A stretch of DNA of 64,000 nucleotides from Paenibacillus sp. FSL R5-0623 (lineage in GTDB: Bacteria; Bacillota; Bacilli; Paenibacillales; Paenibacillaceae), in the NCBI RefSeq assembly GCF_037974265.1, contig NZ_CP150233.1:4278001-4342000 (forward strand). The letters run 5' to 3'. Shown here one piece after another: positions 1 to 64,000 of the stretch (position 1 is its first letter; the number at the start of each line of letters is the position of its first letter). The notes under the pieces are model-generated. The model was given only the letters and a program-made list of their open reading frames with translations, was not told the origin of the DNA and made no database searches. The position numbers and the translations under genes are program-made.

Positions 1-1
1 T

Positions 2-181
2 CCTGATATGGTGTTTGGAAAGGAACGCATATACCTAAAGATTTGGGGCATGGACGAGCAAGGTGACAGTAACGTGATCGCAGAGCATATCCGGCGAATT
101 CGCTACAAATTAAAGGAATACGGCTGTGATAATCAAATTGAGACCGTTTGGGGAGTAGGGTACAAATGGCCAAGTTCATGA
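2..181 (+). CDS. OmpR-family response regulator, C-terminal fragment
   Basis: The frame is open from the window edge and ends at TGA 179-181, so only the last 59 residues are seen. They form the end of a winged-helix DNA-binding domain: a recognition-helix segment (NVIAEHIRRIRYKL) followed by the typical C-terminal hairpin (ETVWGVGYKW). The receiver domain with its phospho-acceptor Asp lies outside the window. The stop overlaps the start of the histidine kinase by 16 bases, which is the usual layout for translationally coupled two-component pairs. Family assignment is firm; the regulon cannot be told from this fragment. Confidence 0.85.
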   Translation, partial: PDMVFGKERIYLKIWGMDEQGDSNVIAEHIRRIRYKLKEYGCDNQIETVWGVGYKWPSS

Positions 182-1263
182 CTAGACTCCTGTTTTTAAA
201 GCGATTGTCCTTATTGCACTCATTTATGCTGTTGTGTGTGGTCACACTCATTGCCGTACTGGCCATCATAACTCTGGAGTTTGCTTGGGCGGAGAACCTG
301 CGGCTGCGTTTCGGAGAAACGGATTGGGTGATGCCCTCCCTCGTCACGACGGTTTTGCTCACCGTAGCGACTGGAATTGTCACCATGGCCGTTCTATTTT
401 ACAGATGGAAGCTAAAACGACCGCTGGAGCTATTAAAACGAGCATCCAAGAACATTTCAGCCAACGATCTAGACTTCCGCATTTCCTATGACAGCCAGGA
501 TGAGATGGGCGAGCTGATCGCACTATTTGAAAACATGCGCTCACAATTGGAAAAAAACCTTAAGACACTCTGGCGTTCGGTTGAAGAGCGCAAGCAGATC
601 AATGCTATTTTTGCCCATGATCTGAGAACACCCCTGTCTGTGTTAAAAGGAAACGCCGAGCTTCTCGCCACCTATCTTCCCGAGAAGAAGTTGTCGGAAG
701 AAAAGGTGCTGGACCTGATCCATACCATGAACCTTCACATCTTGCGTCTGGAGAGTTATGCAGAGGCCATGAATTCCATTCAGAGGCTGGAGGATGTCCC
801 GTTGAACTTCCAGTCGATGGATACGATCTCATTGACGGCTTTGCTGGACGGCAGCGCTGAACAAATCGCGAAACAGTACGGTATACGTTTCGTATCATCC
901 GTCGAGTTTGATAATGCCTCAGTACATGTAGATCCCTATCTCGTCATGCAGATTTTCGAGAATCTAGTGGCTAATGGGGCGAGATACGCAGCCAGTCAAG
1001 TGAACGTCCACTATGACGTTCAGGGTGGCATTATGAAGATTACCGTCTCAGAGGACGGTCCTGGTTTCTCTGACGAAGCCCTGAGTAAGGCTATACTCCC
1101 TTTTTACCGAGGCGAAGTATGGGATGCGAGCGAACATCGCGGGCTGGGCCTTTACATTTGCAAAGTGTTTTGCGAAAAACATGAAGGTAGTCTTCGGATT
1201 GCAAACGGTCCTAACGGAGGTGGAAGCGTCACGGCAAGTATTGGGACCCGAGTTGATAAATAG
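166..1263 (+). CDS. Sensor histidine kinase with HAMP domain
   Basis: This is the membrane sensor partner of the response regulator it overlaps. Counting from ATG 166 (365 residues; the frame is open from a TTG at 148, but a GGGGAG site lies about 10 bases before 166), two membrane segments lie at about 14-40 and 57-80 with only a short external loop between them. A HAMP segment follows at about 81-135. The H-box is AHDLRTPL with phospho-accepting His151. The N-box FENLVANGARYA and G-boxes EDGPGF and HRGLGLYI give a complete ATPase domain. The tiny outside loop suggests it senses something in the membrane or through another protein, which is inference. The serine hydrolase downstream starts 51 bases later and may be a target or part of the same unit. 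Confidence 0.9.
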   Translation: MAKFMTRLLFLKRLSLLHSFMLLCVVTLIAVLAIITLEFAWAENLRLRFGETDWVMPSLVTTVLLTVATGIVTMAVLFYRWKLKRPLELLKRASKNISANDLDFRISYDSQDEMGELIALFENMRSQLEKNLKTLWRSVEERKQINAIFAHDLRTPLSVLKGNAELLATYLPEKKLSEEKVLDLIHTMNLHILRLESYAEAMNSIQRLEDVPLNFQSMDTISLTALLDGSAEQIAKQYGIRFVSSVEFDNASVHVDPYLVMQIFENLVANGARYAASQVNVHYDVQGGIMKITVSEDGPGFSDEALSKAILPFYRGEVWDASEHRGLGLYICKVFCEKHEGSLRIANGPNGGGSVTASIGTRVDK

Positions 1264-1314
1264 TTGAAAATGATCTGATAACATCTCCTTATCTTGAATT
1301 CAAGGAGTGTTAAC

Positions 1315-2787
1315 ATGCTAAAACTGAAAAAAAGAATGTATATCACCATTAGCTGTTTGTTGTTATGTACCGCGTGGGCAACCTCCGTATCCGCCAATGA
1401 AGCCAGAGACAGGACAGAAGTTCTGCAGGAGATTGACGAATATATGAATCGGAACATGAAGGCCAATCACATTAAGGCTGCTTCACTGGCGATTGCCAAT
1501 AACGATGAGGTCTTTTACGCAAAAGGCTACGGGACATTCGCGGATGGCCGGGAGGTAACGGGTAACACCCCTTTTCCCATTGCTTCACTTAGCAAGTCCT
1601 TTACTGCATTGGCTGTTCTGCAACTGGTGGACAAGAGTCGGATTGACTTGGATGCTACTTACGCTTCCTATTTTCCAGAGCTTTCTCCACAGGACCCCCG
1701 CGTTCTTGACATCACAGTCCGTCATTTACTGAATCAGACCAGCGGTCTCAATGACAAGATAAATCCCGATATGACAAAAACTCCGCAATTCCAATCGCTG
1801 GATGAGGCGAACCAATTATTAAACACGGTTCAACTTGCCCATATCCCCGGAACAGCCTACAGCTATCATAATCCCAATTACGTGCTGCTGGCGAACCTCG
1901 TGGAAAGTGTTAGCGGAGATCGCTTTTCAGATTACCTGAAAGAACATATTTTTGAACCACTAGGAATGAATCACACCTTCAGTGTCAGCACGACGCAGCA
2001 ATTCTATGAGAATAATACTATCCCGCTAGGACATTACCTGAGTTTGGGACGCGCTATAAGTCAATCCGAACCGCTTTGGTTCATTGAGGGCCCAGCCGGC
2101 ATCGTTTCAACCGCAGAGGACATGTCCCTATGGATGCTTTCCCAATATCACGGCCGCCTCGTTTCCCCTGTGCTGATGAAACAATATCATGCAGTAGGAG
2201 ATATCGGTCCGTACGGCATGGGCTGGCTTGCAAACCAAGATGCGTCTAGCGGCCGAACGATCTCCCACAGCGGCATTTTCTGGACCTACAAGTCAGAAGA
2301 ACTGGTTTATTTGGACGAGCAAATGGGCATTGCCGTAATGTTTAATTCTGGTATAAACGCTTATGTGAATTACTCGGCATTTATTGATGGAATAGCGGAT
2401 ATTATGAGGGGGCAGGAACCCCAAACCTTTTTTGTAAACGGTCGGAATATGGAAACGATCATGATTGCGCTGATCATCGCTACGCTTGCATGGGGCATCT
2501 ACGCCTATTTTCGCATACTTCGGAACAACCACCGCCTAACGGTCAGCAAATTGATTCTGATCCCGGTTGGAACACTGATCCCGGTTCTAATTCTCTTGTC
2601 TCTGTTCCCATTGGTTACGTTTATCGGCGGAGGACGTGTGCTGCCTTGGTTTGGCATCTGGACTACCCTGTCATCTCCAATCATATGGCTTTTGGTATGG
2701 TCACTTGTAAATTTCGTGCATTTGGCTTGTTATATCTATGTCTATTTTCAGAATACAAAAAACGACCATTTGGAGTTACCTCAGTAA
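1315..2787 (+). CDS. Membrane-anchored serine hydrolase, beta-lactamase/PBP4* family
   Basis: 490 residues from ATG 1315, chosen because AAGGAG sits 7 bases upstream. An N-terminal signal peptide (about 1-28) is followed by a class-C beta-lactamase-like domain with the nucleophile motif SLSK (Ser91, Lys94), a tyrosine motif in YSYHN, and HSG near residue 325 in place of KTG. After about residue 370 there are three to four hydrophobic segments that would hold the enzyme to the membrane with its catalytic domain outside. Family members include D-aminopeptidases, esterases and PBP-related proteins, so the substrate cannot be named. Its position right after a two-component system suggests a cell-envelope role, but that is inference from context. 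Confidence 0.85.
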   Translation: MLKLKKRMYITISCLLLCTAWATSVSANEARDRTEVLQEIDEYMNRNMKANHIKAASLAIANNDEVFYAKGYGTFADGREVTGNTPFPIASLSKSFTALAVLQLVDKSRIDLDATYASYFPELSPQDPRVLDITVRHLLNQTSGLNDKINPDMTKTPQFQSLDEANQLLNTVQLAHIPGTAYSYHNPNYVLLANLVESVSGDRFSDYLKEHIFEPLGMNHTFSVSTTQQFYENNTIPLGHYLSLGRAISQSEPLWFIEGPAGIVSTAEDMSLWMLSQYHGRLVSPVLMKQYHAVGDIGPYGMGWLANQDASSGRTISHSGIFWTYKSEELVYLDEQMGIAVMFNSGINAYVNYSAFIDGIADIMRGQEPQTFFVNGRNMETIMIALIIATLAWGIYAYFRILRNNHRLTVSKLILIPVGTLIPVLILLSLFPLVTFIGGGRVLPWFGIWTTLSSPIIWLLVWSLVNFVHLACYIYVYFQNTKNDHLELPQ

Positions 2788-2907
2788 TGGAATTTTAGAT
2801 TCTCTATTTAGTCGGCTGTTATTGTATCTGTTGAAGTATTCGGCCAAGAAGGATTAAGAGTTCTATGTATAGCTGACTTATTAAGCTAATTTAGCTTCTG
2901 AAATTAC

Positions 2908-2963
2908 AAAAAGCTTCTGTCTCACCGATGGGAACAAGGTCCCTTTGGCGAGGCAGAAGCTTT
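2908..2963 (-). terminator. Terminator of leuCD
   Basis: A stem of about 14 pairs (AAAGCTTCTGTCTC against GAGGCAGAAGCTTT, one G-U) lies just past the leuD stop. Read on the minus strand it is followed by a T-rich run, so it fits a rho-independent terminator for leuCD. Confidence 0.8.
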
Positions 2964-2985
2964 CTGTTATGCGATACTTTAACGA

Positions 2986-3588
2986 TTAACCGAACAGTTT
3001 TGCCGCGTGGCGTTGTTCGTAAGCAGCGATTTCATCATCATGTTGAAGAGTCAGACCGATATCATCCAATCCTTGCAACAGGAATTGACGACGGTGCTCA
3101 TCCAGATCAAAATCGATATGCAGTCCGTATGCATCAGTAATCGTTTTGTTTTCCAGATTTACATTCATCTCATAGCCTTCATGTGTCGCTGTACGTTGGA
3201 ACAAGTCTTCAACTTGCTCTTCTGACAGCTTGATTGGCAAGATTCCGTTCTTAAAGCAGTTATTATAGAAGATGTCTGCATAAGATGGAGCGATGACACA
3301 ACGGAATCCATAGTCCAAAATCGCCCATGGCGCATGCTCACGGGATGATCCACAGCCAAAGTTGGCACGTGAGATCAGGATGGATGCCCCTTCGTAACGA
3401 GGTTTGTTCATTTCGAAGGAAGCATTATTGTTGCCCTCTTCATCAAAACGCCATTCATAGAACAAAAATTGTCCAAATCCGGTACGTTCAATCCGTTTCA
3501 GGAACTGTTTTGGAATGATTGCGTCTGTATCTACATTGACCCGGTCTACCGGTGCAACGATGCCTTGTAATGTTTTGAATTCTTCCAT
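2986..3588 (-). CDS. leuD: 3-isopropylmalate dehydratase small subunit
   Basis: Small subunit of isopropylmalate isomerase, which converts 2-isopropylmalate to 3-isopropylmalate in leucine synthesis. It forms a heterodimer with LeuC and supplies the swivel domain that closes the active site. The 200-residue length is normal, and the family signature NVDTDAIIPKQFLK near residue 18 and the segment GCGSSREHAPWA near residue 77 are present. It follows leuC by 31 bases on the same strand, with GGGAG about 10 bases before the ATG. A terminator follows, so leuCD is the whole unit; leuA and leuB are not nearby. Confidence 0.97.
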   Translation of the reverse strand: MEEFKTLQGIVAPVDRVNVDTDAIIPKQFLKRIERTGFGQFLFYEWRFDEEGNNNASFEMNKPRYEGASILISRANFGCGSSREHAPWAILDYGFRCVIAPSYADIFYNNCFKNGILPIKLSEEQVEDLFQRTATHEGYEMNVNLENKTITDAYGLHIDFDLDEHRRQFLLQGLDDIGLTLQHDDEIAAYEQRHAAKLFG

Positions 3589-3619
3589 ATTAAACGTTCT
3601 CCCTTCTGTCTGTTATAGA

Positions 3620-5041
<1,422 letters not shown>

Positions 5042-5170
5042 CATTTTCACCTCATTATAAGTTCGGTCCTTGGAAGAGCCTCGTGTTTTCTTTAAAAAGT
5101 GAAGCTCTTGAATGACATAAATATATCACCCTGTCCTTCATTGTTCCAAGATATAATATCTATAGATGTA

Positions 5171-5185
5171 ATAGGTTTAACCTAT
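5171..5185. promoter_or_regulatory. 15-bp palindrome, candidate LysR-type operator for leuC
   Basis: ATAGGTTTAACCTAT is a perfect inverted repeat about one base and fits the T-N11-A pattern of LysR-type regulators. On the minus strand it overlaps a weak -35 (TTAAAC) that is 16 bases from TATTAT, giving a possible second leuC promoter at 5153-5180. LysR-type activation of leu genes is known in several bacteria; here the role is inferred. Confidence 0.4.
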
Positions 5186-5204
5186 AATGAGAGAAAGACA
5201 AATA

Positions 5205-5227
5205 AACCACTGCTAATCGCAGAGGTT
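5205..5227 (-). other. Hairpin in the leuC leader
   Basis: Nine-pair stem with one mismatch around loop GATTA, lying between the Fur-box-like site and the LysR-type palindrome. On the minus strand it is followed by a T-rich but interrupted stretch. It could be a weak early terminator or only a leader structure. Confidence 0.3.
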
Positions 5228-5232
5228 TCAAT

Positions 5233-5247
5233 TGATAACAATTATCA
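5233..5247. promoter_or_regulatory. Fur-box-like site upstream of leuC
   Basis: TGATAACAATTATCA matches the 7-1-7 Fur core TGATAATNATTATCA at all but one base. It lies just downstream of the strong minus-strand promoter at 5264-5292, where a bound repressor would block transcription of leuCD. Two other Fur-like boxes occur in the window (14038 and 15256), both at iron genes. Binding is not shown. Confidence 0.6.
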
Positions 5248-5263
5248 TTATCAGATAAGTCTT

Positions 5264-5292
5264 ATACTACGTTCCCGCCTCTGCGCTGTCAA
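5264..5292 (-). promoter_or_regulatory. Candidate sigma-A promoter for leuCD
   Basis: On the minus strand TTGACA (5292-5287) is 17 bases from TAGTAT (5269-5264). Transcription would start near 5257 and give a leader of about 215 bases to leuC. The Fur-like site falls at roughly +10 to +25. Confidence 0.55.
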
Positions 5293-5312
5293 TGCTTTTT
5301 ATCTAGAACATC

Positions 5313-5338
5313 AAAAAACAGCCCTGAATCCAGAGCTG
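5313..5338 (-). terminator. Terminator of the bglP-licT-bglA operon
   Basis: An 8-pair stem (CAGCTCTG against CAGGGCTG, one G-U) with a 4-base loop is followed on the minus strand by six Ts. It lies 77 bases past bglA and separates that operon from the leuC promoter. Confidence 0.8.
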
Positions 5339-5414
5339 CTTTCCTAGTTGCTGTTATAAAATGAAAGTTATCATATCAACGCCTTCTATAGAGAGCGCTT
5401 GTCCGACTACTGTA

Positions 5415-6890
<1,476 letters not shown>

Positions 6891-6917
6891 TTATCTCTGT
6901 GACTCTTTCATTCTTGC

Positions 6918-7757
6918 TCAATTGCGACTCATGACCCGATTGATATGAATAATCAAATACATCATCTCTTCATTGGAGATCGTATGTTCAAACCGGGCTT
7001 CAATATAATCCTTGATTAGCATTACGCAGGCTTCTTCCTGGGGATATTTATTCGCGATCTGCTCAAAGAGCTCATGATCCTGTGTGTTTAATGTTTTATG
7101 CTCAAAAAGCCGTTGAATAAAAAACTGCAAATGGGTCAAAAAGCGTGAATAGTTGATGCTGTGTGTGTCCAGCTCCACTTGATAGTGAATTTTGATAATA
7201 TTGAGTACATCCTTAACTGTATTGGTCATCAGCATGACCTGATTCATATTGTCATCATTTTGCTGCGCATTAACGAGATGAAAGGCAATGTTAGCCGCTT
7301 CCTCTTCAGGCAGGGAGAGTCCAAGCTGTTTTTGAATGAGAGACAGACCATGCAACCCGATATTGAACTCCTGCGGATAGAACTTTTTCACTTCCCACAA
7401 CATTCGGTTCTGGATCGTCATATTGTCCTTGAATCGCTTCATGGCCATATACAGGTGATCCGTTAATGCGACATAGAGATGATCACTCAGATGGCGGGAC
7501 AATGTATGTTTCGCGTGGGAGATGATTTCATCAGCCAGAATCAGATATTCTTTTGGTGTTTCCTTCATCAGGGCGGTGAGATCTGAAGAGATCGTTTCAT
7601 TTTCAAGAACATAGATCTTCTCGATCTCATCCTCACTCACGACATCTCCCGGTTTGCTCTTGTAGCCGATGCCCTTTCCCATCACAATAATTTCCTTGTC
7701 ATCCTCACCACGTCTGGCGAGAACAATGCTCGAATTCAGTATTTTTACGACTTCCAT
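6918..7757 (-). CDS. licT: BglG/LicT-family transcription antiterminator
   Basis: RNA-binding antiterminator that prevents termination in the bglP leader when beta-glucosides are present. From ATG 7757 it is 279 residues, close to LicT; the frame is open to 7778, but the GGCAGG site fits 7757. Residues 1-56 form the CAT RNA-binding domain (VKILNSSIVLARR and MGKGIGY). Two PRD domains follow, at about 65-168 and 172-279, with the His residues that the PTS phosphorylates (for example in SHAKHTLS and HINRVMS). Its likely RNA target is visible at 9779-9809, upstream of bglP. Confidence 0.92.
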   Translation of the reverse strand: MEVVKILNSSIVLARRGEDDKEIIVMGKGIGYKSKPGDVVSEDEIEKIYVLENETISSDLTALMKETPKEYLILADEIISHAKHTLSRHLSDHLYVALTDHLYMAMKRFKDNMTIQNRMLWEVKKFYPQEFNIGLHGLSLIQKQLGLSLPEEEAANIAFHLVNAQQNDDNMNQVMLMTNTVKDVLNIIKIHYQVELDTHSINYSRFLTHLQFFIQRLFEHKTLNTQDHELFEQIANKYPQEEACVMLIKDYIEARFEHTISNEEMMYLIIHINRVMSRN

Positions 7758-7799
7758 ATCAGGCTGCCTGCCTTTCATTCATATTTCAGCGGGTTATAG

Positions 7800-9698
7800 T
7801 TATAACACCGTAATTAATGGTTTCCCCGGTCCTGTTGTCGCCGCAGTTTCATTGCCCAGGATCTCCAGATAATCCAATGAATTGGTCACAATTACAGGGG
7901 TTGTTGTGTCATAACCTGCGGCTTGTATAGCTTCAAGATCAAATTCGATCAGGAGCTGACCATGAGAGATCTGTTCTCCTTCGTTCACTTTTACATCAAA
8001 ATGCTGGCCTTTCAGTTTCACCGTATCCAATCCGACATGAATCAGAACTTCAACTCCCTCTACCGATCTCAGACCGATGGAATGTTTGGTTCGGAACACC
8101 GTCTCAACGGTACCATCAAACGGGGCAAACACCTTGCCAACACTTGGCTGAATCGCCATACCTTGTCCCATCGCTTCTTGCGAGAAGGCCTCGTCCTTCA
8201 CCTCACTTAATGGCAGAACTTTACCTTCCAAAGGAGCAAAAACGATCTTTTTCGATTTGATCCCTGTGGATGGCTGGATTTCAGATTCACCTCTCGCTTG
8301 GTTTGTAGGACTGCCTTCCATCGACACTGCTGTTGGAACAACATCCTGAAATCCAATGACATATACGGCGACAAACGCGACAATGGCAGAGATCAGCATG
8401 GTAATGATCGCATAGATAATATTCATATGATCTTCACTGATAAACATAGGCATAGATGCAATCCCCGGACCCACGGCAGCATATGCCTTGAGATTCACAA
8501 TACCTGCGAACAACCCAGCCACTCCGGCGCCGATCATGCAAGCAAACAGCGTTTTCTTGAGCCTTAAATGCACACCGTACAGAGCGGGTTCCGTGATACC
8601 GAATACACCTGAAATTCCTGCAGACAAAGCGACTTGTTTCAGCTTGATGTCTTTGGTTTTGAATGACACCGCCAGTGCGCCTGCTCCCTGCGCCATATTG
8701 GATGCCAGCATCGCGACCAGCACCAGTGTTTCATATCCAGGTGAAGCCAAGGCTGCGAAAATAATAGGATAAAATACTTTATGCATACCGAACATGACAA
8801 TCAGAGGCATCAGTATAGCCATAATGACAACGGTCAACCATCCAATCTTATCCTGAATCCAGTAGATCAGGTTGGACATTCCCGTTCCGAGATACATCCC
8901 TAGAGGTCCAAGTACAATCAGGGCAACTGGAGCAACAATGAGAATAACAATCAAAGGTTTAAGGAAAATTTTGACCGGCCCTGGTGAGATCTTGTCCGCG
9001 AACTTTTCAATGTAAGACATGAACCAGACCGTTAAAATAATCGGTACCACGGATGTCGCATATTGAACGGATGCAACAGGTATGCCAATAAAGGACACCG
9101 GATCTTCACCGCCTAGCAGACCAATCATATTCGGGTGTAACATGATTCCACCAAACAGAACGGCAACAAAGGGGTTGGTTTTAAATCTATTTGCACTGGA
9201 ATAGGCCAGTAGAATCGGAAGAAAGTAAAAGGCAGCATCAGACATGACACTCAAAACGGTATATGTCTGGCTCTCTTTAGACATCAGGCCGGTCACGGTC
9301 GCCAGTAGCAGCAGTGCCTTAAGCATGCCCGAGGCAGCAATGGCTGGGATAATAGGTTGGAAAATGCCTGCAATAACACTGGCAAAAGTATTAAACAGTC
9401 CTTTGGGGCTATAATCCGCTTTTTGTTTCTCCTGAATTTCGTTTGATTGCCGAGTATCCATCATCTTGGCAAGTTCATTGTAGACGTACGCGACGTCATT
9501 ACCGATAATAATCTGATATTGCCCGCCGCTATTCACTGCGCCAATAACACCATCAAGGCTCTTAATTTCTTGGGTCTTCGCCATATCCGGATTCTTCAGG
9601 GTAAGTCTGAGCCTGGTAGAGCAATGAATTAACGTGTTGATATTATCATTGCCACCGACCAGCTCCATAATCGATTGGGCTAATTGTTTGTGTTTCAT
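7800..9698 (-). CDS. bglP: Beta-glucoside PTS permease IIBCA
   Basis: A single 632-residue permease that imports and phosphorylates beta-glucosides. The IIB domain is at the N terminus with phospho-Cys26 in HCSTRLR. The IIC membrane domain spans about 105-470 and carries the GITEPALYG signature. The IIA domain is at the C terminus with phospho-His554 in IHVGLDTVKL. GGAGGTG lies just before the ATG. It is the first gene of the operon and sits behind a leader with RAT and terminator, as in the B. subtilis bglPH and licT-linked systems. Confidence 0.95.
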   Translation of the reverse strand: MKHKQLAQSIMELVGGNDNINTLIHCSTRLRLTLKNPDMAKTQEIKSLDGVIGAVNSGGQYQIIIGNDVAYVYNELAKMMDTRQSNEIQEKQKADYSPKGLFNTFASVIAGIFQPIIPAIAASGMLKALLLLATVTGLMSKESQTYTVLSVMSDAAFYFLPILLAYSSANRFKTNPFVAVLFGGIMLHPNMIGLLGGEDPVSFIGIPVASVQYATSVVPIILTVWFMSYIEKFADKISPGPVKIFLKPLIVILIVAPVALIVLGPLGMYLGTGMSNLIYWIQDKIGWLTVVIMAILMPLIVMFGMHKVFYPIIFAALASPGYETLVLVAMLASNMAQGAGALAVSFKTKDIKLKQVALSAGISGVFGITEPALYGVHLRLKKTLFACMIGAGVAGLFAGIVNLKAYAAVGPGIASMPMFISEDHMNIIYAIITMLISAIVAFVAVYVIGFQDVVPTAVSMEGSPTNQARGESEIQPSTGIKSKKIVFAPLEGKVLPLSEVKDEAFSQEAMGQGMAIQPSVGKVFAPFDGTVETVFRTKHSIGLRSVEGVEVLIHVGLDTVKLKGQHFDVKVNEGEQISHGQLLIEFDLEAIQAAGYDTTTPVIVTNSLDYLEILGNETAATTGPGKPLITVL

Positions 9699-9731
9699 GG
9701 TGCACCTCCGCCATTTTTTCTTGATGGGAAC

Positions 9732-9787
9732 AAAAAAAGACCTAAAAAGGGTAGGAAAAAGAAACTCTTCCCACCCAATCTAGGTCT
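9732..9787 (-). terminator. Conditional terminator in the bglP leader
   Basis: On the minus strand AAGACCTA pairs with TAGGTCTT, with further inner pairing of GGGTGGG and CCTACCC, and seven Ts follow. Its 5' arm overlaps the RAT sequence, so RAT folding and this terminator exclude each other. Confidence 0.85.
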
Positions 9788-9809
9788 TGCCTGCCGAACA
9801 GTAACACGC
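9779..9809 (-). promoter_or_regulatory. Ribonucleic antiterminator (RAT) for LicT
   Basis: The minus strand reads TGTTACTGTTCGGCAGGCAA followed by GACCTA, the pattern of LicT/SacY-type RAT hairpins. It overlaps the terminator arm at 9780-9787. LicT encoded two genes upstream on the map (next in the operon) is the expected binder. Confidence 0.9.
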
Positions 9810-9832
9810 CATCGTTGGATGAATGTTATTCA

Positions 9833-9954
9833 ATTATATAAACGAAAAAGAATATGAACATTTGAAATGGTTCCGTACTAACATTTGAAACTGACACACA
9901 TGAAAACGTTGATTTTGTTTTACCCGGGTAAGTGATTCTTATTAAGCGTTTTCA
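9833..9954 (-). promoter_or_regulatory. bglP promoter region with two cre-like sites
   Basis: A perfect TATAAT -10 is read on the minus strand at 9838-9833, with only a weak -35 (ATGTTC) 17 bases upstream. Two cre-like sequences lie upstream of it: TGAAAACGTTGATT at 9901-9914 (plus strand) and TGAAAACGCTTAAT at 9954-9941 (minus strand). CcpA control would be normal for this operon; the sites are imperfect at their last two bases. Confidence 0.55.
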
Positions 9955-10058
9955 AAATCAGTATATCAACTCATCTGATGGAGTGCAAGCGGTTAAGCGA
10001 AATTAATGATTTCTTCATCTGTAATGATATAATGGTGGCATAACGAAAGGACTGACCA

Positions 10059-10985
10059 ATGACGATGGAATTCAGACAACTTCAATATACGTTGCAAATT
10101 GCGGCCGAGCGCAATTTCTCCCGGGCTGCAGAGAAGCTGCACATTGCCCAACCTTCATTAAGCCAGCAATTATCCAAATTGGAAAAAGAATTGGGAGTAC
10201 TGCTGTTTCAGCGTAATACAAGTACCGTGGAGTTAACCCATGCGGGTGTTACGTTTGTCGAGCAAGCCCAAAAGATCGTAGATGCCGTGGAGCTATTGCG
10301 TCAGGAAATGTCAGACATCTCCCAGCTTCGCAAAGGTAAAGTCGTTGTAGGCAGCATGCCGATCACGGGCTCACACTTGCTCCCACATGTGCTTCCAGCG
10401 TTCCAACAAGCTTATCCCGAGATTGAGGTCACCTTATTGGAGGACTCCGGTCTTACGCTTGAGAAATTGACAGCAAGCGGCAAAGCAGATCTCAGTCTGT
10501 TATCTCTTCCTTTACAAGAGCCAAGCTTGTCTTATGTAACCATTGGAGAGGAACGGATTGATCTGGCGGTTCCCCCGAATCACCCTTTGGCACGCAGGGC
10601 AGATCCGGAACATCCGATTCCTGTGCGAATTGAAGAGCTTCGGGATGAACCCTTTGTTGTATTGAAAAAAGGACAGGGCTTCCGCAAACTTACATTTGAT
10701 CTCTGTGAGCAAGCCGGTTTTGATCCCCAAGTTGTGTTCGAGAGCACCAATATTGAAACCGTTCAGTCGCTGGTCGCCACAGGTATGGGCATTACGCTGG
10801 TTCCACGCTTTATTGCCCGTGCGCCGCGCAGTGAATTCGTACCTGTGTACGTCCCGCTCGCTGAGCCTACTCCCAGCAGAACACTTGTTGTAGCTTATCG
10901 TCAAGGAAGAGTACTGTCGAAGGCAGCCGAGGCATTTATCCATACGTTTCAACAAACCGTGGCCGAACTGTCAAAGGGAGACTAA
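10059..10985 (+). CDS. LysR-type transcriptional regulator
   Basis: 308 residues. The N-terminal helix-turn-helix (MEFRQLQYTLQIAAERNFSR, then AAEKLHIAQPSLSQQLSKLE) is followed by a type-2 periplasmic-binding-like effector domain from about residue 90. AAAGGA lies 7 bases before ATG 10059, and a TATAAT -10 is at 10028-10033. It sits alone, divergent from bglP by 360 bases and followed by a hairpin, so its targets are not evident. CysL, CitR and CcpC-like activators share this architecture. Any link to the leuC palindrome at 5171 is speculation. Confidence 0.9.
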   Translation: MTMEFRQLQYTLQIAAERNFSRAAEKLHIAQPSLSQQLSKLEKELGVLLFQRNTSTVELTHAGVTFVEQAQKIVDAVELLRQEMSDISQLRKGKVVVGSMPITGSHLLPHVLPAFQQAYPEIEVTLLEDSGLTLEKLTASGKADLSLLSLPLQEPSLSYVTIGEERIDLAVPPNHPLARRADPEHPIPVRIEELRDEPFVVLKKGQGFRKLTFDLCEQAGFDPQVVFESTNIETVQSLVATGMGITLVPRFIARAPRSEFVPVYVPLAEPTPSRTLVVAYRQGRVLSKAAEAFIHTFQQTVAELSKGD

Positions 10986-11028
10986 AGAATTTCTTCTATG
11001 GGAATGGGACATTTCATACTGAACCAAA

Positions 11029-11062
11029 ACAAAGGCTTGACCCTTATGGGCCAAGCCTTTGT
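11029..11062. terminator. Hairpin after the LysR gene
   Basis: Perfect 11-pair stem (ACAAAGGCTTG against CAAGCCTTTGT). On the minus strand it is followed by TTTTGGTT; on the plus strand the T run is poor. It may serve the LysR gene and the small minus-strand gene at 11218-11403. Confidence 0.6.
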
Positions 11063-11217
11063 CGAATCTCGTTTCCCGCATCCGCAGGATAGAGTTCTTA
11101 CATCGCAATCACAGTAACTGGTTAGAGTACAATGTTGCTTGTTAAGTTGTTTAGCTTCAATGCTAATTTATAATGTTAACGTAGAAACGTACATAAGAAA
11201 ACTTCATGTTTGGCGGT

Positions 11218-11403
11218 TTATTTACGCAAATTACGATCGCTTGTCAGCCTGTTTTGCTGATTCATTACACGGCCTTCGTCCTGAACAGTTGAATCAGGGG
11301 GTGATAGCCCTCCTGCTCCATTCTCTAAGAATGCCCTTAAGTGATCTTCCCTTGTGTTATCCTGTTCCAGTCTCCTGAGCGTATCTTTCACATGGTTGTC
11401 CAT
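11218..11403 (-). CDS. Small hypothetical protein (61 aa)
   Basis: I do not recognise this protein. It is hydrophilic and highly charged (starts MDNHVKDTLRRLEQD, ends SDRNLRK), with no Cys pair, signal or membrane segment. Support for a real gene is the AAGGAGG site 11 bases before ATG 11403 and a strong hairpin about 155 bases downstream. No recognisable gene competes for the region on the other strand. It stands upstream of nothing obvious and downstream of the MtnU-like gene. Confidence 0.5.
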   Translation of the reverse strand: MDNHVKDTLRRLEQDNTREDHLRAFLENGAGGLSPPDSTVQDEGRVMNQQNRLTSDRNLRK

Positions 11404-11494
11404 TGATTGATCATCCTCCTTGGTGACGGGATAGTTATCATTACCCGTGTCATGGAAGAATAAACACTTTTTCTGAAGAATTTTATTTCAGTTT

Positions 11495-12316
11495 TTATTT
11501 TTCGCCAAAATAAACGCCAGGTCGACGGTCTTCAAATACGGGAATACGTCCGCGAACCTCATCTACCAGAGATGGACGAATAATTCCGGTCACGATCTCT
11601 TCCCCTTCGCCACCTTCAGCCACAATCTCACCCCAAGGATCAATGATGAGGGAATGTCCGAAAAATTCAGTCTCTCCCCCTTTACCCACACGGTTACAAG
11701 CGATCACATACATCTGATTCTCAATCGCTCGTGCGGTAAGCAACGTACGCCAGTGGTGCAGACGAGGTTTCGGCCATTCGGCGGGTACAATCAATGCCTT
11801 GGCACCATTCAAAGCAAGGGTGCGGGCAAGCTCCGGGAACCGGATGTCATAACAGATCGAAGCCCCCGCTGTAAGACCGTTCTGCAATTCAAAAATTTCA
11901 GGTTCCGCACCTGGCTGTAAATATTTCTCCTCGTCCATCAGACGGAACAAATGTAATTTATCGTATCGTGTTACCTGTTTTCCTTCACGATCATAAGCGT
12001 ACATTGTATTGTATATTTGACCATCCCGTTTCTCGGCAATTGACCCGCCAACGATGGAAATTTGATGTTTTTGAGCAAAAGCAGATAACCATTCCCGAGA
12101 TTTCTGGCCTTCCGGGTCAGCGAGTTCATGAATTTGAGTCAAAGCGTATCCGGTATTCCACATCTCAGGTAACACAGCCAGCCCCAGATCCGGATATTGT
12201 TCTACCGCACGCTCAAGCAACGTCTGCATATGTTTATGATTGGCCTCAGGGTCTCCGAGTTGAATATCGCCCTGAATCAGGGCTACACGCATTTCTCCCT
12301 GTTGTTTTTCTGTCAT
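11495..12316 (-). CDS. Carbon-nitrogen hydrolase, omega-amidase/MtnU-like
   Basis: Nitrilase-superfamily amidohydrolase, 273 residues from ATG 12316; GAGGAG is 8 bases upstream, while the GTG at 12325 overlaps that site. The catalytic triad is Glu51 (LPEMW), Lys120 (YDKLHLF) and Cys155 (ASICYDIRFPE). Omega-amidases hydrolyse alpha-ketoglutaramate or the keto-methionine-linked amide left after glutamine-dependent transamination. B. subtilis mtnU (ykrU), next to mtnE, is of this type. The presence of an MtnE-like aminotransferase and mtnWXB 3-11 kb away supports a methionine-salvage role, but other small amides remain possible. Confidence 0.8.
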   Translation of the reverse strand: MTEKQQGEMRVALIQGDIQLGDPEANHKHMQTLLERAVEQYPDLGLAVLPEMWNTGYALTQIHELADPEGQKSREWLSAFAQKHQISIVGGSIAEKRDGQIYNTMYAYDREGKQVTRYDKLHLFRLMDEEKYLQPGAEPEIFELQNGLTAGASICYDIRFPELARTLALNGAKALIVPAEWPKPRLHHWRTLLTARAIENQMYVIACNRVGKGGETEFFGHSLIIDPWGEIVAEGGEGEEIVTGIIRPSLVDEVRGRIPVFEDRRPGVYFGEK

Positions 12317-12389
12317 GACAAGCACTCCTCTGAACCGTAATACCTGCTATCATAGCTTGATCCTCTTGAGGACTGCAAGCCTGTTTTTA

Positions 12390-14012
12390 TTATGAACTTG
12401 CACACAACAACTCGGGGAGCAGGGTCAACAATCGATCACTCGTGAGTGCATCACCCACATTCCATGTTGACTCCTCCACAGGATATACCCGTCCATTCTG
12501 CACAGCCGGAAGGGCCTTCCAACTGGAACTTTTCATCAGCATCTCTGTAGCCTGTCTTGCCACAACTTCCTCAGGCAGCATAATAAACACATGATCTCCC
12601 GCGTACTGACGTACCGCTTCAGCCGAAATTTCCTTATAGGCTCTGCCTGCCGCAAGTGCTTCCTTCACTTTGGTAACTGGCCTGAATCCCATTGGATGAT
12701 ATAACATAGGCGCCAGACCGATATTGCCCATAACAAATAATCGTGCACCCCGATGGTATGTAAATACGGATGCCGTTTCTCCCTCTTCAATTACAGTATG
12801 GATCTTCGCCCACATCTGCTCAGTACGCTCCGCATAGGAGGTTAGCCATTGTTCAACCTGAAGTTGTCTGCCAAACCAGCTGCCCAATCTGCGCATTCGT
12901 TCTTCCAACGTGGCATGTGAATTGTAAGCAAGCGTCGGTGCAATCCGGTAAAGTTGTTCATACTGCTGTTCATTGCTGCTATCAAAAATAATCAAGTCCG
13001 GCTTCATGATAACAGCGGCTTCCACATTAACCGGGGCGACCGCGTCATATGTCCGATCTTCCAGCAACTGAATGCCCAGCATCAACAGATCCCCAGCGGA
13101 ATCTCCGTAATACATCATTCGCTTTGGGTTTACTGGAATATTCACATCATGACCCAACCAATCTTGTACTAATGTCTGCTGCTGAATCGATCTATCATAT
13201 TGACGAGGAGACAATCCGGTCATTTGGCGAAAACGCCTGCTGAAATAATACTCATCCTTAAACCCCACGCGACTCGCTATATCCCGAAGTGGTTCATCTG
13301 ATTTGCGAAGCCATTCCTTGGCATGTTTGATGCGAACATGATTCACATAATCGAGCGGCTTGTGACCCGTGAGTTGTCTGAAAAGAGTCGTATATTGTAC
13401 AGGTCTGATCTCCGCAAGACGTGCCAGTTTCTGTACAGTGATTTCTTCAGCATAATGGTCGTCCACATACTGAATCGTACTGTGTAGTCTTGTTTCCATA
13501 CTCTGTTCCGTCTTTGGAGAAGTGTACCGGGTAATGATCACCTCCATCCATTTTTGGAACTGTGCATTCAAATGACTGTATTCGGCATCCGTTTTATAAT
13601 TCCGAAGGACATACATTTGCTCAAGCAACCCACTTAACGGAGCATAGGGATAACCATTCAATTGGTTTCTGTGCTCAAATACAGGGCGAGTAAAGAGCTC
13701 GGGATCACCCGTCAACACATGAATAACATCAAAAGCCATTACGATATATTTCAATTCCGAGTTTTTACGATGTTCAATCTGGTACACCTCTCCCGGAGAA
13801 AGCGGATAAACACATCCCGTAGTAAACGGAAACTGTTCATGTCCAATATATAAATGCCCATCCCCTTCTTCGCAGATGAGGAAGGCATGTTTCTCACAAG
13901 CTACTTCCAGCATCACCTGTTCAGGTGGTTCAATTCGACGTACCAGATGACCCAGCCGAAACATGAATGCTGAAAAGAACAACGCTCCCCCATCGGCATC
14001 CAAAGCCTGCAT
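12390..14012 (-). CDS. AraC regulator fused to a siderophore-binding domain, Btr-like
   Basis: 540 residues with three parts: a cupin-like N-terminal domain (about 1-150), an AraC HTH domain (about 175-273, ending GLSPRQYDRS), and a C-terminal type-III periplasmic-binding domain (about 282-540). There is no signal peptide, so the binding domain is cytoplasmic. This is the architecture of B. subtilis Btr, which senses ferric bacillibactin and activates its uptake genes. The C-terminal domain is clearly homologous to the lipoprotein encoded next door (both share GETASVFT and IPVNPKR). A Fur-like box lies 26 bases before the ATG; AGGTG is the ribosome site. Confidence 0.88.
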   Translation of the reverse strand: MQALDADGGALFFSAFMFRLGHLVRRIEPPEQVMLEVACEKHAFLICEEGDGHLYIGHEQFPFTTGCVYPLSPGEVYQIEHRKNSELKYIVMAFDVIHVLTGDPELFTRPVFEHRNQLNGYPYAPLSGLLEQMYVLRNYKTDAEYSHLNAQFQKWMEVIITRYTSPKTEQSMETRLHSTIQYVDDHYAEEITVQKLARLAEIRPVQYTTLFRQLTGHKPLDYVNHVRIKHAKEWLRKSDEPLRDIASRVGFKDEYYFSRRFRQMTGLSPRQYDRSIQQQTLVQDWLGHDVNIPVNPKRMMYYGDSAGDLLMLGIQLLEDRTYDAVAPVNVEAAVIMKPDLIIFDSSNEQQYEQLYRIAPTLAYNSHATLEERMRRLGSWFGRQLQVEQWLTSYAERTEQMWAKIHTVIEEGETASVFTYHRGARLFVMGNIGLAPMLYHPMGFRPVTKVKEALAAGRAYKEISAEAVRQYAGDHVFIMLPEEVVARQATEMLMKSSSWKALPAVQNGRVYPVEESTWNVGDALTSDRLLTLLPELLCASS

Positions 14013-14037
14013 GTCGGTTCACCTCGTTTTTCTAAAA

Positions 14038-14052
14038 TGAGAATAATTATCA
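14038..14052. promoter_or_regulatory. Fur-box-like site before the Btr-like gene
   Basis: TGAGAATAATTATCA differs at one base from the 7-1-7 Fur core TGATAATNATTATCA and lies directly upstream of an iron-uptake regulator gene. Confidence 0.75.
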
Positions 14053-14115
14053 ATCGTTCTGTATGGTCTGATTATAAGCGAGCGATAGTCAATAATCCAG
14101 ATATGAGTTTAATCA

Positions 14116-14151
14116 GCAAAAAAGAGCGTTCAACGAAATGTTGAAGGCCCC
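14116..14151 (-). terminator. Terminator of the binding-protein gene
   Basis: TTCAAC and GTTGAA pair around a 5-base loop and extend through G-C and G-U pairs (GGGGC with GCTCT). Six Ts follow on the minus strand. It ends the unit encoding the 14215-15210 lipoprotein and separates it from the Btr-like gene. Confidence 0.75.
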
Positions 14152-14214
14152 TTTTACTTTTTTTATAACTGCATTACTCAAAGGTGTTACTGCCACCTCA
14201 CTAGCTCGTCACCA

Positions 14215-15210
14215 TTATTGAATCATCTGTTTTGGCAGCTCCTGTAACAGCCACTCCCTGGAAAGGGCATCACTAGAAGCTTTTACGATATTAAAACGAT
14301 ATACTTTTCCTTCTTTCACCGCAGGCAGGTTCTTCCAGATTGTACTATCCAGCAATTCCTTGGTGGATTGCTTAGCATCGTCGGTCACAGGATCCAGAAT
14401 AAATATCCGATCACCGGCAAATTCAGATAATTTTTCAGTCGAAATCTCTACAAATCCCATGTCTTCATCCAATACTTTCTGGATTTCCGCGGTTGGCTTC
14501 AGCCCGTCTTCTCCGTATAACAACTGTGGCAATCCTGCACCCGCCATGACAAACAGACGATTCCCGGGATACATGGTGAATACCGAAGCGGTCTCCCCTT
14601 CTTTCAATCCGTTCTCATGAAGTTGCGTCCACATCTCTTCCGTCGCTTTTTGATGAGCCGTAATCCAATCCTCCGCTTCTTGCTTCTTATTCAACAAATC
14701 GCCAAGGATACGCATGCGATCTTCTATTAAACCAAACGAATCAAATGTAACTGTGGGTGCAACCTTCGCGATCTGATCATATTGAGCTTCATCACTGTTG
14801 GAGAAAATGATCAGTTCGGGATTCAGGTCTAACGCCTTTTCCACACTGATCGGAAATCCTACATCTTCTGCCTGAGCAACCTGATCATCAAATACGGTTC
14901 CCTCTTGACGAAGTATGCCTACAGGAACAACACCAAGCGCGAGCAGATCCCCTGTAACTTCTCCATGATAGATAACTCGCTTCGGATTTACAGGAATCTC
15001 AACTTCATGGCCTGTCCAGTCTTTGAATATCCGGGTCTCCCCCTCATTCGTCTCTTCCGTTGCAGTTTGGATCTCTGTGGTTTCTGTGGCTGCTTTGGAA
15101 TCATCTGCGCCAGCAGCAGGTGTTGCAGCCTGATTTCCACAAGCCAATAGCAGGATGGATAACCATGTGATCGTTAATAATACTCCCGTATTTCGTATGC
15201 CCTTTTTCAT
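14215..15210 (-). CDS. Iron-siderophore ABC transporter binding lipoprotein
   Basis: 331 residues. The signal peptide ends in a lipobox (SILLLACGN), so the mature protein would be anchored outside the membrane. The rest is a FeuA/FhuD-type type-III binding protein from about residue 60 (DWTGHEVEIPVNPKR). Its gene follows a Fur-like box, fitting iron control. No permease or ATPase gene is adjacent, so it must work with components encoded elsewhere. Its sequence is closely related to the C-terminal domain of the neighbouring AraC regulator, suggesting that both recognise the same ligand. The actual siderophore is not evident. Confidence 0.9.
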   Translation of the reverse strand: MKKGIRNTGVLLTITWLSILLLACGNQAATPAAGADDSKAATETTEIQTATEETNEGETRIFKDWTGHEVEIPVNPKRVIYHGEVTGDLLALGVVPVGILRQEGTVFDDQVAQAEDVGFPISVEKALDLNPELIIFSNSDEAQYDQIAKVAPTVTFDSFGLIEDRMRILGDLLNKKQEAEDWITAHQKATEEMWTQLHENGLKEGETASVFTMYPGNRLFVMAGAGLPQLLYGEDGLKPTAEIQKVLDEDMGFVEISTEKLSEFAGDRIFILDPVTDDAKQSTKELLDSTIWKNLPAVKEGKVYRFNIVKASSDALSREWLLQELPKQMIQ

Positions 15211-15255
15211 TTCTATTTCTCCCCCTATATCATGTGCGTTGTGCTAGAAATTAAT

Positions 15256-15274
15256 GATATTGATTATCATTATC
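15256..15274. promoter_or_regulatory. Fur box before the binding-protein gene
   Basis: GATATTGATTATCATTATC matches the classical 19-base Fur consensus GATAATGATAATCATTATC at 17 of 19 positions and lies 46 bases before the start codon. Confidence 0.85.
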
Positions 15275-15470
15275 GGATATTATCATAAAACATGGCTTCT
15301 CTCAGCTCAATGGACAAAACGAAATGAGTACTTTCAGTTTTGTACAATACTCCGCTCTTTGCTCCTATGTACTGCATATTCAAGTGCATTTCCCTCTATA
15401 CAGCTCGGGATTGACGTGATAAATTAATGAGAACTATTTGCCATTTTTAATAACCGGAGTGATGAATCTA

Positions 15471-16679
15471 ATGACCCATTCAGACCATATAACTGCTCGT
15501 TCAGCTTTTAAGATACCGACTTCTGATGTGATGACACAGCTGCCAACGCAATTTTTTGCTACCCTTGTTCAAAATGTAAATCGTGAAATCGCAAGTGGAC
15601 ATGACGTGATCAATCTGGGTCAGGGGAACCCGGATACACCTACACCACCTCATATTGTGAAAACACTGCAAGAGTCGGCTGAGAATCCCCTCTACCACAA
15701 ATACTCCCCTTTTAGAGGGTACTCTTTCCTGAAGGAAGCCGTCGCCAAACGTTATAAGGAAGATTACAACGTTGATCTGGACCCCGAGACTGAAGTAGCC
15801 ATTCTGTTCGGAGGCAAAACCGGATTGGTTCAGTTACCTCAGATCCTGCTTAACCCCGGCGACACCGTTCTCGTTCCAGATCCGGGTTACCCGGATTACT
15901 GGTCTGGTGTTGCACTTGCCAAAGCAAACATGTCATTTATGCCTTTGCTGGAGTCCAATGCATTCCTGCCGGATTATGAAGCTGTTACAGCCGAAGATCG
16001 GGAGAAAGCCAAGCTGATGTTCCTGAACTATCCCAACAACCCAACGTCAGCAACGGCGCCCCTTTCCTTCTACGAAGATACGGTTGAATTCGCCATTCAA
16101 AATCAAATCGTAGTAGCCAGCGACTTTGCTTACGGTGCGATTGGATTCGACGGACATCGTCCCGTCAGTTTCCTGCAAGCCCCTGGTGCCAAAGAAGTGG
16201 GCATTGAGTTCTATACGTTATCCAAAACATACAATATGGCTGGATGGCGTGTTGGATTCGCACTCGGTAACGCAGAGATTGTCTCTAAGATCAATCTGCT
16301 TCAGGATCATATCTATGTTAGTATCTTCGGTGGAATTCAGGCTGCGGCAACGGAAGCACTTACTGGCTCCCAGGAATGTGTTGCCTCACTGGTTTCACGC
16401 TACGAATCCCGTCGCAATGCGTTTTATGACGCTCTTTCCTCGATTGGCTGGCAAGCTTCGAAACCCGCAGGTTCCTTCTTCAGCTGGTTGCCTGTACCTG
16501 CAGGCTATACCTCCGCTTCATTTGCAGACTTGTTACTGCGAGAAGCCAAGGTGGCCGTAGCCCCAGGTATTGGTTTTGGTTCACATGGAGAAGGCTATGT
16601 GCGCGCAGGACTGTTAAGTGATGAAAACCGATTACGCGAAGCTGTCGAGCGGATTGGCAAGCTGAATTTATTCAAGTAA
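15471..16679 (+). CDS. PLP aminotransferase, MtnE/PatA-like
   Basis: Class I/II aminotransferase of 403 residues from ATG 15471; GGAG at 15456 is spaced for this start and too close for the ATG at 15462. The PLP lysine lies in TLSKTYNMAGWRVGF, and the NYPNNPT motif binds the cofactor side. In B. subtilis the related MtnE (YkrV) transaminates keto-methylthiobutyrate to methionine, the last step of salvage. An MtnU-like hydrolase lies 3 kb upstream and mtnWXB lie 4-6 kb downstream on the same strand, supporting that role. It could also be a general aromatic or branched-chain aminotransferase. No S-box leader was seen before it. Confidence 0.8.
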   Translation: MTHSDHITARSAFKIPTSDVMTQLPTQFFATLVQNVNREIASGHDVINLGQGNPDTPTPPHIVKTLQESAENPLYHKYSPFRGYSFLKEAVAKRYKEDYNVDLDPETEVAILFGGKTGLVQLPQILLNPGDTVLVPDPGYPDYWSGVALAKANMSFMPLLESNAFLPDYEAVTAEDREKAKLMFLNYPNNPTSATAPLSFYEDTVEFAIQNQIVVASDFAYGAIGFDGHRPVSFLQAPGAKEVGIEFYTLSKTYNMAGWRVGFALGNAEIVSKINLLQDHIYVSIFGGIQAAATEALTGSQECVASLVSRYESRRNAFYDALSSIGWQASKPAGSFFSWLPVPAGYTSASFADLLLREAKVAVAPGIGFGSHGEGYVRAGLLSDENRLREAVERIGKLNLFK

Positions 16680-16699
16680 TTTACAGGACCATAACCCCT

Positions 16700-16728
16700 T
16701 TGCATATGCCAACTTTCCATGGTATGTT
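16700..16728 (+). promoter_or_regulatory. Promoter of the T-box proBAC operon
   Basis: TTGCAT (16700-16705) and TATGTT (16723-16728) are separated by 17 bases. Transcription would start near 16735, at the beginning of the T-box leader. Confidence 0.55.
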
Positions 16729-16734
16729 ATAAGA

Positions 16735-16982
16735 AATATTGAACGAAACGTGATGACGGGACCAGTAAGAGAATATCAGTCGCGCCCAGAGAGTAAATTC
16801 CACCCTGCTGAAAGAATTTACCGCGACTCTTCTCTGAAACCTACCCCTGAGCGGCCTGTTACGTACAGGACAGTGCCTTCTGTTACAGGGCATGAAGCCG
16901 GATGATCTAATCATCAATAAAGGTGGTACCGCGGAAGTAACGAACTTTCGTCCTTTTTAACTAAAGGGCGGAAGTTTTTTTT
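16735..16982 (+). promoter_or_regulatory. T-box riboswitch, proline specifier
   Basis: A full T-box leader precedes proB. Stem I covers about 16742-16856; its specifier loop reads GAAA-CCT-ACC with CCT (proline) at 16840-16842. The T-box sequence AAAGGTGGTACCGCGG is at 16919-16934. It is followed by a 13-pair terminator (ACTTTCGTCC to GGGCGGAAGT) with eight Ts ending at 16982. Uncharged tRNA-Pro should stabilise the antiterminator and let transcription enter proBAC. The proline specifier agrees with the genes it controls. Confidence 0.95.
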
Positions 16983-17040
16983 GTACCCGCAAAAGCCTGC
17001 TCCAGAAACACTTATTAATCATGTTTAAGGAAGTGAAACC

Positions 17041-18144
17041 ATGACTTCACGTATTGTAGTTAAGATTGGAAGCAGCTCGCTTACAACGGAAGAAGGCGGT
17101 CTGGATCGCAGTTCGATCACTTTTTTTGCCGGAGAAATTGCAGCATTGGCTGATCAGGGTCATGAAGTGCTTTTGGTCACCTCAGGAGCGGTAGCGGCCG
17201 GATTCCGGGAGATCGGTTATCCTCAGCGCCCCAAACTGCTACATGAGAAACAAGCCGCAGCGGCCGTTGGGCAGGCATTACTGATGCAGGCATATCAACA
17301 GGCTTTTGCAGCGCACCGCGTTACTACGGCGCAAATTTTGTTAACTCGTACAGACTTTCACAGTCGTAAACGCATGGGTAACGCAGGTATGACCGTAGAA
17401 GAGCTGCTTAAACAGCGAGTGATTCCGATTTTTAATGAGAATGATACGGTGTCGGTGGACGAATTGAAGTTTGGTGATAACGATCTGTTGTCCGCATTGG
17501 TTGCAAACCTGGTGAAGGCACAGCATCTGATCATTCTTACCGATACCAACGGCCTGTACACCGCAGATCCGCGTAAAGATCCTTCTGCCGTGCGTTACGA
17601 CCGTATCCCCGAAATCACGGCTGAGATCTATGCTTTTGCCGGTGGTTCAGGATCATCGGTTGGCACAGGCGGAATGCGATCCAAAGTTGATGCAGCCAAG
17701 GTAGCTACACGTGGAGGCGTACCTGTATTCGTGGGAAGTGTGAAAGAACCCGGAGATATGCAGAAGGCAGTTGATGGCACGGGAAAAGGCACTTATTTTG
17801 AGACACGACTCGCTTCGCTATCCCGTAAAAAGCAGTGGCTTGGCTTCATGTCCACTCCGCTGGGAACCGTCGTTGTGGATGATGGTGCTGAAGAAGCACT
17901 TGTCCATGGGGGCCACAGTCTTCTGCCTGTAGGGGTCAAGCGAGTACTGGGAACATTCCATGCCGGAGACGTCGTAGAGGTCATTGGAATGGATGAAACC
18001 TTGCTCGGTCGCGGTATTGTCAATTATGATGATGACCAGCTTCGACTCATTGCCGGACTTCCCAGTGGCGAAGTGATGAAACAACTCGCTAGCATCCACA
18101 GACTTGAAGTTATTCATAGAGACGAATGGATTACGTTAAAATAA
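17041..18144 (+). CDS. proB: Glutamate 5-kinase
   Basis: First enzyme of proline synthesis: phosphorylates glutamate to gamma-glutamyl phosphate. 367 residues with an amino-acid-kinase domain (about 1-255: VVKIGSSSLT, SGAVAAG, NENDTVS, and GTGGMRSKVDAA) and a C-terminal PUA domain (about 275-365), the full-length family form. AAGGAAG lies before the ATG. It is the first gene after the proline T-box, so its expression should rise when tRNA-Pro is uncharged, in addition to expected feedback inhibition by proline. Confidence 0.96.
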   Translation: MTSRIVVKIGSSSLTTEEGGLDRSSITFFAGEIAALADQGHEVLLVTSGAVAAGFREIGYPQRPKLLHEKQAAAAVGQALLMQAYQQAFAAHRVTTAQILLTRTDFHSRKRMGNAGMTVEELLKQRVIPIFNENDTVSVDELKFGDNDLLSALVANLVKAQHLIILTDTNGLYTADPRKDPSAVRYDRIPEITAEIYAFAGGSGSSVGTGGMRSKVDAAKVATRGGVPVFVGSVKEPGDMQKAVDGTGKGTYFETRLASLSRKKQWLGFMSTPLGTVVVDDGAEEALVHGGHSLLPVGVKRVLGTFHAGDVVEVIGMDETLLGRGIVNYDDDQLRLIAGLPSGEVMKQLASIHRLEVIHRDEWITLK

Positions 18145-18272
18145 ACATGAAGCTATATTAAGTTAAACTAATCATTTACACGTAACGGAGAGGACAGAAA
18201 AAACCTGAAAAAGCGGAGCGTTCGCCTTTATCACCGGATTTTCCCTTTAGAAAAGGGAATCGAAAAAATCTG

Positions 18273-18328
18273 GGGATAACAGCGATTGGAAGGTTATTCT
18301 GTCATCGTAGTGTCTGTGTAAATAATCT
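18273..18328 (+). repeat. Dispersed 56-bp intergenic repeat, copy 1
   Basis: Begins GGGATAACAGCGATTG and ends GTGTAAATAATCT. It matches the copy at 23164-23219 at the same length with few differences. It lies in the 238-base proB-proA gap, preceded by a compound hairpin (18230-18272: TTTCCCTTT/AAAGGGAA inside GGATTTT/AAAAATC). The gap holds no gene that I can see. Confidence 0.75.
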
Positions 18329-18382
18329 TTAGTCCAACATGTGGTTAAAATTTTAACTTTATATATATGAGGAGGAATTAAG

Positions 18383-19630
18383 ATGAGTGAAGTCAGAGAA
18401 AAAGCCAGCAAAGCCCAAGCAGCGGTTCCACAACTGAACCGATTGAATACAGAACAGAAAAATACAGCCCTGCGTGTCATGGCAAATGCTTTGATTAAGG
18501 AGACGGACTCCATCATTACGGCAAACGCCGAAGATCTGGCAAGAGGCAGAGAACAAGGCACGCCGGAATCCATGCTGGATCGACTCGCCCTTAATAAGGA
18601 GCGGATCGCAGGCATTGCTGAAGGGTTACGTCAGATTGCAGATCTGCCTGATCCAGTCGGCGAAGTGTTAGAGACATTTACCCGTCCAAACGGATTACAT
18701 GTTGAAAAATTAAGAGTGCCGATTGGCCTGATTGGCATCATCTACGAAGCTCGTCCTAATGTAACTGTAGACGCAGCCGGATTATGTCTCAAAACAGGTA
18801 ATGCAGTGCTTCTGCGCGGCGGTTCCTCTGCCCTGTCCTCCAATCGTAAAATTGTGGAGGTGCTGCATCAGGCACTCACAACGACAGATATGCCTGCTGA
18901 TGCTTTGCAACTGGTTGAAGATGCAGATCGTGCTTCCGTAGATGAGATGCTTAAGTTGAACGGACTGCTGGACGTCATCATTCCACGCGGCGGTGCTTCC
19001 CTCATTCGTAATGTGGTTGCCAATGCAACGGTACCTGTGATCGAAACTGGGGCTGGCATCTGCCATACCTATGTGGATGAATCAGCCGATCCGGTCATGG
19101 CAGCCGAAATTGCCATCAATGCCAAGGCACAACGTCCTTCTGTATGTAACTCCATGGAAACGTTACTGCTACATGCCGCATACGCGGAAGAGCACCTGCC
19201 TGCTCTTGCCGAACAATTCCGTGAGGCCAATGTGATTTTGAAAGGTTGCGACACGGTACGCCGTCTTGTCCCTTCCGCTCTTGAGGCAACTGAGGAAGAC
19301 TATGCGACCGAGTACAACGATTATATTTTAAATATCCGTGTGGTCAAGAATCTGGATGAAGCGATGCAGCACATCGCACATTACGGAACCAAACATTCCG
19401 AGTGTATCGTAACGAGGGATATAGCCCATGCAGAGCGCTTCATGCATGATGTGGATGCCGCAGCCGTCTATCACAATGCGTCCACACGTTTTACCGACGG
19501 ATTTGAATTTGGCTATGGAGCCGAAATTGGAATCAGTACTCAGAAACTGCATGCTCGTGGACCGATGGGACTACCAGCACTGACATCAACCAAATATCGG
19601 ATTACAGGCAATGGACAGATTCGTCAATAA
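18383..19630 (+). CDS. proA: Glutamate-5-semialdehyde dehydrogenase
   Basis: Reduces gamma-glutamyl phosphate with NADPH to glutamate semialdehyde, which cyclises to pyrroline-5-carboxylate. 415 residues, normal size. The catalytic Cys lies in RPSVCNSMETLL near residue 257, and the nucleotide-binding segment IYEARPNVTVDA near residue 120 is typical. AGGAGGAATTAAG precedes the ATG. It follows proB across a repeat-containing gap and continues into proC. Confidence 0.97.
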   Translation: MSEVREKASKAQAAVPQLNRLNTEQKNTALRVMANALIKETDSIITANAEDLARGREQGTPESMLDRLALNKERIAGIAEGLRQIADLPDPVGEVLETFTRPNGLHVEKLRVPIGLIGIIYEARPNVTVDAAGLCLKTGNAVLLRGGSSALSSNRKIVEVLHQALTTTDMPADALQLVEDADRASVDEMLKLNGLLDVIIPRGGASLIRNVVANATVPVIETGAGICHTYVDESADPVMAAEIAINAKAQRPSVCNSMETLLLHAAYAEEHLPALAEQFREANVILKGCDTVRRLVPSALEATEEDYATEYNDYILNIRVVKNLDEAMQHIAHYGTKHSECIVTRDIAHAERFMHDVDAAAVYHNASTRFTDGFEFGYGAEIGISTQKLHARGPMGLPALTSTKYRITGNGQIRQ

Positions 19631-19666
19631 TATACCAGCACCAGTTATATAGGAGGAACGATAAAT

Positions 19667-20527
19667 ATGAGTCAAGAGCAACAGACGTTACTACAACAGA
19701 AGATTACTTTCCACGGAGCAGGCGCGATGGCTGAAGCCATCGTGCGCGGACTGATCTCCCGCCTAGTCGTTCGTCCTCAGGATATTACGATGCTGAACCG
19801 CAGCAACCAGAAACGTCAGGAGGAGCTCAGCACCCGTTATGCTGTACATACCGGAACGGCCTCACAATCTCTGGATCACCTTGCCTCCACTCCGGTTATT
19901 GTACTCTGTATGAAACCCAAAGATGCTGCCGCAGCGCTGCGCGAACTCGGTCCGTTGTTATCACCGGATCAACTGATCGTGTCTGTCATTGCCGGATTAT
20001 CAATCCGCACGATGCAGTCCTTGCTTGGTCGTAAACAGCCAATCGCCAGAACCATGCCAAATACATCCAGTACCATTGGACTTGGTGCAACTGGTCTTGC
20101 CTTCTCTGCCGAGATTACGGATGAACAGCGCAGTACGGTGATGACCATGTTTGAAGCGGTTGGTATCGTGACCATCGTGCCTGAAGATAAACTCGAAGTG
20201 CTCACTGGGATTTCCGGAAGCGGTCCTGCTTATGTATACTATTTAATGGAGGCCATGATTGCCGCAGGTATTCGTGGTGGTTTATCCAGCCAGCAATCTC
20301 GTGATCTTACTGTTCAGACGGTGCTGGGCGCGTCACGTATGGTACAACAAACCGGTTTGGAGCCGATGAAGCTTCGTAGTGATGTGACATCCCCGGGAGG
20401 GGCAACCCAAGCAGCACTAAAGACGCTGGACGAAGGAGATTTCTTTGAAAATGTAATCGCAGCCGTCAACCGCTGTGCAGAGCGCTCACGGGAGATGGGA
20501 GCTGCTTTGGAAGGGGATTTAAAATGA
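19667..20527 (+). CDS. proC: Pyrroline-5-carboxylate reductase
   Basis: Last step of proline synthesis: NAD(P)H reduction of pyrroline-5-carboxylate. 286 residues with an N-terminal Rossmann motif (FHGAGAMAEAIVRGL), the central ARTMPNTSSTIG segment, and the family signature DVTSPGGATQAAL near residue 240. GGAGGAACG precedes the ATG. Its TGA overlaps the mtnW start by 4 bases (ATGA), coupling proline synthesis to methionine salvage in one message. Confidence 0.96.
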   Translation: MSQEQQTLLQQKITFHGAGAMAEAIVRGLISRLVVRPQDITMLNRSNQKRQEELSTRYAVHTGTASQSLDHLASTPVIVLCMKPKDAAAALRELGPLLSPDQLIVSVIAGLSIRTMQSLLGRKQPIARTMPNTSSTIGLGATGLAFSAEITDEQRSTVMTMFEAVGIVTIVPEDKLEVLTGISGSGPAYVYYLMEAMIAAGIRGGLSSQQSRDLTVQTVLGASRMVQQTGLEPMKLRSDVTSPGGATQAALKTLDEGDFFENVIAAVNRCAERSREMGAALEGDLK

Positions 20528-21747
20528 ATAACATGTGCACAGCCACATATCGTCTGCATGATGATCATGCAGACTTTCGCAAGAAGGCTCAGTCCATCGC
20601 GATCGGCATGACCGTGGGTAGCTGGACGGAGTTGCCACAAGCCCAACGTGAAGCGATGCAGAAGCATCTGGGCGAAGTCATCAGCGTAGAAGTACATGAA
20701 GCTAATGGCATGGCTGCGGGTGAGCGTTACGCCGATATTACCATCGGATATCCTGATGTTAACTTCAGCCGTGATATCCCTGCCCTGCTCGTGACGGTCT
20801 TTGGCAAAATCTCAATGGATGGCCGGATCAAATTGACAAAGCTTGGTTTCTCGGATGGCTTCCTCAGTGCATTCCCGGGACCAAAGTTTGGACTGAATGG
20901 TGTTCGTGATCTGCTTGGTGTGCATGATCGCCCACTGTTAATGAGTATCTTCAAATCAGTTATCGGACTGGATGCAGATGAACTGCGTGAACAATTTATT
21001 CGACAGGCCCTTGGGGGCGTTGATCTGATCAAAGACGATGAGATTCTGTTCGAAAATAAATTGACACCTATCGAAAAAAGAGTCGAGGTCTGCATGAAAG
21101 CTGCCGAACAGGCACGCCAGGAGACCGGCAAAAAGCTTCTTTATGCAACCAATCTCACTGGGCCTACATCTCGTCTAAAAGAGCAAGCTGAACGCGCTAT
21201 TGGAGCAGGAGCCAATGCCTTGTTGTTCAATGTGTTGTCCTATGGGTATGATGTGCTGCATGAACTCAGCAGTGATCCAGATATTAATGTGCCGATTATG
21301 GCGCACCCTGCTCTTGCAGGTGCACTGTATCCTTCACCACATTACGGCATGTCCGCTTCGGTTGTACTAGGCCAGTTGATGCGTCTTGCGGGTGCCGATC
21401 TGGTACTCTTCCCTTCTCCTTATGGTTCGGTTACGATGCCGAAGGAAGAAAATATGGCGATCACGGAGCAATTACTGACAGCTGATCTGCCAGTACGAAC
21501 CAGTATGCCCGTACCTTCAGCCGGCATCCACCCAGGCCTTGTACCGCTCATTTTGCGCGACTTTGGTACAGATGTCATCGTTAATGCTGGTGGCGGTATT
21601 CATGGACATCCTATGGGCACTGAGGCAGGCGGACGTGCATTCCTGCAAGCCATTGAGGCAGCTCAGCGTTCCATTCCACTCGCGCAATATGCAACCGAGC
21701 ATCCGGAGCTGAAAAGCGCATTGGACCTATGGGGTGGCGAACGATGA
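20524..21747 (+). CDS. mtnW: 2,3-diketo-5-methylthiopentyl-1-phosphate enolase (RuBisCO-like)
   Basis: Enolises diketo-methylthiopentyl phosphate in the methionine salvage pathway; it is a RuBisCO-like protein without carboxylase activity. 407 residues, close to the B. subtilis enzyme. The metal-site motif GGVDLIKDDE carries the carbamylatable Lys170 and acidic ligands Asp172 and Glu173; the C-terminal barrel segment NAGGGIHGHP is typical. The start overlaps the proC stop by 4 bases and the stop overlaps mtnX by 4 bases. Within the window this places it downstream of the proline T-box with no S-box. Confidence 0.96.
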   Translation: MNNMCTATYRLHDDHADFRKKAQSIAIGMTVGSWTELPQAQREAMQKHLGEVISVEVHEANGMAAGERYADITIGYPDVNFSRDIPALLVTVFGKISMDGRIKLTKLGFSDGFLSAFPGPKFGLNGVRDLLGVHDRPLLMSIFKSVIGLDADELREQFIRQALGGVDLIKDDEILFENKLTPIEKRVEVCMKAAEQARQETGKKLLYATNLTGPTSRLKEQAERAIGAGANALLFNVLSYGYDVLHELSSDPDINVPIMAHPALAGALYPSPHYGMSASVVLGQLMRLAGADLVLFPSPYGSVTMPKEENMAITEQLLTADLPVRTSMPVPSAGIHPGLVPLILRDFGTDVIVNAGGGIHGHPMGTEAGGRAFLQAIEAAQRSIPLAQYATEHPELKSALDLWGGER

Positions 21748-22421
21748 GAAGTGATAAGAAAACAGTCATTTTCTGTGACTTTGATGGTACGATTACGCTC
21801 TCGGACAATATTGTCGCAATCATGAAACATTTCAAGCCTAAGGGCATTGAAGCGATTATGAAAGATACGATTGAGCAAAAAATCTCGCTGCGCGAAGGCG
21901 TTGGAGCCATGTTTGCTCTGTTGCCTGCATCCCAGAAAGATGAAATTGTGGAATTTGTGCTTGGACAAGCGGGCATCCGTGAAGGATTCAGCGAGTTTCT
22001 TGACTACGTTCGCAGCGAAGGGATCGAATTCAATGTGACCAGCGGTGGTATGGACTTCTTTATTGAGCCGTTACTCGCACCATTCCATATCCCGCAGGAT
22101 CATGTCTATTGCAACGGAGCTGACTTCTCGGGTGAAACCATTAAGATTGAATGGCCGAATCCCTGTCAACCTCCTTGTGAGAATGGCTGCGGCATGTGCA
22201 AAACAACAGTGATTCGTACCTTCCCGGAAGGTCAATATAATCGAATTCTTATTGGAGACAGTCTGACAGATTTTGAGGGTGCAAAGATTGCCGATCTCGT
22301 CTACTCCCGCTCCATTTTGACGGATAAATGTATTGAACTTGGTGTGGACCATGTGCCATTCGTTACCTTTTACGATATCATCGAAGATATGAAACAGAAG
22401 CAAACACAAGGAGTGCTGTAA
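21744..22421 (+). CDS. mtnX: 2-hydroxy-3-keto-5-methylthiopentenyl-1-phosphate phosphatase
   Basis: HAD-superfamily phosphatase that dephosphorylates the MtnW product to give acireductone. 225 residues from ATG 21744, chosen because GGGGTGG is 6 bases upstream and the ATGA overlap with mtnW is standard; the frame is open to 21729. The nucleophile motif is FCDFDGTI at residues 10-17, and the Mg-site motif is ILIGDSLTDFEGA. A cluster of four cysteines (CQPPCENGCGMC) sits in the cap region near residue 140-151, also seen in family members. Confidence 0.95.
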   Translation: MRSDKKTVIFCDFDGTITLSDNIVAIMKHFKPKGIEAIMKDTIEQKISLREGVGAMFALLPASQKDEIVEFVLGQAGIREGFSEFLDYVRSEGIEFNVTSGGMDFFIEPLLAPFHIPQDHVYCNGADFSGETIKIEWPNPCQPPCENGCGMCKTTVIRTFPEGQYNRILIGDSLTDFEGAKIADLVYSRSILTDKCIELGVDHVPFVTFYDIIEDMKQKQTQGVL

Positions 22422-22424
22422 ACG

Positions 22425-23078
22425 ATGGGCTTTGAAAAGATTACATTGGAACACAAACGTCAGGTCCTTGAAGAACTGGCTGATATTAAAGCGTTGTTCG
22501 CCAGCCGTAACTGGTTCCCTGGAACAAGTGGCAATCTGTCGATGCGTGTAGGAGACTTTGACCCGGAGCAATTTTATTTTGCGGTTACTGCCTCAGGCAA
22601 AGACAAATCTCTTCGCACACCGGAAGACTTCCTTTTTGTAGACAAGCATGGTAAAGCGATTGAAACAACAACGTTGAAACCAAGTGCCGAAACGTTGATT
22701 CACTGCGAAATCTATCGTTTGACCGGCTGCGGTGCTGTATTCCACGTGCATACCGTGTTTAACAACCTGATCAGTGAATTCTTTGGAGCAGATGGACACG
22801 TACCGATTCAAGGAATCGAATTGATCAAGGCTTTCAACATTTGGGAAGAAAATGCGGAGATTCGTGTACCCGTTCTGCCTAACTTTGCGGATATTCCATC
22901 TATCGCTGAATTGGTGCCAGGTGTACTTGATGCCAACGTACCAGGAATTTTGCTGCGTAACCACGGCATATATGCGTGGGGCAAGGATGCTTTTGAAGCG
23001 AAACGTCATCTGGAAGCGTTCGAGTTCTTGTTCGAAGTGATGTACCGTCAACTTCTGCTGAAGGGCGCTACGAAATAG
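22425..23078 (+). CDS. mtnB: Methylthioribulose-1-phosphate dehydratase
   Basis: Dehydrates methylthioribulose-1-phosphate to the diketo compound used by MtnW. 217-residue class II aldolase fold. The signature FPGTSGNLSMR lies near residue 30, and zinc ligands are in HVHTVFNN and RNHGIYAWG. It starts 3 bases after mtnX, with AAGGAG upstream, and is followed by a terminator. The neighbours usually found with it (mtnD, mtnK, mtnA) are not in the window. Confidence 0.96.
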   Translation: MGFEKITLEHKRQVLEELADIKALFASRNWFPGTSGNLSMRVGDFDPEQFYFAVTASGKDKSLRTPEDFLFVDKHGKAIETTTLKPSAETLIHCEIYRLTGCGAVFHVHTVFNNLISEFFGADGHVPIQGIELIKAFNIWEENAEIRVPVLPNFADIPSIAELVPGVLDANVPGILLRNHGIYAWGKDAFEAKRHLEAFEFLFEVMYRQLLLKGATK

Positions 23079-23115
23079 CAATCATTTATTCGAAAACAAA
23101 GCTGCACAACCAAAA

Positions 23116-23156
23116 ACACGCCAGAGGCTGATATACATAGCCCTTGGCGTGTTTTT
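23116..23156 (+). terminator. Terminator of proBAC-mtnWXB
   Basis: ACACGCCA pairs with TGGCGTGT, with additional inner GGC/GCC pairing, and five Ts follow. It closes the long operon. Confidence 0.85.
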
Positions 23157-23163
23157 ATGTTAT

Positions 23164-23219
23164 GGGATAACAGCGATTGAAAGGTTGCTCTGTCATCGTA
23201 TTGGTAGTGTAAATAATCT
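23164..23219 (+). repeat. Dispersed 56-bp intergenic repeat, copy 2
   Basis: Shares the 16 bases GGGATAACAGCGATTG, then TCTGTCATCGTA and GTGTAAATAATCT, with copy 1 at 18273-18328. It lies between the mtnB terminator and the convergent membrane-protein gene. Confidence 0.75.
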
Positions 23220-23241
23220 CCAATTCAACTTGGATCGTAAA

Positions 23242-24534
23242 TTACAGTCGATCATCCCGATCCTTGAATAAAAAGAGGCTGTCTGCTCCCTCATCATTTC
23301 GATGAGCAGCACTATGGATCCCCGTCCCCCTCTGCTTGCCAAACAGCAGCTTCAAGCCGCCAAAAATGAGCAGCAAGGATACAATGACGGTGTTCAGATA
23401 GGAACGGATCTCATACGTCATGAATGCATTAGGGAAGAGCTCATTCAGCTGTGGAATGACAAGACGGATCGCCAGGTAATATAGACCCAGCGCGGCAATC
23501 CCGAATCCAATCAGACGCTGATGGCGGGCCCAGTCCTTGAAGATCGGTTGATCAACCAAAGGCTCGCGTCCATAGCGACTGGAACACTGTAGCCCGTCAA
23601 AGAAGCTGTAGAACCAGATCAACGGAATCATGAACAGGAACACCGATAAATGAAGCAGATCCAGAATATAGATGCTTGCAAGGAACAGGAACATTAATTG
23701 CATGCCTCTTTTTTGCAATCCCAGATAGAGATGACCCGCACCTGGAAAAGCGGAAAGCAGCGTTGCAAGCACTTTGCTACGTCGTCCGGCTACTCTGCCC
23801 ATTTCCAATTCTTCGAATAATGTCCGATCCTGCAGTATCTCACCAGCTTGCTTACGGTGGACATGCTGCACCGCATCAAACATGCAGTATACCCAAATTA
23901 CTGGCAGAATGAGTAAGAACATTAGAAACACCGATTCATTGGTGATCGAAGCTACAAAAACCATCATGGCAAATGAACCAAAGAACGCCATCAGGAACGA
24001 CAACCCACGATGCAACAAACCCAGATGAAGATGGCCCAATCCCGGAACAAATGAGAGCAAAATGGTGAAGAACCGTTCACCCTCACTACCTTTTTGGTAC
24101 ATGGGTTGACCATAGGGCCCCTCTGGATGGCCATATTCACCACCTGGATGTTGATGTAGCTCATCTTCATTCATCTGCTCCATAGGCCCTTGCTGACCCA
24201 TGTATGCTCCCTGGTAGGCTGCTCCTTGGTGTGGAGGAGCTCCATAAGCCGCACCGTATCCCCTATAATGAGCATCTCGTGCAGAAGGCGCACGGAGCAG
24301 AACAATAATCATGTCCAGCATACTGATCCCCCAGAAGAAAGCGGCAAAAAGTGCACCGATAATCATTAAATCTTGATCATTAGTGACCATTGCTAGCATA
24401 AAAGAGCCAACAGCTGTTCCAAAGAAAAGCAATGGATAAATCACAGCCCTTGCCGCCCGTCCCCAATACATGAAACCGAGACCTGGTATCAGGTTTAATA
24501 GAAATGCGAGTAATTTGTTACGATCTGAGTGCAC
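23242..24534 (-). CDS. Membrane protein with three TM2-like repeats
   Basis: I do not recognise a named family. The sequence contains three copies of a two-helix unit with PGLG/PGAG, an aromatic-x-x-G turn and a terminal W..(M/F)FD segment, at about 10-80, 158-226 and 258-320 (counted from the ATG at 24543), plus two more C-terminal helices. The unit resembles TM2-domain proteins. Between repeats 1 and 2 is a Gly/Pro/Gln/His-rich linker of about 70 residues. The ATG at 24543 directly follows AAAGG; the GTG at 24534 has better spacing, so I chose it. It follows an ECF sigma/anti-sigma pair by 28-37 bases and is probably co-transcribed, perhaps as part of that envelope response. Confidence 0.75.
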   Translation of the reverse strand: MHSDRNKLLAFLLNLIPGLGFMYWGRAARAVIYPLLFFGTAVGSFMLAMVTNDQDLMIIGALFAAFFWGISMLDMIIVLLRAPSARDAHYRGYGAAYGAPPHQGAAYQGAYMGQQGPMEQMNEDELHQHPGGEYGHPEGPYGQPMYQKGSEGERFFTILLSFVPGLGHLHLGLLHRGLSFLMAFFGSFAMMVFVASITNESVFLMFLLILPVIWVYCMFDAVQHVHRKQAGEILQDRTLFEELEMGRVAGRRSKVLATLLSAFPGAGHLYLGLQKRGMQLMFLFLASIYILDLLHLSVFLFMIPLIWFYSFFDGLQCSSRYGREPLVDQPIFKDWARHQRLIGFGIAALGLYYLAIRLVIPQLNELFPNAFMTYEIRSYLNTVIVSLLLIFGGLKLLFGKQRGTGIHSAAHRNDEGADSLFLFKDRDDRL

Positions 24535-24571
24535 AGTCGTCATCCTTTCTTTTCAGGCAATGCGAAACTAT

Positions 24572-25024
24572 TTATGGTTTAGGCTTGAAGTTATCCAGCC
24601 ATGAAGTGGCTGCCTCCGTCCATTTCTCGGTAAAAGACCCTCTGTGGTCGCCATCCTGGAACTTGTGATATGGTGCTACCTTGTCAAAAAGTCCAGACGA
24701 GAGGAAGATCAATGTCAAACAGGCCGCTACCGCGTAATGAAACACTTTATGTTCAAGCCAACGCCGGTTCCGTCCAGCGCGGGATTTACGTTGAGACTTA
24801 GAGGATTGAATTCCCTCAATCCGATGCATGACTGAATCCGCAAACCCTGCCGGGTCAGGCAACGGAGGCAATTCCCCATGGATACCGAGCGCTTCCAAAT
24901 AGATGTCCATCGCATCCGGATCTTCCAGCAGAAGCTGTTCCATTTGGTTCGCTTGAGTTTCACTCATATGGCCTTCAATATAATCAGTCCACTGCGCAGC
25001 GGTATACTTCTCCTGTTTACTCAC
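24572..25024 (-). CDS. Putative anti-sigma factor, single membrane segment
   Basis: About 150 residues from GTG 25024, which overlaps the sigma stop by 8 bases and has AAGGAGG 9 bases upstream (ATG 25033 is the alternative). The cytoplasmic N-terminal part (YIEGHMSETQANQMEQLLLE) resembles the ZAS anti-sigma fold, but where the CxxC zinc pair is expected it has DPDAMD, so zinc binding looks lost. One membrane helix follows near residue 95-115 (AVAACLTLIFLSSGLF), then a short outer tail. Position after an ECF sigma gene is the main support for function. Confidence 0.72.
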   Translation of the reverse strand: MSKQEKYTAAQWTDYIEGHMSETQANQMEQLLLEDPDAMDIYLEALGIHGELPPLPDPAGFADSVMHRIEGIQSSKSQRKSRAGRNRRWLEHKVFHYAVAACLTLIFLSSGLFDKVAPYHKFQDGDHRGSFTEKWTEAATSWLDNFKPKP

Positions 25025-25688
25025 GCCATTCATCCTCCTTCCAATGTTTTCGAATCCACTGCCGGGCACGATACAAGCGGGATTCCACGGTCTTCACAGC
25101 CACCTGTGCATCACTGGCAATTTGCTCATAATTTTTTTCGCTTAGATAATACGCAGTGATAATGTCACGATGCTGAGCAGGCAACTGATTAATTCGTTCA
25201 CGAAGTTTATCCTGACGTTCTTCACGAACGAGACGGGTAAGAACGTCTTCATCCCGTCCGGGCATATTGATTATTTTTTCTTCTCCACCCGGATCCTCAG
25301 CAGCTCGTCTGCCCAGCTTGCGTTTGGCATCAATCGCTTTGTGAAAGGCAATTCGGGTTAACCACGTTTTGAAACCTTCAGAACGGTAGTCGGGGAGAGA
25401 CTTATACATCTGTATGAACGCCTCCTGAGCTGCATCCTGTGCTTCCTGATCGTTCCTGAGTACGGAATAGGCCACATGGTATACATGCTGGCTATACTTA
25501 TCAATCAGATTACGCATCTGAGATGTATCTCCTTGACGGATTTGTTCGATTACGCGCGCTTCATCAATAACTCTCCCCTCCTCTCCAATACTATAGACGA
25601 CAGCTTGTGTGTTAACCCCTGCGTGATCTATCAAATTTTTATAAAACAAAATGAAATCATTGCCTGAAAGGTTGATGTTGCTGATCAC
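25017..25688 (-). CDS. ECF-family RNA polymerase sigma factor
   Basis: Sigma-70 region 2 (VYHVAYSVLRNDQEAQDAAQ near residue 70, then FKTWLTRIAFHKAID) and region 4 (LPAQHRDIITAYYLSEKNYE, then TVESRLYRARQWIRK) are complete. The coordinates give the longest frame with a standard start (GTG 25688), but that start has no good ribosome site and adds about 40 residues not typical of the family. A very strong GGAGAGGAGGGG lies just before an in-frame ATT at 25568, which would give a normal 183-residue ECF factor. It is followed by its putative anti-sigma gene. Confidence 0.9.
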   Translation of the reverse strand: MISNINLSGNDFILFYKNLIDHAGVNTQAVVYSIGEEGRVIDEARVIEQIRQGDTSQMRNLIDKYSQHVYHVAYSVLRNDQEAQDAAQEAFIQMYKSLPDYRSEGFKTWLTRIAFHKAIDAKRKLGRRAAEDPGGEEKIINMPGRDEDVLTRLVREERQDKLRERINQLPAQHRDIITAYYLSEKNYEQIASDAQVAVKTVESRLYRARQWIRKHWKEDEWRE

Positions 25689-25706
25689 TCATCCAATCTT
25701 TAATCC

Positions 25707-25743
25707 AAAAAAAACAGGCACAGAATGACTTCTGGCCTGTTTC
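25707..25743 (-). terminator. Terminator of asnS-dnaD
   Basis: AAACAGGC pairs with GCCTGTTT and inner CAGAA pairs with TTCTG; eight Ts follow on the minus strand, 22 bases after dnaD. Confidence 0.85.
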
Positions 25744-25764
25744 TTGTCCCTGCCTACGCTGGAA

Positions 25765-26469
25765 TTAACGTCCACCATTACGAAACCGCTGTGTGTACGC
25801 CTTAGCGTCTTGAACGGTCTTGACACGATTGCGACTCCACTCAAGCAGGATTCGATCGATATACCGGAAATGTACTTTGCCTGCAAAAACCGCTTCCTTC
25901 AGAGCCATTAGAATCAATTCCTCTTGATAACGGTCCTGATCCAACCAGCCGGATATCGTCTCGCACTCCATTGGCGAGAGCGGACGTCCGAATTCTTTTT
26001 CGAAAATGGAGAACATGTTCCGTTCTTCCTCTTCTTTTTGAACACTGTTCGAATCTTGACGTGCTGTATTGCTGCGCTGCTGCTCCGCACGGAATGCGGC
26101 TACTTCTTCAGCAGTACATGCTGCAAGCTTGGCATATAATCCATGTAAATCGTATCGCTCGTACTGGATGTCCCGTTCTTCGTCACGGTGCTCGTCAATA
26201 GCAATATACCCATCCCTCATCAGACGTTGCAACATTCTGGCAATGCCTTCTGGTGCAAGTCCCATGCGCGCCGCAAGCTCTTCAAGCGTCGGAAACTCAT
26301 TGAACTCTGCCTGACGGAACCCTAGCAGTTGAATCAGAAGAAGCACTTCTGCATCTGATAGGCCAAGCTGGTGATAATAACGTAACAAGGCATACGGCAG
26401 ATGGGCGGTACCCGAAGTCATGCCATAAGCTGCTCCATCCAACCAAGCTTTGGATGTGGTGTCTTCCAT
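25765..26469 (-). CDS. dnaD: DNA replication initiation protein DnaD
   Basis: Primosome component that helps load the replicative helicase at the origin and at stalled forks. 234 residues from ATG 26469, chosen for GGGGAG 7 bases upstream; the frame extends to an ATG that overlaps the asnS stop. The N-terminal winged-helix domain (about 15-110) is followed by a charged linker and the DnaD/DnaB2 C-terminal domain (FEKEFGRPLSPMECETISGW to YIDRIL). It follows asnS as in B. subtilis, but nth, which normally comes next, is replaced by the sigma-factor cluster. Confidence 0.93.
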   Translation of the reverse strand: MEDTTSKAWLDGAAYGMTSGTAHLPYALLRYYHQLGLSDAEVLLLIQLLGFRQAEFNEFPTLEELAARMGLAPEGIARMLQRLMRDGYIAIDEHRDEERDIQYERYDLHGLYAKLAACTAEEVAAFRAEQQRSNTARQDSNSVQKEEEERNMFSIFEKEFGRPLSPMECETISGWLDQDRYQEELILMALKEAVFAGKVHFRYIDRILLEWSRNRVKTVQDAKAYTQRFRNGGR

Positions 26470-26489
26470 AGACGCTCCCCGGTTAAGCA

Positions 26490-27785
26490 TTAAGGGTACA
26501 GACGATAGAGCATACGTGGGAATGCGATTGTTTCACGTACATGATCCAATCCACAGATCCAAGCTACCGTCCGCTCCAATCCCAGACCGAAACCGGAGTG
26601 AGGAACCGATCCGTATTTACGCAAATCCAGATACCATTGATAAGCTTCATCCGAGAGATTGTGCTCCTCAAAACGTTGTTGCATCAATTCCGGATCATCG
26701 ATACGCTGCGAACCGCCAATAATCTCTCCGTAGCCTTCTGGTGCAATCATATCCGCACAGAGAACAACTTCAGGACGATTCGGATCTGGTTTCATATAGA
26801 ATGCCTTGATTCCAGCAGGGTAATGTGTAATAAAGACCGGTGTATTGTACTTCTCAGCAATTGCTGTTTCGTGTGGTGCACCAAAGTCTTCTCCCCAAGG
26901 TATATCAAAGCCTTGTCCATGCAGGAATTCAATCGCTTCATCATACGTAATACGCGGGAATGGAGCTACGATGCCTTCGAGTTTGGATACGTCACGACCG
27001 ATAGATTCCAGTTCTGCACGGCAGTTTTTTACCACGGATTGAACGACATGAGCGATAAATTTCTCTTGTACGCGCAGACTTTCCTCGTGATCTACAAATG
27101 CCATTTCCGGCTCTATCATCCAGAATTCAATCAAGTGGCGACGTGTTTTGGACTTCTCTGCGCGGAATGTTGGACCGAAGGAATATACCTTGCCCAGCGC
27201 CATGGCTGCAGCTTCCATATACAATTGACCACTTTGTGTCAGATAAGCATCTTCATCAAAGTATTTGATGTGGAACAGGTTCGTTGTTCCTTCCGCAGAC
27301 GATGGTGTCAAAATCGGAGGATCAACTTGTGTGAATCCGTTACCATCAAAGAACTGCTGAACAGCGCGAATAATCTCTGCACGAATCACCATAACAGCAC
27401 GCTGCTTCGTGGAACGAAGCCACAGATGACGATGATCCATCAAGAAATCAACACCATGCTCTTTAGGCGTAATTGGATAGTTTTCAGTCAGGTGAATGAT
27501 CTCAACCCCTGTAACAGTCATCTCGTAACCGGACGCACTGCGAGGTTCTTCACGAATAATACCTGTAACATACAAAGAGCTTTCTTGGGTCAGGCTTTTG
27601 GAATTGTTCCAGATCTCTTCACTAACTTCACTTTTTACAACAACCCCTTGGATATATCCGGTTCCATCACGCAGCTGCAAAAACTGAATTTTACCGCTGG
27701 AACGTTTGTTGTTAATCCAGGCACCGATTGTTACGGTTTCGCCCACATGCTCGTTCACATTACGAATTACACAATTCGTATTCAT
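26490..27785 (-). CDS. asnS: Asparaginyl-tRNA synthetase
   Basis: Class II aminoacyl-tRNA synthetase charging tRNA-Asn. 431 residues from ATG 27785 (GGGGAG 9 bases upstream; the ATG two codons earlier is too close). The N-terminal OB-fold anticodon domain ([20 protein letters not shown]) is followed by the catalytic core with motif 2 ([19 protein letters not shown]) and motif 3 ([13 protein letters not shown]). No T-box precedes it in the 101 bases after ackA. Synteny with dnaD matches B. subtilis. Confidence 0.97.
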
Positions 27786-27886
27786 GCCCATATCTCCCCT
27801 TGGTTCCTGAATTTGAAAATGCAGCGGGCAGGCTTATGCCTGTCCTCTGCACTTCCTTGTCATTCTATATTTACTTTACAGTTAGA

Positions 27887-29092
27887 TTACTGAGAATTCA
27901 ATACGATTCGGTGTGTATCACGTGCAATGACCAATTCTTCGTTAGTTGGTACAACGAGAACTTCCACTTTGGAATTCGCTGTTGTGATCCGGCGTGGTTC
28001 GCCAGAACGAATGGCATTCAACGCTTCATCCAGTTCAACACCCAGATAAGTGAGCTGCTCACATACTTTTTGACGAAGTACAACGGAGTTCTCACCTACA
28101 CCAGCCGTAAAGACGATCACGTCTACACCGTTCATTGCAGCTGCATATGAGCCGATGTATTTACGCAAACGGTACTCGTACATTTCAAAAGCAAGCGTGG
28201 AGTTGGCATCGCCATTCTCCATACCTTCCGTAATCTCACGCATGTCACTGCTGATTCCCGAGATCGCAAGCAATCCACTGTGTTTGTTCAGCATGGAGTT
28301 CACTTCGCTTACGCTCAGTTCTTCCTTGTTCATTACATAAGGTACGATGGCTGGGTCAAGGTCACCAGAACGTGTTCCCATCATCAGTCCTTCAAGCGGA
28401 GTCATACCCATTGAAGTATCAACGGATACGCCACCTTTAACTGCGGTTACACTACCACCGTTACCCACGTGACAAGTGATGATTTTCAGATCTTCCAATG
28501 GACGATCCAGATACTCAGCAGCAGCCTTGCTTACGAAATCATGGGAAGTACCATGTGCGCCGTAACGACGTACTTTATATTTTTTGTAAAGCACACGCGG
28601 AATAGCATACAGATAAGCTTTTTCCGGCATCGTCTGATGGAACGCTGTATCAAAGACCATTACCTGTGGAACACCAGGCATATTGGCTTCAGCCGCACGA
28701 ATACCCATCATTGCTGCAGGGTTATGAAGTGGAGCCAAGTCGAACAAACGACGAATTTCAGCTTTGGCAGCATCATCTACCAATGCAGATTCTTTAAATG
28801 CTTCACCACCGTGAACAACACGGTGTCCAACAGCTTGAATTTCACTTACAGAATCCAGTACACCATTTTCTTTATGAGTCAAAATATCAATGACTTTACG
28901 GATCGCTGTTGTGTGTTCCAAAATTTCACTAACTTCTGTAACATCCTCACGGCCTGTCGGTTTATGTGTCAGAATGGAGGAATCCATTCCGATCCGCTCT
29001 ACCAGACCTTTAGCCAGTACAGATTCGTCAGTCATATTATACAGTTGATATTTGAGCGAGGAACTCCCCGCATTAATTACGAGTACTTTCAC
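27887..29092 (-). CDS. ackA: Acetate kinase
   Basis: Interconverts acetyl phosphate plus ADP with acetate plus ATP. 401 residues; the N-terminal signature VLVINAGSSSLKYQL, VMVFDTAFH and HVGNGGSV, and HGTSHDFVS are all present. It starts with GTG, overlapping the stop of the upstream dehydrogenase gene by 4 bases (GTGA), so the two are translated from one message. The pairing with a 3-hydroxyacyl-CoA dehydrogenase suggests overflow or acyl-CoA-linked carbon flow, which is inference. Confidence 0.97.
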   Translation of the reverse strand: MKVLVINAGSSSLKYQLYNMTDESVLAKGLVERIGMDSSILTHKPTGREDVTEVSEILEHTTAIRKVIDILTHKENGVLDSVSEIQAVGHRVVHGGEAFKESALVDDAAKAEIRRLFDLAPLHNPAAMMGIRAAEANMPGVPQVMVFDTAFHQTMPEKAYLYAIPRVLYKKYKVRRYGAHGTSHDFVSKAAAEYLDRPLEDLKIITCHVGNGGSVTAVKGGVSVDTSMGMTPLEGLMMGTRSGDLDPAIVPYVMNKEELSVSEVNSMLNKHSGLLAISGISSDMREITEGMENGDANSTLAFEMYEYRLRKYIGSYAAAMNGVDVIVFTAGVGENSVVLRQKVCEQLTYLGVELDEALNAIRSGEPRRITTANSKVEVLVVPTNEELVIARDTHRIVLNSQ

Positions 29093-29961
29093 AGTCGGTC
29101 ACCATCCTTGTCGTACTTGAAGAATCCTTCGCCTGTTTTGGCACCCAGGTGTCCTGCACGCACCATTTTCTTCAGGACTGTAGAAGGACGATATTTCAAT
29201 TCTCCGAATTCACGGAACATTCTTTCGAGTGCAGCTTCAACAGAATCCAAGCCGAAACGGTCAGCCATTTCGAGTGGTCCATGTTGGAAGTTGTATCCGA
29301 TGCGCATTGCGTCATCGATATCTTCAGCAGATGCAACACCTTCTTGCAATACATGCAACGCTTCGTTAATCAACAGGCAGATCAAGCGGGAAGTTACGAA
29401 TCCAGGTGATTCATAGATCATGACTCCTTTTTTGTCCGCTACTTCTTCAACAAAACGTCTGGTCTCTTCGAATGTTGTATCCGAAGTTTTCAGTCCACGA
29501 ATAATCTCTACAAGATCAACCCGGGATACCGGGTGAATAAAGTGCATACCAATAACACGCTCTGGGTATTTGGTCGAGCTTGCAAGCTCGGTCAAACTCA
29601 GCGTGGATGTATTACTTGCCAGAATGACATTGCTTGGGCAAACTTGGTCCAGTTGGCTGAATACTGCTTTTTTCGCATCCAGATCTTCTGAAATCGTCTC
29701 AATGACCATGTCACAAGTTCCAAGTTCAGCTAAATGAGCTACCTTGGTAATACGGGAAAGAATCAATTTCTTTTCCGCTTTTGTAATCGCCCATTTCTCC
29801 AGTTGTTTATCCAGATTGGTTTCGATCATGTTATATGCATGATCCAGCTTTTGTGTTGTATGCTCCACGAGAAGCACATCAAGTCCTTTGGCTGCGAGCA
29901 TCTGGGAAATACCTTGCCCCATCGTACCGCCGCCGACAACTCCTATTTTTTTGAAAAACAT
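29089..29961 (-). CDS. hbd: 3-hydroxyacyl-CoA dehydrogenase (3-hydroxybutyryl-CoA type)
   Basis: NAD-dependent oxidation or reduction at C3 of short acyl-CoAs. 290 residues: N-terminal Rossmann motif IGVVGGGTMGQGISQ, a central MHFIHPVSRVDLVEII with the catalytic His, and a C-terminal helical domain (GYNFQHGPLEMADRFGLD). AAAGGATGG precedes the ATG. It starts the hbd-ackA unit behind a likely sigma-A promoter (30024-29997). The single-domain form is typical of butyryl or PHB-type metabolism; the physiological substrate is not evident. Confidence 0.93.
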   Translation of the reverse strand: MFFKKIGVVGGGTMGQGISQMLAAKGLDVLLVEHTTQKLDHAYNMIETNLDKQLEKWAITKAEKKLILSRITKVAHLAELGTCDMVIETISEDLDAKKAVFSQLDQVCPSNVILASNTSTLSLTELASSTKYPERVIGMHFIHPVSRVDLVEIIRGLKTSDTTFEETRRFVEEVADKKGVMIYESPGFVTSRLICLLINEALHVLQEGVASAEDIDDAMRIGYNFQHGPLEMADRFGLDSVEAALERMFREFGELKYRPSTVLKKMVRAGHLGAKTGEGFFKYDKDGDRL

Positions 29962-29996
29962 GGTTCTGCTCCATCCTTTCGGTTCTCTATTTCTCT

Positions 29997-30024
29997 ATTG
30001 TACCCTGTTCGCCGAAAATTACAA
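29997..30024 (-). promoter_or_regulatory. Promoter of hbd-ackA
   Basis: On the minus strand TTGTAA (30024-30019) is 16 bases from TACAAT (30002-29997), about 36 bases before the hbd ATG. No convincing Rex or cre site was seen here. Confidence 0.55.
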
Positions 30025-30068
30025 ATTTCGACCCAACATATAATAATATCTTAGCACGAGTGAAATGT

Positions 30069-30103
30069 AAAAAAAAATAACCAGCATAAATAAATTATGC
30101 TGG
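30069..30103 (-). terminator. Terminator containing the stop codon of the FtsH-like gene
   Basis: CCAGCATAA pairs perfectly with TTATGCTGG around a 5-base loop, followed on the minus strand by a T-rich tract. The TAA stop of the upstream gene lies in the 5' arm of the stem. Confidence 0.85.
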
Positions 30104-31597
30104 TAGAAGGGCACTGTCACGAAATTGACAACGAAATTGTTCGCCAGACAAAACTTCCTCACGGATCAAGATGTCGAGTGAATTGTCGAAAATTGTCCGT
30201 TGTGCTTCAAGCAACTGCTTCGTCTGTTCCATCAGTTCTTGCAGAATTAATTTATTCTCTCGCATCAGTTCCTCGGTTGTGACCATATCCATGTTCACAA
30301 TCCCAAGTGAAGTCAACCCCGAAGCCATCATCGTCTGTACAACATTGGTTGCTTGATCGAAGTCATTGCGTGAACCTGTGGAACGACCACCGTAGTACAT
30401 CTCCTCCGCAGCTGCTCCTCCGAGTGCAATCATGATCTGCTCTTCCAGGAAGCGCTTCGTATAAAGGAACTGTTCCTGTTGCGGGTTATGACGTACATAT
30501 CCCAGCGCCTGACCACGCGGACTAAGTGCCACCTGACTAACACTGCCTGGACGAACGAGTTCAGCCATAATGGCATGTCCCAACTCATGAATGGCGACCC
30601 TTTTCTTCTCTTCCACACTGGACTCACGGTCTGTCTTCTCACCCATCATGACTTTATCAATAGCCAGAGACAAGTGCCGCTGTTCGATGTTCAACAGCCC
30701 ATCCCGCATGGCGTATATTGCCGCTTCGTTCATCACACTTTCGAGTTGTGCACCAGAGAAACCATATGATTCTTCCGCTGTTTTCTCCAGATTAACTTCC
30801 TTCATCAGAGGTTTATTCACCGCATGCAGTTCCAAAATATGCTTTCTGCCCTTTTTGTCAGGCAAGTCCACTTGAATGTGGCGGTCAAAACGTCCCGGGC
30901 GCGTCAGGGCGCTATCCAGCATCTCTTTACGGTTTGTTGCAGCAATAACCAGAATTCTTGGCGTATCAGAAGTATAGATTCCATCCATTTCCGTCAGGAG
31001 CTGATTCAGGGTCTGATCATATTCACGCTGTTGACCGCCTTCACGTTTACCCCCAATGACATCAATCTCATCAATAAAGATAATAGCGTTTTCCTTATTT
31101 TCCTTGGTGGCACGGGTCCTCGCGTCCTTGAACAAATCCCGAATTCTGCTGGCACCCACACCAACATACATTTCTACAAATTCACTACCCGATGCTGCTA
31201 CAAAAACAGAATCGGTGTAATGGGCAGCAGCCTTGGCCATCAACGTTTTCCCCGTTCCTGGAGGGCCAGTCAGCAAAATCCCTTTTAACGGGCGAATCCC
31301 GAACTTACGGATTTCTTCATGTTTGATGAGAAAGTCAAGCGCTTCACGCAATTCCTGCTTAGCACTATCTTGACCTCCAATTTCTTCAAAAGTAAGCTTG
31401 GAAGGTCCTTTTTTCTTCCGTTTACGTTCCTGTGCAGCGCCTACTGTAATCCCGCCACGCATTTGCATCATGAACAATAAAGCTCCGACAAGCACCCCTG
31501 CAATCAGAATCGGAACAATATTAACACCAGTAAAAGCAAGGAAAATAATCAATACGGGAAAAAATCCGATGGCGACTTCTTTTGTCCACTTAGGCAT
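30095..31597 (-). CDS. Short FtsH-like membrane AAA protease
   Basis: 500 residues. N-terminal hydrophobic region (about 8-46) lacks the large external domain of true FtsH. The AAA domain has Walker A GPPGTGKT (111-118), Walker B IIFIDE (172-177) and the second region of homology ending RPGRFDRH. The M41 peptidase domain has the zinc site HELGH (337-341) and a likely third ligand Asp412 in GSRNDFDQAT. Canonical FtsH is about 640 residues, so this is probably a paralogue and not the housekeeping enzyme. It starts inside the end of the upstream membrane-protein gene (8-base overlap), suggesting joint function. Confidence 0.9.
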   Translation of the reverse strand: MPKWTKEVAIGFFPVLIIFLAFTGVNIVPILIAGVLVGALLFMMQMRGGITVGAAQERKRKKKGPSKLTFEEIGGQDSAKQELREALDFLIKHEEIRKFGIRPLKGILLTGPPGTGKTLMAKAAAHYTDSVFVAASGSEFVEMYVGVGASRIRDLFKDARTRATKENKENAIIFIDEIDVIGGKREGGQQREYDQTLNQLLTEMDGIYTSDTPRILVIAATNRKEMLDSALTRPGRFDRHIQVDLPDKKGRKHILELHAVNKPLMKEVNLEKTAEESYGFSGAQLESVMNEAAIYAMRDGLLNIEQRHLSLAIDKVMMGEKTDRESSVEEKKRVAIHELGHAIMAELVRPGSVSQVALSPRGQALGYVRHNPQQEQFLYTKRFLEEQIMIALGGAAAEEMYYGGRSTGSRNDFDQATNVVQTMMASGLTSLGIVNMDMVTTEELMRENKLILQELMEQTKQLLEAQRTIFDNSLDILIREEVLSGEQFRCQFRDSALLPA

Positions 31598-32117
31598 TAG
31601 GCCACACTCCTATCTGACCGGGCACACGCGGCAGAATAATAAACTTGCTGGCATCTCCGTCTCTGAGACTGACATATACATTGTTGTCATCCATCGCTGT
31701 ATTTACCTTCATTCCATTCGTCGCCATCTTTGACAACGTTGGTGTAATCTCGGTGTATTGCTTGTTCTCCATCGCCTGAGCTACGGTGAACATCGCATCC
31801 CCCCACCAACTTTCCAGTGCTTCACTGGAATGATCCACAACATCCAACTTTAGTGAACGTGTTCCAATCAGGGTCTGTCCTTCTTTGTGAATATATTGTA
31901 CCAGTCTGCCCAAATCAACATCAGGTTGCAGATCCAGTTTCAATTGTACGTCATTGCGGTTAATAGTTAATTGAACGTCATTGACTCCATCGTACTGGGT
32001 AACCATCTTTTCAATCGGATTCTGCACGGCCACCTGACGATATACAAACCAACCTCCAAACAACACAACGGCTGAAATGACGGCAGTTAAAGCAATAGGC
32101 AATACTTTTAGCTTCAA
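31590..32117 (-). CDS. Hypothetical membrane-anchored protein
   Basis: Not recognised. 175 residues starting with TTG behind GGGAGGGG. A single N-terminal membrane helix (about 7-27) is followed by an exported or external domain of about 145 residues without cysteines (DVQLTINRNDVQLKLDLQPD). The gene overlaps the FtsH-like protease gene by 8 bases, so it may be a partner, adaptor or substrate of that protease. This is context inference only. Confidence 0.75.
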   Translation of the reverse strand: MKLKVLPIALTAVISAVVLFGGWFVYRQVAVQNPIEKMVTQYDGVNDVQLTINRNDVQLKLDLQPDVDLGRLVQYIHKEGQTLIGTRSLKLDVVDHSSEALESWWGDAMFTVAQAMENKQYTEITPTLSKMATNGMKVNTAMDDNNVYVSLRDGDASKFIILPRVPGQIGVWPNA

Positions 32118-32340
32118 GTGAATTACCCCTCCCAGATTTTGGCCTAACCTACTGGCTTATTGGTATATACGAATATGTGCATATTGACTCCTGCGAGAAT
32201 TTCGACAGGATTATTTGTTTTGAATGTAACTTTGAGTACATATCTGAGTATATCACATCGTATATACAATTTCGAAGGCGAAAATATGAATAAATTATTA
32301 ATTTTAACTATTTAAATCAAAAATGTTTACAGACAACACA
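32118..32340. other. Intergenic region, no gene seen
   Basis: AT-rich. On the minus strand TTCGAA and TATACT are 18 bases apart near 32235-32265 and could be a promoter for the 32117-30095 pair. No ORF or RNA structure of note was seen before the terminator at 32341. Confidence 0.35.
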
Positions 32341-32378
32341 AAGAACCGGTTCAGTCGGATATCCGTCTGCCGGTTCTT
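32341..32378 (-). terminator. Terminator of the dinG-rex-mtaD-ypmB stretch
   Basis: AAGAACCGG pairs with CCGGTTCTT, with a second inner palindrome (CAGTCGGAT/ATCCGTCTG). The T run on the minus strand is short (CTTTGTGTT). Confidence 0.7.
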
Positions 32379-32417
32379 TCATTTCTTTAATTCTCTAGTT
32401 ATGTCACTCTATTTGTT

Positions 32418-32948
32418 CTAGCTGTTCGGGAGTGTGTAGATCAGGTCCACCTGTTCTCCATTGCTAAAACGATAAAAGCGATAGTGGTTATGCGTACCGT
32501 CTTTATAATACACTTGCCACACATATATTCCATTCACAACTCCGGGCATGATTCGTTTAATCTCACCGGCAGGAACTTCAGAACTGAAGCGATTGCGGAT
32601 CTGTGCTTCGGACATGCCATTCTGCAGCAGCTCACTGTGTACAGCGTTTCCACCCTTAGCCGGTTGATTGTTTGCATCGAATTTAACCCAGACCATAACA
32701 TCCTGATTATCCTTATTTTTGCCGATCAGGGTCCAGTAGATGTTGTCAGAGCCTTCTTTGTCTCCCCAGATGTACTTGCGCAATTCATCATAGGATGTAA
32801 TGCCCAGTTGCTTCTGTGCTGCCTGTATAGCGAGCGCTTCTTCCTTGCGCTGGTCCTGCGTGACATAGACGTAATAACGCTGAAGTCCAAACAGAATCAG
32901 AACCAGTGCAAGCAGCGAAATCCATATCCACTTCTTTTTTTTCTTCAA
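32418..32948 (-). CDS. ypmB: YpmB-like protein (DUF5590)
   Basis: 176 residues. Lys-rich N terminus, one membrane helix (about 7-25), then an external domain with two PepSY-like halves (for example DNIYWTLIGKNKDNQDVMVW and IYVWQVYYKDG). The function of YpmB is unknown. Position next to the dinG/asnS region agrees with B. subtilis ypmB, where it lies between dinG-ypmA and aspB-asnS. Here aspB and ypmA are absent from the interval. Confidence 0.85.
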   Translation of the reverse strand: MKKKKKWIWISLLALVLILFGLQRYYVYVTQDQRKEEALAIQAAQKQLGITSYDELRKYIWGDKEGSDNIYWTLIGKNKDNQDVMVWVKFDANNQPAKGGNAVHSELLQNGMSEAQIRNRFSSEVPAGEIKRIMPGVVNGIYVWQVYYKDGTHNHYRFYRFSNGEQVDLIYTLPNS

Positions 32949-32987
32949 AAGCCGAACTTCCTTTCCCTATGATGCTCTGTCCTGCAA

Positions 32988-34295
32988 TTAACGAGCAAGC
33001 AGACCATCAAATGCCAATTGAGACTCACGCAAAATGCGTTCTTCATCCAGCGTCAGACATTCGCCGTGTTTGACCACTTGTTTTCCATCCACCCATACGT
33101 GCTCAACATCTTTGGCAGAAGCCGAGTAGATCGTATGTGAGATCAGGTCTGTATGTGGATAGAAATGTGCCTGTTCAATATCAAGAGCGATAAAATCAGC
33201 CTTCATGCCGACCTCAAGTGCTCCGGTATTGTTCAAGAAAATGGATTTGGCACCGTATGACGTTCCGAGGAGTAACGCTTCGCCTGCTGGCACAGCCGTC
33301 GGGTCACCAGATACACCTTTGTGGATCAATGCAGCCAGTCTCATTTCCTCGAACATATCCAGGTTGTTGTTGCTTGCCGGTCCGTCTGTTCCGAGTGACA
33401 CGGTAACTCCTGCTTTCAGTAACGCAGGTACCCGCGCAACACCGGAAGCGAGTTTCAGGTTACTTCCCGGGTTATGGGATACAGCCACATCATGACGAGC
33501 CAAAATTTCAATTTCTTCGTCATTCAGATGCACCGCATGTGCAACCAGGGATGGACGAGAGAAAAATCCCAGTTTCTCTAGATGTGCCACAGGACGCAGT
33601 CCATAATCAGCCACGTTCTGCTCCACCTCACGAAGCGTTTCAGACATATGTGTATGGAGAGGAAGGTTTAGGTCATTCGCGACCTGTACAAGCTTCTCTA
33701 TGTAGTCAGGAGGGCATGTATATGGGGCATGTGGCGAGATTACAGTTGTTATACGACCATCTGCCTGTCCATTCCACTCACGTGCAAACGCTGCCGACTC
33801 CTCCAGCTTCCGCAATTGCTCTTCTTCCGAGCACAGCCCGATTACACCACGTGCCAGTGCTGCTCTAACGCCTGATTGCTCCACAACTTTGGCAACTTGA
33901 TCCATGTGATCATACATGTCCAGGAAAGCTGTAGTTCCGCCTTTCAACATTTCAAGCACCGATAGCGAGGTTCCCCAATATACATCTTCTGAAGTCATTT
34001 TCGCTTCCATCGGCCACATTTTTTCCTGCAACCATACTTGCAATGCAAGATCGTCTCCGTGCCCTCTGAGCAACGACATCGCTGCATGACCATGCGTATT
34101 GATCAGACCCGGCAGGAAGAACAGTCCTTTTCCATCTACTTTGGTACTATTTTTGTCTTCATCCGGCAATGTCTCACCAATATGCACAATCTTGTCATTC
34201 TCAACAACCATGTATCCTTGGACCACGTTCCATGTTGTGCCGCCTTCATTAACGGCAAATTTGCCGTTGTGGATTACCCATCTATTTGTTGTCAT
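32988..34295 (-). CDS. mtaD: 5-methylthioadenosine/S-adenosylhomocysteine deaminase
   Basis: Amidohydrolase of 435 residues from ATG 34295 (the frame runs to 34364, but the family N terminus NRWVIHNGKF starts here). Metal site: HGH (His68, His70), HTHMSE, a His in VAHAVHL, and Asp in LGTDGPASNNNLDMFEE. MtaD deaminates MTA and SAH to the inosyl forms, another way to handle the by-product that MtnWXB salvage. It overlaps rex by 14 bases. Related chlorohydrolases share the fold, so substrate is assigned from family resemblance. Confidence 0.87.
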   Translation of the reverse strand: MTTNRWVIHNGKFAVNEGGTTWNVVQGYMVVENDKIVHIGETLPDEDKNSTKVDGKGLFFLPGLINTHGHAAMSLLRGHGDDLALQVWLQEKMWPMEAKMTSEDVYWGTSLSVLEMLKGGTTAFLDMYDHMDQVAKVVEQSGVRAALARGVIGLCSEEEQLRKLEESAAFAREWNGQADGRITTVISPHAPYTCPPDYIEKLVQVANDLNLPLHTHMSETLREVEQNVADYGLRPVAHLEKLGFFSRPSLVAHAVHLNDEEIEILARHDVAVSHNPGSNLKLASGVARVPALLKAGVTVSLGTDGPASNNNLDMFEEMRLAALIHKGVSGDPTAVPAGEALLLGTSYGAKSIFLNNTGALEVGMKADFIALDIEQAHFYPHTDLISHTIYSASAKDVEHVWVDGKQVVKHGECLTLDEERILRESQLAFDGLLAR

Positions 34296-34935
34296 CTTCC
34301 TCGTCGTCCTTTCCAGTCTCCAAGTAATAGGCCAAACTAAGCAGATCCGTTGTAAAGTCAGCATGGTGAATGCGGATATGCGGCGGTGTTTTTAGAATTG
34401 TTGGTGCAAAATTAAGGATCGCTTCGATTCCGGATTCAATAAGCTGATCGGCTACATTTTGGGCTTCCGTATCCGGAACCGTGATAATTCCGATGCGGAT
34501 GTTATCCGTTTTAACCGCTTCCGTCAATTCATCCATTGGTTTTACCGTCAAACTGTTGATTTGACTACCAATCTTCGGTCCATATGCATCAAATACAGCA
34601 ACAATCTTCATGTTGTCTTTCAGATATGCGTTGTAGTTGGACAAGGCTTGACCTAGATTACCCGCGCCTACCAGAGCTACATTAATTTGCTGATCGATCT
34701 TGAGAATGTGACGAATTTTCTCGATCAAATAGGATACATCATACCCGATCCCTTTACGACCAAAATCACCGAAGTAAGCCAGGTCTTTACGAATTTGGGC
34801 CGGATTCAGATCCAGCCTCTGTCCAAGCTCTTGAGAAGAAACAGTAGCCACCTCACGCTGATGCAACTCGTTCAAATAACGCAAGTATACAGGCAGACGT
34901 CGTACCACCGCTTCCGAAATTTTATCCGATTTCAT
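34282..34935 (-). CDS. rex: Redox-sensing transcriptional repressor Rex
   Basis: Senses the NADH/NAD+ ratio and represses fermentative and respiratory genes when NADH is low. 217 residues: N-terminal winged helix (RLPVYLRYLNEL to DLNPAQIRKDLAYFGDFG) and a Rossmann domain with GAGNLG (90-95) that binds NADH; the C-terminal swap helix ends in an acidic tail. AAGGGGGAGC precedes the ATG. ackA, hbd and qcrABC in this window are typical kinds of target, but I found no clean Rex operator at them. Confidence 0.96.
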   Translation of the reverse strand: MKSDKISEAVVRRLPVYLRYLNELHQREVATVSSQELGQRLDLNPAQIRKDLAYFGDFGRKGIGYDVSYLIEKIRHILKIDQQINVALVGAGNLGQALSNYNAYLKDNMKIVAVFDAYGPKIGSQINSLTVKPMDELTEAVKTDNIRIGIITVPDTEAQNVADQLIESGIEAILNFAPTILKTPPHIRIHHADFTTDLLSLAYYLETGKDDEEDDNK

Positions 34936-34983
34936 TCTTGCTCCCCCTTACCAAGGCCACGATAAAATAATAGATGAAAAGAT

Positions 34984-35035
34984 GAGCATTCTGTATAAAC
35001 TCAAAGATAAACGTGACATTTTATACAGAATGCTC
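34984..35035. repeat. Perfect 15-bp inverted repeat before rex
   Basis: GAGCATTCTGTATAA at 34984-34998 is the exact reverse complement of 35021-35035, with 22 bases between. It lies between dinG and rex. There is no T run after it on the minus strand, so it is not a standard terminator; it could be an RNA hairpin in the rex leader or a regulatory site. Confidence 0.6.
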
Positions 35036-35153
35036 CTTGTAATTTAGGTTATAAGTTCTTGCGTGCAACTGCTTAAATCGGATACGGGAATATCTAATAA
35101 AGTTTAACGCCAAACAATAGTGTCATGCAATGATGTAACGAACAAAACAACCA

Positions 35154-38015
35154 TTATTTTTGTCCATTAGCAGGTTTTTCCAACCACTCAGTAATTCGTG
35201 GAACCATTTGCTCCGTGAGCATATGCTCCATTTTGGGACCAGGTAATGAATATAAAAAGAATTTACCATAGTACGCTTCAATCACCCGTGTATCATAAAC
35301 AATGACAATTCCTCTATCCTTTGCTGTACGAACCAATCGGCCAAATCCCTGTTTGAAACGAATAACCGCTTGTGGCACAGACAGTTTCATGAACGGATTT
35401 TTCTTCTGTTCTTGAAGCAACTCACTCTTGGCTTCCACTAACGGATGATTCGGTGGCTGGAAAGGCAGTCGCACAATAGCGAGACAGGTTAGCGCCTCTC
35501 CAGGGATATCTACACCCTCCCAGAAGCTGCTAGTGCCCAGAAGTACCGTTGCTTTGGCATCTTGGAACCTGCGAGTCAACTTGGATCGGCTTCCACTATC
35601 CACGCCTTGCCCAAGTAACGAGATGTCGTTACCAGAAAGAGCTTCTTTCAGCGGATCATAGACCTGTCGCAGCATCTTGTATGAAGTAAACAGAACCATC
35701 ATGCGTCCCCGCGTAGCAATTGCCGTCTCTGCGAGTGATTGCACCAGCATATTAACAAAGTGCGCATCACCCACACTTCCCTTCACACTTGGGAAATCAC
35801 GCGGAATCACCAGAAGTGCCTGATCGCGATAGTTGAAAGGTGATGGCAGCATAGAAGTTAACAGCCGATTATTCTCGGAAGCTTCCTGCAAGCCAAGCTG
35901 TTCAATCATGAACTGGAATGACTTATCCACAGAGAGCGTAGCCGATGTAAGCACAACACTTTTCTTTTTGTCAAAAAACAAATCCTTAAGCTGTGCACTG
36001 ACATCTACAGGTACGGCATACAGCTGGAGAGATTTACTTCGGAACTGGCCGCTAGCTTCCATCCAGTATACCGTTTTGGCATCATCCATGCGCATGAAGA
36101 AACGTAGATTCTCCTTCAATGTGGTCAGATCTTTCAACAATCCTGTAATGTCCGTGATCAGACTATCCGATTGATAATCATCCTGATCCTCTTTCACCTC
36201 AAGCAGCAATTTGTCCCCTTTGCGAACCAAATCACCCAGAGTCACATAGATCTGGTTCTCCAGATCCTGCAACTCCTCCCATTTTGCCGGTTTCTGAGAT
36301 GCTTTCAGACGCAGTGAAAATTGCCCCGTCTCTCCCGGTGAAGCATCACTCCGTTCAGGCAACAGACCGAACAAGGCATCGCTCATACGATCCCACAGTT
36401 CCTTGACCTCAACAGCCAGCGGGAACATCTGATCCACCATGGAGCCCCATTGCACTGAATTTTCATGCCCGGATAACTGGGAACGAAGCATAGGCAGCTG
36501 ACCATTCCGACTGTCTTTAAACAGGCGGGTCAGTGTATGAACCAAGGTGAAATATTTCATATGCATTCCAAGATGTTTACCAGCGACATCCTCCAGATGA
36601 TGTGCCTCATCGATCACAAGACTCTCATAGGCTGGCAGCAGCTGATGCGCGGCTTTCACATCCGTAAATAATTTGGAGTGATTGGTGATTACGATATCTG
36701 ACAACCCGGCCTCATGTTTGGCACGATGGTAGAAACATTTGCGGAACCATGGACATGATCTTCCCAGACAAGACTCAGATTCGCTCTGTACCGTCTCCCA
36801 GAAGTCCCCTCCGCGTCCGCTAAGGTTAAGTTCCTCATCATCTCCGGTTTCGGTCTGCGTAAGCCAGACAATCATCTGAGCTGCTGTGAAATAATCCTCT
36901 TTAGGTGTGGCGAATTCACGTTTATTGATTTTGTGTTCAAATTTGCGCAGGCACAGGTAATGTCCACGTCCTTTGAAGACAGCGGCTTTAAACGGGAACG
37001 GAACCACTTGGGTTAGCATCGGAATGTCTCGCTCTCTCAATTGCTCCTGCAGATTGATTGTATGCGTGCTAACCATAACTTTCTGTTCTTGCTTCACACT
37101 TTCGTAAATAGCAGGCAAGAGATAACCCAGAGATTTACCAGTGCCTGTTCCTGCTTCGATCAAGAGATGTTTCTCTTCATCCAGGGCTTGCCTTACACTA
37201 CTGAACATCTGAGTCTGCGCTTCACGCTCCTCGTAATGATCCAGCGTATCCTTCAGGTTCTCCCGAACCTGGTCCATAAACTGTTCGAAGCTTACACCAT
37301 CAAGGGGGTTAGCCTCCCGCTCATCGCGTGGTGCACCAATATCAGTCCAATCACTTACATTAAGAGCAAGCTGACGATAATAGGTATGTCCGTCTAGGTC
37401 CTGAATCGGCTCTGCTTCCTTCTCACTGCGCATTCCGTCCAAAAACCAACCCAAATCACTGTCTTCTGGTGAAAACAGGTCACTGAGGCGCTGAATCGTT
37501 ATGAGCGGTAATTCCTTTAACTCATCCAGACACTTGAGCAACACATAGGCTGTCGCCAGTGCATCACTGTCTGCCTGGTGAGGGCGATCATGTTGAAATC
37601 CAAATTCGGAAGACACATAACCGAGTTGATAAGAACCCAGTGATGGGAATGTAATCTTCAGAAAATCAATCGTGTCCAGAATGCGGCCAGTGAACGGCAA
37701 ATAACCGCAACGGTCGAGAGCATTCTGCAAAAAGTGAAAATCAAAAGCGACGTTGTGTCCAACAAGCACCACATCATTAAGCAGCGGAACCATCTCCATC
37801 ATCATCTCTTCGAGTGAAGGAGCGTCCGCCACATCTTCATCGGTAATACCCGTTAACCCCGAAATAAACGGGGGAATCGGTACACCAGGGTTCACATAAG
37901 AACTATATATTTGAGTTATGCTGTAGTCATGATCTATGATGGCAAGTCCGGCCTGTATAATCTCACCGTCGGACTGCGTGCCGGTTGTTTCGAAATCCAA
38001 TACGGCAAATTTCAT
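35154..38015 (-). CDS. dinG: Exonuclease-helicase DinG
   Basis: 953 residues. The N-terminal DEDD exonuclease domain (about 1-170) has Asp7 and Glu9 in LDFETTG and a later Asp in HQADSDALATAYVL. The superfamily 2 helicase follows, with Walker A EAGTGTGKSLGYLL near 290 and DEAH in VIDEAHHLEDVA. Between them, cysteines in ESCLGRSCPWFRKC resemble the Fe-S region of XPD/DinG helicases, though only part of the four-Cys set is obvious. This long exonuclease-helicase form is the Bacillota type. B. subtilis dinG lies in the same neighbourhood. Confidence 0.95.
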   Translation of the reverse strand: MKFAVLDFETTGTQSDGEIIQAGLAIIDHDYSITQIYSSYVNPGVPIPPFISGLTGITDEDVADAPSLEEMMMEMVPLLNDVVLVGHNVAFDFHFLQNALDRCGYLPFTGRILDTIDFLKITFPSLGSYQLGYVSSEFGFQHDRPHQADSDALATAYVLLKCLDELKELPLITIQRLSDLFSPEDSDLGWFLDGMRSEKEAEPIQDLDGHTYYRQLALNVSDWTDIGAPRDEREANPLDGVSFEQFMDQVRENLKDTLDHYEEREAQTQMFSSVRQALDEEKHLLIEAGTGTGKSLGYLLPAIYESVKQEQKVMVSTHTINLQEQLRERDIPMLTQVVPFPFKAAVFKGRGHYLCLRKFEHKINKREFATPKEDYFTAAQMIVWLTQTETGDDEELNLSGRGGDFWETVQSESESCLGRSCPWFRKCFYHRAKHEAGLSDIVITNHSKLFTDVKAAHQLLPAYESLVIDEAHHLEDVAGKHLGMHMKYFTLVHTLTRLFKDSRNGQLPMLRSQLSGHENSVQWGSMVDQMFPLAVEVKELWDRMSDALFGLLPERSDASPGETGQFSLRLKASQKPAKWEELQDLENQIYVTLGDLVRKGDKLLLEVKEDQDDYQSDSLITDITGLLKDLTTLKENLRFFMRMDDAKTVYWMEASGQFRSKSLQLYAVPVDVSAQLKDLFFDKKKSVVLTSATLSVDKSFQFMIEQLGLQEASENNRLLTSMLPSPFNYRDQALLVIPRDFPSVKGSVGDAHFVNMLVQSLAETAIATRGRMMVLFTSYKMLRQVYDPLKEALSGNDISLLGQGVDSGSRSKLTRRFQDAKATVLLGTSSFWEGVDIPGEALTCLAIVRLPFQPPNHPLVEAKSELLQEQKKNPFMKLSVPQAVIRFKQGFGRLVRTAKDRGIVIVYDTRVIEAYYGKFFLYSLPGPKMEHMLTEQMVPRITEWLEKPANGQK

Positions 38016-38090
38016 TGCAATGTACGGTCCCTTCCATTCCAGTCTATGTTACAGCATAGCAAAAAAAAGGGGATTTGAAAATTAACTGAC

Positions 38091-38140
38091 AAAAAAGCGG
38101 TGTCCCCGCCGCTATGCCAAAGGAGGGAACACCGTTTTTT
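38091..38140 (-). terminator. Terminator of panBCD-TPR unit
   Basis: CGGTGTTCCC pairs with GGGGACACCG; A and T runs flank both sides so it can work in both directions. It lies just past the TPR gene and before dinG. Confidence 0.8.
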
Positions 38141-38156
38141 GTCGCCGAATTCCCGC

Positions 38157-38804
38157 TTAATGAAGGGTCGTCAGCTGATTAGCATATTGCAATTTTCCCC
38201 TGTTCAACCTGCAAGCTTCCATGTTGTACAGTGGTTCGGTCAATGTCGGGTCATACTGAAGGGCCTGTGCAAAGAGTGCACATGCAGCTTCGGGATTCGC
38301 AAGCTTGGCTTGAATACAGCCCAGGGCGTTACATACAAGCCCTTTTAAGCGAGGTGAACCCTTAAGGTACATGATCTGCTGCAAATGTGTCCCGGCTTCC
38401 GCCATTTGTTCCAGGTTCAGATAAGCCAGCGCCAGGTAAAAACGAGTCAATGCACTCTCCGGATGGTCGGTCACAACCCTGGAGAACTGCATGATCGCCT
38501 GCGGATACATCTGTAATTTGAAATAACCCTGACCTCGACTGAAACATTCCAGATGGAGTTCAGGCAGGGCGGTAACAGCTTCCTGTTCCGGCTCAAGGGA
38601 AGCCGGCTTATCCATTTCCTGCTCCCTTACCTGGCTCATCTTTTCTTCAAACATCAGCCATTCATCCAGCATTCCGTCACTCATCCGCTTAAGCAAATTC
38701 CACTTTTGCAGCAATTCCTGTTTGTTCAGGCCTTCAGCGGAAGGATAGCTCTTGATAATTTCATCTAACATGTCGTTCATTTCTGCGAAAACATGCTGGA
38801 ACAT
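38157..38804 (-). CDS. Tetratricopeptide-repeat protein
   Basis: 215 residues with about three TPR units in the C-terminal half (from residue 85: ECFSRGQGYFKLQMYPQAIM; SALTRFYLALAYLNLEQMAE; GLVCNALGCIQAKLANPEAA). The N-terminal 75 residues are helical and acidic. No enzymatic domain or signal peptide. Function unknown; it follows panD by 93 bases on the same strand and may be co-transcribed. TPRs imply protein-protein interaction. Confidence 0.78.
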   Translation of the reverse strand: MFQHVFAEMNDMLDEIIKSYPSAEGLNKQELLQKWNLLKRMSDGMLDEWLMFEEKMSQVREQEMDKPASLEPEQEAVTALPELHLECFSRGQGYFKLQMYPQAIMQFSRVVTDHPESALTRFYLALAYLNLEQMAEAGTHLQQIMYLKGSPRLKGLVCNALGCIQAKLANPEAACALFAQALQYDPTLTEPLYNMEACRLNRGKLQYANQLTTLH

Positions 38805-38897
38805 CGATGCATCCCCACCCTTGAAAAAATGGATTAGTGCAGTGACCTGTACTCATTTTTTGCTTCAAGGGCCGATTTCATTCTCCTTACCAGTCGA

Positions 38898-39281
38898 TTA
38901 CATAATTGTTGCGTGGACTTCCTGTTTCATCGTTTGTACAGGTTTATTCTGTCCATCTACAAATACAACGGTTGGTTTGTGAGTATTTGCCTCTTCTTGC
39001 GACATCATGGCGTAAGAAATGATAATGACGTTATCTCCAGGCTGCACCAGACGTGCAGCTGCGCCGTTAAGACATATGACCCCGCTTCCGCGCGGTCCTG
39101 GAATCACATAAGTTTCCAGACGTGCACCATTGTTGTTGTTCACAATTTGCACTTTTTCGTTTTCCATCAAGTCGGATGTTTCCATCAAGTCTTCATCTAT
39201 GGTAATGCTACCCACATAGTTCAAATTGGCTTCCGTTACCGTAGCCCGGTGGATTTTGGATTTCATCAGTGTTCTAAACAT
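38898..39281 (-). CDS. panD: Aspartate 1-decarboxylase
   Basis: Makes beta-alanine for pantothenate. 127 residues; the self-cleavage site Gly24-Ser25 (YVGSITID) that gives the pyruvoyl cofactor is present, as is the [20 protein letters not shown] segment. CGGAGG lies before the ATG, inside the end of panC (8-base overlap). Last gene of panBCD. Confidence 0.97.
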
Positions 39282-40170
39282 GGGACAGTACCTCCGATTT
39301 TTGCAACCTTATATTGTCAATCAATCTTGTTTTTCCGAATTTCACCGCAAGTGCGATGAGCAGATCGTCACGTCCTTGAACTTCTTCCTGATCTGCGAGC
39401 GGCTCCAGACTTGGAAAAGCCTGAATCTCGGCGTAGTCGATAACAGCAAGCGGTGAGCTTGCAATCTGCTCGCGCAGAATACGACGGATATCTGCGGCGT
39501 TTATAGCTACACCTGTATCTGCCGCTTCTTGAGCTGCACGCAGTGCCTTCGACAGAACTAGAGCCTGATTACGCTGTTCAGCGCTAAGATAGACGTTACG
39601 TGAACTGAGGGCAAGACCATCCTCTTCGCGAACAATCGGACAGGGTACAATTTCTACAGGCATATTCAAATCATTCACCATCTGTTGAATGACCGCAACC
39701 TGCTGAGCGTCTTTCATTCCAAAAAATGCACGCTGTGGCTGTACAATGTTAAACAGTTTGGAGACTACGGTCGTTACCCCGTCAAAATGCCCCGGACGGG
39801 AAGCGCCACATAGGCGCTCCGTCAATTTGGAGACAGATACCGTCGTTTGCGTTGCCTGTGGATACATCTCTTCAACAGAGGGAATAAATACGATATCCAC
39901 TCCTTGTGAGCGTGCTGTTTCCACATCTCTGGCTTCATCCCGCGGATAGCTGTCAAAATCTTCATTAGGTCCAAATTGAATTGGATTAACAAATATGCTT
40001 AATACCACGATATCGCTCTGTTGTCTGGCTGCCTGCATCAAGCTTGCATGACCTTGATGAAGATAACCCATTGTTGGTACCAGACCTACAACGGATGCAT
40101 TGGACCGAATCGCTTGACGCTTCAAGCTTAGTTCCTGTCTTAACTCTGCGATTGTCCGTAATACTTTCAT
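39274..40170 (-). CDS. panC: Pantothenate synthetase
   Basis: ATP-dependent ligation of pantoate and beta-alanine. 298 residues; the HIGH-type motif appears as [13 protein letters not shown], with [15 protein letters not shown] and the KMSKS-like region [20 protein letters not shown] precedes the ATG, which overlaps the panB stop by 4 bases (ATGA). Confidence 0.97.
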
Positions 40171-41045
40171 GAGTTATTCCCCACCTTTTCCTTGCGTTGT
40201 CCGCCGTAAAGTTGATCCAGAACACCATCCGCAGCATTGAATACATGCTCTTCGGCCGGGAACGAACGATCTTTCACTTCTTTCACGTAAGCTTCGATGC
40301 TCGTTCTGATTAATGTACCCACATCTCCATAGGTTTTGACAAAACGTTTTGGCGTATACGGAGAGGCGTATTGAACCACATCATGGAATACCAGTACCTG
40401 ACCATCACAACCTCGTCCTGCTCCAATTCCGATGGTTGGAATGGACAGTTCCTCCGAGATCGCCCGTGCAACTTCTTCCGTAACCAGTTCAAGCACAATG
40501 CCAAACGCGCCTGCAGCTTCCAGAGCTTTGGCTTCGTCCATCAGACGTTTTGCATCCGCTGCATCCTTGCCCTGAATGCGGTAACCACCAATCTGATTAA
40601 CCGATTGAGGTGTCAGTCCAATATGTCCAAGAACAGGCACGCCTGCTTGCACGACTGCTCTGACGGTGTCCGCTATCTCAACTCCGCCTTCCATTTTAAC
40701 CGCATGGGCTTGCCCCTCCTGCATCAGTCGACGTACACCCTTAAGCGTCTCATCCACGCTGCCATGATAGGTCATAAAAGGCATATCAGCCACAATAAAC
40801 GTCTTCTCAGCTCCGCGCACTACGGAACGTGTATGGTATACCATGTCGTCGATGGTCACCGGAAGCGTCGAGTTATAACCCAGTACTACATTGCCAAGTG
40901 AATCACCAACCAGGATCAGATCGATACCTGCTTCCTCTGCGAGGAGCGCTGTTGGATAATCGTAAGCCGTGATCATGGTAAGTGGCACGCCATCCTGCTT
41001 ATATTTTTTCATTTTCACAATATTCAACGCTTGTTTGTTCGCCAT
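40167..41045 (-). CDS. panB: Ketopantoate hydroxymethyltransferase
   Basis: Transfers a hydroxymethyl group to ketoisovalerate, the first committed pantothenate step. 292 residues with metal site segments VGDSLGNVVLGYNST and VKMEGG and the TPQSVNQIGGY motif. AAAGGAG is 13 bases before the ATG, a little far. It starts the panBCD operon and is preceded by a 340-base region with a structured leader and terminator. Confidence 0.97.
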   Translation of the reverse strand: MANKQALNIVKMKKYKQDGVPLTMITAYDYPTALLAEEAGIDLILVGDSLGNVVLGYNSTLPVTIDDMVYHTRSVVRGAEKTFIVADMPFMTYHGSVDETLKGVRRLMQEGQAHAVKMEGGVEIADTVRAVVQAGVPVLGHIGLTPQSVNQIGGYRIQGKDAADAKRLMDEAKALEAAGAFGIVLELVTEEVARAISEELSIPTIGIGAGRGCDGQVLVFHDVVQYASPYTPKRFVKTYGDVGTLIRTSIEAYVKEVKDRSFPAEEHVFNAADGVLDQLYGGQRKEKVGNNS

Positions 41046-41086
41046 TTTCTCTCATGGCTCCTTTCTTCTTTTCAAATAAACGCAAC

Positions 41087-41117
41087 AAAAAAAACCTTTT
41101 AGTTTTCCACTAAAAAG
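41087..41117 (-). terminator. Terminator in front of panB
   Basis: On the minus strand CTTTTTAGT pairs with ACTAAAAGG and eight Ts follow, 42 bases before the panB ATG. It either ends transcripts from birA or acts as an attenuator in the panB leader. Confidence 0.8.
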
Positions 41118-41335
41118 TCCCGAAAAGTCAAAAAAGAGTCACTTGCGATCGTCCCTTCTGTCTCGGTCCTCTTCGGCTCAGAGCAGAATCCAACAACTCA
41201 CTTAAACGTATTTCATTCTTGCACTGCGGTCTGCTTATATAAAACCATTCAAGCAGAACAAAGGTTACTGTTACGGGAGTGCAATTCGGTCTGCATTAGC
41301 CGATATCGCCTCACGAACACAGTATACCAAAGTTC
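41118..41335 (-). promoter_or_regulatory. Structured leader upstream of panBCD
   Basis: Read on the minus strand, two similar units each start with GCAGACCG-x-A-x-TGCA (41294-41279 and 41234-41219) and end in TTCTGC, so each can close with GCAGA/TCTGC. The end of unit 1 (TTCTGCTT) can instead pair with the start of unit 2 (AAGCAGA), giving alternative folds before the terminator at 41087. A TATACT -10 lies near 41322. The described pan RNA motif occurs in this position in other bacteria; whether this is that motif needs a covariance-model search. Confidence 0.55.
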
Positions 41336-41389
41336 TGCTCAAACTTCACGTCTTATGTTCATTTTACCAGTGAAAATTCGACAATTTGT

Positions 41390-42367
41390 TTATGATTTCC
41401 AGGAAATCTCACCAGAGATGATTAGTGTATGTTCTCCATCGTGCTTCTCCACGATAAGTGCTCCAGAAGGGTCAAGACCGATGGCCTTCCCTTCAATGAC
41501 ACCATGAGGATTCGTCACAGTAATCTCTCGATTCATCGATACGGACAGGGCCTCCCATAGTGCTGAGATCACGCCGAATCCTTCTTTTTGATACAAATAA
41601 TACAACTGTTCAAGCTCCGTCAAAATGGCAGCCGTTAGTTTGGTTCGATCAACGGGTTGACCCGTCTCCATCTTGAGCGAAGTAGCTATAGTTGTAAGAT
41701 CTTCCGGATAATCCTCTGGATCAAAATTCACGTCAACACCTATACCTGCAATACAGTATCTGACTTCATGATCTTCCACCGTGGATTCAAGCAGTATGCC
41801 ACATACCTTGCGTCCATCAATCAACAGATCATTTGGCCATTTGATGCCTGCATCAGCTCCTGAACAAGCTCGAACGGCACGACATACAGCCACTCCTGTT
41901 AATAAAGTTAGCTGCGGCGTGTGCTGAAGTGGTAGATCAGGGCGTAACAGAATACTCATCCAGATTCCTTTACCCGGAGGAGAGAACCACTGTCGACCGA
42001 AACGCCCTCTTCCTCCTGTTTGTTCTTCCGCAATGACCACAGCACCTTCTGCCTGCCCTTGCTCAGCTAGCTTGAGAACATCCCCTTGCGTAGACAGAGT
42101 CGAAGTCAACAAAACAGCCTTACGGCCAAATACGGTTGTATCCAGTGCCAATTGGAGGGCAGTAGCGTCAATGCTATCCGGCTTCGTTACCAGACGGTAT
42201 CCTTTGCGGGATACGGCTTCAAACTCATAACCCATGTCTCGCAACTTGTTCACATGTTTCCACACAGCGGTCCGACTGATGGACAGATTACGGCTGATCT
42301 CTTCACCCGATACGAATCGTCCTTCTGCATTTAATAACATATGTAACAGATCTTCATGCTTGGTCAT
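41390..42367 (-). CDS. birA: Biotin ligase and biotin operon repressor
   Basis: Attaches biotin to carboxylases and represses biotin genes. 325 residues, the bifunctional form: N-terminal HTH (RFVSGEEISRNLSISRTAVW), then the catalytic domain with GGRGRFGRQWFSPPGKG and KWPNDLLIDGRKVCGIL, then a short C-terminal SH3-like domain. Start ATG 42367 lies inside the end of cca (14-base overlap), as in B. subtilis cca-birA. Confidence 0.95.
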   Translation of the reverse strand: MTKHEDLLHMLLNAEGRFVSGEEISRNLSISRTAVWKHVNKLRDMGYEFEAVSRKGYRLVTKPDSIDATALQLALDTTVFGRKAVLLTSTLSTQGDVLKLAEQGQAEGAVVIAEEQTGGRGRFGRQWFSPPGKGIWMSILLRPDLPLQHTPQLTLLTGVAVCRAVRACSGADAGIKWPNDLLIDGRKVCGILLESTVEDHEVRYCIAGIGVDVNFDPEDYPEDLTTIATSLKMETGQPVDRTKLTAAILTELEQLYYLYQKEGFGVISALWEALSVSMNREITVTNPHGVIEGKAIGLDPSGALIVEKHDGEHTLIISGEISWKS

Positions 42368-43652
42368 CTTGAACCACCCGCTTCACTTCTGCACTTAATG
42401 CTGCATGCTGATTCTCTATCGTTCCAATCGCTGTTTCTCGTAACAAATGTTTCATCAGTTGACCCAGCCAAGGTCCGCCTTTGCGCTGCACCATTTGTAA
42501 CACTTGTTCCCCTGTGATATCCAGCTCTTTCAAGTCATGCACAGGGATCGATTGACTCCATTCGCCTGCAAGCTCTTGAACCAAAACAACCTGCATTTCT
42601 GCCTGTTCGGACTGATTCCGCCATCCTGCTGGCAGTGTAGACTGTATTCGAAGCCAATCATCCGCCGCCTGAACGCCACAAGCCAGAACAGTAACGATCC
42701 AATCGGAACGGAGACTGACCGTATCCTTCGGCTCCTGAACGGAAGTATGAATCAACTGCTCCACCTGAAGGACCCCCGTTATACGAGAACGATGTTCATT
42801 GGAGAATGTCCACTGACGTAATAATACGTCTGCTTCGTCCTTGCTATAACCACCAGCAAACAGGATAAGTGACCAACGAAGCAACACATGCTCACCAGAC
42901 AACTGTTTCAGATTGGATAACAACGTCTTGTTGAATCGGGCCGAGCTTACCGGCGCTTTGATGTGCGCAAGCGCATCACTTCTGTATAACAGCTCCAATC
43001 CTCTTAGGGGATGCGGTCCCGACATCATTTTTACCATCTCGGTGCGTACTCGTTCCATTGCTATATGTTGAAGCAGGTCTTTCTGCCTTACAAGACCCTT
43101 CCACGTGTTATGGGCAATTTTGAAATCAAATACGGAAGCAAACCGAACACAGCGGAGCATGCGCAGTGCATCTTCACCAAATCGTTCCATCGCAGAACCC
43201 ACACATCTGACTCGCTCTTCCTTGATATCTGCCTGTCCACCGAATGGATCAACGATTGTCCCAGTGACGTCCATGGCAAGAGCGTTCATCGTGAAGTCGC
43301 GCCGCTGTAAGTCTTCCTTGATATCCTGAACAAATTGAACCGCAGCAGGTCTGCGATTATCCTGATATTCGGATTCTGTTCGAAATGTGGTCACTTCAAA
43401 GTAATAACCACCTGAACGAACGGTAACCGTACCGTGTTGCAGACCTGTAGGAATACAATCGTCAAACAGTTCCATGACTTGCTGGGGAGAAGCAGATGTC
43501 GTGATATCCATATCGTCTACAACTCGTTCCAACAATTCGTCACGAACGCAACCACCTACCCAATATGCCTTGTAGCCATGTTTGTTTAATGTTGTGAGTA
43601 CACTCTCACTTTGCATTGCCATTTCACGATCTACCTGTGTCCATTGAACCAC
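42354..43652 (-). CDS. cca: CCA tRNA nucleotidyltransferase
   Basis: Adds or repairs the 3' CCA of tRNAs. 432 residues, class II: motif A GGCVRDELL with catalytic DMDIT, motif B RRDFTMNALAMD, and motif D-like EDALRMLRCVRFASVF. Start is GTG at 43652 with AGAGGTGA upstream. Order bshA-cca-birA matches B. subtilis. Confidence 0.95.
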   Translation of the reverse strand: MVQWTQVDREMAMQSESVLTTLNKHGYKAYWVGGCVRDELLERVVDDMDITTSASPQQVMELFDDCIPTGLQHGTVTVRSGGYYFEVTTFRTESEYQDNRRPAAVQFVQDIKEDLQRRDFTMNALAMDVTGTIVDPFGGQADIKEERVRCVGSAMERFGEDALRMLRCVRFASVFDFKIAHNTWKGLVRQKDLLQHIAMERVRTEMVKMMSGPHPLRGLELLYRSDALAHIKAPVSSARFNKTLLSNLKQLSGEHVLLRWSLILFAGGYSKDEADVLLRQWTFSNEHRSRITGVLQVEQLIHTSVQEPKDTVSLRSDWIVTVLACGVQAADDWLRIQSTLPAGWRNQSEQAEMQVVLVQELAGEWSQSIPVHDLKELDITGEQVLQMVQRKGGPWLGQLMKHLLRETAIGTIENQHAALSAEVKRVVQDDQA

Positions 43653-43713
43653 TACATATCACCTCTTCTCTTGCCTGTTGTGGTATGCACAGTATGATTC
43701 GTCAAAGAAATGA

Positions 43714-44874
43714 TTAACCGCAAACCGGCTTCAGATTCGGAACTTCCCTTCCCAAAACCCGGTAATAAATCTGTTCATATTCATGCCGAATAGCATCATT
43801 GCAAAAGTCGTGATGCGCGCGCTGAAGACATGCTTCCCTGAACTCCGCAGCCAAACGATCGTCCGTCAACAAACGGATGGTGTTCTCGGCCATGGATTGT
43901 GTATCCCCAATCGCGGATAAATACCCCGTCTTACCATGTAAGACCAGTTCCGGAATGCCGCCGGCCTGTGAACCGATCGTGGGTACGCCACAAGCCATTG
44001 CTTCGAGCGCCACAAGTCCGAAACTTTCCTTCTCCGATGGAAGCATCAACACGTCAGCCATGGAAATGACCTGAGCAATGTCATCCTGTTTGCCAAGGAA
44101 ATGAACTTTATCATTTAACCCGAGATCATTAATTTTCCATTGCATCTTCGGCAAATCCGGTCCTTCACCAACAAATAACAGTTTGGCAGGAACCTGCTCC
44201 TGTACCTGACGGAAGACCTCTACCACATCCTGAGTTCTCTTCACAGGTCGAAAATTGGAGATGTGCATTAATATTTTTTCGTCGGGCGCAGCAAAGTCTC
44301 TTCGCAGACTGGCAGCATCCCGCGGATAATATATTCGTTTGTCAATAAAATTATAGGTTAGATCGATTGGACGCTGAATATCCAGCAATTCGACCGTTTC
44401 TCGAATCAAATCTTGTGATACGGCAGTAACCGCGTCACTTTCATTAATGGCTAGGCGGATCAGATCCTTCAGAGATTCATCCTGAGCCAGAACCGTAATA
44501 TCCGTTCCGTGCAAGGTGGTAACCACTTTAAGACCGTCTCCTACCATCTGTTTCGCAAGAAAAGCACATACTGCGTGTGGCACGGCATAATGAACATGCA
44601 GCAGATCCAGCTGCTGTGACTTAGCCACCTGAGCCATCTTTGTTGCCAGTGACAGGTCATACGGAGGGTAACGGAAAACATAATAATCATTTACTTCAAC
44701 TTCATGATAGAAAATATTCTTCTGGAACGTACCCAGTCTGAACGGGATACTGTTGGCAATAAAATGAACCTGATGCCCCTGTTCGGCAAGTAATTTGCCC
44801 AGCTCCGTTGCGACAACGCCAGACCCGCCGAGGGACGGATAACAGGTGATGCCGATTTTTAGCTTTTTATCCAT
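43714..44874 (-). CDS. bshA: N-acetyl-glucosaminyl-malate synthase (bacillithiol)
   Basis: GT4 glycosyltransferase making GlcNAc-malate from UDP-GlcNAc and malate, first step of bacillithiol synthesis. 386 residues from ATG 44874 (AAAGGAG 11 bases upstream); the frame reads through to 45072, but the family N terminus KKLKIGITCYPSLGGSGVVA begins here. The ESFGLVALEAMACGVPTIGS donor site near residue 300 is typical. It follows bshB1 by 97 bases. Confidence 0.96.
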   Translation of the reverse strand: MDKKLKIGITCYPSLGGSGVVATELGKLLAEQGHQVHFIANSIPFRLGTFQKNIFYHEVEVNDYYVFRYPPYDLSLATKMAQVAKSQQLDLLHVHYAVPHAVCAFLAKQMVGDGLKVVTTLHGTDITVLAQDESLKDLIRLAINESDAVTAVSQDLIRETVELLDIQRPIDLTYNFIDKRIYYPRDAASLRRDFAAPDEKILMHISNFRPVKRTQDVVEVFRQVQEQVPAKLLFVGEGPDLPKMQWKINDLGLNDKVHFLGKQDDIAQVISMADVLMLPSEKESFGLVALEAMACGVPTIGSQAGGIPELVLHGKTGYLSAIGDTQSMAENTIRLLTDDRLAAEFREACLQRAHHDFCNDAIRHEYEQIYYRVLGREVPNLKPVCG

Positions 44875-44971
44875 CCTGTGGACGCTCCTTTGATCTCCCG
44901 CTTCATGCAGGTTGATATAATAACGGAATAATGAAACCCTTCGTTTCATTAAACGTAAAATGTGAAATCGT

Positions 44972-45670
44972 TCATTGGGCACCCGGGCCAAATTGATGAA
45001 CCACGTAAGGTGTAATTGTAGCAAAACCTTCTGCAAACGGGATGAGACTGCGTTGTCCGAGCAAGGAATCACGGGCTCTTACACGTTCAACATACCCTTG
45101 ATTCAATGGTGTCGAGACTGCTCCGTCTCCCAGTTCAAATTGGGAACGATAAGAGAGCAATGATGTTTCTTTTTGCCCATAGTGTTCCGTAATATCGACA
45201 ATCAAATCCGTGGGACCGATGTCATTAATAAAGTAAAAATAAAGTTCCTTCACCTGCACGGCAGGCATGTCCGGCATGTAGTTCCGAAGCTTGGCGTTAA
45301 ATACAGCCTCCTGCACAAGCTTACTGCAATTGACATGATCCGGATGACGATCTTCCCAATACGGAGCAAACACCATCCGAGGGGCATGACGCCGTATCTC
45401 AGCCGTTACCTCCTCTACATGTTCAGGAGTAAGATACAAGCCACGATCAGGAAGCCCCAGATTCGTTCGACACGAAAGACCGAGGATGCGGGAGGCTTGC
45501 TCCGCTTCCTCGGTTCTGCGCTCTACTGTTCCGTTGGAAGACATCTCAGCACGAGTCAGATCACACACGCCTACTTTCAAGCCAGCAGCGGTATGTTTGG
45601 CAATCGTTCCACCCATACCAATCTCCGCATCGTCTGCATGTGCTCCAAAGATGAGAATATCCAGACTCAT
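44972..45670 (-). CDS. bshB1: GlcNAc-malate deacetylase (bacillithiol)
   Basis: Zinc deacetylase giving GlcN-malate, second step of bacillithiol synthesis. 232 residues of LmbE/PIG-L family: [12 protein letters not shown] carries zinc ligands and the catalytic Asp, and DRHPDHVNC the third ligand region. The ATG overlaps the mgsA stop by 4 bases. The last enzyme, BshC, is not in the window. Confidence 0.95.
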
Positions 45671-46107
45671 TCGGAATCACCCGAATTCATTCCAGCCTCC
45701 GGCTTGTATTTATGTACCAGCTCTCTCCAGGCAAAATCACCACGATCCAGAGCCTTAACCAGAATCTCAGCGGTTGCGATATTGGTGGCAAGTGGAATTC
45801 CCTGCACATCACAAAGACGCAGCAACGCATTAATATCCGGCTCGTGAGGTTGTGCCATCAATGGATCGCGCAGGAAAATAATCAGATCCATCTCATTTTG
45901 CGCAACTAAAGCTCCAATCTGCTGATCTCCGCCCAGTGGGCCTGATTCGAATCGATGAATCTTCAGAGACGTTCCTTCCATAATACGAAGGCCTGTTGTT
46001 CCAGTAGAATATAATTGATGGTCCGTAAAAACAGGCTCATATGCCGTCACGAAGTTAACCATCTCTTCTTTTTTACGATCATGGGCGATAAATGCTATTT
46101 TCAACAT
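45667..46107 (-). CDS. mgsA: Methylglyoxal synthase
   Basis: Converts dihydroxyacetone phosphate to methylglyoxal, bypassing lower glycolysis when phosphate is short. 146 residues with [13 protein letters not shown], the phosphate site STGTTG and catalytic Asp in [18 protein letters not shown] before the ATG; overlaps bshB1, which fits the link between methylglyoxal and bacillithiol-dependent detoxification. Confidence 0.96.
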
Positions 46108-46118
46108 GACAATCTCCT

Positions 46119-46922
46119 TTAGTCGATAAAGTGGTCAAATCCGTAGATCATTCCTGTATATTCCATAACCTTTTGCACACCAATCTTAACACCAGGCATA
46201 TAACCTGCGCGCTCATAGGAGTCATGCCGAATTTTGAGTGACTGTCCATAGTCTCCGAAAACAACTTCCTGCTGCGCGAATACGCCAGGCAATCGTACAC
46301 TGTGAATTCGGAAGCCGTTGTAATAACCGCCGCGTGATCCTTCAATGGTCTCTTCCTCAGTCGGATTACCCTGACGAAGTTCTTCCCGATTGGCAGCAAT
46401 CAGTTCGGCAGTTTTGATCGCAGTTCCGGAAGGAGCATCCAGCTTCTGATCCCCGTGATATTCGATAATCTCCACATTTGGCATATGTTTGGCAGCCTGT
46501 GCTGCGAATCGCATCATCAGAATGGCACCAATCGAGAAGTTAGGGGCAATAAGCCCTCCAATTCCTTTGTCCTGGCATTGCTTGTCCAACTGTTCAATCT
46601 GCTCCGGCGTAAAGCCGGTAACACCCATGACAGGTCTGACTCCATGACGGATCGCGATTTCGGTATGTGTAAAAGCATATTGCGGCACTGTAAAATCAAC
46701 CATAACCTGAGGTTTTGTTTCGGCAAAAGCCATTTCGATATCATCAGTCACCAGCACCCCGCACGCTGGCAAACCAACAAGGGTTCCTGCATCCGTGCCT
46801 GCTCCGGAGCGGTTGACAGCCGCTGCAAGCTCCAATTCCGGGTCCTGAAGTACCAATTTCACAACTTCACGCCCCATACGGCCAGCCGCTCCGATCACGG
46901 CAACTCTGATTACTTCACTCAT
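46119..46922 (-). CDS. dapB: 4-hydroxy-tetrahydrodipicolinate reductase
   Basis: NAD(P)H-dependent step of lysine and diaminopimelate synthesis. 267 residues: nucleotide site [15 protein letters not shown], active-site [15 protein letters not shown] and [15 protein letters not shown] precedes the ATG; mgsA follows after 11 bases. Order dapB-mgsA-bshB1 is as in B. subtilis. Confidence 0.97.
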
Positions 46923-47002
46923 ATTGACTGCATCTCCTCACTATGTTGGATCATATCGTAGAATCCATTTCAACTCGAAAGAAATCTTTGCAGAATGAAT
47001 TC

Positions 47003-47527
47003 TTATTGAATGGATTTCATACGTTGCTTGATTTCCTGTAACATCTGATGCAGTTGCCCATTCTGCGGGTCCAGCAAAATTGCCTCACGCAGCGCCTGAA
47101 TTGCATAGTCAAATTCATTCAAATCACTGTAAGCCAGCGCAAGCATAACATGAGCCTCCACTGAGAGCGGATCAAGTTTGACCGCTTCTTGCAGAAGCGT
47201 AGACGCTTCCACATAGCGCTCCTGTGTTGCAATCCCCGCCTGCTCCAACAGCAACTTCGCTCTGGAGGTCAATTGTTTCGCTTCCAACGTCTGCAGATGC
47301 AAAATATACTCTTCTGTTCCTGGCGAAAATTCGACTGCCTTGCGCGCATATTCAAGCGCTGGAACCAGATGCTTGCTGCGGGCGTGTGTAATGGAACAGC
47401 GGTAATATAACTCCGCATGTTTTGGATGAGCGTGAATGGCTGACTCGAACCAACGAATCGCCTGTTCAAAATCATTTTGCAATATACAGCGGTAAGCCTG
47501 CTGCATATATTCTTCCGGTTTCATCAT
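47003..47527 (-). CDS. Tetratricopeptide-repeat protein
   Basis: 174 residues from ATG 47527 (GGGGAGGG 8 bases upstream; the frame overlaps mazG if read from 47602). Four TPR-like units cover nearly the whole length (for example FEQAIRWFESAIHAHPKHAE and LNEFDYAIQALREAILLDP). No signal or catalytic motif. It sits between the MazG-like gene and dapB, a position without a TPR gene in B. subtilis. Function unknown. Confidence 0.8.
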   Translation of the reverse strand: MMKPEEYMQQAYRCILQNDFEQAIRWFESAIHAHPKHAELYYRCSITHARSKHLVPALEYARKAVEFSPGTEEYILHLQTLEAKQLTSRAKLLLEQAGIATQERYVEASTLLQEAVKLDPLSVEAHVMLALAYSDLNEFDYAIQALREAILLDPQNGQLHQMLQEIKQRMKSIQ

Positions 47528-47577
47528 TAAGCTGACCCTCCCCGATCGGGTGATGGTACAGCATATGTAATCTACGC

Positions 47578-47907
47578 CTAATCGGTGTTTTTGGGAGTCC
47601 ACCGATTGGCATCGCGGGTGTTAAATTTATGCATGACTTTGTCGTGAGCCTCAGCCAGATCAATTCCCAGCGAGTTCGCAAAACAAATCGTGATAAATAA
47701 AATATCTCCAAGCTCAAGTTCAATGGAATTGGCTGCTTCGGAAGACTTCTTTGGCTTTTCACCGAACTCATGATTCACTTCCCTTGCAAGCTCCCCAACC
47801 TCTTCAGACATCCGGGCCAACATGGCCAGAGGACTGAAATACCCCTCCTTGAACTGGGAGATATACTGATCAACCTCACGCTGCATTTCTGCGATGCTTT
47901 TCTCCAT
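47578..47907 (-). CDS. ypjD: MazG-like nucleotide pyrophosphohydrolase (YpjD)
   Basis: 109 residues, all-alpha NTP-PPase. The metal site is visible as EEVGELAREVNHEFGE followed by ELGDILFITICFAN, giving the ExxE plus ExxD pattern. Likely removes abnormal nucleotides by hydrolysis to the monophosphate. Synteny with dapB is as in B. subtilis ypjD-dapB. Confidence 0.9.
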   Translation of the reverse strand: MEKSIAEMQREVDQYISQFKEGYFSPLAMLARMSEEVGELAREVNHEFGEKPKKSSEAANSIELELGDILFITICFANSLGIDLAEAHDKVMHKFNTRDANRWTPKNTD

Positions 47908-48079
47908 GAGAACGGATTCTCCTTTTGAAATGATGTCGTATTTGTTCCTAATAATATCAGTTATTTAGATTCACTTCCACCATCATCAGCGACAAATCAT
48001 TTTTAAAGATTCAATAAACAGGTATACTAGATGGGAATGATTGATTCTTCATTCTAATTTATCTACAGCGAGGGATCTT

Positions 48080-48949
48080 ATGAGCACTGCCAAAACCTGG
48101 GTTCAAGTTAAACTGGTTCTTCCCATCGTGCTGGGGACAGCCTTATATGCCTTTGGGCTCCTCTATTTCATTATCCCCAACCAGCTTATGGAAGGTGGCC
48201 TCACCGGGGTTACGGTGCTGATCAATTACGCTTTTGGCATCTCACCTTCACTTACAACCTTGATTCTGAATGTTCCCCTCTTTCTGATTGGGCTCAAAAT
48301 TTTGGGCGGCCGACAGATGATCTATACGGGTATCGGAATCGGGGCACTGACTGTTTTTCTATGGTTGTTTGAGAAGTTGATTCACCTGGGCTGGATTGAA
48401 CCATTACATACTGAGAATGACCTCCTGCTCGCAGCCCTATATGCAGGTGTCACCCTTGGAGCCGGCCTTGGCATTGTATTTCGTTGGGGTGGAACGACGG
48501 GCGGTTCAGACATCATTGCCCGTATTCTCAACCGCAAGTATGGATGGAGTATGGGACGAGTATTACTGGGCATCGACTTCGTCATTATCGGGCTCTCTCT
48601 CATCTACATCCCCAAAGAAAAAATTCTGTATACACTCGTAGCGGTATTTATCGCCTCCAAAGTCATCGACTTTATTCAGGAAGGTGCATATTCCGCCCGG
48701 GCATTTATGATCATCAGTGACCATGCACCCGAGATTGCGGATCAGATCACACGGGAGATGGATCGTGGTGTTACCCTCATTCCAGCCATTGGCGCATACT
48801 CTAAACAGGCCAAACACATGGCCTACTGTGTTATATCCAGGCAAGAGTTCAGGCGATTGCAGACGATTGTACGTTCCATTGACTCCAGAGCTTTTGTCAT
48901 CATCAGCGATGTTCACGATGTACATGGAGAAGGTTTCAAAGAAAGTTGA
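48080..48949 (+). CDS. ypjC: YitT-family membrane protein (YpjC-like)
   Basis: 289 residues from ATG 48080 (GCGAGGG 6 bases upstream; frame open to 48041). Five to six membrane helices over about 1-200, then a soluble C-terminal DUF2179 domain (SARAFMIISDHAPEIADQIT to FVIISDVHDVHGEGF). The family is widespread in Bacillota without firm function. It is on the opposite strand to its neighbours, divergent from the MazG gene and convergent with ypjB. Confidence 0.85.
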   Translation: MSTAKTWVQVKLVLPIVLGTALYAFGLLYFIIPNQLMEGGLTGVTVLINYAFGISPSLTTLILNVPLFLIGLKILGGRQMIYTGIGIGALTVFLWLFEKLIHLGWIEPLHTENDLLLAALYAGVTLGAGLGIVFRWGGTTGGSDIIARILNRKYGWSMGRVLLGIDFVIIGLSLIYIPKEKILYTLVAVFIASKVIDFIQEGAYSARAFMIISDHAPEIADQITREMDRGVTLIPAIGAYSKQAKHMAYCVISRQEFRRLQTIVRSIDSRAFVIISDVHDVHGEGFKES

Positions 48950-48973
48950 TGTACTATACAGAAAGTACATGAA

Positions 48974-49034
48974 AACCTCTTTTTACATGAAGAGCCGTTA
49001 GTGTGGCTGTTCATGCGGAAAGAGGTCTTTTTAT
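48974..49034. terminator. Convergent terminator between ypjC and ypjB
   Basis: Long stem: ACCTCTTT with AAAGAGGT, CATGAA-like inner pairing and AGCC/GGCT, followed by TCTTTTT on the plus strand; the minus strand also has an AAAACC/GGTTTT flank, so it can serve both genes. Confidence 0.8.
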
Positions 49035-49059
49035 ATACCACGATCAACTTCATATCCAA

Positions 49060-49929
49060 TTAGCGCCGAAAAGGAAAAACCCCCTGCTGCTGCGCACGAT
49101 ATTTACGATATCCGGCGTAACTTAACGTCGCCACAATGACCGAACTAATCAGCAGCCCGGCTGCCCTGCGATCGGGACCCTGTACAAACGGTACAAAGGC
49201 ACTCTCGTCCTTCTCGCGACCAAACAACTTGTTCACCAGTTCCTCCCCATGGCCAACCATGCTCTTTAATTGAGCCAGATCAGGTTGCTTGGCAGCGGTA
49301 AGCCCTTTGGTATGAGATAACCAGGCGTCTATCTGAGCAATTTCATACGGTTCACGGCGAATCAGTGCGGCAGGACGAATCGTTTCATAATGCTCCTCCA
49401 GAACGGTGTAGCGGTTTGCCAGTACGACCGCAGTTTGCCCTTCATTTGTAGCAGCGGATAAAGCGTCCAGATCGTTTTTCACGATTTTATAATACTGAAG
49501 CCATAAAGGCTTGGTTGGATTCGCGAGACTATCTGCTGCAAGTCTGAGTTTGGCAGAGGACTGCTGAAGAGAAGCATCGTCATTTTTCACCTTCACAACG
49601 GCTTGTTTCACTTCAACTATGGTTTCGGACAAGGCGTGAATGCCCTCGACTGTTGTTTGTCCCTCAAAGGAGATATGCTCCAAACTTTTACTGATACGCA
49701 GAATGCTTCCTCGCACTTCTTCAATATTATTCTCGAGCGCCTGACGATACAATAGGGCTGCTTCCGCATTCAGTTGTGCAATTGAATTGCTTGTGGACAC
49801 TTGCTGAGCTGAATTCGAATTCAATGCTTCACTTTGCGCGGATACACGATATACTAAGTTCGTCCAAAGCAGCAGAGCCATGAACGATACCACCAATAAG
49901 CCAGTTTTGACCCCAAACCTTCTCTTCAT
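49060..49929 (-). CDS. ypjB: Sporulation protein YpjB-like
   Basis: 289 residues from the ATG at 49929 (GGAGGG 8 bases upstream). N-terminal membrane helix or signal (about 6-30), a long helical external domain, and a C-terminal membrane helix (AAGLLISSVIVATLSYAGY) ending in basic residues. This layout fits B. subtilis YpjB, a sporulation-linked protein encoded in the same place after ypjA. The molecular role is not known. Confidence 0.83.
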   Translation of the reverse strand: MKRRFGVKTGLLVVSFMALLLWTNLVYRVSAQSEALNSNSAQQVSTSNSIAQLNAEAALLYRQALENNIEEVRGSILRISKSLEHISFEGQTTVEGIHALSETIVEVKQAVVKVKNDDASLQQSSAKLRLAADSLANPTKPLWLQYYKIVKNDLDALSAATNEGQTAVVLANRYTVLEEHYETIRPAALIRREPYEIAQIDAWLSHTKGLTAAKQPDLAQLKSMVGHGEELVNKLFGREKDESAFVPFVQGPDRRAAGLLISSVIVATLSYAGYRKYRAQQQGVFPFRR

Positions 49930-49995
49930 GGACATCCCTCCCACCACCAATGTATGGCGGGGGACAGTTCATTAGAACAAGCTCAAGATCGGATG

Positions 49996-50622
49996 TCAGG
50001 TTCGTTTCGCCTGTCTTAAGGCCAGCCACGCGCACAGAATGCTTACCAGTGTCAGTCCGAATGTGAAATTACGCACACCATCTACATGATCATAGAGGGA
50101 TGCGGGTAACCAAGGGTAAATATCATATGTATAATCCATCGTATCGTTCAACAGCGTCCAGAGACCTGCAACGACAAGGGAAGCCCAGCGGAAGCCGAAA
50201 AAGCGTACATAAATTAGAGCTTCAATGGCCATCGCACTATGCGAAGCAATCAACATCCAGTCTTGCCAGTGCTGTGTACCACCTTGCATCCAGCCAGCAA
50301 AAATAATGGATACGGCCCACACGCCATATTTCACAGATGTGACCACTGCAAGCGCCTGAATCACATGTCCGATCCGTTTGATCATGATGGACCGTGGTGG
50401 GTACAAGACCCATAGCAACGCTAAAGTAAAAAACAAACTCGCTGTTGGGCTATCCGGCACAAATACGATCTGCCAAACCGGCTGCTCAGCCAGAGTCAAT
50501 TTCATTTGCTCTCCGTACCAGATGTATCCGTATACCGTTCCTACCGCATTACACCAAAATAATAGCCACAGGAAATAACGATTGGTCAGAAATTCCCTAC
50601 TCCAGAAATACGATAAAGCCAC
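49996..50622 (-). CDS. ypjA: DUF1405 membrane protein YpjA
   Basis: 208 residues from GTG 50622 with AAGGAAGGGG upstream. The frame is open to 50703, but that point lies inside the qcrC terminator, so the shorter form is better. Five to six membrane helices; conserved-looking acidic turn NDTMDYTYDIYPWLP near the end. Position next to qcrC agrees with B. subtilis ypjA. Function unknown. Confidence 0.83.
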   Translation of the reverse strand: MALSYFWSREFLTNRYFLWLLFWCNAVGTVYGYIWYGEQMKLTLAEQPVWQIVFVPDSPTASLFFTLALLWVLYPPRSIMIKRIGHVIQALAVVTSVKYGVWAVSIIFAGWMQGGTQHWQDWMLIASHSAMAIEALIYVRFFGFRWASLVVAGLWTLLNDTMDYTYDIYPWLPASLYDHVDGVRNFTFGLTLVSILCAWLALRQAKRT

Positions 50623-50684
50623 ATTCCCTGCCCCTTCCTTCTTCACATGTTGTGCACGATACAGTGCTGTCCAAAAAAACACTT

Positions 50685-50716
50685 CAAAAAAACCTGACCG
50701 CATAAACGATCAGGTT
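50685..50716 (-). terminator. Terminator of qcrABC
   Basis: AACCTGA pairs with TCAGGTT and seven Ts follow on the minus strand, 18 bases past qcrC. Confidence 0.85.
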
Positions 50717-50734
50717 TCATTGGTTATTTCGATT

Positions 50735-51619
50735 TTACTGTTCTGCTTTCTGTTTCGCAAGCCATTCGGTCAGATGAGTGATCTCTTCATCCGTGACACC
50801 TTGAGCAATAGCATTATTGTACTGAGGCTGCATTGCATTGTAGCCTTCTTTGATAATGGTCAGAATCTCTTCCTGGCTGTGCTTGTCACCTATGCCTCGA
50901 AGCGAAGGTCCAGTTGCGCCCTTCATATCAGCCGCATGGCAGCCAATACATCCAGCCTTCTTGTACGTTTCCATTGCAGGATCATCCTGTTCCACGATCG
51001 CAACTTCTTCTTGCTGTCCAGGTGCATTGGAAACGGGTGGGAGCCCCTGTTCACGCCTCTCCAGCGCTTCTTCTTCACGTTGAATATGTTCAGGCTTCTG
51101 TCCACTTGCTTCCAACTCATGCTCGTAGTGTGTCCACGCTACATTCGTCAGGTAAAATACAGAAATGACCGACAAAATCATCAGTGATGAAGCAATTGGG
51201 CGTTTATAGAAACGCCGCTCCTTGCCTGTGTCCAGGAATGGTGCCAGCAGCAAAGCTCCAAAAGCAACTCCACTGACCCCCAGTACGCCGAGCAGAACGT
51301 AATCGCCCGATGCATATGGATACTTCAAGTACTGATACAGAAAAAGGAAGTACCAGTCCGGCATAGGAATTACGGATGCGCTCGGATTGGCCGGATAGCC
51401 TAAAGGTGCAGGTTCTGAGATCGTTAGTACCAGAATCCCCACCAATACAACGACACCAACCATCCATTCTTTCAGCAGGAAGTTGGGAATAAAGGCTTCT
51501 GATTTGCCGGGATACGCCGTGTAATCAGGCGGGGTAATGAATCCCGCCCCTTTACGGACCCGTGAATCACCGACAAAGATAACCTTTTCCTCATCATCCT
51601 TCTTATGTCCGTGAGCCAT
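50735..51619 (-). CDS. qcrC: Menaquinol:cytochrome c reductase, cytochrome b/c subunit
   Basis: 294 residues. Subunit-IV-like part with about three membrane helices and the Qo motif PDWYFLFLYQYLKYP near residue 95, fused to a C-terminal cytochrome c domain with one heme site CIGCH near residue 225 and an axial Met in YNAMQPQ. This b/c fusion is the Bacillus-type bc complex. A charged linker rich in Glu and Gln joins the two parts. GGGAGG precedes the ATG; last gene of qcrABC. Confidence 0.96.
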   Translation of the reverse strand: MAHGHKKDDEEKVIFVGDSRVRKGAGFITPPDYTAYPGKSEAFIPNFLLKEWMVGVVVLVGILVLTISEPAPLGYPANPSASVIPMPDWYFLFLYQYLKYPYASGDYVLLGVLGVSGVAFGALLLAPFLDTGKERRFYKRPIASSLMILSVISVFYLTNVAWTHYEHELEASGQKPEHIQREEEALERREQGLPPVSNAPGQQEEVAIVEQDDPAMETYKKAGCIGCHAADMKGATGPSLRGIGDKHSQEEILTIIKEGYNAMQPQYNNAIAQGVTDEEITHLTEWLAKQKAEQ

Positions 51620-51640
51620 TGCGATTCCTCCCTTCTCAGT

Positions 51641-52312
51641 TTATAGTGGTCCCGAAATGCCCTGTCTGCGGATCATGATAAAGTGTCCGACCAGAAGCAC
51701 CAGAAGCACAGCGGGGAGGAAGAATACGTGCAGGGCAAAGAATCGGGTTAGTGTCTGTGCACCGACAATCGTACCGCCTTGCAGGAATTCTTTGATAATC
51801 GGTCCCAGCCAAGGAACCGTATTGGCAATCTCCAGTGTTACTTTTGTTGCAAAATAGGCTTTGTTATCCCATGGCAACAAGTACCCTGTCAGCCCCAGGC
51901 CCAACATGACGAAAAAAATCAGCATGCCGACAACCCAGTTCATTTCTCGCGGTGCCTTGTAAGAGCCTGTAAAGAACACACGCATCGTATGTAAGAACAT
52001 CATTACGATAACCAGACTGGCTCCCCAGTGGTGCATGCCGCGAACAATTTGGCCGAAGGCTACTTTGGTCTGCAGGTACTCCACACTTGCGTAGGCATTG
52101 ATAATATCAGGTACATAATACATGGTCAGGAACATGCCTGACAGAATCTGAATAACAGTAATAAAGAACGTCAATCCACCAAAGCAGTACACGAATGCGG
52201 AAAAGTGATGAGCCGGATTTACATGCTCTGGAACTTCATGATCCGCAACGTCCCGCCAGATTGGCGTGATGTCAAGACGCTCGTCAATCCAGTCATAGAC
52301 ATTTTTAAACAT
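51641..52312 (-). CDS. qcrB: Menaquinol:cytochrome c reductase, cytochrome b subunit
   Basis: 223-residue cytochrome b6-type subunit, four membrane helices. Heme ligands lie in RGMHHWGAS and MFLHTMR and in ALHVFFLPAVLLVLLVGHF. Cys43 (FVYCFGG) matches the residue known in the Bacillus protein to attach an extra heme. AGGAGG precedes the ATG. Second gene of the operon, 15 bases after qcrA. Confidence 0.96.
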   Translation of the reverse strand: MFKNVYDWIDERLDITPIWRDVADHEVPEHVNPAHHFSAFVYCFGGLTFFITVIQILSGMFLTMYYVPDIINAYASVEYLQTKVAFGQIVRGMHHWGASLVIVMMFLHTMRVFFTGSYKAPREMNWVVGMLIFFVMLGLGLTGYLLPWDNKAYFATKVTLEIANTVPWLGPIIKEFLQGGTIVGAQTLTRFFALHVFFLPAVLLVLLVGHFIMIRRQGISGPL

Positions 52313-52327
52313 CTGCGTTCACGCCTC

Positions 52328-52867
52328 CTAATTCACTCGGGTGTTCGGAACAATGTCGCCCAGATATACCCAACCCTGCTCTTCCTTGACTACGTACTCA
52401 TCCAGCGGTTTGGGGGCTACGGCAAGATTCTTCCCTTCCTTGTCATAGTGCGCGCCATGGCAGGGGCAATGATACTCGTCAGGGTATTGCTTGTCACTAT
52501 TCCAGCCTACTGTACATCCCAGATGTTTACAGATAGGTGAGAGTGCATAAATTTTACCCTGCTCGTCTTTGCGAATCCACGCCACTAACGATGCATTACT
52601 CAGATACCAACCATCCTGTTGTTTAAGTTCAAAGGTGAATTCTTGAGGCTCATTCGTAATTTTGCTGATTTCAGCTACTTTGACAGAGGTGCCTTCTCCC
52701 TTATGTTGCAAAATCGGGTCCACCGCAAAACGGACCATAGGAAGGATTGCACCGGCGGCCATGTAGGCTGTAGCTCCACCAAGCGTGTACGTCAAGAACT
52801 GCCTGCGTGACATCTCCATGCGGCTTGGCAATTTCAATGAAGCTTCGTGGTCATGCTCACTGCTCAT
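52328..52867 (-). CDS. qcrA: Menaquinol:cytochrome c reductase, Rieske subunit
   Basis: 179-residue Rieske [2Fe-2S] protein. A twin-Arg-like MSRRQFLTYTLGGATAYMAAG region (split here: MSRRQFLTY, then the hydrophobic anchor) precedes an external domain with cluster motifs CKHLGC and CPCHG. GGGGGTTGGAG lies before the ATG. First gene of qcrABC, with a clear sigma-A promoter upstream. Confidence 0.96.
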   Translation of the reverse strand: MSSEHDHEASLKLPSRMEMSRRQFLTYTLGGATAYMAAGAILPMVRFAVDPILQHKGEGTSVKVAEISKITNEPQEFTFELKQQDGWYLSNASLVAWIRKDEQGKIYALSPICKHLGCTVGWNSDKQYPDEYHCPCHGAHYDKEGKNLAVAPKPLDEYVVKEEQGWVYLGDIVPNTRVN

Positions 52868-52899
52868 ACTGTCTCCAACCCCCTTTTTCAGCCAACTCT

Positions 52900-52913
52900 C
52901 TCAAACGTTTTCA
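52900..52913 (-). promoter_or_regulatory. cre-like site downstream of the qcrA start point
   Basis: The minus strand reads TGAAAACGTTTGAG, matching the cre core except at the last two bases. It lies about 35 bases past the expected transcription start, where CcpA could act as a roadblock. Confidence 0.4.
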
Positions 52914-52950
52914 TTTTCATAAATTCCACGACTTACTAGAACATACATAA

Positions 52951-52979
52951 TCATATAGTAGCCCTAGAACACCGTCAAG
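52951..52979 (-). promoter_or_regulatory. Promoter of qcrABC
   Basis: TTGACG (52979-52974) and TATGAT (52956-52951) are 17 bases apart on the minus strand. Two direct copies of TGTGACAA-type sequence lie upstream, near 52984-52994 and 53037-53046, and might bind a respiratory regulator. Confidence 0.7.
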
Positions 52980-53059
52980 AATTTGTCACACATTTTTAAG
53001 GTTCAATTGTAAGCGTTATTAAAAAAATGTTGTAAAATTGTCACATTTGTCGCCAAAAA

Positions 53060-53482
53060 CTATTTTTTCCACAACTCTCGTATCTTTTCCCCTACAAATC
53101 TCGCAATCCCTTCTTCTCCGACCTCACGAGTTAACACGGACCGACTCAAAACCAGATCAGCAGCTGGAATTTCCACGCCACCCAAATGACCATCTGATGA
53201 CATAATAACCACATATTTGAATCCCGAGGATTTAAGCTGTGCGGACAAGGAATTTAATGTCATTGACAATTCTGAATTAGCATAATGAAAGGCTGGATAT
53301 GTCATGATTCTCCCTTTGAAAGGAATTTCGACCAGATCCAGAAAATCTCTCAGCCGCTCCAATGCCTCGGTAGCTTCAACTGGCGACTGCTCACCGCTAA
53401 GAGCTGTGTATGGAATAAGGCATGTATCCAGATAGAGTTGCAGTTCAGCCCAGCTGTCTTGAGTCATCTCACTGAATTTCAA
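53060..53482 (-). CDS. ypiF: YpiF-like protein (DUF2487)
   Basis: 140 residues from a TTG start at 53482 with GAGAGGGGATATAGGG upstream. Soluble alpha/beta protein, no signal. It begins KFSEMTQDSWAELQLYLDTC and has the GRIMTYPAFHY and VVIMSSDGHLGG segments of the family. Function unknown. Located just upstream of qcrA as in B. subtilis ypiB-ypiF-qcrABC. Confidence 0.82.
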   Translation of the reverse strand: MKFSEMTQDSWAELQLYLDTCLIPYTALSGEQSPVEATEALERLRDFLDLVEIPFKGRIMTYPAFHYANSELSMTLNSLSAQLKSSGFKYVVIMSSDGHLGGVEIPAADLVLSRSVLTREVGEEGIARFVGEKIRELWKK

Positions 53483-53572
53483 ATTCCCTATATCCCCTCT
53501 CTATCCATTTTATTCCCATATTATATATGACCATATCTTATAAATCCAGACATCATTTTGGAATTACACATA

Positions 53573-53607
53573 TCAAAAAAGGAAATACGCCTCTGCGCAT
53601 TCCCTTT
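53573..53607 (-). terminator. Terminator after the IDEAL-domain gene
   Basis: 13-pair stem (AAAGGGAATGCGC against GCGTATTTCCTTT with G-U pairs), a 4-base loop and six Ts on the minus strand. Confidence 0.85.
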
Positions 53608-53634
53608 TATCTCAGAAAGGAACTATTTTGCCTA

Positions 53635-53814
53635 TCAGTTTATGGTCCTCAGTTCATCCGTCAGACTCCGGAAAGCTACTTCGTCTCCGGTAGCTAACGC
53701 TTTATCGATTTCCAAATAGAGCTTCTCGCTGCGCTGTTTGCGAAGCGCTTCGTCCCACACCATCTCAGCTGCCAGCCCCAACATGACTTCATACGTAACT
53801 TTCATTTTATCCAA
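53635..53814 (-). CDS. Small stand-alone IDEAL-domain protein
   Basis: 59 residues, starting with TTG 53814 (GGAGGT 8 bases upstream; an ATG follows at 53805) and ending TGA 53637-53635. The C-terminal half LYLEIDKALATGDEVAFRSL is a clear IDEAL motif (IDxAL..GD...F..L). In B. subtilis the protein encoded at this place, YpiB, joins an UPF0302 domain to a C-terminal IDEAL segment; here only the short IDEAL part with a 30-residue helix before it is present. IDEAL segments mediate protein contacts (for example in ComK/Clp adaptor systems). A strong terminator follows. Confidence 0.8.
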   Translation of the reverse strand: MDKMKVTYEVMLGLAAEMVWDEALRKQRSEKLYLEIDKALATGDEVAFRSLTDELRTIN

Positions 53815-53837
53815 TAGGATGCACCTCCAAAACGGAT

Positions 53838-54344
53838 TTAAGAGCTCCTATATTCTTTTCCTTTGGTAACATAACCCAGTGAAGTTCTGGACATCCGCTC
53901 CAGATCGGCATCAGTCAGCTCACGTATCACTTTGGCAGGTGTCCCCAAAGCAAGAGTATAGGGCGGAATTTTACTATTCTCAGTAACAACAGAACCGGCT
54001 CCAATCAGCGTATATTCGCCAATGTCGGCTCCATTCAGCAGAATGGCTCCCATGCCGATTAATGATCCTGTTCCAATACAACAACCATGAATGATCGCTG
54101 TATGTCCTACTGAAACATCATCTCCCACAATCAAAGGTTGATCAGTATTGACATGCCCGACAACGTTATCTTGAATATTACAGCGCTTTCCAATGATAAT
54201 AGGAGCCAAATCAGCCCGCAGGACTGCATTGAACCAGACGGAAGACTCTTCTCCCATTCTCAAATCACCGATCAGTTTTGCACCTTCAGCCATATATACC
54301 GAAGAGTGTAACTGAGGTTGTAGACCTTTGTATGGAATTATCAT
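53838..54344 (-). CDS. Gamma-carbonic-anhydrase-like hexapeptide protein
   Basis: 168 residues from ATG 54344 (AAGGAG 8 bases upstream; GTG 54353 touches that site). Left-handed beta-helix with repeated hexapeptides from residue 12 to about 140. Histidines in NVVGHVNTD and VSVGHTAIIHGC match the zinc ligands of the gamma-CA/YrdA family. Many such proteins lack proven carbonic anhydrase activity, so the enzyme role is tentative. The next gene downstream on this strand is the IDEAL protein. Confidence 0.85.
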   Translation of the reverse strand: MIIPYKGLQPQLHSSVYMAEGAKLIGDLRMGEESSVWFNAVLRADLAPIIIGKRCNIQDNVVGHVNTDQPLIVGDDVSVGHTAIIHGCCIGTGSLIGMGAILLNGADIGEYTLIGAGSVVTENSKIPPYTLALGTPAKVIRELTDADLERMSRTSLGYVTKGKEYRSS

Positions 54345-54388
54345 TATTATCACTCCTTAATTTGGGAGTGATTTTAACAACTTGTCCT

Positions 54389-55507
54389 TCACTTGTCAAA
54401 CATAATGGGTGTAATGTCTCCTGAGATGGAGCGACAGGATGCAGCAAGACGAGTGCCCCAGGCTGTCATTTGTATAGTCCGGCCTTCCTCATGTTCCCCA
54501 ATACGAACCATGCCAAGATGCAACATCATTTTAACAATTCTGTTATCATAGATGGTATCGGCCGTATCATAATAAAACGGCTGAATGAATGGACCGATCT
54601 GACGAAACAGCGACTCGGCAGTTGACCATTCTTGGGCACATTCGCCTGTCCAGTACACAATAGAGGACAGATTGGGAATAGCACCTTTATACAATCTTAA
54701 CCAAAACCTAAAAAGCTGTATCATTTCGGCTGTTTTCTCAGCCCCCAGCTTGTCTTCTCCAGCTGGTGATAGCTTCAGCGTGCCTTGCTCCTCACGAACC
54801 AGCCGATGGTGAAATGCATAGTCGTAGAGAAGTGCGAAACGATCCGGGTAATCCTTGAAGGAACGACCATATCCGAATCTCCATCCACCTTTGCCCACCA
54901 ATTCCTCACTAATGTGCAGGTGCTCCATAATCTGCTGTTGAGAGCGGCGGTACATCATGCCTTCAGCGTTAAGGGCAATCTCGTGCTGCTGGACAAACTG
55001 CAGGAACAACTTGAGATCATCCGCTAAGAGATGATACTCATCCCGATACATGGATGGTTCTGTTGTTTTGGTAATCCCTGCTCGCAGATGTGTGGATAAC
55101 ACATCCCTGAATCTTAGTTTCAGATCCTGGGGTACCTGATACAAATACCTGGTCTGCTGCGTTGTTCCATTGAACAACCATCCACTCTTATTGAAGCGAA
55201 CAATGAGATCACGCGGACTCGCGCCTGCCTCACTCTCCTTTTTGTCCATCGATTGACGGGCTATGGCAATGAGTTCTTCCATACCATAATACTGGCGAGG
55301 GTCAAACAACAAGTTGTTCAAAAAACGCTGATCTGCTTGATTCAGTTGACGTACCTGCTGCTCAAAAAAGGGTCTGCTGCCCAATGTAGTGAGAATACTC
55401 TGGATGAGTTCATGTTTGGAATTGGGCTTGCATTCACATTGGTAATAGTCTGCTATTCGATTAAGCTGGCCAATATCGGCAAAAGTAAGCATATCCGCTA
55501 GATTCAT
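54389..55507 (-). CDS. Uncharacterised 372-residue protein
   Basis: Not recognised with confidence. Counting from ATG 55507 (GAGGCG upstream; frame open to 55600), it is soluble, without signal peptide or membrane helix. The N-terminal SAP-like segment (ADIGQLNRIADYYQCECKPN, then SKHELIQSILTTL) and later winged-helix-like parts (DRFALLYDYAFHHRLVREEQ; IVKMMLHLGMVRIGEHEEG) suggest nucleic-acid or protein interaction. It resembles the non-catalytic N-terminal region of some XPB-type helicase proteins, but no helicase motif is present. Confidence 0.65.
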   Translation of the reverse strand: MNLADMLTFADIGQLNRIADYYQCECKPNSKHELIQSILTTLGSRPFFEQQVRQLNQADQRFLNNLLFDPRQYYGMEELIAIARQSMDKKESEAGASPRDLIVRFNKSGWLFNGTTQQTRYLYQVPQDLKLRFRDVLSTHLRAGITKTTEPSMYRDEYHLLADDLKLFLQFVQQHEIALNAEGMMYRRSQQQIMEHLHISEELVGKGGWRFGYGRSFKDYPDRFALLYDYAFHHRLVREEQGTLKLSPAGEDKLGAEKTAEMIQLFRFWLRLYKGAIPNLSSIVYWTGECAQEWSTAESLFRQIGPFIQPFYYDTADTIYDNRIVKMMLHLGMVRIGEHEEGRTIQMTAWGTRLAASCRSISGDITPIMFDK

Positions 55508-55717
55508 GGGTCCATCGCCTCGCCCGTTAACTACTTCGACTGCTGATTCGGAGCCTGAAATAGTTTGGTTTTGTAAACATCGTTGACGGAATTCCCACAA
55601 TCTAAACCTCTTTTTGGAAATCTTTTATGTTTTAAAACATACTATGCCTCAAGTTGGTCAATCAGAAGAAAAATGAGAGGTTTGAAATCATATAAAGTCT
55701 TATTTCCCCATAAAACG

Positions 55718-55752
55718 CAAAAAACAACCCAAGTTAGCTTACTCAGGTTGTT
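55718..55752 (-). terminator. Terminator of the histidine phosphatase gene
   Basis: AACAACCT pairs with GGGTTGTT (one G-U), and TTTTTTGCG follows on the minus strand. The TAA stop of the gene lies in the loop. Confidence 0.8.
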
Positions 55753-56338
55753 TCGCTGTGTCCAAAGACAGATGTCGTGTGCAATTATATAACAGCGGAC
55801 TCCAGTCATCACGTTCCTTTTCCAGGATCGTCAGTGACAGGTTTCCAATACGTTCTGTATAGCGATCTTTAAACAAGGCTGTTAACAGGTTGGCTAAGAA
55901 AGCTCCGTGAGTGACAATGAGTACGTTTTGGTCTGGATAGGCAGACCATAGATCTTCCAGAAACGCCAGTGCACGAATCTGGATATCCGCTATCTGCTCC
56001 TGCCCCAAATCTAATGTCTCCCAGGATTTGCCCCAGCGGGCAACCCGTTCTTCTGAAGTCAGACCTTCAATCTGACCAAAAGCCCTTTCTTTCAACCGTG
56101 CGTCCGGCTCAAGCAAAGGTACATTCAATAGCTTGGAGATAATCTCCCCTGTTTCCTGTGCCCGCGATAATCCACTTGTGATGATATAGTCCCATTGGTA
56201 TTCTTCCGCCAGCAGACGTCTTCCCAGGCGCTCTGCCTGTTCACGACCTTCTCCATTCAGAGGAATATCCGTCTGACCCTGTATACGGCCCGCCGCATTC
56301 CAGTCTGTAAGACCGTGACGAATAAGCCCGATTCGCAC
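55739..56338 (-). CDS. Histidine phosphatase family protein
   Basis: 199 residues from GTG 56338 with GAGGG 7 bases upstream. Phosphoglycerate-mutase-like fold with the phospho-His motif LIRHGLTDWNAAGRIQG, Glu in ERAFGQIEG and the second His in VTHGAFLAN. The cofactor-dependent mutase is longer, so this is more likely a phosphatase (PhoE/CobC/YhfR type). Physiological substrate not evident. It lies after the sigma/anti-sigma pair, 43 bases downstream. Confidence 0.88.
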   Translation of the reverse strand: MRIGLIRHGLTDWNAAGRIQGQTDIPLNGEGREQAERLGRRLLAEEYQWDYIITSGLSRAQETGEIISKLLNVPLLEPDARLKERAFGQIEGLTSEERVARWGKSWETLDLGQEQIADIQIRALAFLEDLWSAYPDQNVLIVTHGAFLANLLTALFKDRYTERIGNLSLTILEKERDDWSPLLYNCTRHLSLDTAKQPE

Positions 56339-56381
56339 TTACATCCCTCATTTCTCCACACGGCGAACGAAAGGTTATTAC

Positions 56382-57017
56382 CTATGCACTCGCACCTTGT
56401 TTGCGTTTATTCGTTGTTCGATGCATACGTCCAAGAGAAAATAACGCCATTCCTATTGCAAGTAAAGAGAGGGCCATCCAATACTGTGGATAAGCAGGTC
56501 CCATGCTCACAACAAAAGGTTCTATGATACTTCCTCTGTCCGCTCCAGTCATGTTGTACTGATACATTCCAGAGGACGATGGTCCGCTTCCGGCAACCCC
56601 TGTCTCCAGAATACCCGTAGCAACAACCTTGGTTTGCTCAGCTTCTGATACGTCTGGCTTAAACATTGCCATATACAGAAAGCTGCATAAAAAAATAGCC
56701 AGGAACGCGGCAATCCACAAAGACATATGCTTGCGGATCACAGCAGAGAAACGATTAACCTTTACCTCTTCCGGCAGAAGCCATGGAGACTCCGCGTAGA
56801 TCCGGTCCATCACGTTACGGTTCACTCTCTCTGCCTGTTGTTCTGTCACTGGAACCGGAATGCTGTGCAGCAAGATCTGAGCTTCTTCCCAGACCTCAAA
56901 CTGCTCGGAGCACTCATCACAACCAGCGAGATGAGCATGAAATGCAATCCGCTGAGGATGAGTTTCCGGCAAGTCCCAGACCAGTGCAAACAGTTCCTGG
57001 GCTTCATTGCAATTCAT
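56382..57017 (-). CDS. Zinc-finger anti-sigma factor
   Basis: 211 residues. N-terminal ZAS domain with His and Cys ligands in HAHLAGCDECSEQF, preceded by CNEAQELF; it would hold the sigma factor at the membrane. Two membrane helices: about 98-118 (SLWIAAFLAIFLCSFLYMAM) and about 180-198 (YWMALSLLAIGMALFSLG). The ATG overlaps the sigma stop by 4 bases, so the two are coupled. Release probably needs proteolysis, as for RsiW, but the trigger is unknown. Confidence 0.9.
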   Translation of the reverse strand: MNCNEAQELFALVWDLPETHPQRIAFHAHLAGCDECSEQFEVWEEAQILLHSIPVPVTEQQAERVNRNVMDRIYAESPWLLPEEVKVNRFSAVIRKHMSLWIAAFLAIFLCSFLYMAMFKPDVSEAEQTKVVATGILETGVAGSGPSSSGMYQYNMTGADRGSIIEPFVVSMGPAYPQYWMALSLLAIGMALFSLGRMHRTTNKRKQGASA

Positions 57018-57607
57018 CGGTTCTTCATCCCTTCATATGGCTCGTACACCGGTTCGAAGAAATAAGGTTCCAATTGAGTTTTTACGCTTGATCTTGCTCT
57101 GAATAATAGCGATTTCACAGAACTGACGCTCTGCCCAAGAATATTCGCAATCTCTTGGTAGTCTAGTTGATCATACTCGCGGAGTATAATCGCAGAACGT
57201 TGCTTCTCCGGCAAATTGTTAATCGCATCCCTAACCAGCATCACCCGCTCGCTACGTAGTACAGCATACTCCGGTGTATTCTCCGAAGGAGCAACGGGAA
57301 CAATCCCGCTCTCTTCAAGTGGGACATTTCCGCTGCGCTGTTTGCGAAGCTCACTCAGTACCGTATTTCTCGCAATGGTATATAACCAGGTTGAGAATGA
57401 GGCATCCACCTCACGGAAAGAGTGCAGACTGCGGAACGCCTTATAGAAAGTCTCAGAACAGAGATCTTCCGCAAGCAGCTCCATATTGGAACTTTTCAAC
57501 ATATGATATACGAAAGCCAGTATTTTACGCTGATAACGACTCATCAGCTCGGAATATAACTCCAGGTTACCTTCCTTGATCTCTCGAATCAACTGGGAAT
57601 CCGTCAT
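57014..57607 (-). CDS. ECF-family RNA polymerase sigma factor
   Basis: 197 residues from ATG 57607 (GGAGGGG about 10 bases upstream). Region 2 (KILAFVYHMLKSSNMELLAE, then FSTWLYTIARNTVLSELRKQ) and region 4 (LPEKQRSAIILREYDQLDYQ, then SVSSVKSLLFRARSSVK) are complete. It lies upstream of its own anti-sigma gene. An ECF-type promoter with the same -10 sequence as many SigX/SigM targets lies about 320 bases upstream, suggesting autoregulation. Confidence 0.92.
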   Translation of the reverse strand: MTDSQLIREIKEGNLELYSELMSRYQRKILAFVYHMLKSSNMELLAEDLCSETFYKAFRSLHSFREVDASFSTWLYTIARNTVLSELRKQRSGNVPLEESGIVPVAPSENTPEYAVLRSERVMLVRDAINNLPEKQRSAIILREYDQLDYQEIANILGQSVSSVKSLLFRARSSVKTQLEPYFFEPVYEPYEGMKNR

Positions 57608-57682
57608 TTGAGTGCGACCCCTCCTCGCCCATCCATGTGCTTCTCCCCGTTCGACTCTATCCATGTATTACCGAACAGGCAC

Positions 57683-57706
57683 AAAAAAGTTGCGGTTCTC
57701 ACCGCA
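57683..57706 (-). terminator. Hairpin with T run in the leader of the ECF sigma gene
   Basis: TGCGGT and ACCGCA pair around a GAGA tetraloop, followed on the minus strand by ACTTTTTTG. It lies 76 bases before the sigma start and would terminate transcripts coming from the promoter at 57925-57953 unless overridden. Confidence 0.55.
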
Positions 57707-57718
57707 TATAAACAGCGT

Positions 57719-57886
57719 TCAGGGCCATAACTGGCCTTCCCGCCAAATTCCCCTATGTAATGGCAATTTCCCCAACGTTTCTACATTAACAGTATTTATT
57801 GTACAACGGTCTGCATCATCCTGGCAAATCCATTGGTATCCACAGAACCCGACCTGACATTCATATGCGGTCATTTTCGCGTTCAT
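57719..57886 (-). CDS. Possible small Cys-containing ORF in the sigma leader
   Basis: 55 codons from ATG 57886 (or 51 from ATG 57874). The peptide has four cysteines within 20 residues (ECQVGFCGYQWICQDDADRC) and Trp near both ends. No good ribosome site precedes it, so this may be chance. It lies between the ECF promoter and the hairpin at 57683, the position of a leader peptide. Confidence 0.25.
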   Translation of the reverse strand: MNAKMTAYECQVGFCGYQWICQDDADRCTINTVNVETLGKLPLHRGIWREGQLWP

Positions 57887-57924
57887 GACTTCATTTTGCG
57901 CCTTTTTGGTAAGCCTTGCTTATA

Positions 57925-57953
57925 TAGACGGGCGACATACTGAAAAGGTTACA
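57925..57953 (-). promoter_or_regulatory. ECF-type promoter upstream of the sigma gene
   Basis: On the minus strand TGTAAC (57953-57948) and CGTCTA (57930-57925) are 17 bases apart, the pattern of SigX/SigM-like ECF promoters. It points toward the sigma gene at 57607. Confidence 0.65.
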
Positions 57954-58075
57954 GAAATGTGATATTTTTTTGATCTAAGGTATCCTAACAGATTAAGGAG
58001 GGAGATGTAAATAGAGGATGTAAGTTTAAATGTAACTATTAACATATCAATGCCTTTCCCATAACTTTTTAAGAC

Positions 58076-58160
58076 AAAAAAAAGACCGCTTACAAAAGCG
58101 GCCATTGCTCACGTGGAGCAATACAGTTATTGGATAGGAGTGGAGAGAAACCATACTGTA
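58076..58160 (-). ncRNA. Small RNA gene, about 85 nt, not previously annotated here
   Basis: Bounded by a consensus promoter (58189-58194 and 58166-58171) and a strong terminator, with no ORF between. Read on the minus strand it folds as three hairpins. Hairpin 1: TACAGT with ACTGTA around a C-rich loop containing TCTCTCCACTCCTATCC. Hairpin 2: ATTGCTC with GAGCAAT. Terminator: GGCCGCTT with AAGCGGTC, then eight Ts. The C-rich loop is complementary to Shine-Dalgarno-like GGAGUGGAGAG stretches, the usual way Gram-positive trans-acting sRNAs bind mRNA. Targets unknown. Confidence 0.75.
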
Positions 58161-58165
58161 CCCTT

Positions 58166-58194
58166 ATTATATGTATACGTTTTCATTTTGTCAA
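58166..58194 (-). promoter_or_regulatory. Consensus promoter of the small RNA with cre-like site
   Basis: TTGACA and TATAAT are exactly 17 bases apart. The spacer contains TGAAAACGTATACA (58185-58172), a cre-like sequence with one mismatch to the CcpA consensus, so glucose repression is plausible. Confidence 0.8.
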
Positions 58195-58301
58195 CACTTT
58201 CAGTAAAATTGTTTGAATTAATTATATCTTTCGGTAATTAAGGATAATACATCCTTTTTTTCGTGACTGAAAATCAAATAACATACTCCAATATAACCTC
58301 A

Positions 58302-58327
58302 CAAAAAAGAGGGCTTTCGCCCTCTTT
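58302..58327 (-). terminator. Terminator of the trp-hisC-tyrA operon
   Basis: AAAGAGGGC and GCCCTCTTT pair around GAAA, with six Ts on the minus strand, directly after tyrA. Confidence 0.9.
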
Positions 58328-58333
58328 CTCGTC

Positions 58334-59428
58334 TTATATCCACACTTGATAGCCTAAGGAATCCAATAACGTCTTGGCTCGTTCCATATCTTCTTCCTGA
58401 CGGAAAGACAGACGCATAATGCCCGGCACATCCACCCGGTTTTCGATAATCTCCAAGTTGCTCAAGTTGATATCATTCGCCCCAAGCTCAGTTGCGATCT
58501 TACCGATCATACCCGGTGCATCCTGGACATCAGTATACAGATCAAATAACGGCGAAATCATGCCTTTGCGTCGTTCTGGTAATATACTGCGGAACTCGCG
58601 GGCCTGACGGAATGCCTCCTCTATACCTTCACCGTTCTTATGTTCCAGCATATCCGTAAAGGCCGTCATCTGGCTATTCCAGTCCTTAAGCAAGCCCAGC
58701 AGTACATCACGGTTGCTAAGCAAGATATCTCTCCACACAATCGCGTCACTGGACGCAATCCGGGTAATATCACGGAACCCCCCTGCAGCCAGCATTTTAT
58801 ACAGTGGATTCGACTCATTATATTCGCGCACCTGATTCACCAGCGCAACAGCAATAACATGTGGCAGATGACTAATTGCCCCCACGATATCATCGTGCAG
58901 CAGAGGCTCCACACGCACGATCTGTGCCCGCGTATATGCAAGCAGCTCAGACAGCCTGCTGTAGGCTTCCTCAGGTACATGTTCTGAAGGGGTTAAGACA
59001 TAGTATGCATTCTCAAATAACACGGCTGAGGCCGCATCTACGCCTGCACGCTCCGACCCCGCCATGGGGTGACCACCAATGAAGTAAGCGTCAGTCAACC
59101 GCACATGCTCGGCACAAGCGGCAATGGAAGCTTTAGTGCTTCCTACGTCCGTGATGATACATCCTTTTTTCAATGGCAGCTTGGAGAGCTTTTCGAAATA
59201 GGATTCAAGCAAACCTACGGGAACGCACAAAAAAATAAAGTCGGCATCCTCTACCGCTTCTTCCAGAGAGAGCGTAGCATCATCCACTACACCGCTCGCT
59301 ATGTACTTGACCTTCAGTTCATCCAAGTGGGCGTAGCCCATCACGGTTACATCTGGCTTGCCTTTGAAGCAGAGCGCCAGTGAACCGCCGATGAGTCCTA
59401 CACCAATCATTGCAATTTTTAGTTTCAT
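58334..59428 (-). CDS. tyrA: Prephenate dehydrogenase
   Basis: NAD-dependent oxidative decarboxylation of prephenate to 4-hydroxyphenylpyruvate for tyrosine. 364 residues: Rossmann motif GVGLIGGSLAL at the N terminus, the catalytic region GGHPMAGSERAG, and a C-terminal ACT domain (about 295-364) for feedback by tyrosine. GAGTGAGG precedes the ATG. It ends the operon here; aroA, which follows tyrA in B. subtilis, is not present. Confidence 0.96.
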   Translation of the reverse strand: MKLKIAMIGVGLIGGSLALCFKGKPDVTVMGYAHLDELKVKYIASGVVDDATLSLEEAVEDADFIFLCVPVGLLESYFEKLSKLPLKKGCIITDVGSTKASIAACAEHVRLTDAYFIGGHPMAGSERAGVDAASAVLFENAYYVLTPSEHVPEEAYSRLSELLAYTRAQIVRVEPLLHDDIVGAISHLPHVIAVALVNQVREYNESNPLYKMLAAGGFRDITRIASSDAIVWRDILLSNRDVLLGLLKDWNSQMTAFTDMLEHKNGEGIEEAFRQAREFRSILPERRKGMISPLFDLYTDVQDAPGMIGKIATELGANDINLSNLEIIENRVDVPGIMRLSFRQEEDMERAKTLLDSLGYQVWI

Positions 59429-59454
59429 GGGTCCTCACTCTTTCATCGCCAGTA

Positions 59455-60555
59455 TTAAGGGCGTGCAACCGCCTTCTCAGCCAGCGTGTTCTCCAGTGCC
59501 GTGACAAATGCACGGTTCTGTTCTGATGTTCCGACGGACACACGAATGTAAGTTGGGTATACGTGGAATCCTGAGCGAACGATAATGCCTTGTTTGAGCA
59601 AGGATTGGAACGCATTTGCCGAAGGCATATTCAGGTCAACCATAATGAAATTACCCTGTGAAGGGAAATACGACAATCCGAGCCGTGTAAATTCATTTTG
59701 CAGGTAATCCCGATCCGTTGCATTCCGCTTCGAGCACTCTTGAACAAAATCCTGATCCAGTAGTGCGGCGGTTGCCGCAACCTGTCCAAAACGGGAGGTG
59801 TTAAACGGTTCACGTACACGGTTAATCAAATCAATAATTTCGGGACGTGCAATACCATATCCGATCCGAAGCGAAGCCAAACCGTAAATTTTGGAGAATG
59901 TCCGCAGGATGACCAAGTTCGGATACCGTTCGATCAATGGTATACTTTGCGGATATGCTTCGTCGGTTACGAATTCATAATAAGCTTCGTCCAGTATAAC
60001 CATCACATGAGCAGGCACACGGTCCATAAAGGCTGTAAGTTCCTGCTCGGAGATAATCGTACCTGTCGGATTATTTGGATTACACACCCATACTGCTTTG
60101 GTTTTGTCGTTAATTTGTGCGAGCATCGCGCTCAGATCATGCGTGCCATCTTTCAGAGGCACTTCGATGGACACGGCACCCTCAATATCTGCATTGCTTT
60201 TATATACAGAAAATGTCTGATCTGCCATGATGGTCTCGTCACCCGGCAAGAAGAAAGCTCTCGTGATCAAAGCAATAATCTCATCGGAACCACAACCAAA
60301 TATTAAGTTGTTCCGTTCAACGCCAAGATGCTTGGCAAGAACTCCCGTCAGCTCAACCGAGCTACCGTCTGGGTATATGCTTATATTAGTCATTTCTCTC
60401 GTAATGGCTTCCAGGGCGGCAGGAGAACTGCCGTACGGGTTTTCGTTGGAGGCCAACTTGATGACTTGTTCAAGCCCCAGTTCACGTTTCACTTCTTCAA
60501 TCGGTTTGCCCGGCTGGTACACAGGCAGATTGACAATCTGGGATTTCGGTTTCAA
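59455..60555 (-). CDS. hisC: Histidinol-phosphate aminotransferase
   Basis: PLP enzyme of 366 residues starting with TTG 60555 (GGAGG 8 bases upstream). The PLP lysine is in TFSKIYGLASLRIGYG, with NPNNPTG upstream of it. In B. subtilis the hisC gene in the trp region also serves aromatic amino acid transamination, and its place between trpA and tyrA suggests the same double use here. Confidence 0.95.
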   Translation of the reverse strand: MKPKSQIVNLPVYQPGKPIEEVKRELGLEQVIKLASNENPYGSSPAALEAITREMTNISIYPDGSSVELTGVLAKHLGVERNNLIFGCGSDEIIALITRAFFLPGDETIMADQTFSVYKSNADIEGAVSIEVPLKDGTHDLSAMLAQINDKTKAVWVCNPNNPTGTIISEQELTAFMDRVPAHVMVILDEAYYEFVTDEAYPQSIPLIERYPNLVILRTFSKIYGLASLRIGYGIARPEIIDLINRVREPFNTSRFGQVAATAALLDQDFVQECSKRNATDRDYLQNEFTRLGLSYFPSQGNFIMVDLNMPSANAFQSLLKQGIIVRSGFHVYPTYIRVSVGTSEQNRAFVTALENTLAEKAVARP

Positions 60556-60641
60556 CCCGACCGCCTCCTGTTATTGAAATAATGTTAGACACGAATCAGC
60601 GTGCAACTCACGTGTCCAAAAGATGTCCTTTCAGGACATCC

Positions 60642-61448
60642 CTATCCCTTTAATTGTGCCACAAAGTTGCGAATTTGCAACAGTCCTGCTGCACGCGTAT
60701 CCGGATTTTCAAGCAGAGGAATCGCATCTTCCACCTGACGAACAATGGCACTACCTACAACAACGCCATCGCAGATGCGGGAGAAATGTGCCACCTGCTC
60801 ATGACTGGAGATACCAAAACCTACCGCTACAGGGAGGTCTGTCAGGCTTTTCACCGTCTCAATGAAGCTCTCTACGCCATCAAAGAAAGAAGCTCTCTCT
60901 CCGGTTACCCCAAGGGATGATACACAATAGATAAAGCCACTCGCTCCCGTTACAATCCGCTCAATCCGTGCATTAGATGTAGGCGCGACAAGCGGCACCA
61001 GATGCACACCAGCACGATTTGCGCGTTCACGCATCTCTTCCGCTTCCTCAATCGGCAGGTCCGGAATGATCATGCCACTAATATCGTGTTTGACCAATTC
61101 ATCAAAGAATACATCCAGTCCTGTTTGCAATACCGGATTATAATAGGTGAACAGTACAAACGGCAGTTTCACACCTGCCTTGCGAGCTTTTGCAGCGGTT
61201 TCCATCACAGTACGAATGGTAATCTGGCTTTTTAATGCACGTTCGGAAGCACGCTGAATGACTGGGCCATCTGCAAGCGGATCGGAATAGGGAACACCCA
61301 GTTCCAAAATATCCGCTCCGGCCTGTTCAAGCTCCTTGATGATATCGATCGTTGTATCCACATCCGGGTCTCCCACGGTTAAGAATGGAATAAGTGCCGT
61401 GCGATTCTGTTGCTTCAATTGCTGGAAGGTCTGGTCCATCAGATTCAT
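60642..61448 (-). CDS. trpA: Tryptophan synthase alpha subunit
   Basis: Cleaves indole-3-glycerol phosphate to indole. 268 residues, TIM barrel: catalytic Glu in [14 protein letters not shown], and the phosphate site [10 protein letters not shown] and VVGSAIV. ATGA overlap with trpB. Confidence 0.97.
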
Positions 61449-62644
61449 CCCAAGTCACCTCCCGTGTATTTCATGATGGATTCTACGTCCTTGTCTCCAC
61501 GTCCCGACAGACAAATGACTACAATATCATCTGCTGTGAGTTCAGGCGCCAGTTTGACAACTTGAGCTACCGCATGTGCAGACTCCAGAGCAGGAATGAT
61601 TCCTTCCGTCCGACATAGGAGTTGCAGGGCATCCAGTGCTTCCTGATCCGTGATCGGGACATATTTTGCCCGTTCAATATCCTTGAGATAGGAATGCTCT
61701 GGACCAACACCCGGATAATCAAGTCCGGCCGAGATGGAATGAGCTGGCTGAACCTGTCCAAACTCATCCTGCAACAGGTAACTCATAGATCCCTGGAATA
61801 CACCATGTGTACCTTTGGTCATCGTCGCAGCATGATACTCGGTTTCGACCCCTTTGCCTGCGGCTTCAACACCAACAAGCTTCACATCCTGATCACCGAT
61901 AAATGGATAGAACATACCGATCGCATTACTTCCTCCACCAACAGCTGCTACAATTACATCCGGCAAACGTCCTTCGATCTCCTGAATCTGACGACGGGTC
62001 TCATCACCAATCACACGTTGGAAATTCCGCACCATCATCGGATATGGATGAGGACCAACCACTGATCCCAGCACATAGAATGTATCCTCCACATTGCTGA
62101 CCCAGTAGCGAAGTGCTTCATTACCAGCATCCTTCAGTGTCCGTGTTCCAGACGTCACCGGAATCACTTCTGCTCCAAGCAGCTTCATCCGAAATACGTT
62201 TAACTGTTGACGCTCTGTATCTTCTTCGCCCATAAATACTTTGCATTCCAATCCAAGCAATGCGGCTACGGTTGCCGTTGCAACGCCATGTTGACCTGCA
62301 CCTGTTTCTGCAATAACTTTCTTTTTGCCCATCCGTTTGGCAAGCAAACCTTGTCCAATGGCGTTATTAATTTTGTGCGCGCCTGTATGATTGAGATCTT
62401 CACGTTTCAGATAAATTTTCGGTCCGCCCAATCGGCGTGACAATTGCTCTGCATGATACAATGGCGTTTCACGTCCAGAATACTCGCTTAGCAGATAGTT
62501 CAGTTCCTTGTTGAATTCCTCATCTTCAGAGAAGTGGCTATATGCCTCCTCCAACTCAATAAGTGCGTTCATTAGTGTCTCAGGTACAAAGCGGCCCCCG
62601 AAGTGACCGAAACGCCCGTGTTGATCCGGCAATTGATGTGTCAT
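61445..62644 (-). CDS. trpB: Tryptophan synthase beta subunit
   Basis: PLP enzyme joining indole and serine. 399 residues: PLP lysine in [18 protein letters not shown] and GGGSNAIG phosphate loops. ATGA overlap with trpF and trpA. Confidence 0.97.
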
Positions 62645-63381
62645 GCCTGCTTCACCCTTTCTACGAATGCTGTAATTTTGGCAATATCCTTCACACCTTC
62701 AGTCTCCACGCCGCTGGATACATCGACGCCGAAAGGTGCATATGTCTGTATTAGTTGTTGTACATTGTCCGGCTGCAAACCTCCTGCAACGAACAGAGCA
62801 ATTTCGCGACTTTTTGCCCATTCGGCATAGGCAGGAATTCGCTCCCAGGCAAACGTTTTCCCGGAGCCCCCTCCATATAGAGGATCATGGGTATCAAGCA
62901 ATATCGCATCCACGAATTTATCATAAGTATCAAGAGCCCTTATGGCTGCATCATCAGCTTCCGGCCCCGTTTCATCTTTGGGAAAAGAAAAAACTTTGAA
63001 CACTTTGGCATTCCACCGCTGCTTCACCTGCTGGCAAAATTCCGCAGACTCCTGTCCATGCAGTTGAATAACATCCAGGTGAGCAATCTCCATAATGTGT
63101 TCCAGTTCATCGAGCGTAGGATTCACAAATACACCCGCAAGCTTCGGCCGATCATAGATAGACCATTCGAACAGCACCGTTCTTAATGCAGCAGCCTGCT
63201 CGGGTTCGATTCGGCGGCGTGATTTGGCAAAAACAACACCAATGTAATCCACAGGCAAGTTTATCATCGATTTTAGCACTTCAACGTCCTGAAGTCCACA
63301 TATTTTTACGGCCGCTGGCAGCGGGTTTCTCAGTTCTGACATACTGTCGCCTGTGCCATCGTGTATGGAAGTATTCATCAT
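62641..63381 (-). CDS. trpF: Phosphoribosylanthranilate isomerase
   Basis: Amadori rearrangement step of tryptophan synthesis. 246 residues, about 20 longer at the N terminus than usual; family homology starts at [12 protein letters not shown] (catalytic Cys) near residue 26. The general base Asp region [18 protein letters not shown] is present. ATGA overlap with trpC supports the long start, but an internal ATG at residue 14 is possible. Confidence 0.95.
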
Positions 63382-64000
63382 TTGGGTCCCATCAGATCAT
63401 ATACAGCCGCCTCGACATCATCCTTGCGCATGAGATGCTCACCTACGAGAATACCGTGAACGCCGGCCTGGATCAGAGGTACTGTTGATTCTGGTCCGTC
63501 AATACCACTTTCGCTAATCAAGGTAACGCTACTTGGAATCAATTCCATCAAATCCAGTGTCGTGTTCAGACTGGTTTCGAATGTTTTCAAATTCCGATTA
63601 TTGATGCCCACAAGGGTTGCCTGCGGAATCTCCAATACCTGCTCCAGTTCTGTTCGATCATGGACTTCAATCAAGGCATCCAGCCCCAAACTTTTGGCAA
63701 ATTCCAGATATTGACGAATCTGTTCAGGTGTCAGAATGCTGGCAATCAGCAGTATTGCATCTGCACCCAGTAATCTGGCCTCGGCAATCTGTCGTTCATC
63801 TATAATAAAATCCTTGCGTAATAGCGGAATGTTCACCGCTTGATGAATCGCCTGCAAGTACTCGTTGCTGCCTTGAAAATACGACACATCCGTTAATACG
63901 GAGATGCAGTCAGCACCCGCTCGCTCATAAGCGGCAGCAATCTCTACCGGATGAAAATCCGGACGAATTAACCCTTTGGACGGCGAAGCCTTCTTCACTT
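63378..64000 (-). CDS. trpC: Indole-3-glycerol-phosphate synthase, 3' part
   Basis: The frame is open at the window edge; about 50 N-terminal residues lie outside. The visible 207 residues begin VKKASPSKGLI with the catalytic Lys, and contain LLRKDFIIDERQI, GINNRNLKTFE and LISESGID of the family barrel. ATGA overlap with trpF. Part of trpCFBA-hisC-tyrA. Confidence 0.95.
   Translation of the reverse strand, partial: VKKASPSKGLIRPDFHPVEIAAAYERAGADCISVLTDVSYFQGSNEYLQAIHQAVNIPLLRKDFIIDERQIAEARLLGADAILLIASILTPEQIRQYLEFAKSLGLDALIEVHDRTELEQVLEIPQATLVGINNRNLKTFETSLNTTLDLMELIPSSVTLISESGIDGPESTVPLIQAGVHGILVGEHLMRKDDVEAAVYDLMGPK

Follow-up and report, generated by a model that had tools for sequence, protein, structure and literature searches.

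Does the intergenic region next to an ECF sigma factor gene of Paenibacillus sp. FSL R5-0623 encode an unannotated regulatory RNA and, if so, how is it controlled and on what does it act? The region lies in a stretch of 64,000 nucleotides (hereafter, the window), for which an earlier reading of the letters alone had proposed a trans-acting, possibly CcpA-controlled small RNA (sRNA). Below we consider its promoter, fold, conservation and orientation, then its control and possible targets.

The locus and its predicted transcript

The unit occupies positions 58194-58076 of the minus strand and consists of a sigma-A promoter, TTGACA-17-TATAAT, followed by a predicted RNA and an intrinsic terminator. 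The -35 box (58189..58194), which is kept throughout the order Paenibacillales, the 17-nt spacer (58188-58172) and the -10 box (58166..58171) form the promoter that had been noticed before, and its 12/12 match was the sole one in a 2-kb scan. A second promoter-like match in this genome, at G000:C1:4639410, turned out not to be another copy of the sRNA gene. With the start placed 7 nt past the -10 box and the end in the T run, the predicted sRNA measures about 84 nt (58076..58159, minus strand), close to the 85 nt estimated earlier. An almost invariant core, AGUAUGGUUUCUCUCCACUCCUAUCC, is located at its predicted 5' end. As AGTATGGTTTCTCTCCACTCCTATCC (58132..58157, minus strand), this putative C/U-rich seed was unchanged in 84 of 102 RNAs drawn from many families.

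The transcribed part had been described as free of open reading frames. No gene is present there, but a 61-codon frame at 57920-58105 overlaps it and, in this genome, an ATG at 58154 starts a frame without a stop ahead of the terminator. The 61-codon frame runs across the sRNA terminator and is no gene. The ATG belongs to the core and comes about 5 nt after the predicted start of the RNA, which would suit a nearly leaderless mini-gene encoding a peptide MVSLHSYP... However, 60 of the 99 homologues with this ATG lack a stop before the terminator, the remaining stops are scattered, synonymous (third-codon) positions never vary and the space for a ribosome binding site is too small, making such a mini-gene very improbable.

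Directly upstream lies tyrA (prephenate dehydrogenase) and directly downstream the ECF sigma gene (ecf). The element had been placed between the trp operon and an ECF locus; the ECF gene does adjoin it, but tyrA separates it from trpBA-hisC. Having its own promoter and its own terminator within an intergenic region, the unit is organized as a stand-alone sRNA gene. Because the element is conserved (see below), a chance origin is ruled out, and an unannotated, deeply conserved and presumably transcribed sRNA gene at 58076-58194 is nearly certain to be real.

Predicted fold and terminator

The predicted 84-nt RNA folds into three stem-loops with an energy of -25 kcal/mol, vs -13.1 +/- 2.7 kcal/mol for dinucleotide shuffles (z = -4.4). 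These are the three hairpins and eight-T terminator of the sequence-only reading, all on the minus strand. In the minimum free energy structure, hairpin 1 (58123..58159) has a weak stem and a 17-nt C-rich loop. The C-rich sequence of this loop was kept, but the stem was not conserved in the order and amounted to only GG/CC in most genera; the "loop" is therefore better seen as a C/U-rich 5' segment that is conserved and mostly single-stranded. Hairpin 2 (TTGCTC-CACGT-GAGCAA, 58104..58122) had a counterpart in 88 of 102 homologues, with all pair types represented. The terminator (58076..58103) combines an 8-bp stem with a TTGT loop (58103-58084) and eight T (58083-58076). A terminal hairpin was found in all 102 homologues, and its sequence was fully variable.

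Hairpin 2 and the terminator thus change in sequence and retain their pairing, new pairs being rebuilt, which is the kind of compensatory change for which an alignment of other Paenibacillus genomes had been suggested as a check. RNAalifold on a MAFFT alignment found no common stems because the hairpins vary in length, and homologue structures were instead obtained by folding each sequence separately. As the resulting per-sequence table is paired by construction, the z-scores count as the evidence: the post-core part of the 102 homologues had a mean fold z of -4.3, with 98 of them below -2.

Conservation across the genus, order and class

DNA searches detected the element in all 75 genomes sampled in the genus, in all 396 sampled in the family (19 genera) and in 393 of 395 sampled in the Paenibacillales (49 of 50 genera, 12 families). 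One of the two genomes lacking it is only 1.4 Mb long and the other is 81% complete. Among 54 aligned order members, 27 columns were invariant, of which 25 fell within the core ACAGTATGGTTTCTCTCCACTCCTATCC. The conserved unit in the order is composed of promoter, spacer and core, while sequence elsewhere drifts fast except in the re-paired hairpins. The promoter, cre, core and a terminator with compensated change were kept across the order, so that the earlier proposal, for which a lack of such conservation would have counted as a refutation, passed its own test very strongly.

Beyond the order, a 20-nt piece of the core (≤2 mismatches) was present in 191 of 399 evenly sampled Bacilli genomes, representing 81 of 145 genera, and the reversed pattern used as a control had 0 matches. 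Core variants GATTTCTCTCCACTCCTAGC and AGTTTCTCTCCACTCCTATA occur in the class, which leaves the 16-nt TTTCTCTCCACTCCTA, retained in still more distant families, as the deepest constant string. Among the matches listed, carriers include Shouchella clausii, Halalkalibacterium halodurans, Alkalihalobacillus, Fictibacillus and Aneurinibacillus as well as Melghirimyces, Kroppenstedtia, Marinococcus and Hydrogenibacillus. Loci outside the order share one layout, with a sigma-A-like promoter, the core at the predicted 5' end, a hairpin and a terminator. Many of these genomes also have the gene downstream of trpB-trpA-hisC-tyrA, a synteny that supports homology and a single orthologous gene. About half of the sampled Bacilli carry the sRNA, apparently not including the best-studied model genera, and this would account for its having been overlooked. 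Some genomes (G711, G743, G554, G650, G660, G679) contain two copies of the core, and the second copies at loci L430-L432 have promoter-like and terminator sequences of their own.

Repeated inversion of the sRNA unit

In 27 of 75 genus genomes the sRNA unit pointed the same way as tyrA and ecf, and in 48 it was reversed. On the ecf gene tree, 12 orientation changes were needed, at least seven of them forced by well-supported branches; because this tree is short and resolved only in part, the count is to be read as a rough minimum. Comparison of intergenic regions by blastn revealed that a segment of about 270 bp is inverted in place between close genomes. The inverted segment corresponds to approximately 57989..58261 (unit on the minus strand) and is reversed in close relatives such as L006 and L007, in which a short inverted repeat, TTATTTGAT/ATCAAATAA, was found near the inversion ends.

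In this genome the element sits between tyrA and ecf on the same strand, as would a 3' UTR of tyrA or, for the ECF sigma operon, a 5' leader or attenuator. Yet the 48 reversed units and the lack of an ecf neighbour in other families leave these roles with a practically negligible probability; repeated inversion excludes them for the unit, and its independence from fixed flanks marks it again as a stand-alone sRNA gene.

cre sites and probable CcpA control

A cre (CcpA site), ATGAAAACGTATACAT, fills the promoter spacer (58171..58186, minus strand) and matches 14 of 14 specified positions of the consensus WTGNAARCGNWWWCAW, so what had been called a cre-like sequence is a full match. The seven genus loci tested all had a 14/14 cre within the spacer. 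Outside the genus, each of the 58 order loci had a cre scoring 13/14 or better within 80 nt upstream of the core, compared with 0.09% of shuffles. By eye, a second cre-like site was also seen directly upstream of the -35 box in many loci.

The site is placed differently in other families. There, cre was found inside the terminator hairpin or stem (e.g., TTGAAAACGCTTACGT), and matches of at least 12/14 downstream of the core occurred in 54 of 79 named loci vs 3.7% of shuffles (at least 13/14: 33 of 79 vs 0.25%). In six members of L421-L426 and in L430/L431, cre instead overlies the -35 box (TTGACAGCGCTTCCAT, TTGAAAACGCTTTCTA). No cre was found in some families, namely L197, L199, L201, L205, L207, L210 and others. 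The cre consensus is thus present at the promoter or in the transcribed region, as expected of a CcpA regulon member. That cre changes place between families and yet stays associated with the gene points to genuine CcpA control, and the varied placement is the outcome expected, at the sequence level, from selection for such control. In B. subtilis, repression is the known outcome when cre lies within the core promoter or further downstream. The sRNA is therefore very likely under CcpA control, presumably through binding and repression, and these independent placements strengthen what had been raised as a possibility.

Two other elements were observed upstream of the core. A recurring ATCAGAAAATT or similar sequence, resembling half a CodY box, lies upstream of the -35 box in families without cre (loci L197, L199, L201, L202, L205, L207, L210, L213 and L216). 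In addition, an inverted copy of 9-12 nt of the core (GGAGTGGAGAG) occupies the promoter spacer, the position of cre in Paenibacillales, at L193, L194, L206, L214 and L235 (about -30 from GGTTTC), at L243 (-52) and at L434. Inverted copies of at least 9 nt were counted in 6 of 192 loci, with about 0.3 expected. At L434, a change of the core to CCACCCC is paralleled by GGGGTGG in the spacer.

Possible targets and proposed mechanism

What the core does was approached through its complements. Its accessible C-rich stretch is complementary to the Shine-Dalgarno (SD) sequence, as in RsaI. The complement AGGAGTGGAG followed by ATG within 12 nt occurred 36 times in seven genomes, vs 9 for the reversed pattern, a weak control because AGGAG is itself an SD sequence and generally abundant before start codons. 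About two thirds of the AGGAGTGGAG-ATG sites fetched precede ORFs of at least 90 codons and, judged from translations, two sugar-ABC permease-like proteins are among them. No gene recurred between the seven genomes among the AGGAGTGGAG-ATG ORFs with exact 10-mer complements.

At greater length, a complement of the core (20 nt, ≤3 mismatches) was found once per genome in 32 genomes, at the sRNA gene itself. The search for a second near-complete complement in these genomes gave 9 extra matches (2-3 mismatches) vs 15 for the control. The lack of excess argues against both a regulon operator and a single target paired over a long stretch; an unrepeated complement is as expected for an RNA seed, unlike an operator. 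In the window's own genome, 115 near-complements of the core were mostly an unrelated repeat and were set aside.

These counts also bear on whether the core is a DNA operator beside the promoter, the transcript being incidental. Its position directly downstream of the start site and the partial inverted core copy in the promoter spacer of a few families would fit an operator. But the core is non-palindromic and does not degenerate, the 32 genomes hold no second site above the control rate, and the hairpin and terminator behind the core are kept by compensation, so we give this idea very little credence.

We consider it likely that the best explanation is a CcpA-repressed, trans-acting C-rich sRNA that resembles RsaI in action and is not an RsaI homologue. 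When glucose is present, HPr(Ser-P)-CcpA would bind cre and block RNA polymerase; where cre sits in the terminator, bound CcpA would act as a roadblock. Once preferred sugars are exhausted, the sRNA would be made, and its exposed CUCUCCACUCCUA could pair with purine-rich SD regions of the type AGGAGUGG(AG) in several mRNAs, lowering their translation. The net effect would be that CcpA indirectly increases the target proteins in glucose. Since no shared target has emerged, we infer pairing with SD sequences in trans, as the most likely but unproven mode of action, from the richness of the core in C and U and from the way RoxS, FsrA and RsaI act.

The near-invariance of the core over 26 nt, beyond what SD pairing needs, and the lack of a shared mRNA target among exact 10-mer complements in the seven genomes would also fit an RNA, still controlled by CcpA, that acts mainly through protein binding or RNA titration, its partner explaining why the core is so long and rigid. 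We regard this as unlikely, as the core is C/U-rich and SD-complementary like those of RoxS, FsrA and CsfG (PMC8216469) and has no recognisable protein motif. A broader view is a tentative one, and we rate it as possible rather than probable: the sRNA would be a global regulator of carbon metabolism in Bacilli that has escaped recognition, dating back at least to the common ancestor of Paenibacillus and of the Brevibacillus-like, Alkalihalobacillus-like and thermoactinomycete groups. CcpA control would have been kept or re-acquired in at least three architectures (spacer, -35 and terminator roadblock), and the core would be stricter than SD pairing needs on account of an additional contact with a conserved protein or an essential RNA.

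As a CcpA-repressed sRNA, the element is probably a widespread, overlooked RNA regulator that switches on upon exhaustion of good sugars. Carbon catabolite control would thereby gain a post-transcriptional branch in an order of industrial and agricultural importance. Widely conserved trans-acting sRNAs are few in Firmicutes, RsaE/RoxS having been described as the sole one, apart from 6S RNA, common to S. aureus and B. subtilis (PMC4409812), and the present one occurs in nearly every Paenibacillales genome sampled. The near-invariant core makes searches for targets and partners directly testable in many species.

Comparison with known sRNA families

Rfam 15 covariance models gave no match at gathering score to the element in the window or at 20 divergent homologous loci, including those of RoxS/RsaE, FsrA and RsaI, and matches at permissive thresholds were at chance level and inconsistent. 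By these models the RNA belongs to no family tested, in agreement with the sequence-only reading, which had recognized none. The core also had no relevant occurrence in the openly readable main texts of the papers searched, a result that an unlabelled transcript in some RNA-seq table would not contradict. Elsewhere in the window, Rfam matched a T-box leader at 16744-16958 (RF00230, 94.3 bits, marginally over gathering score). One copy of a roughly 150-bp intergenic repeat, present at least 40 times in the genome, lies at 18165-18330 and had no Rfam match; copy numbers are similar in close relatives, and copies are fewer and more divergent in other genera.

A weak antisense Rfam match had suggested CsfG (RF00516), a C/U-rich sRNA widely conserved in Bacillaceae (PMC3574147). 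We rejected this identity, as the same genome has a separate RF00516 copy at G000:C1:2353478. In this ylbH/CsfG region (G000:C1:2353478-2353572, L408), the opposite strand carries a C/U-rich, partly core-like GGTTTCTCCTCTCCC. CsfG, on the strand opposite to the RF00516 region, is C/U-rich like the present sRNA, but an 8-nt GGTTTCTC is the only stretch in common with the core, and its control in B. subtilis (PMC8216469) differs from sigma-A plus cre.

RoxS/RsaE and FsrA likewise have C-rich single-stranded regions, which pair with SD sequences (PMC4409812, PMC8216469), but they are controlled by ResD/Rex or Fur and, unlike them, the present RNA has no Rfam match. RosA/S345 of Bacillus subtilis is a stand-alone, CcpA-repressed sRNA with cre at its promoter (PMC8216469), as is proposed here. 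However, RosA is G-rich, about 229 nt long and sponges RoxS and FsrA, whereas the present RNA is C/U-rich and about 84 nt long. RsaI/RsaOG of Staphylococcus aureus is CcpA-repressed, released at glucose exhaustion and pairs with SD sequences through a C-rich region (PMC9266662, PMC8216469). It is conserved in Staphylococcus, not in Bacilli, and has G-rich sponge regions (PMC8216469), a restriction and a feature that separate it from the present RNA, which its Rfam model does not match. What the two would share, as far as the sequence described here indicates, is the design of a stand-alone CcpA-repressed sRNA with a C-rich SD-pairing region.
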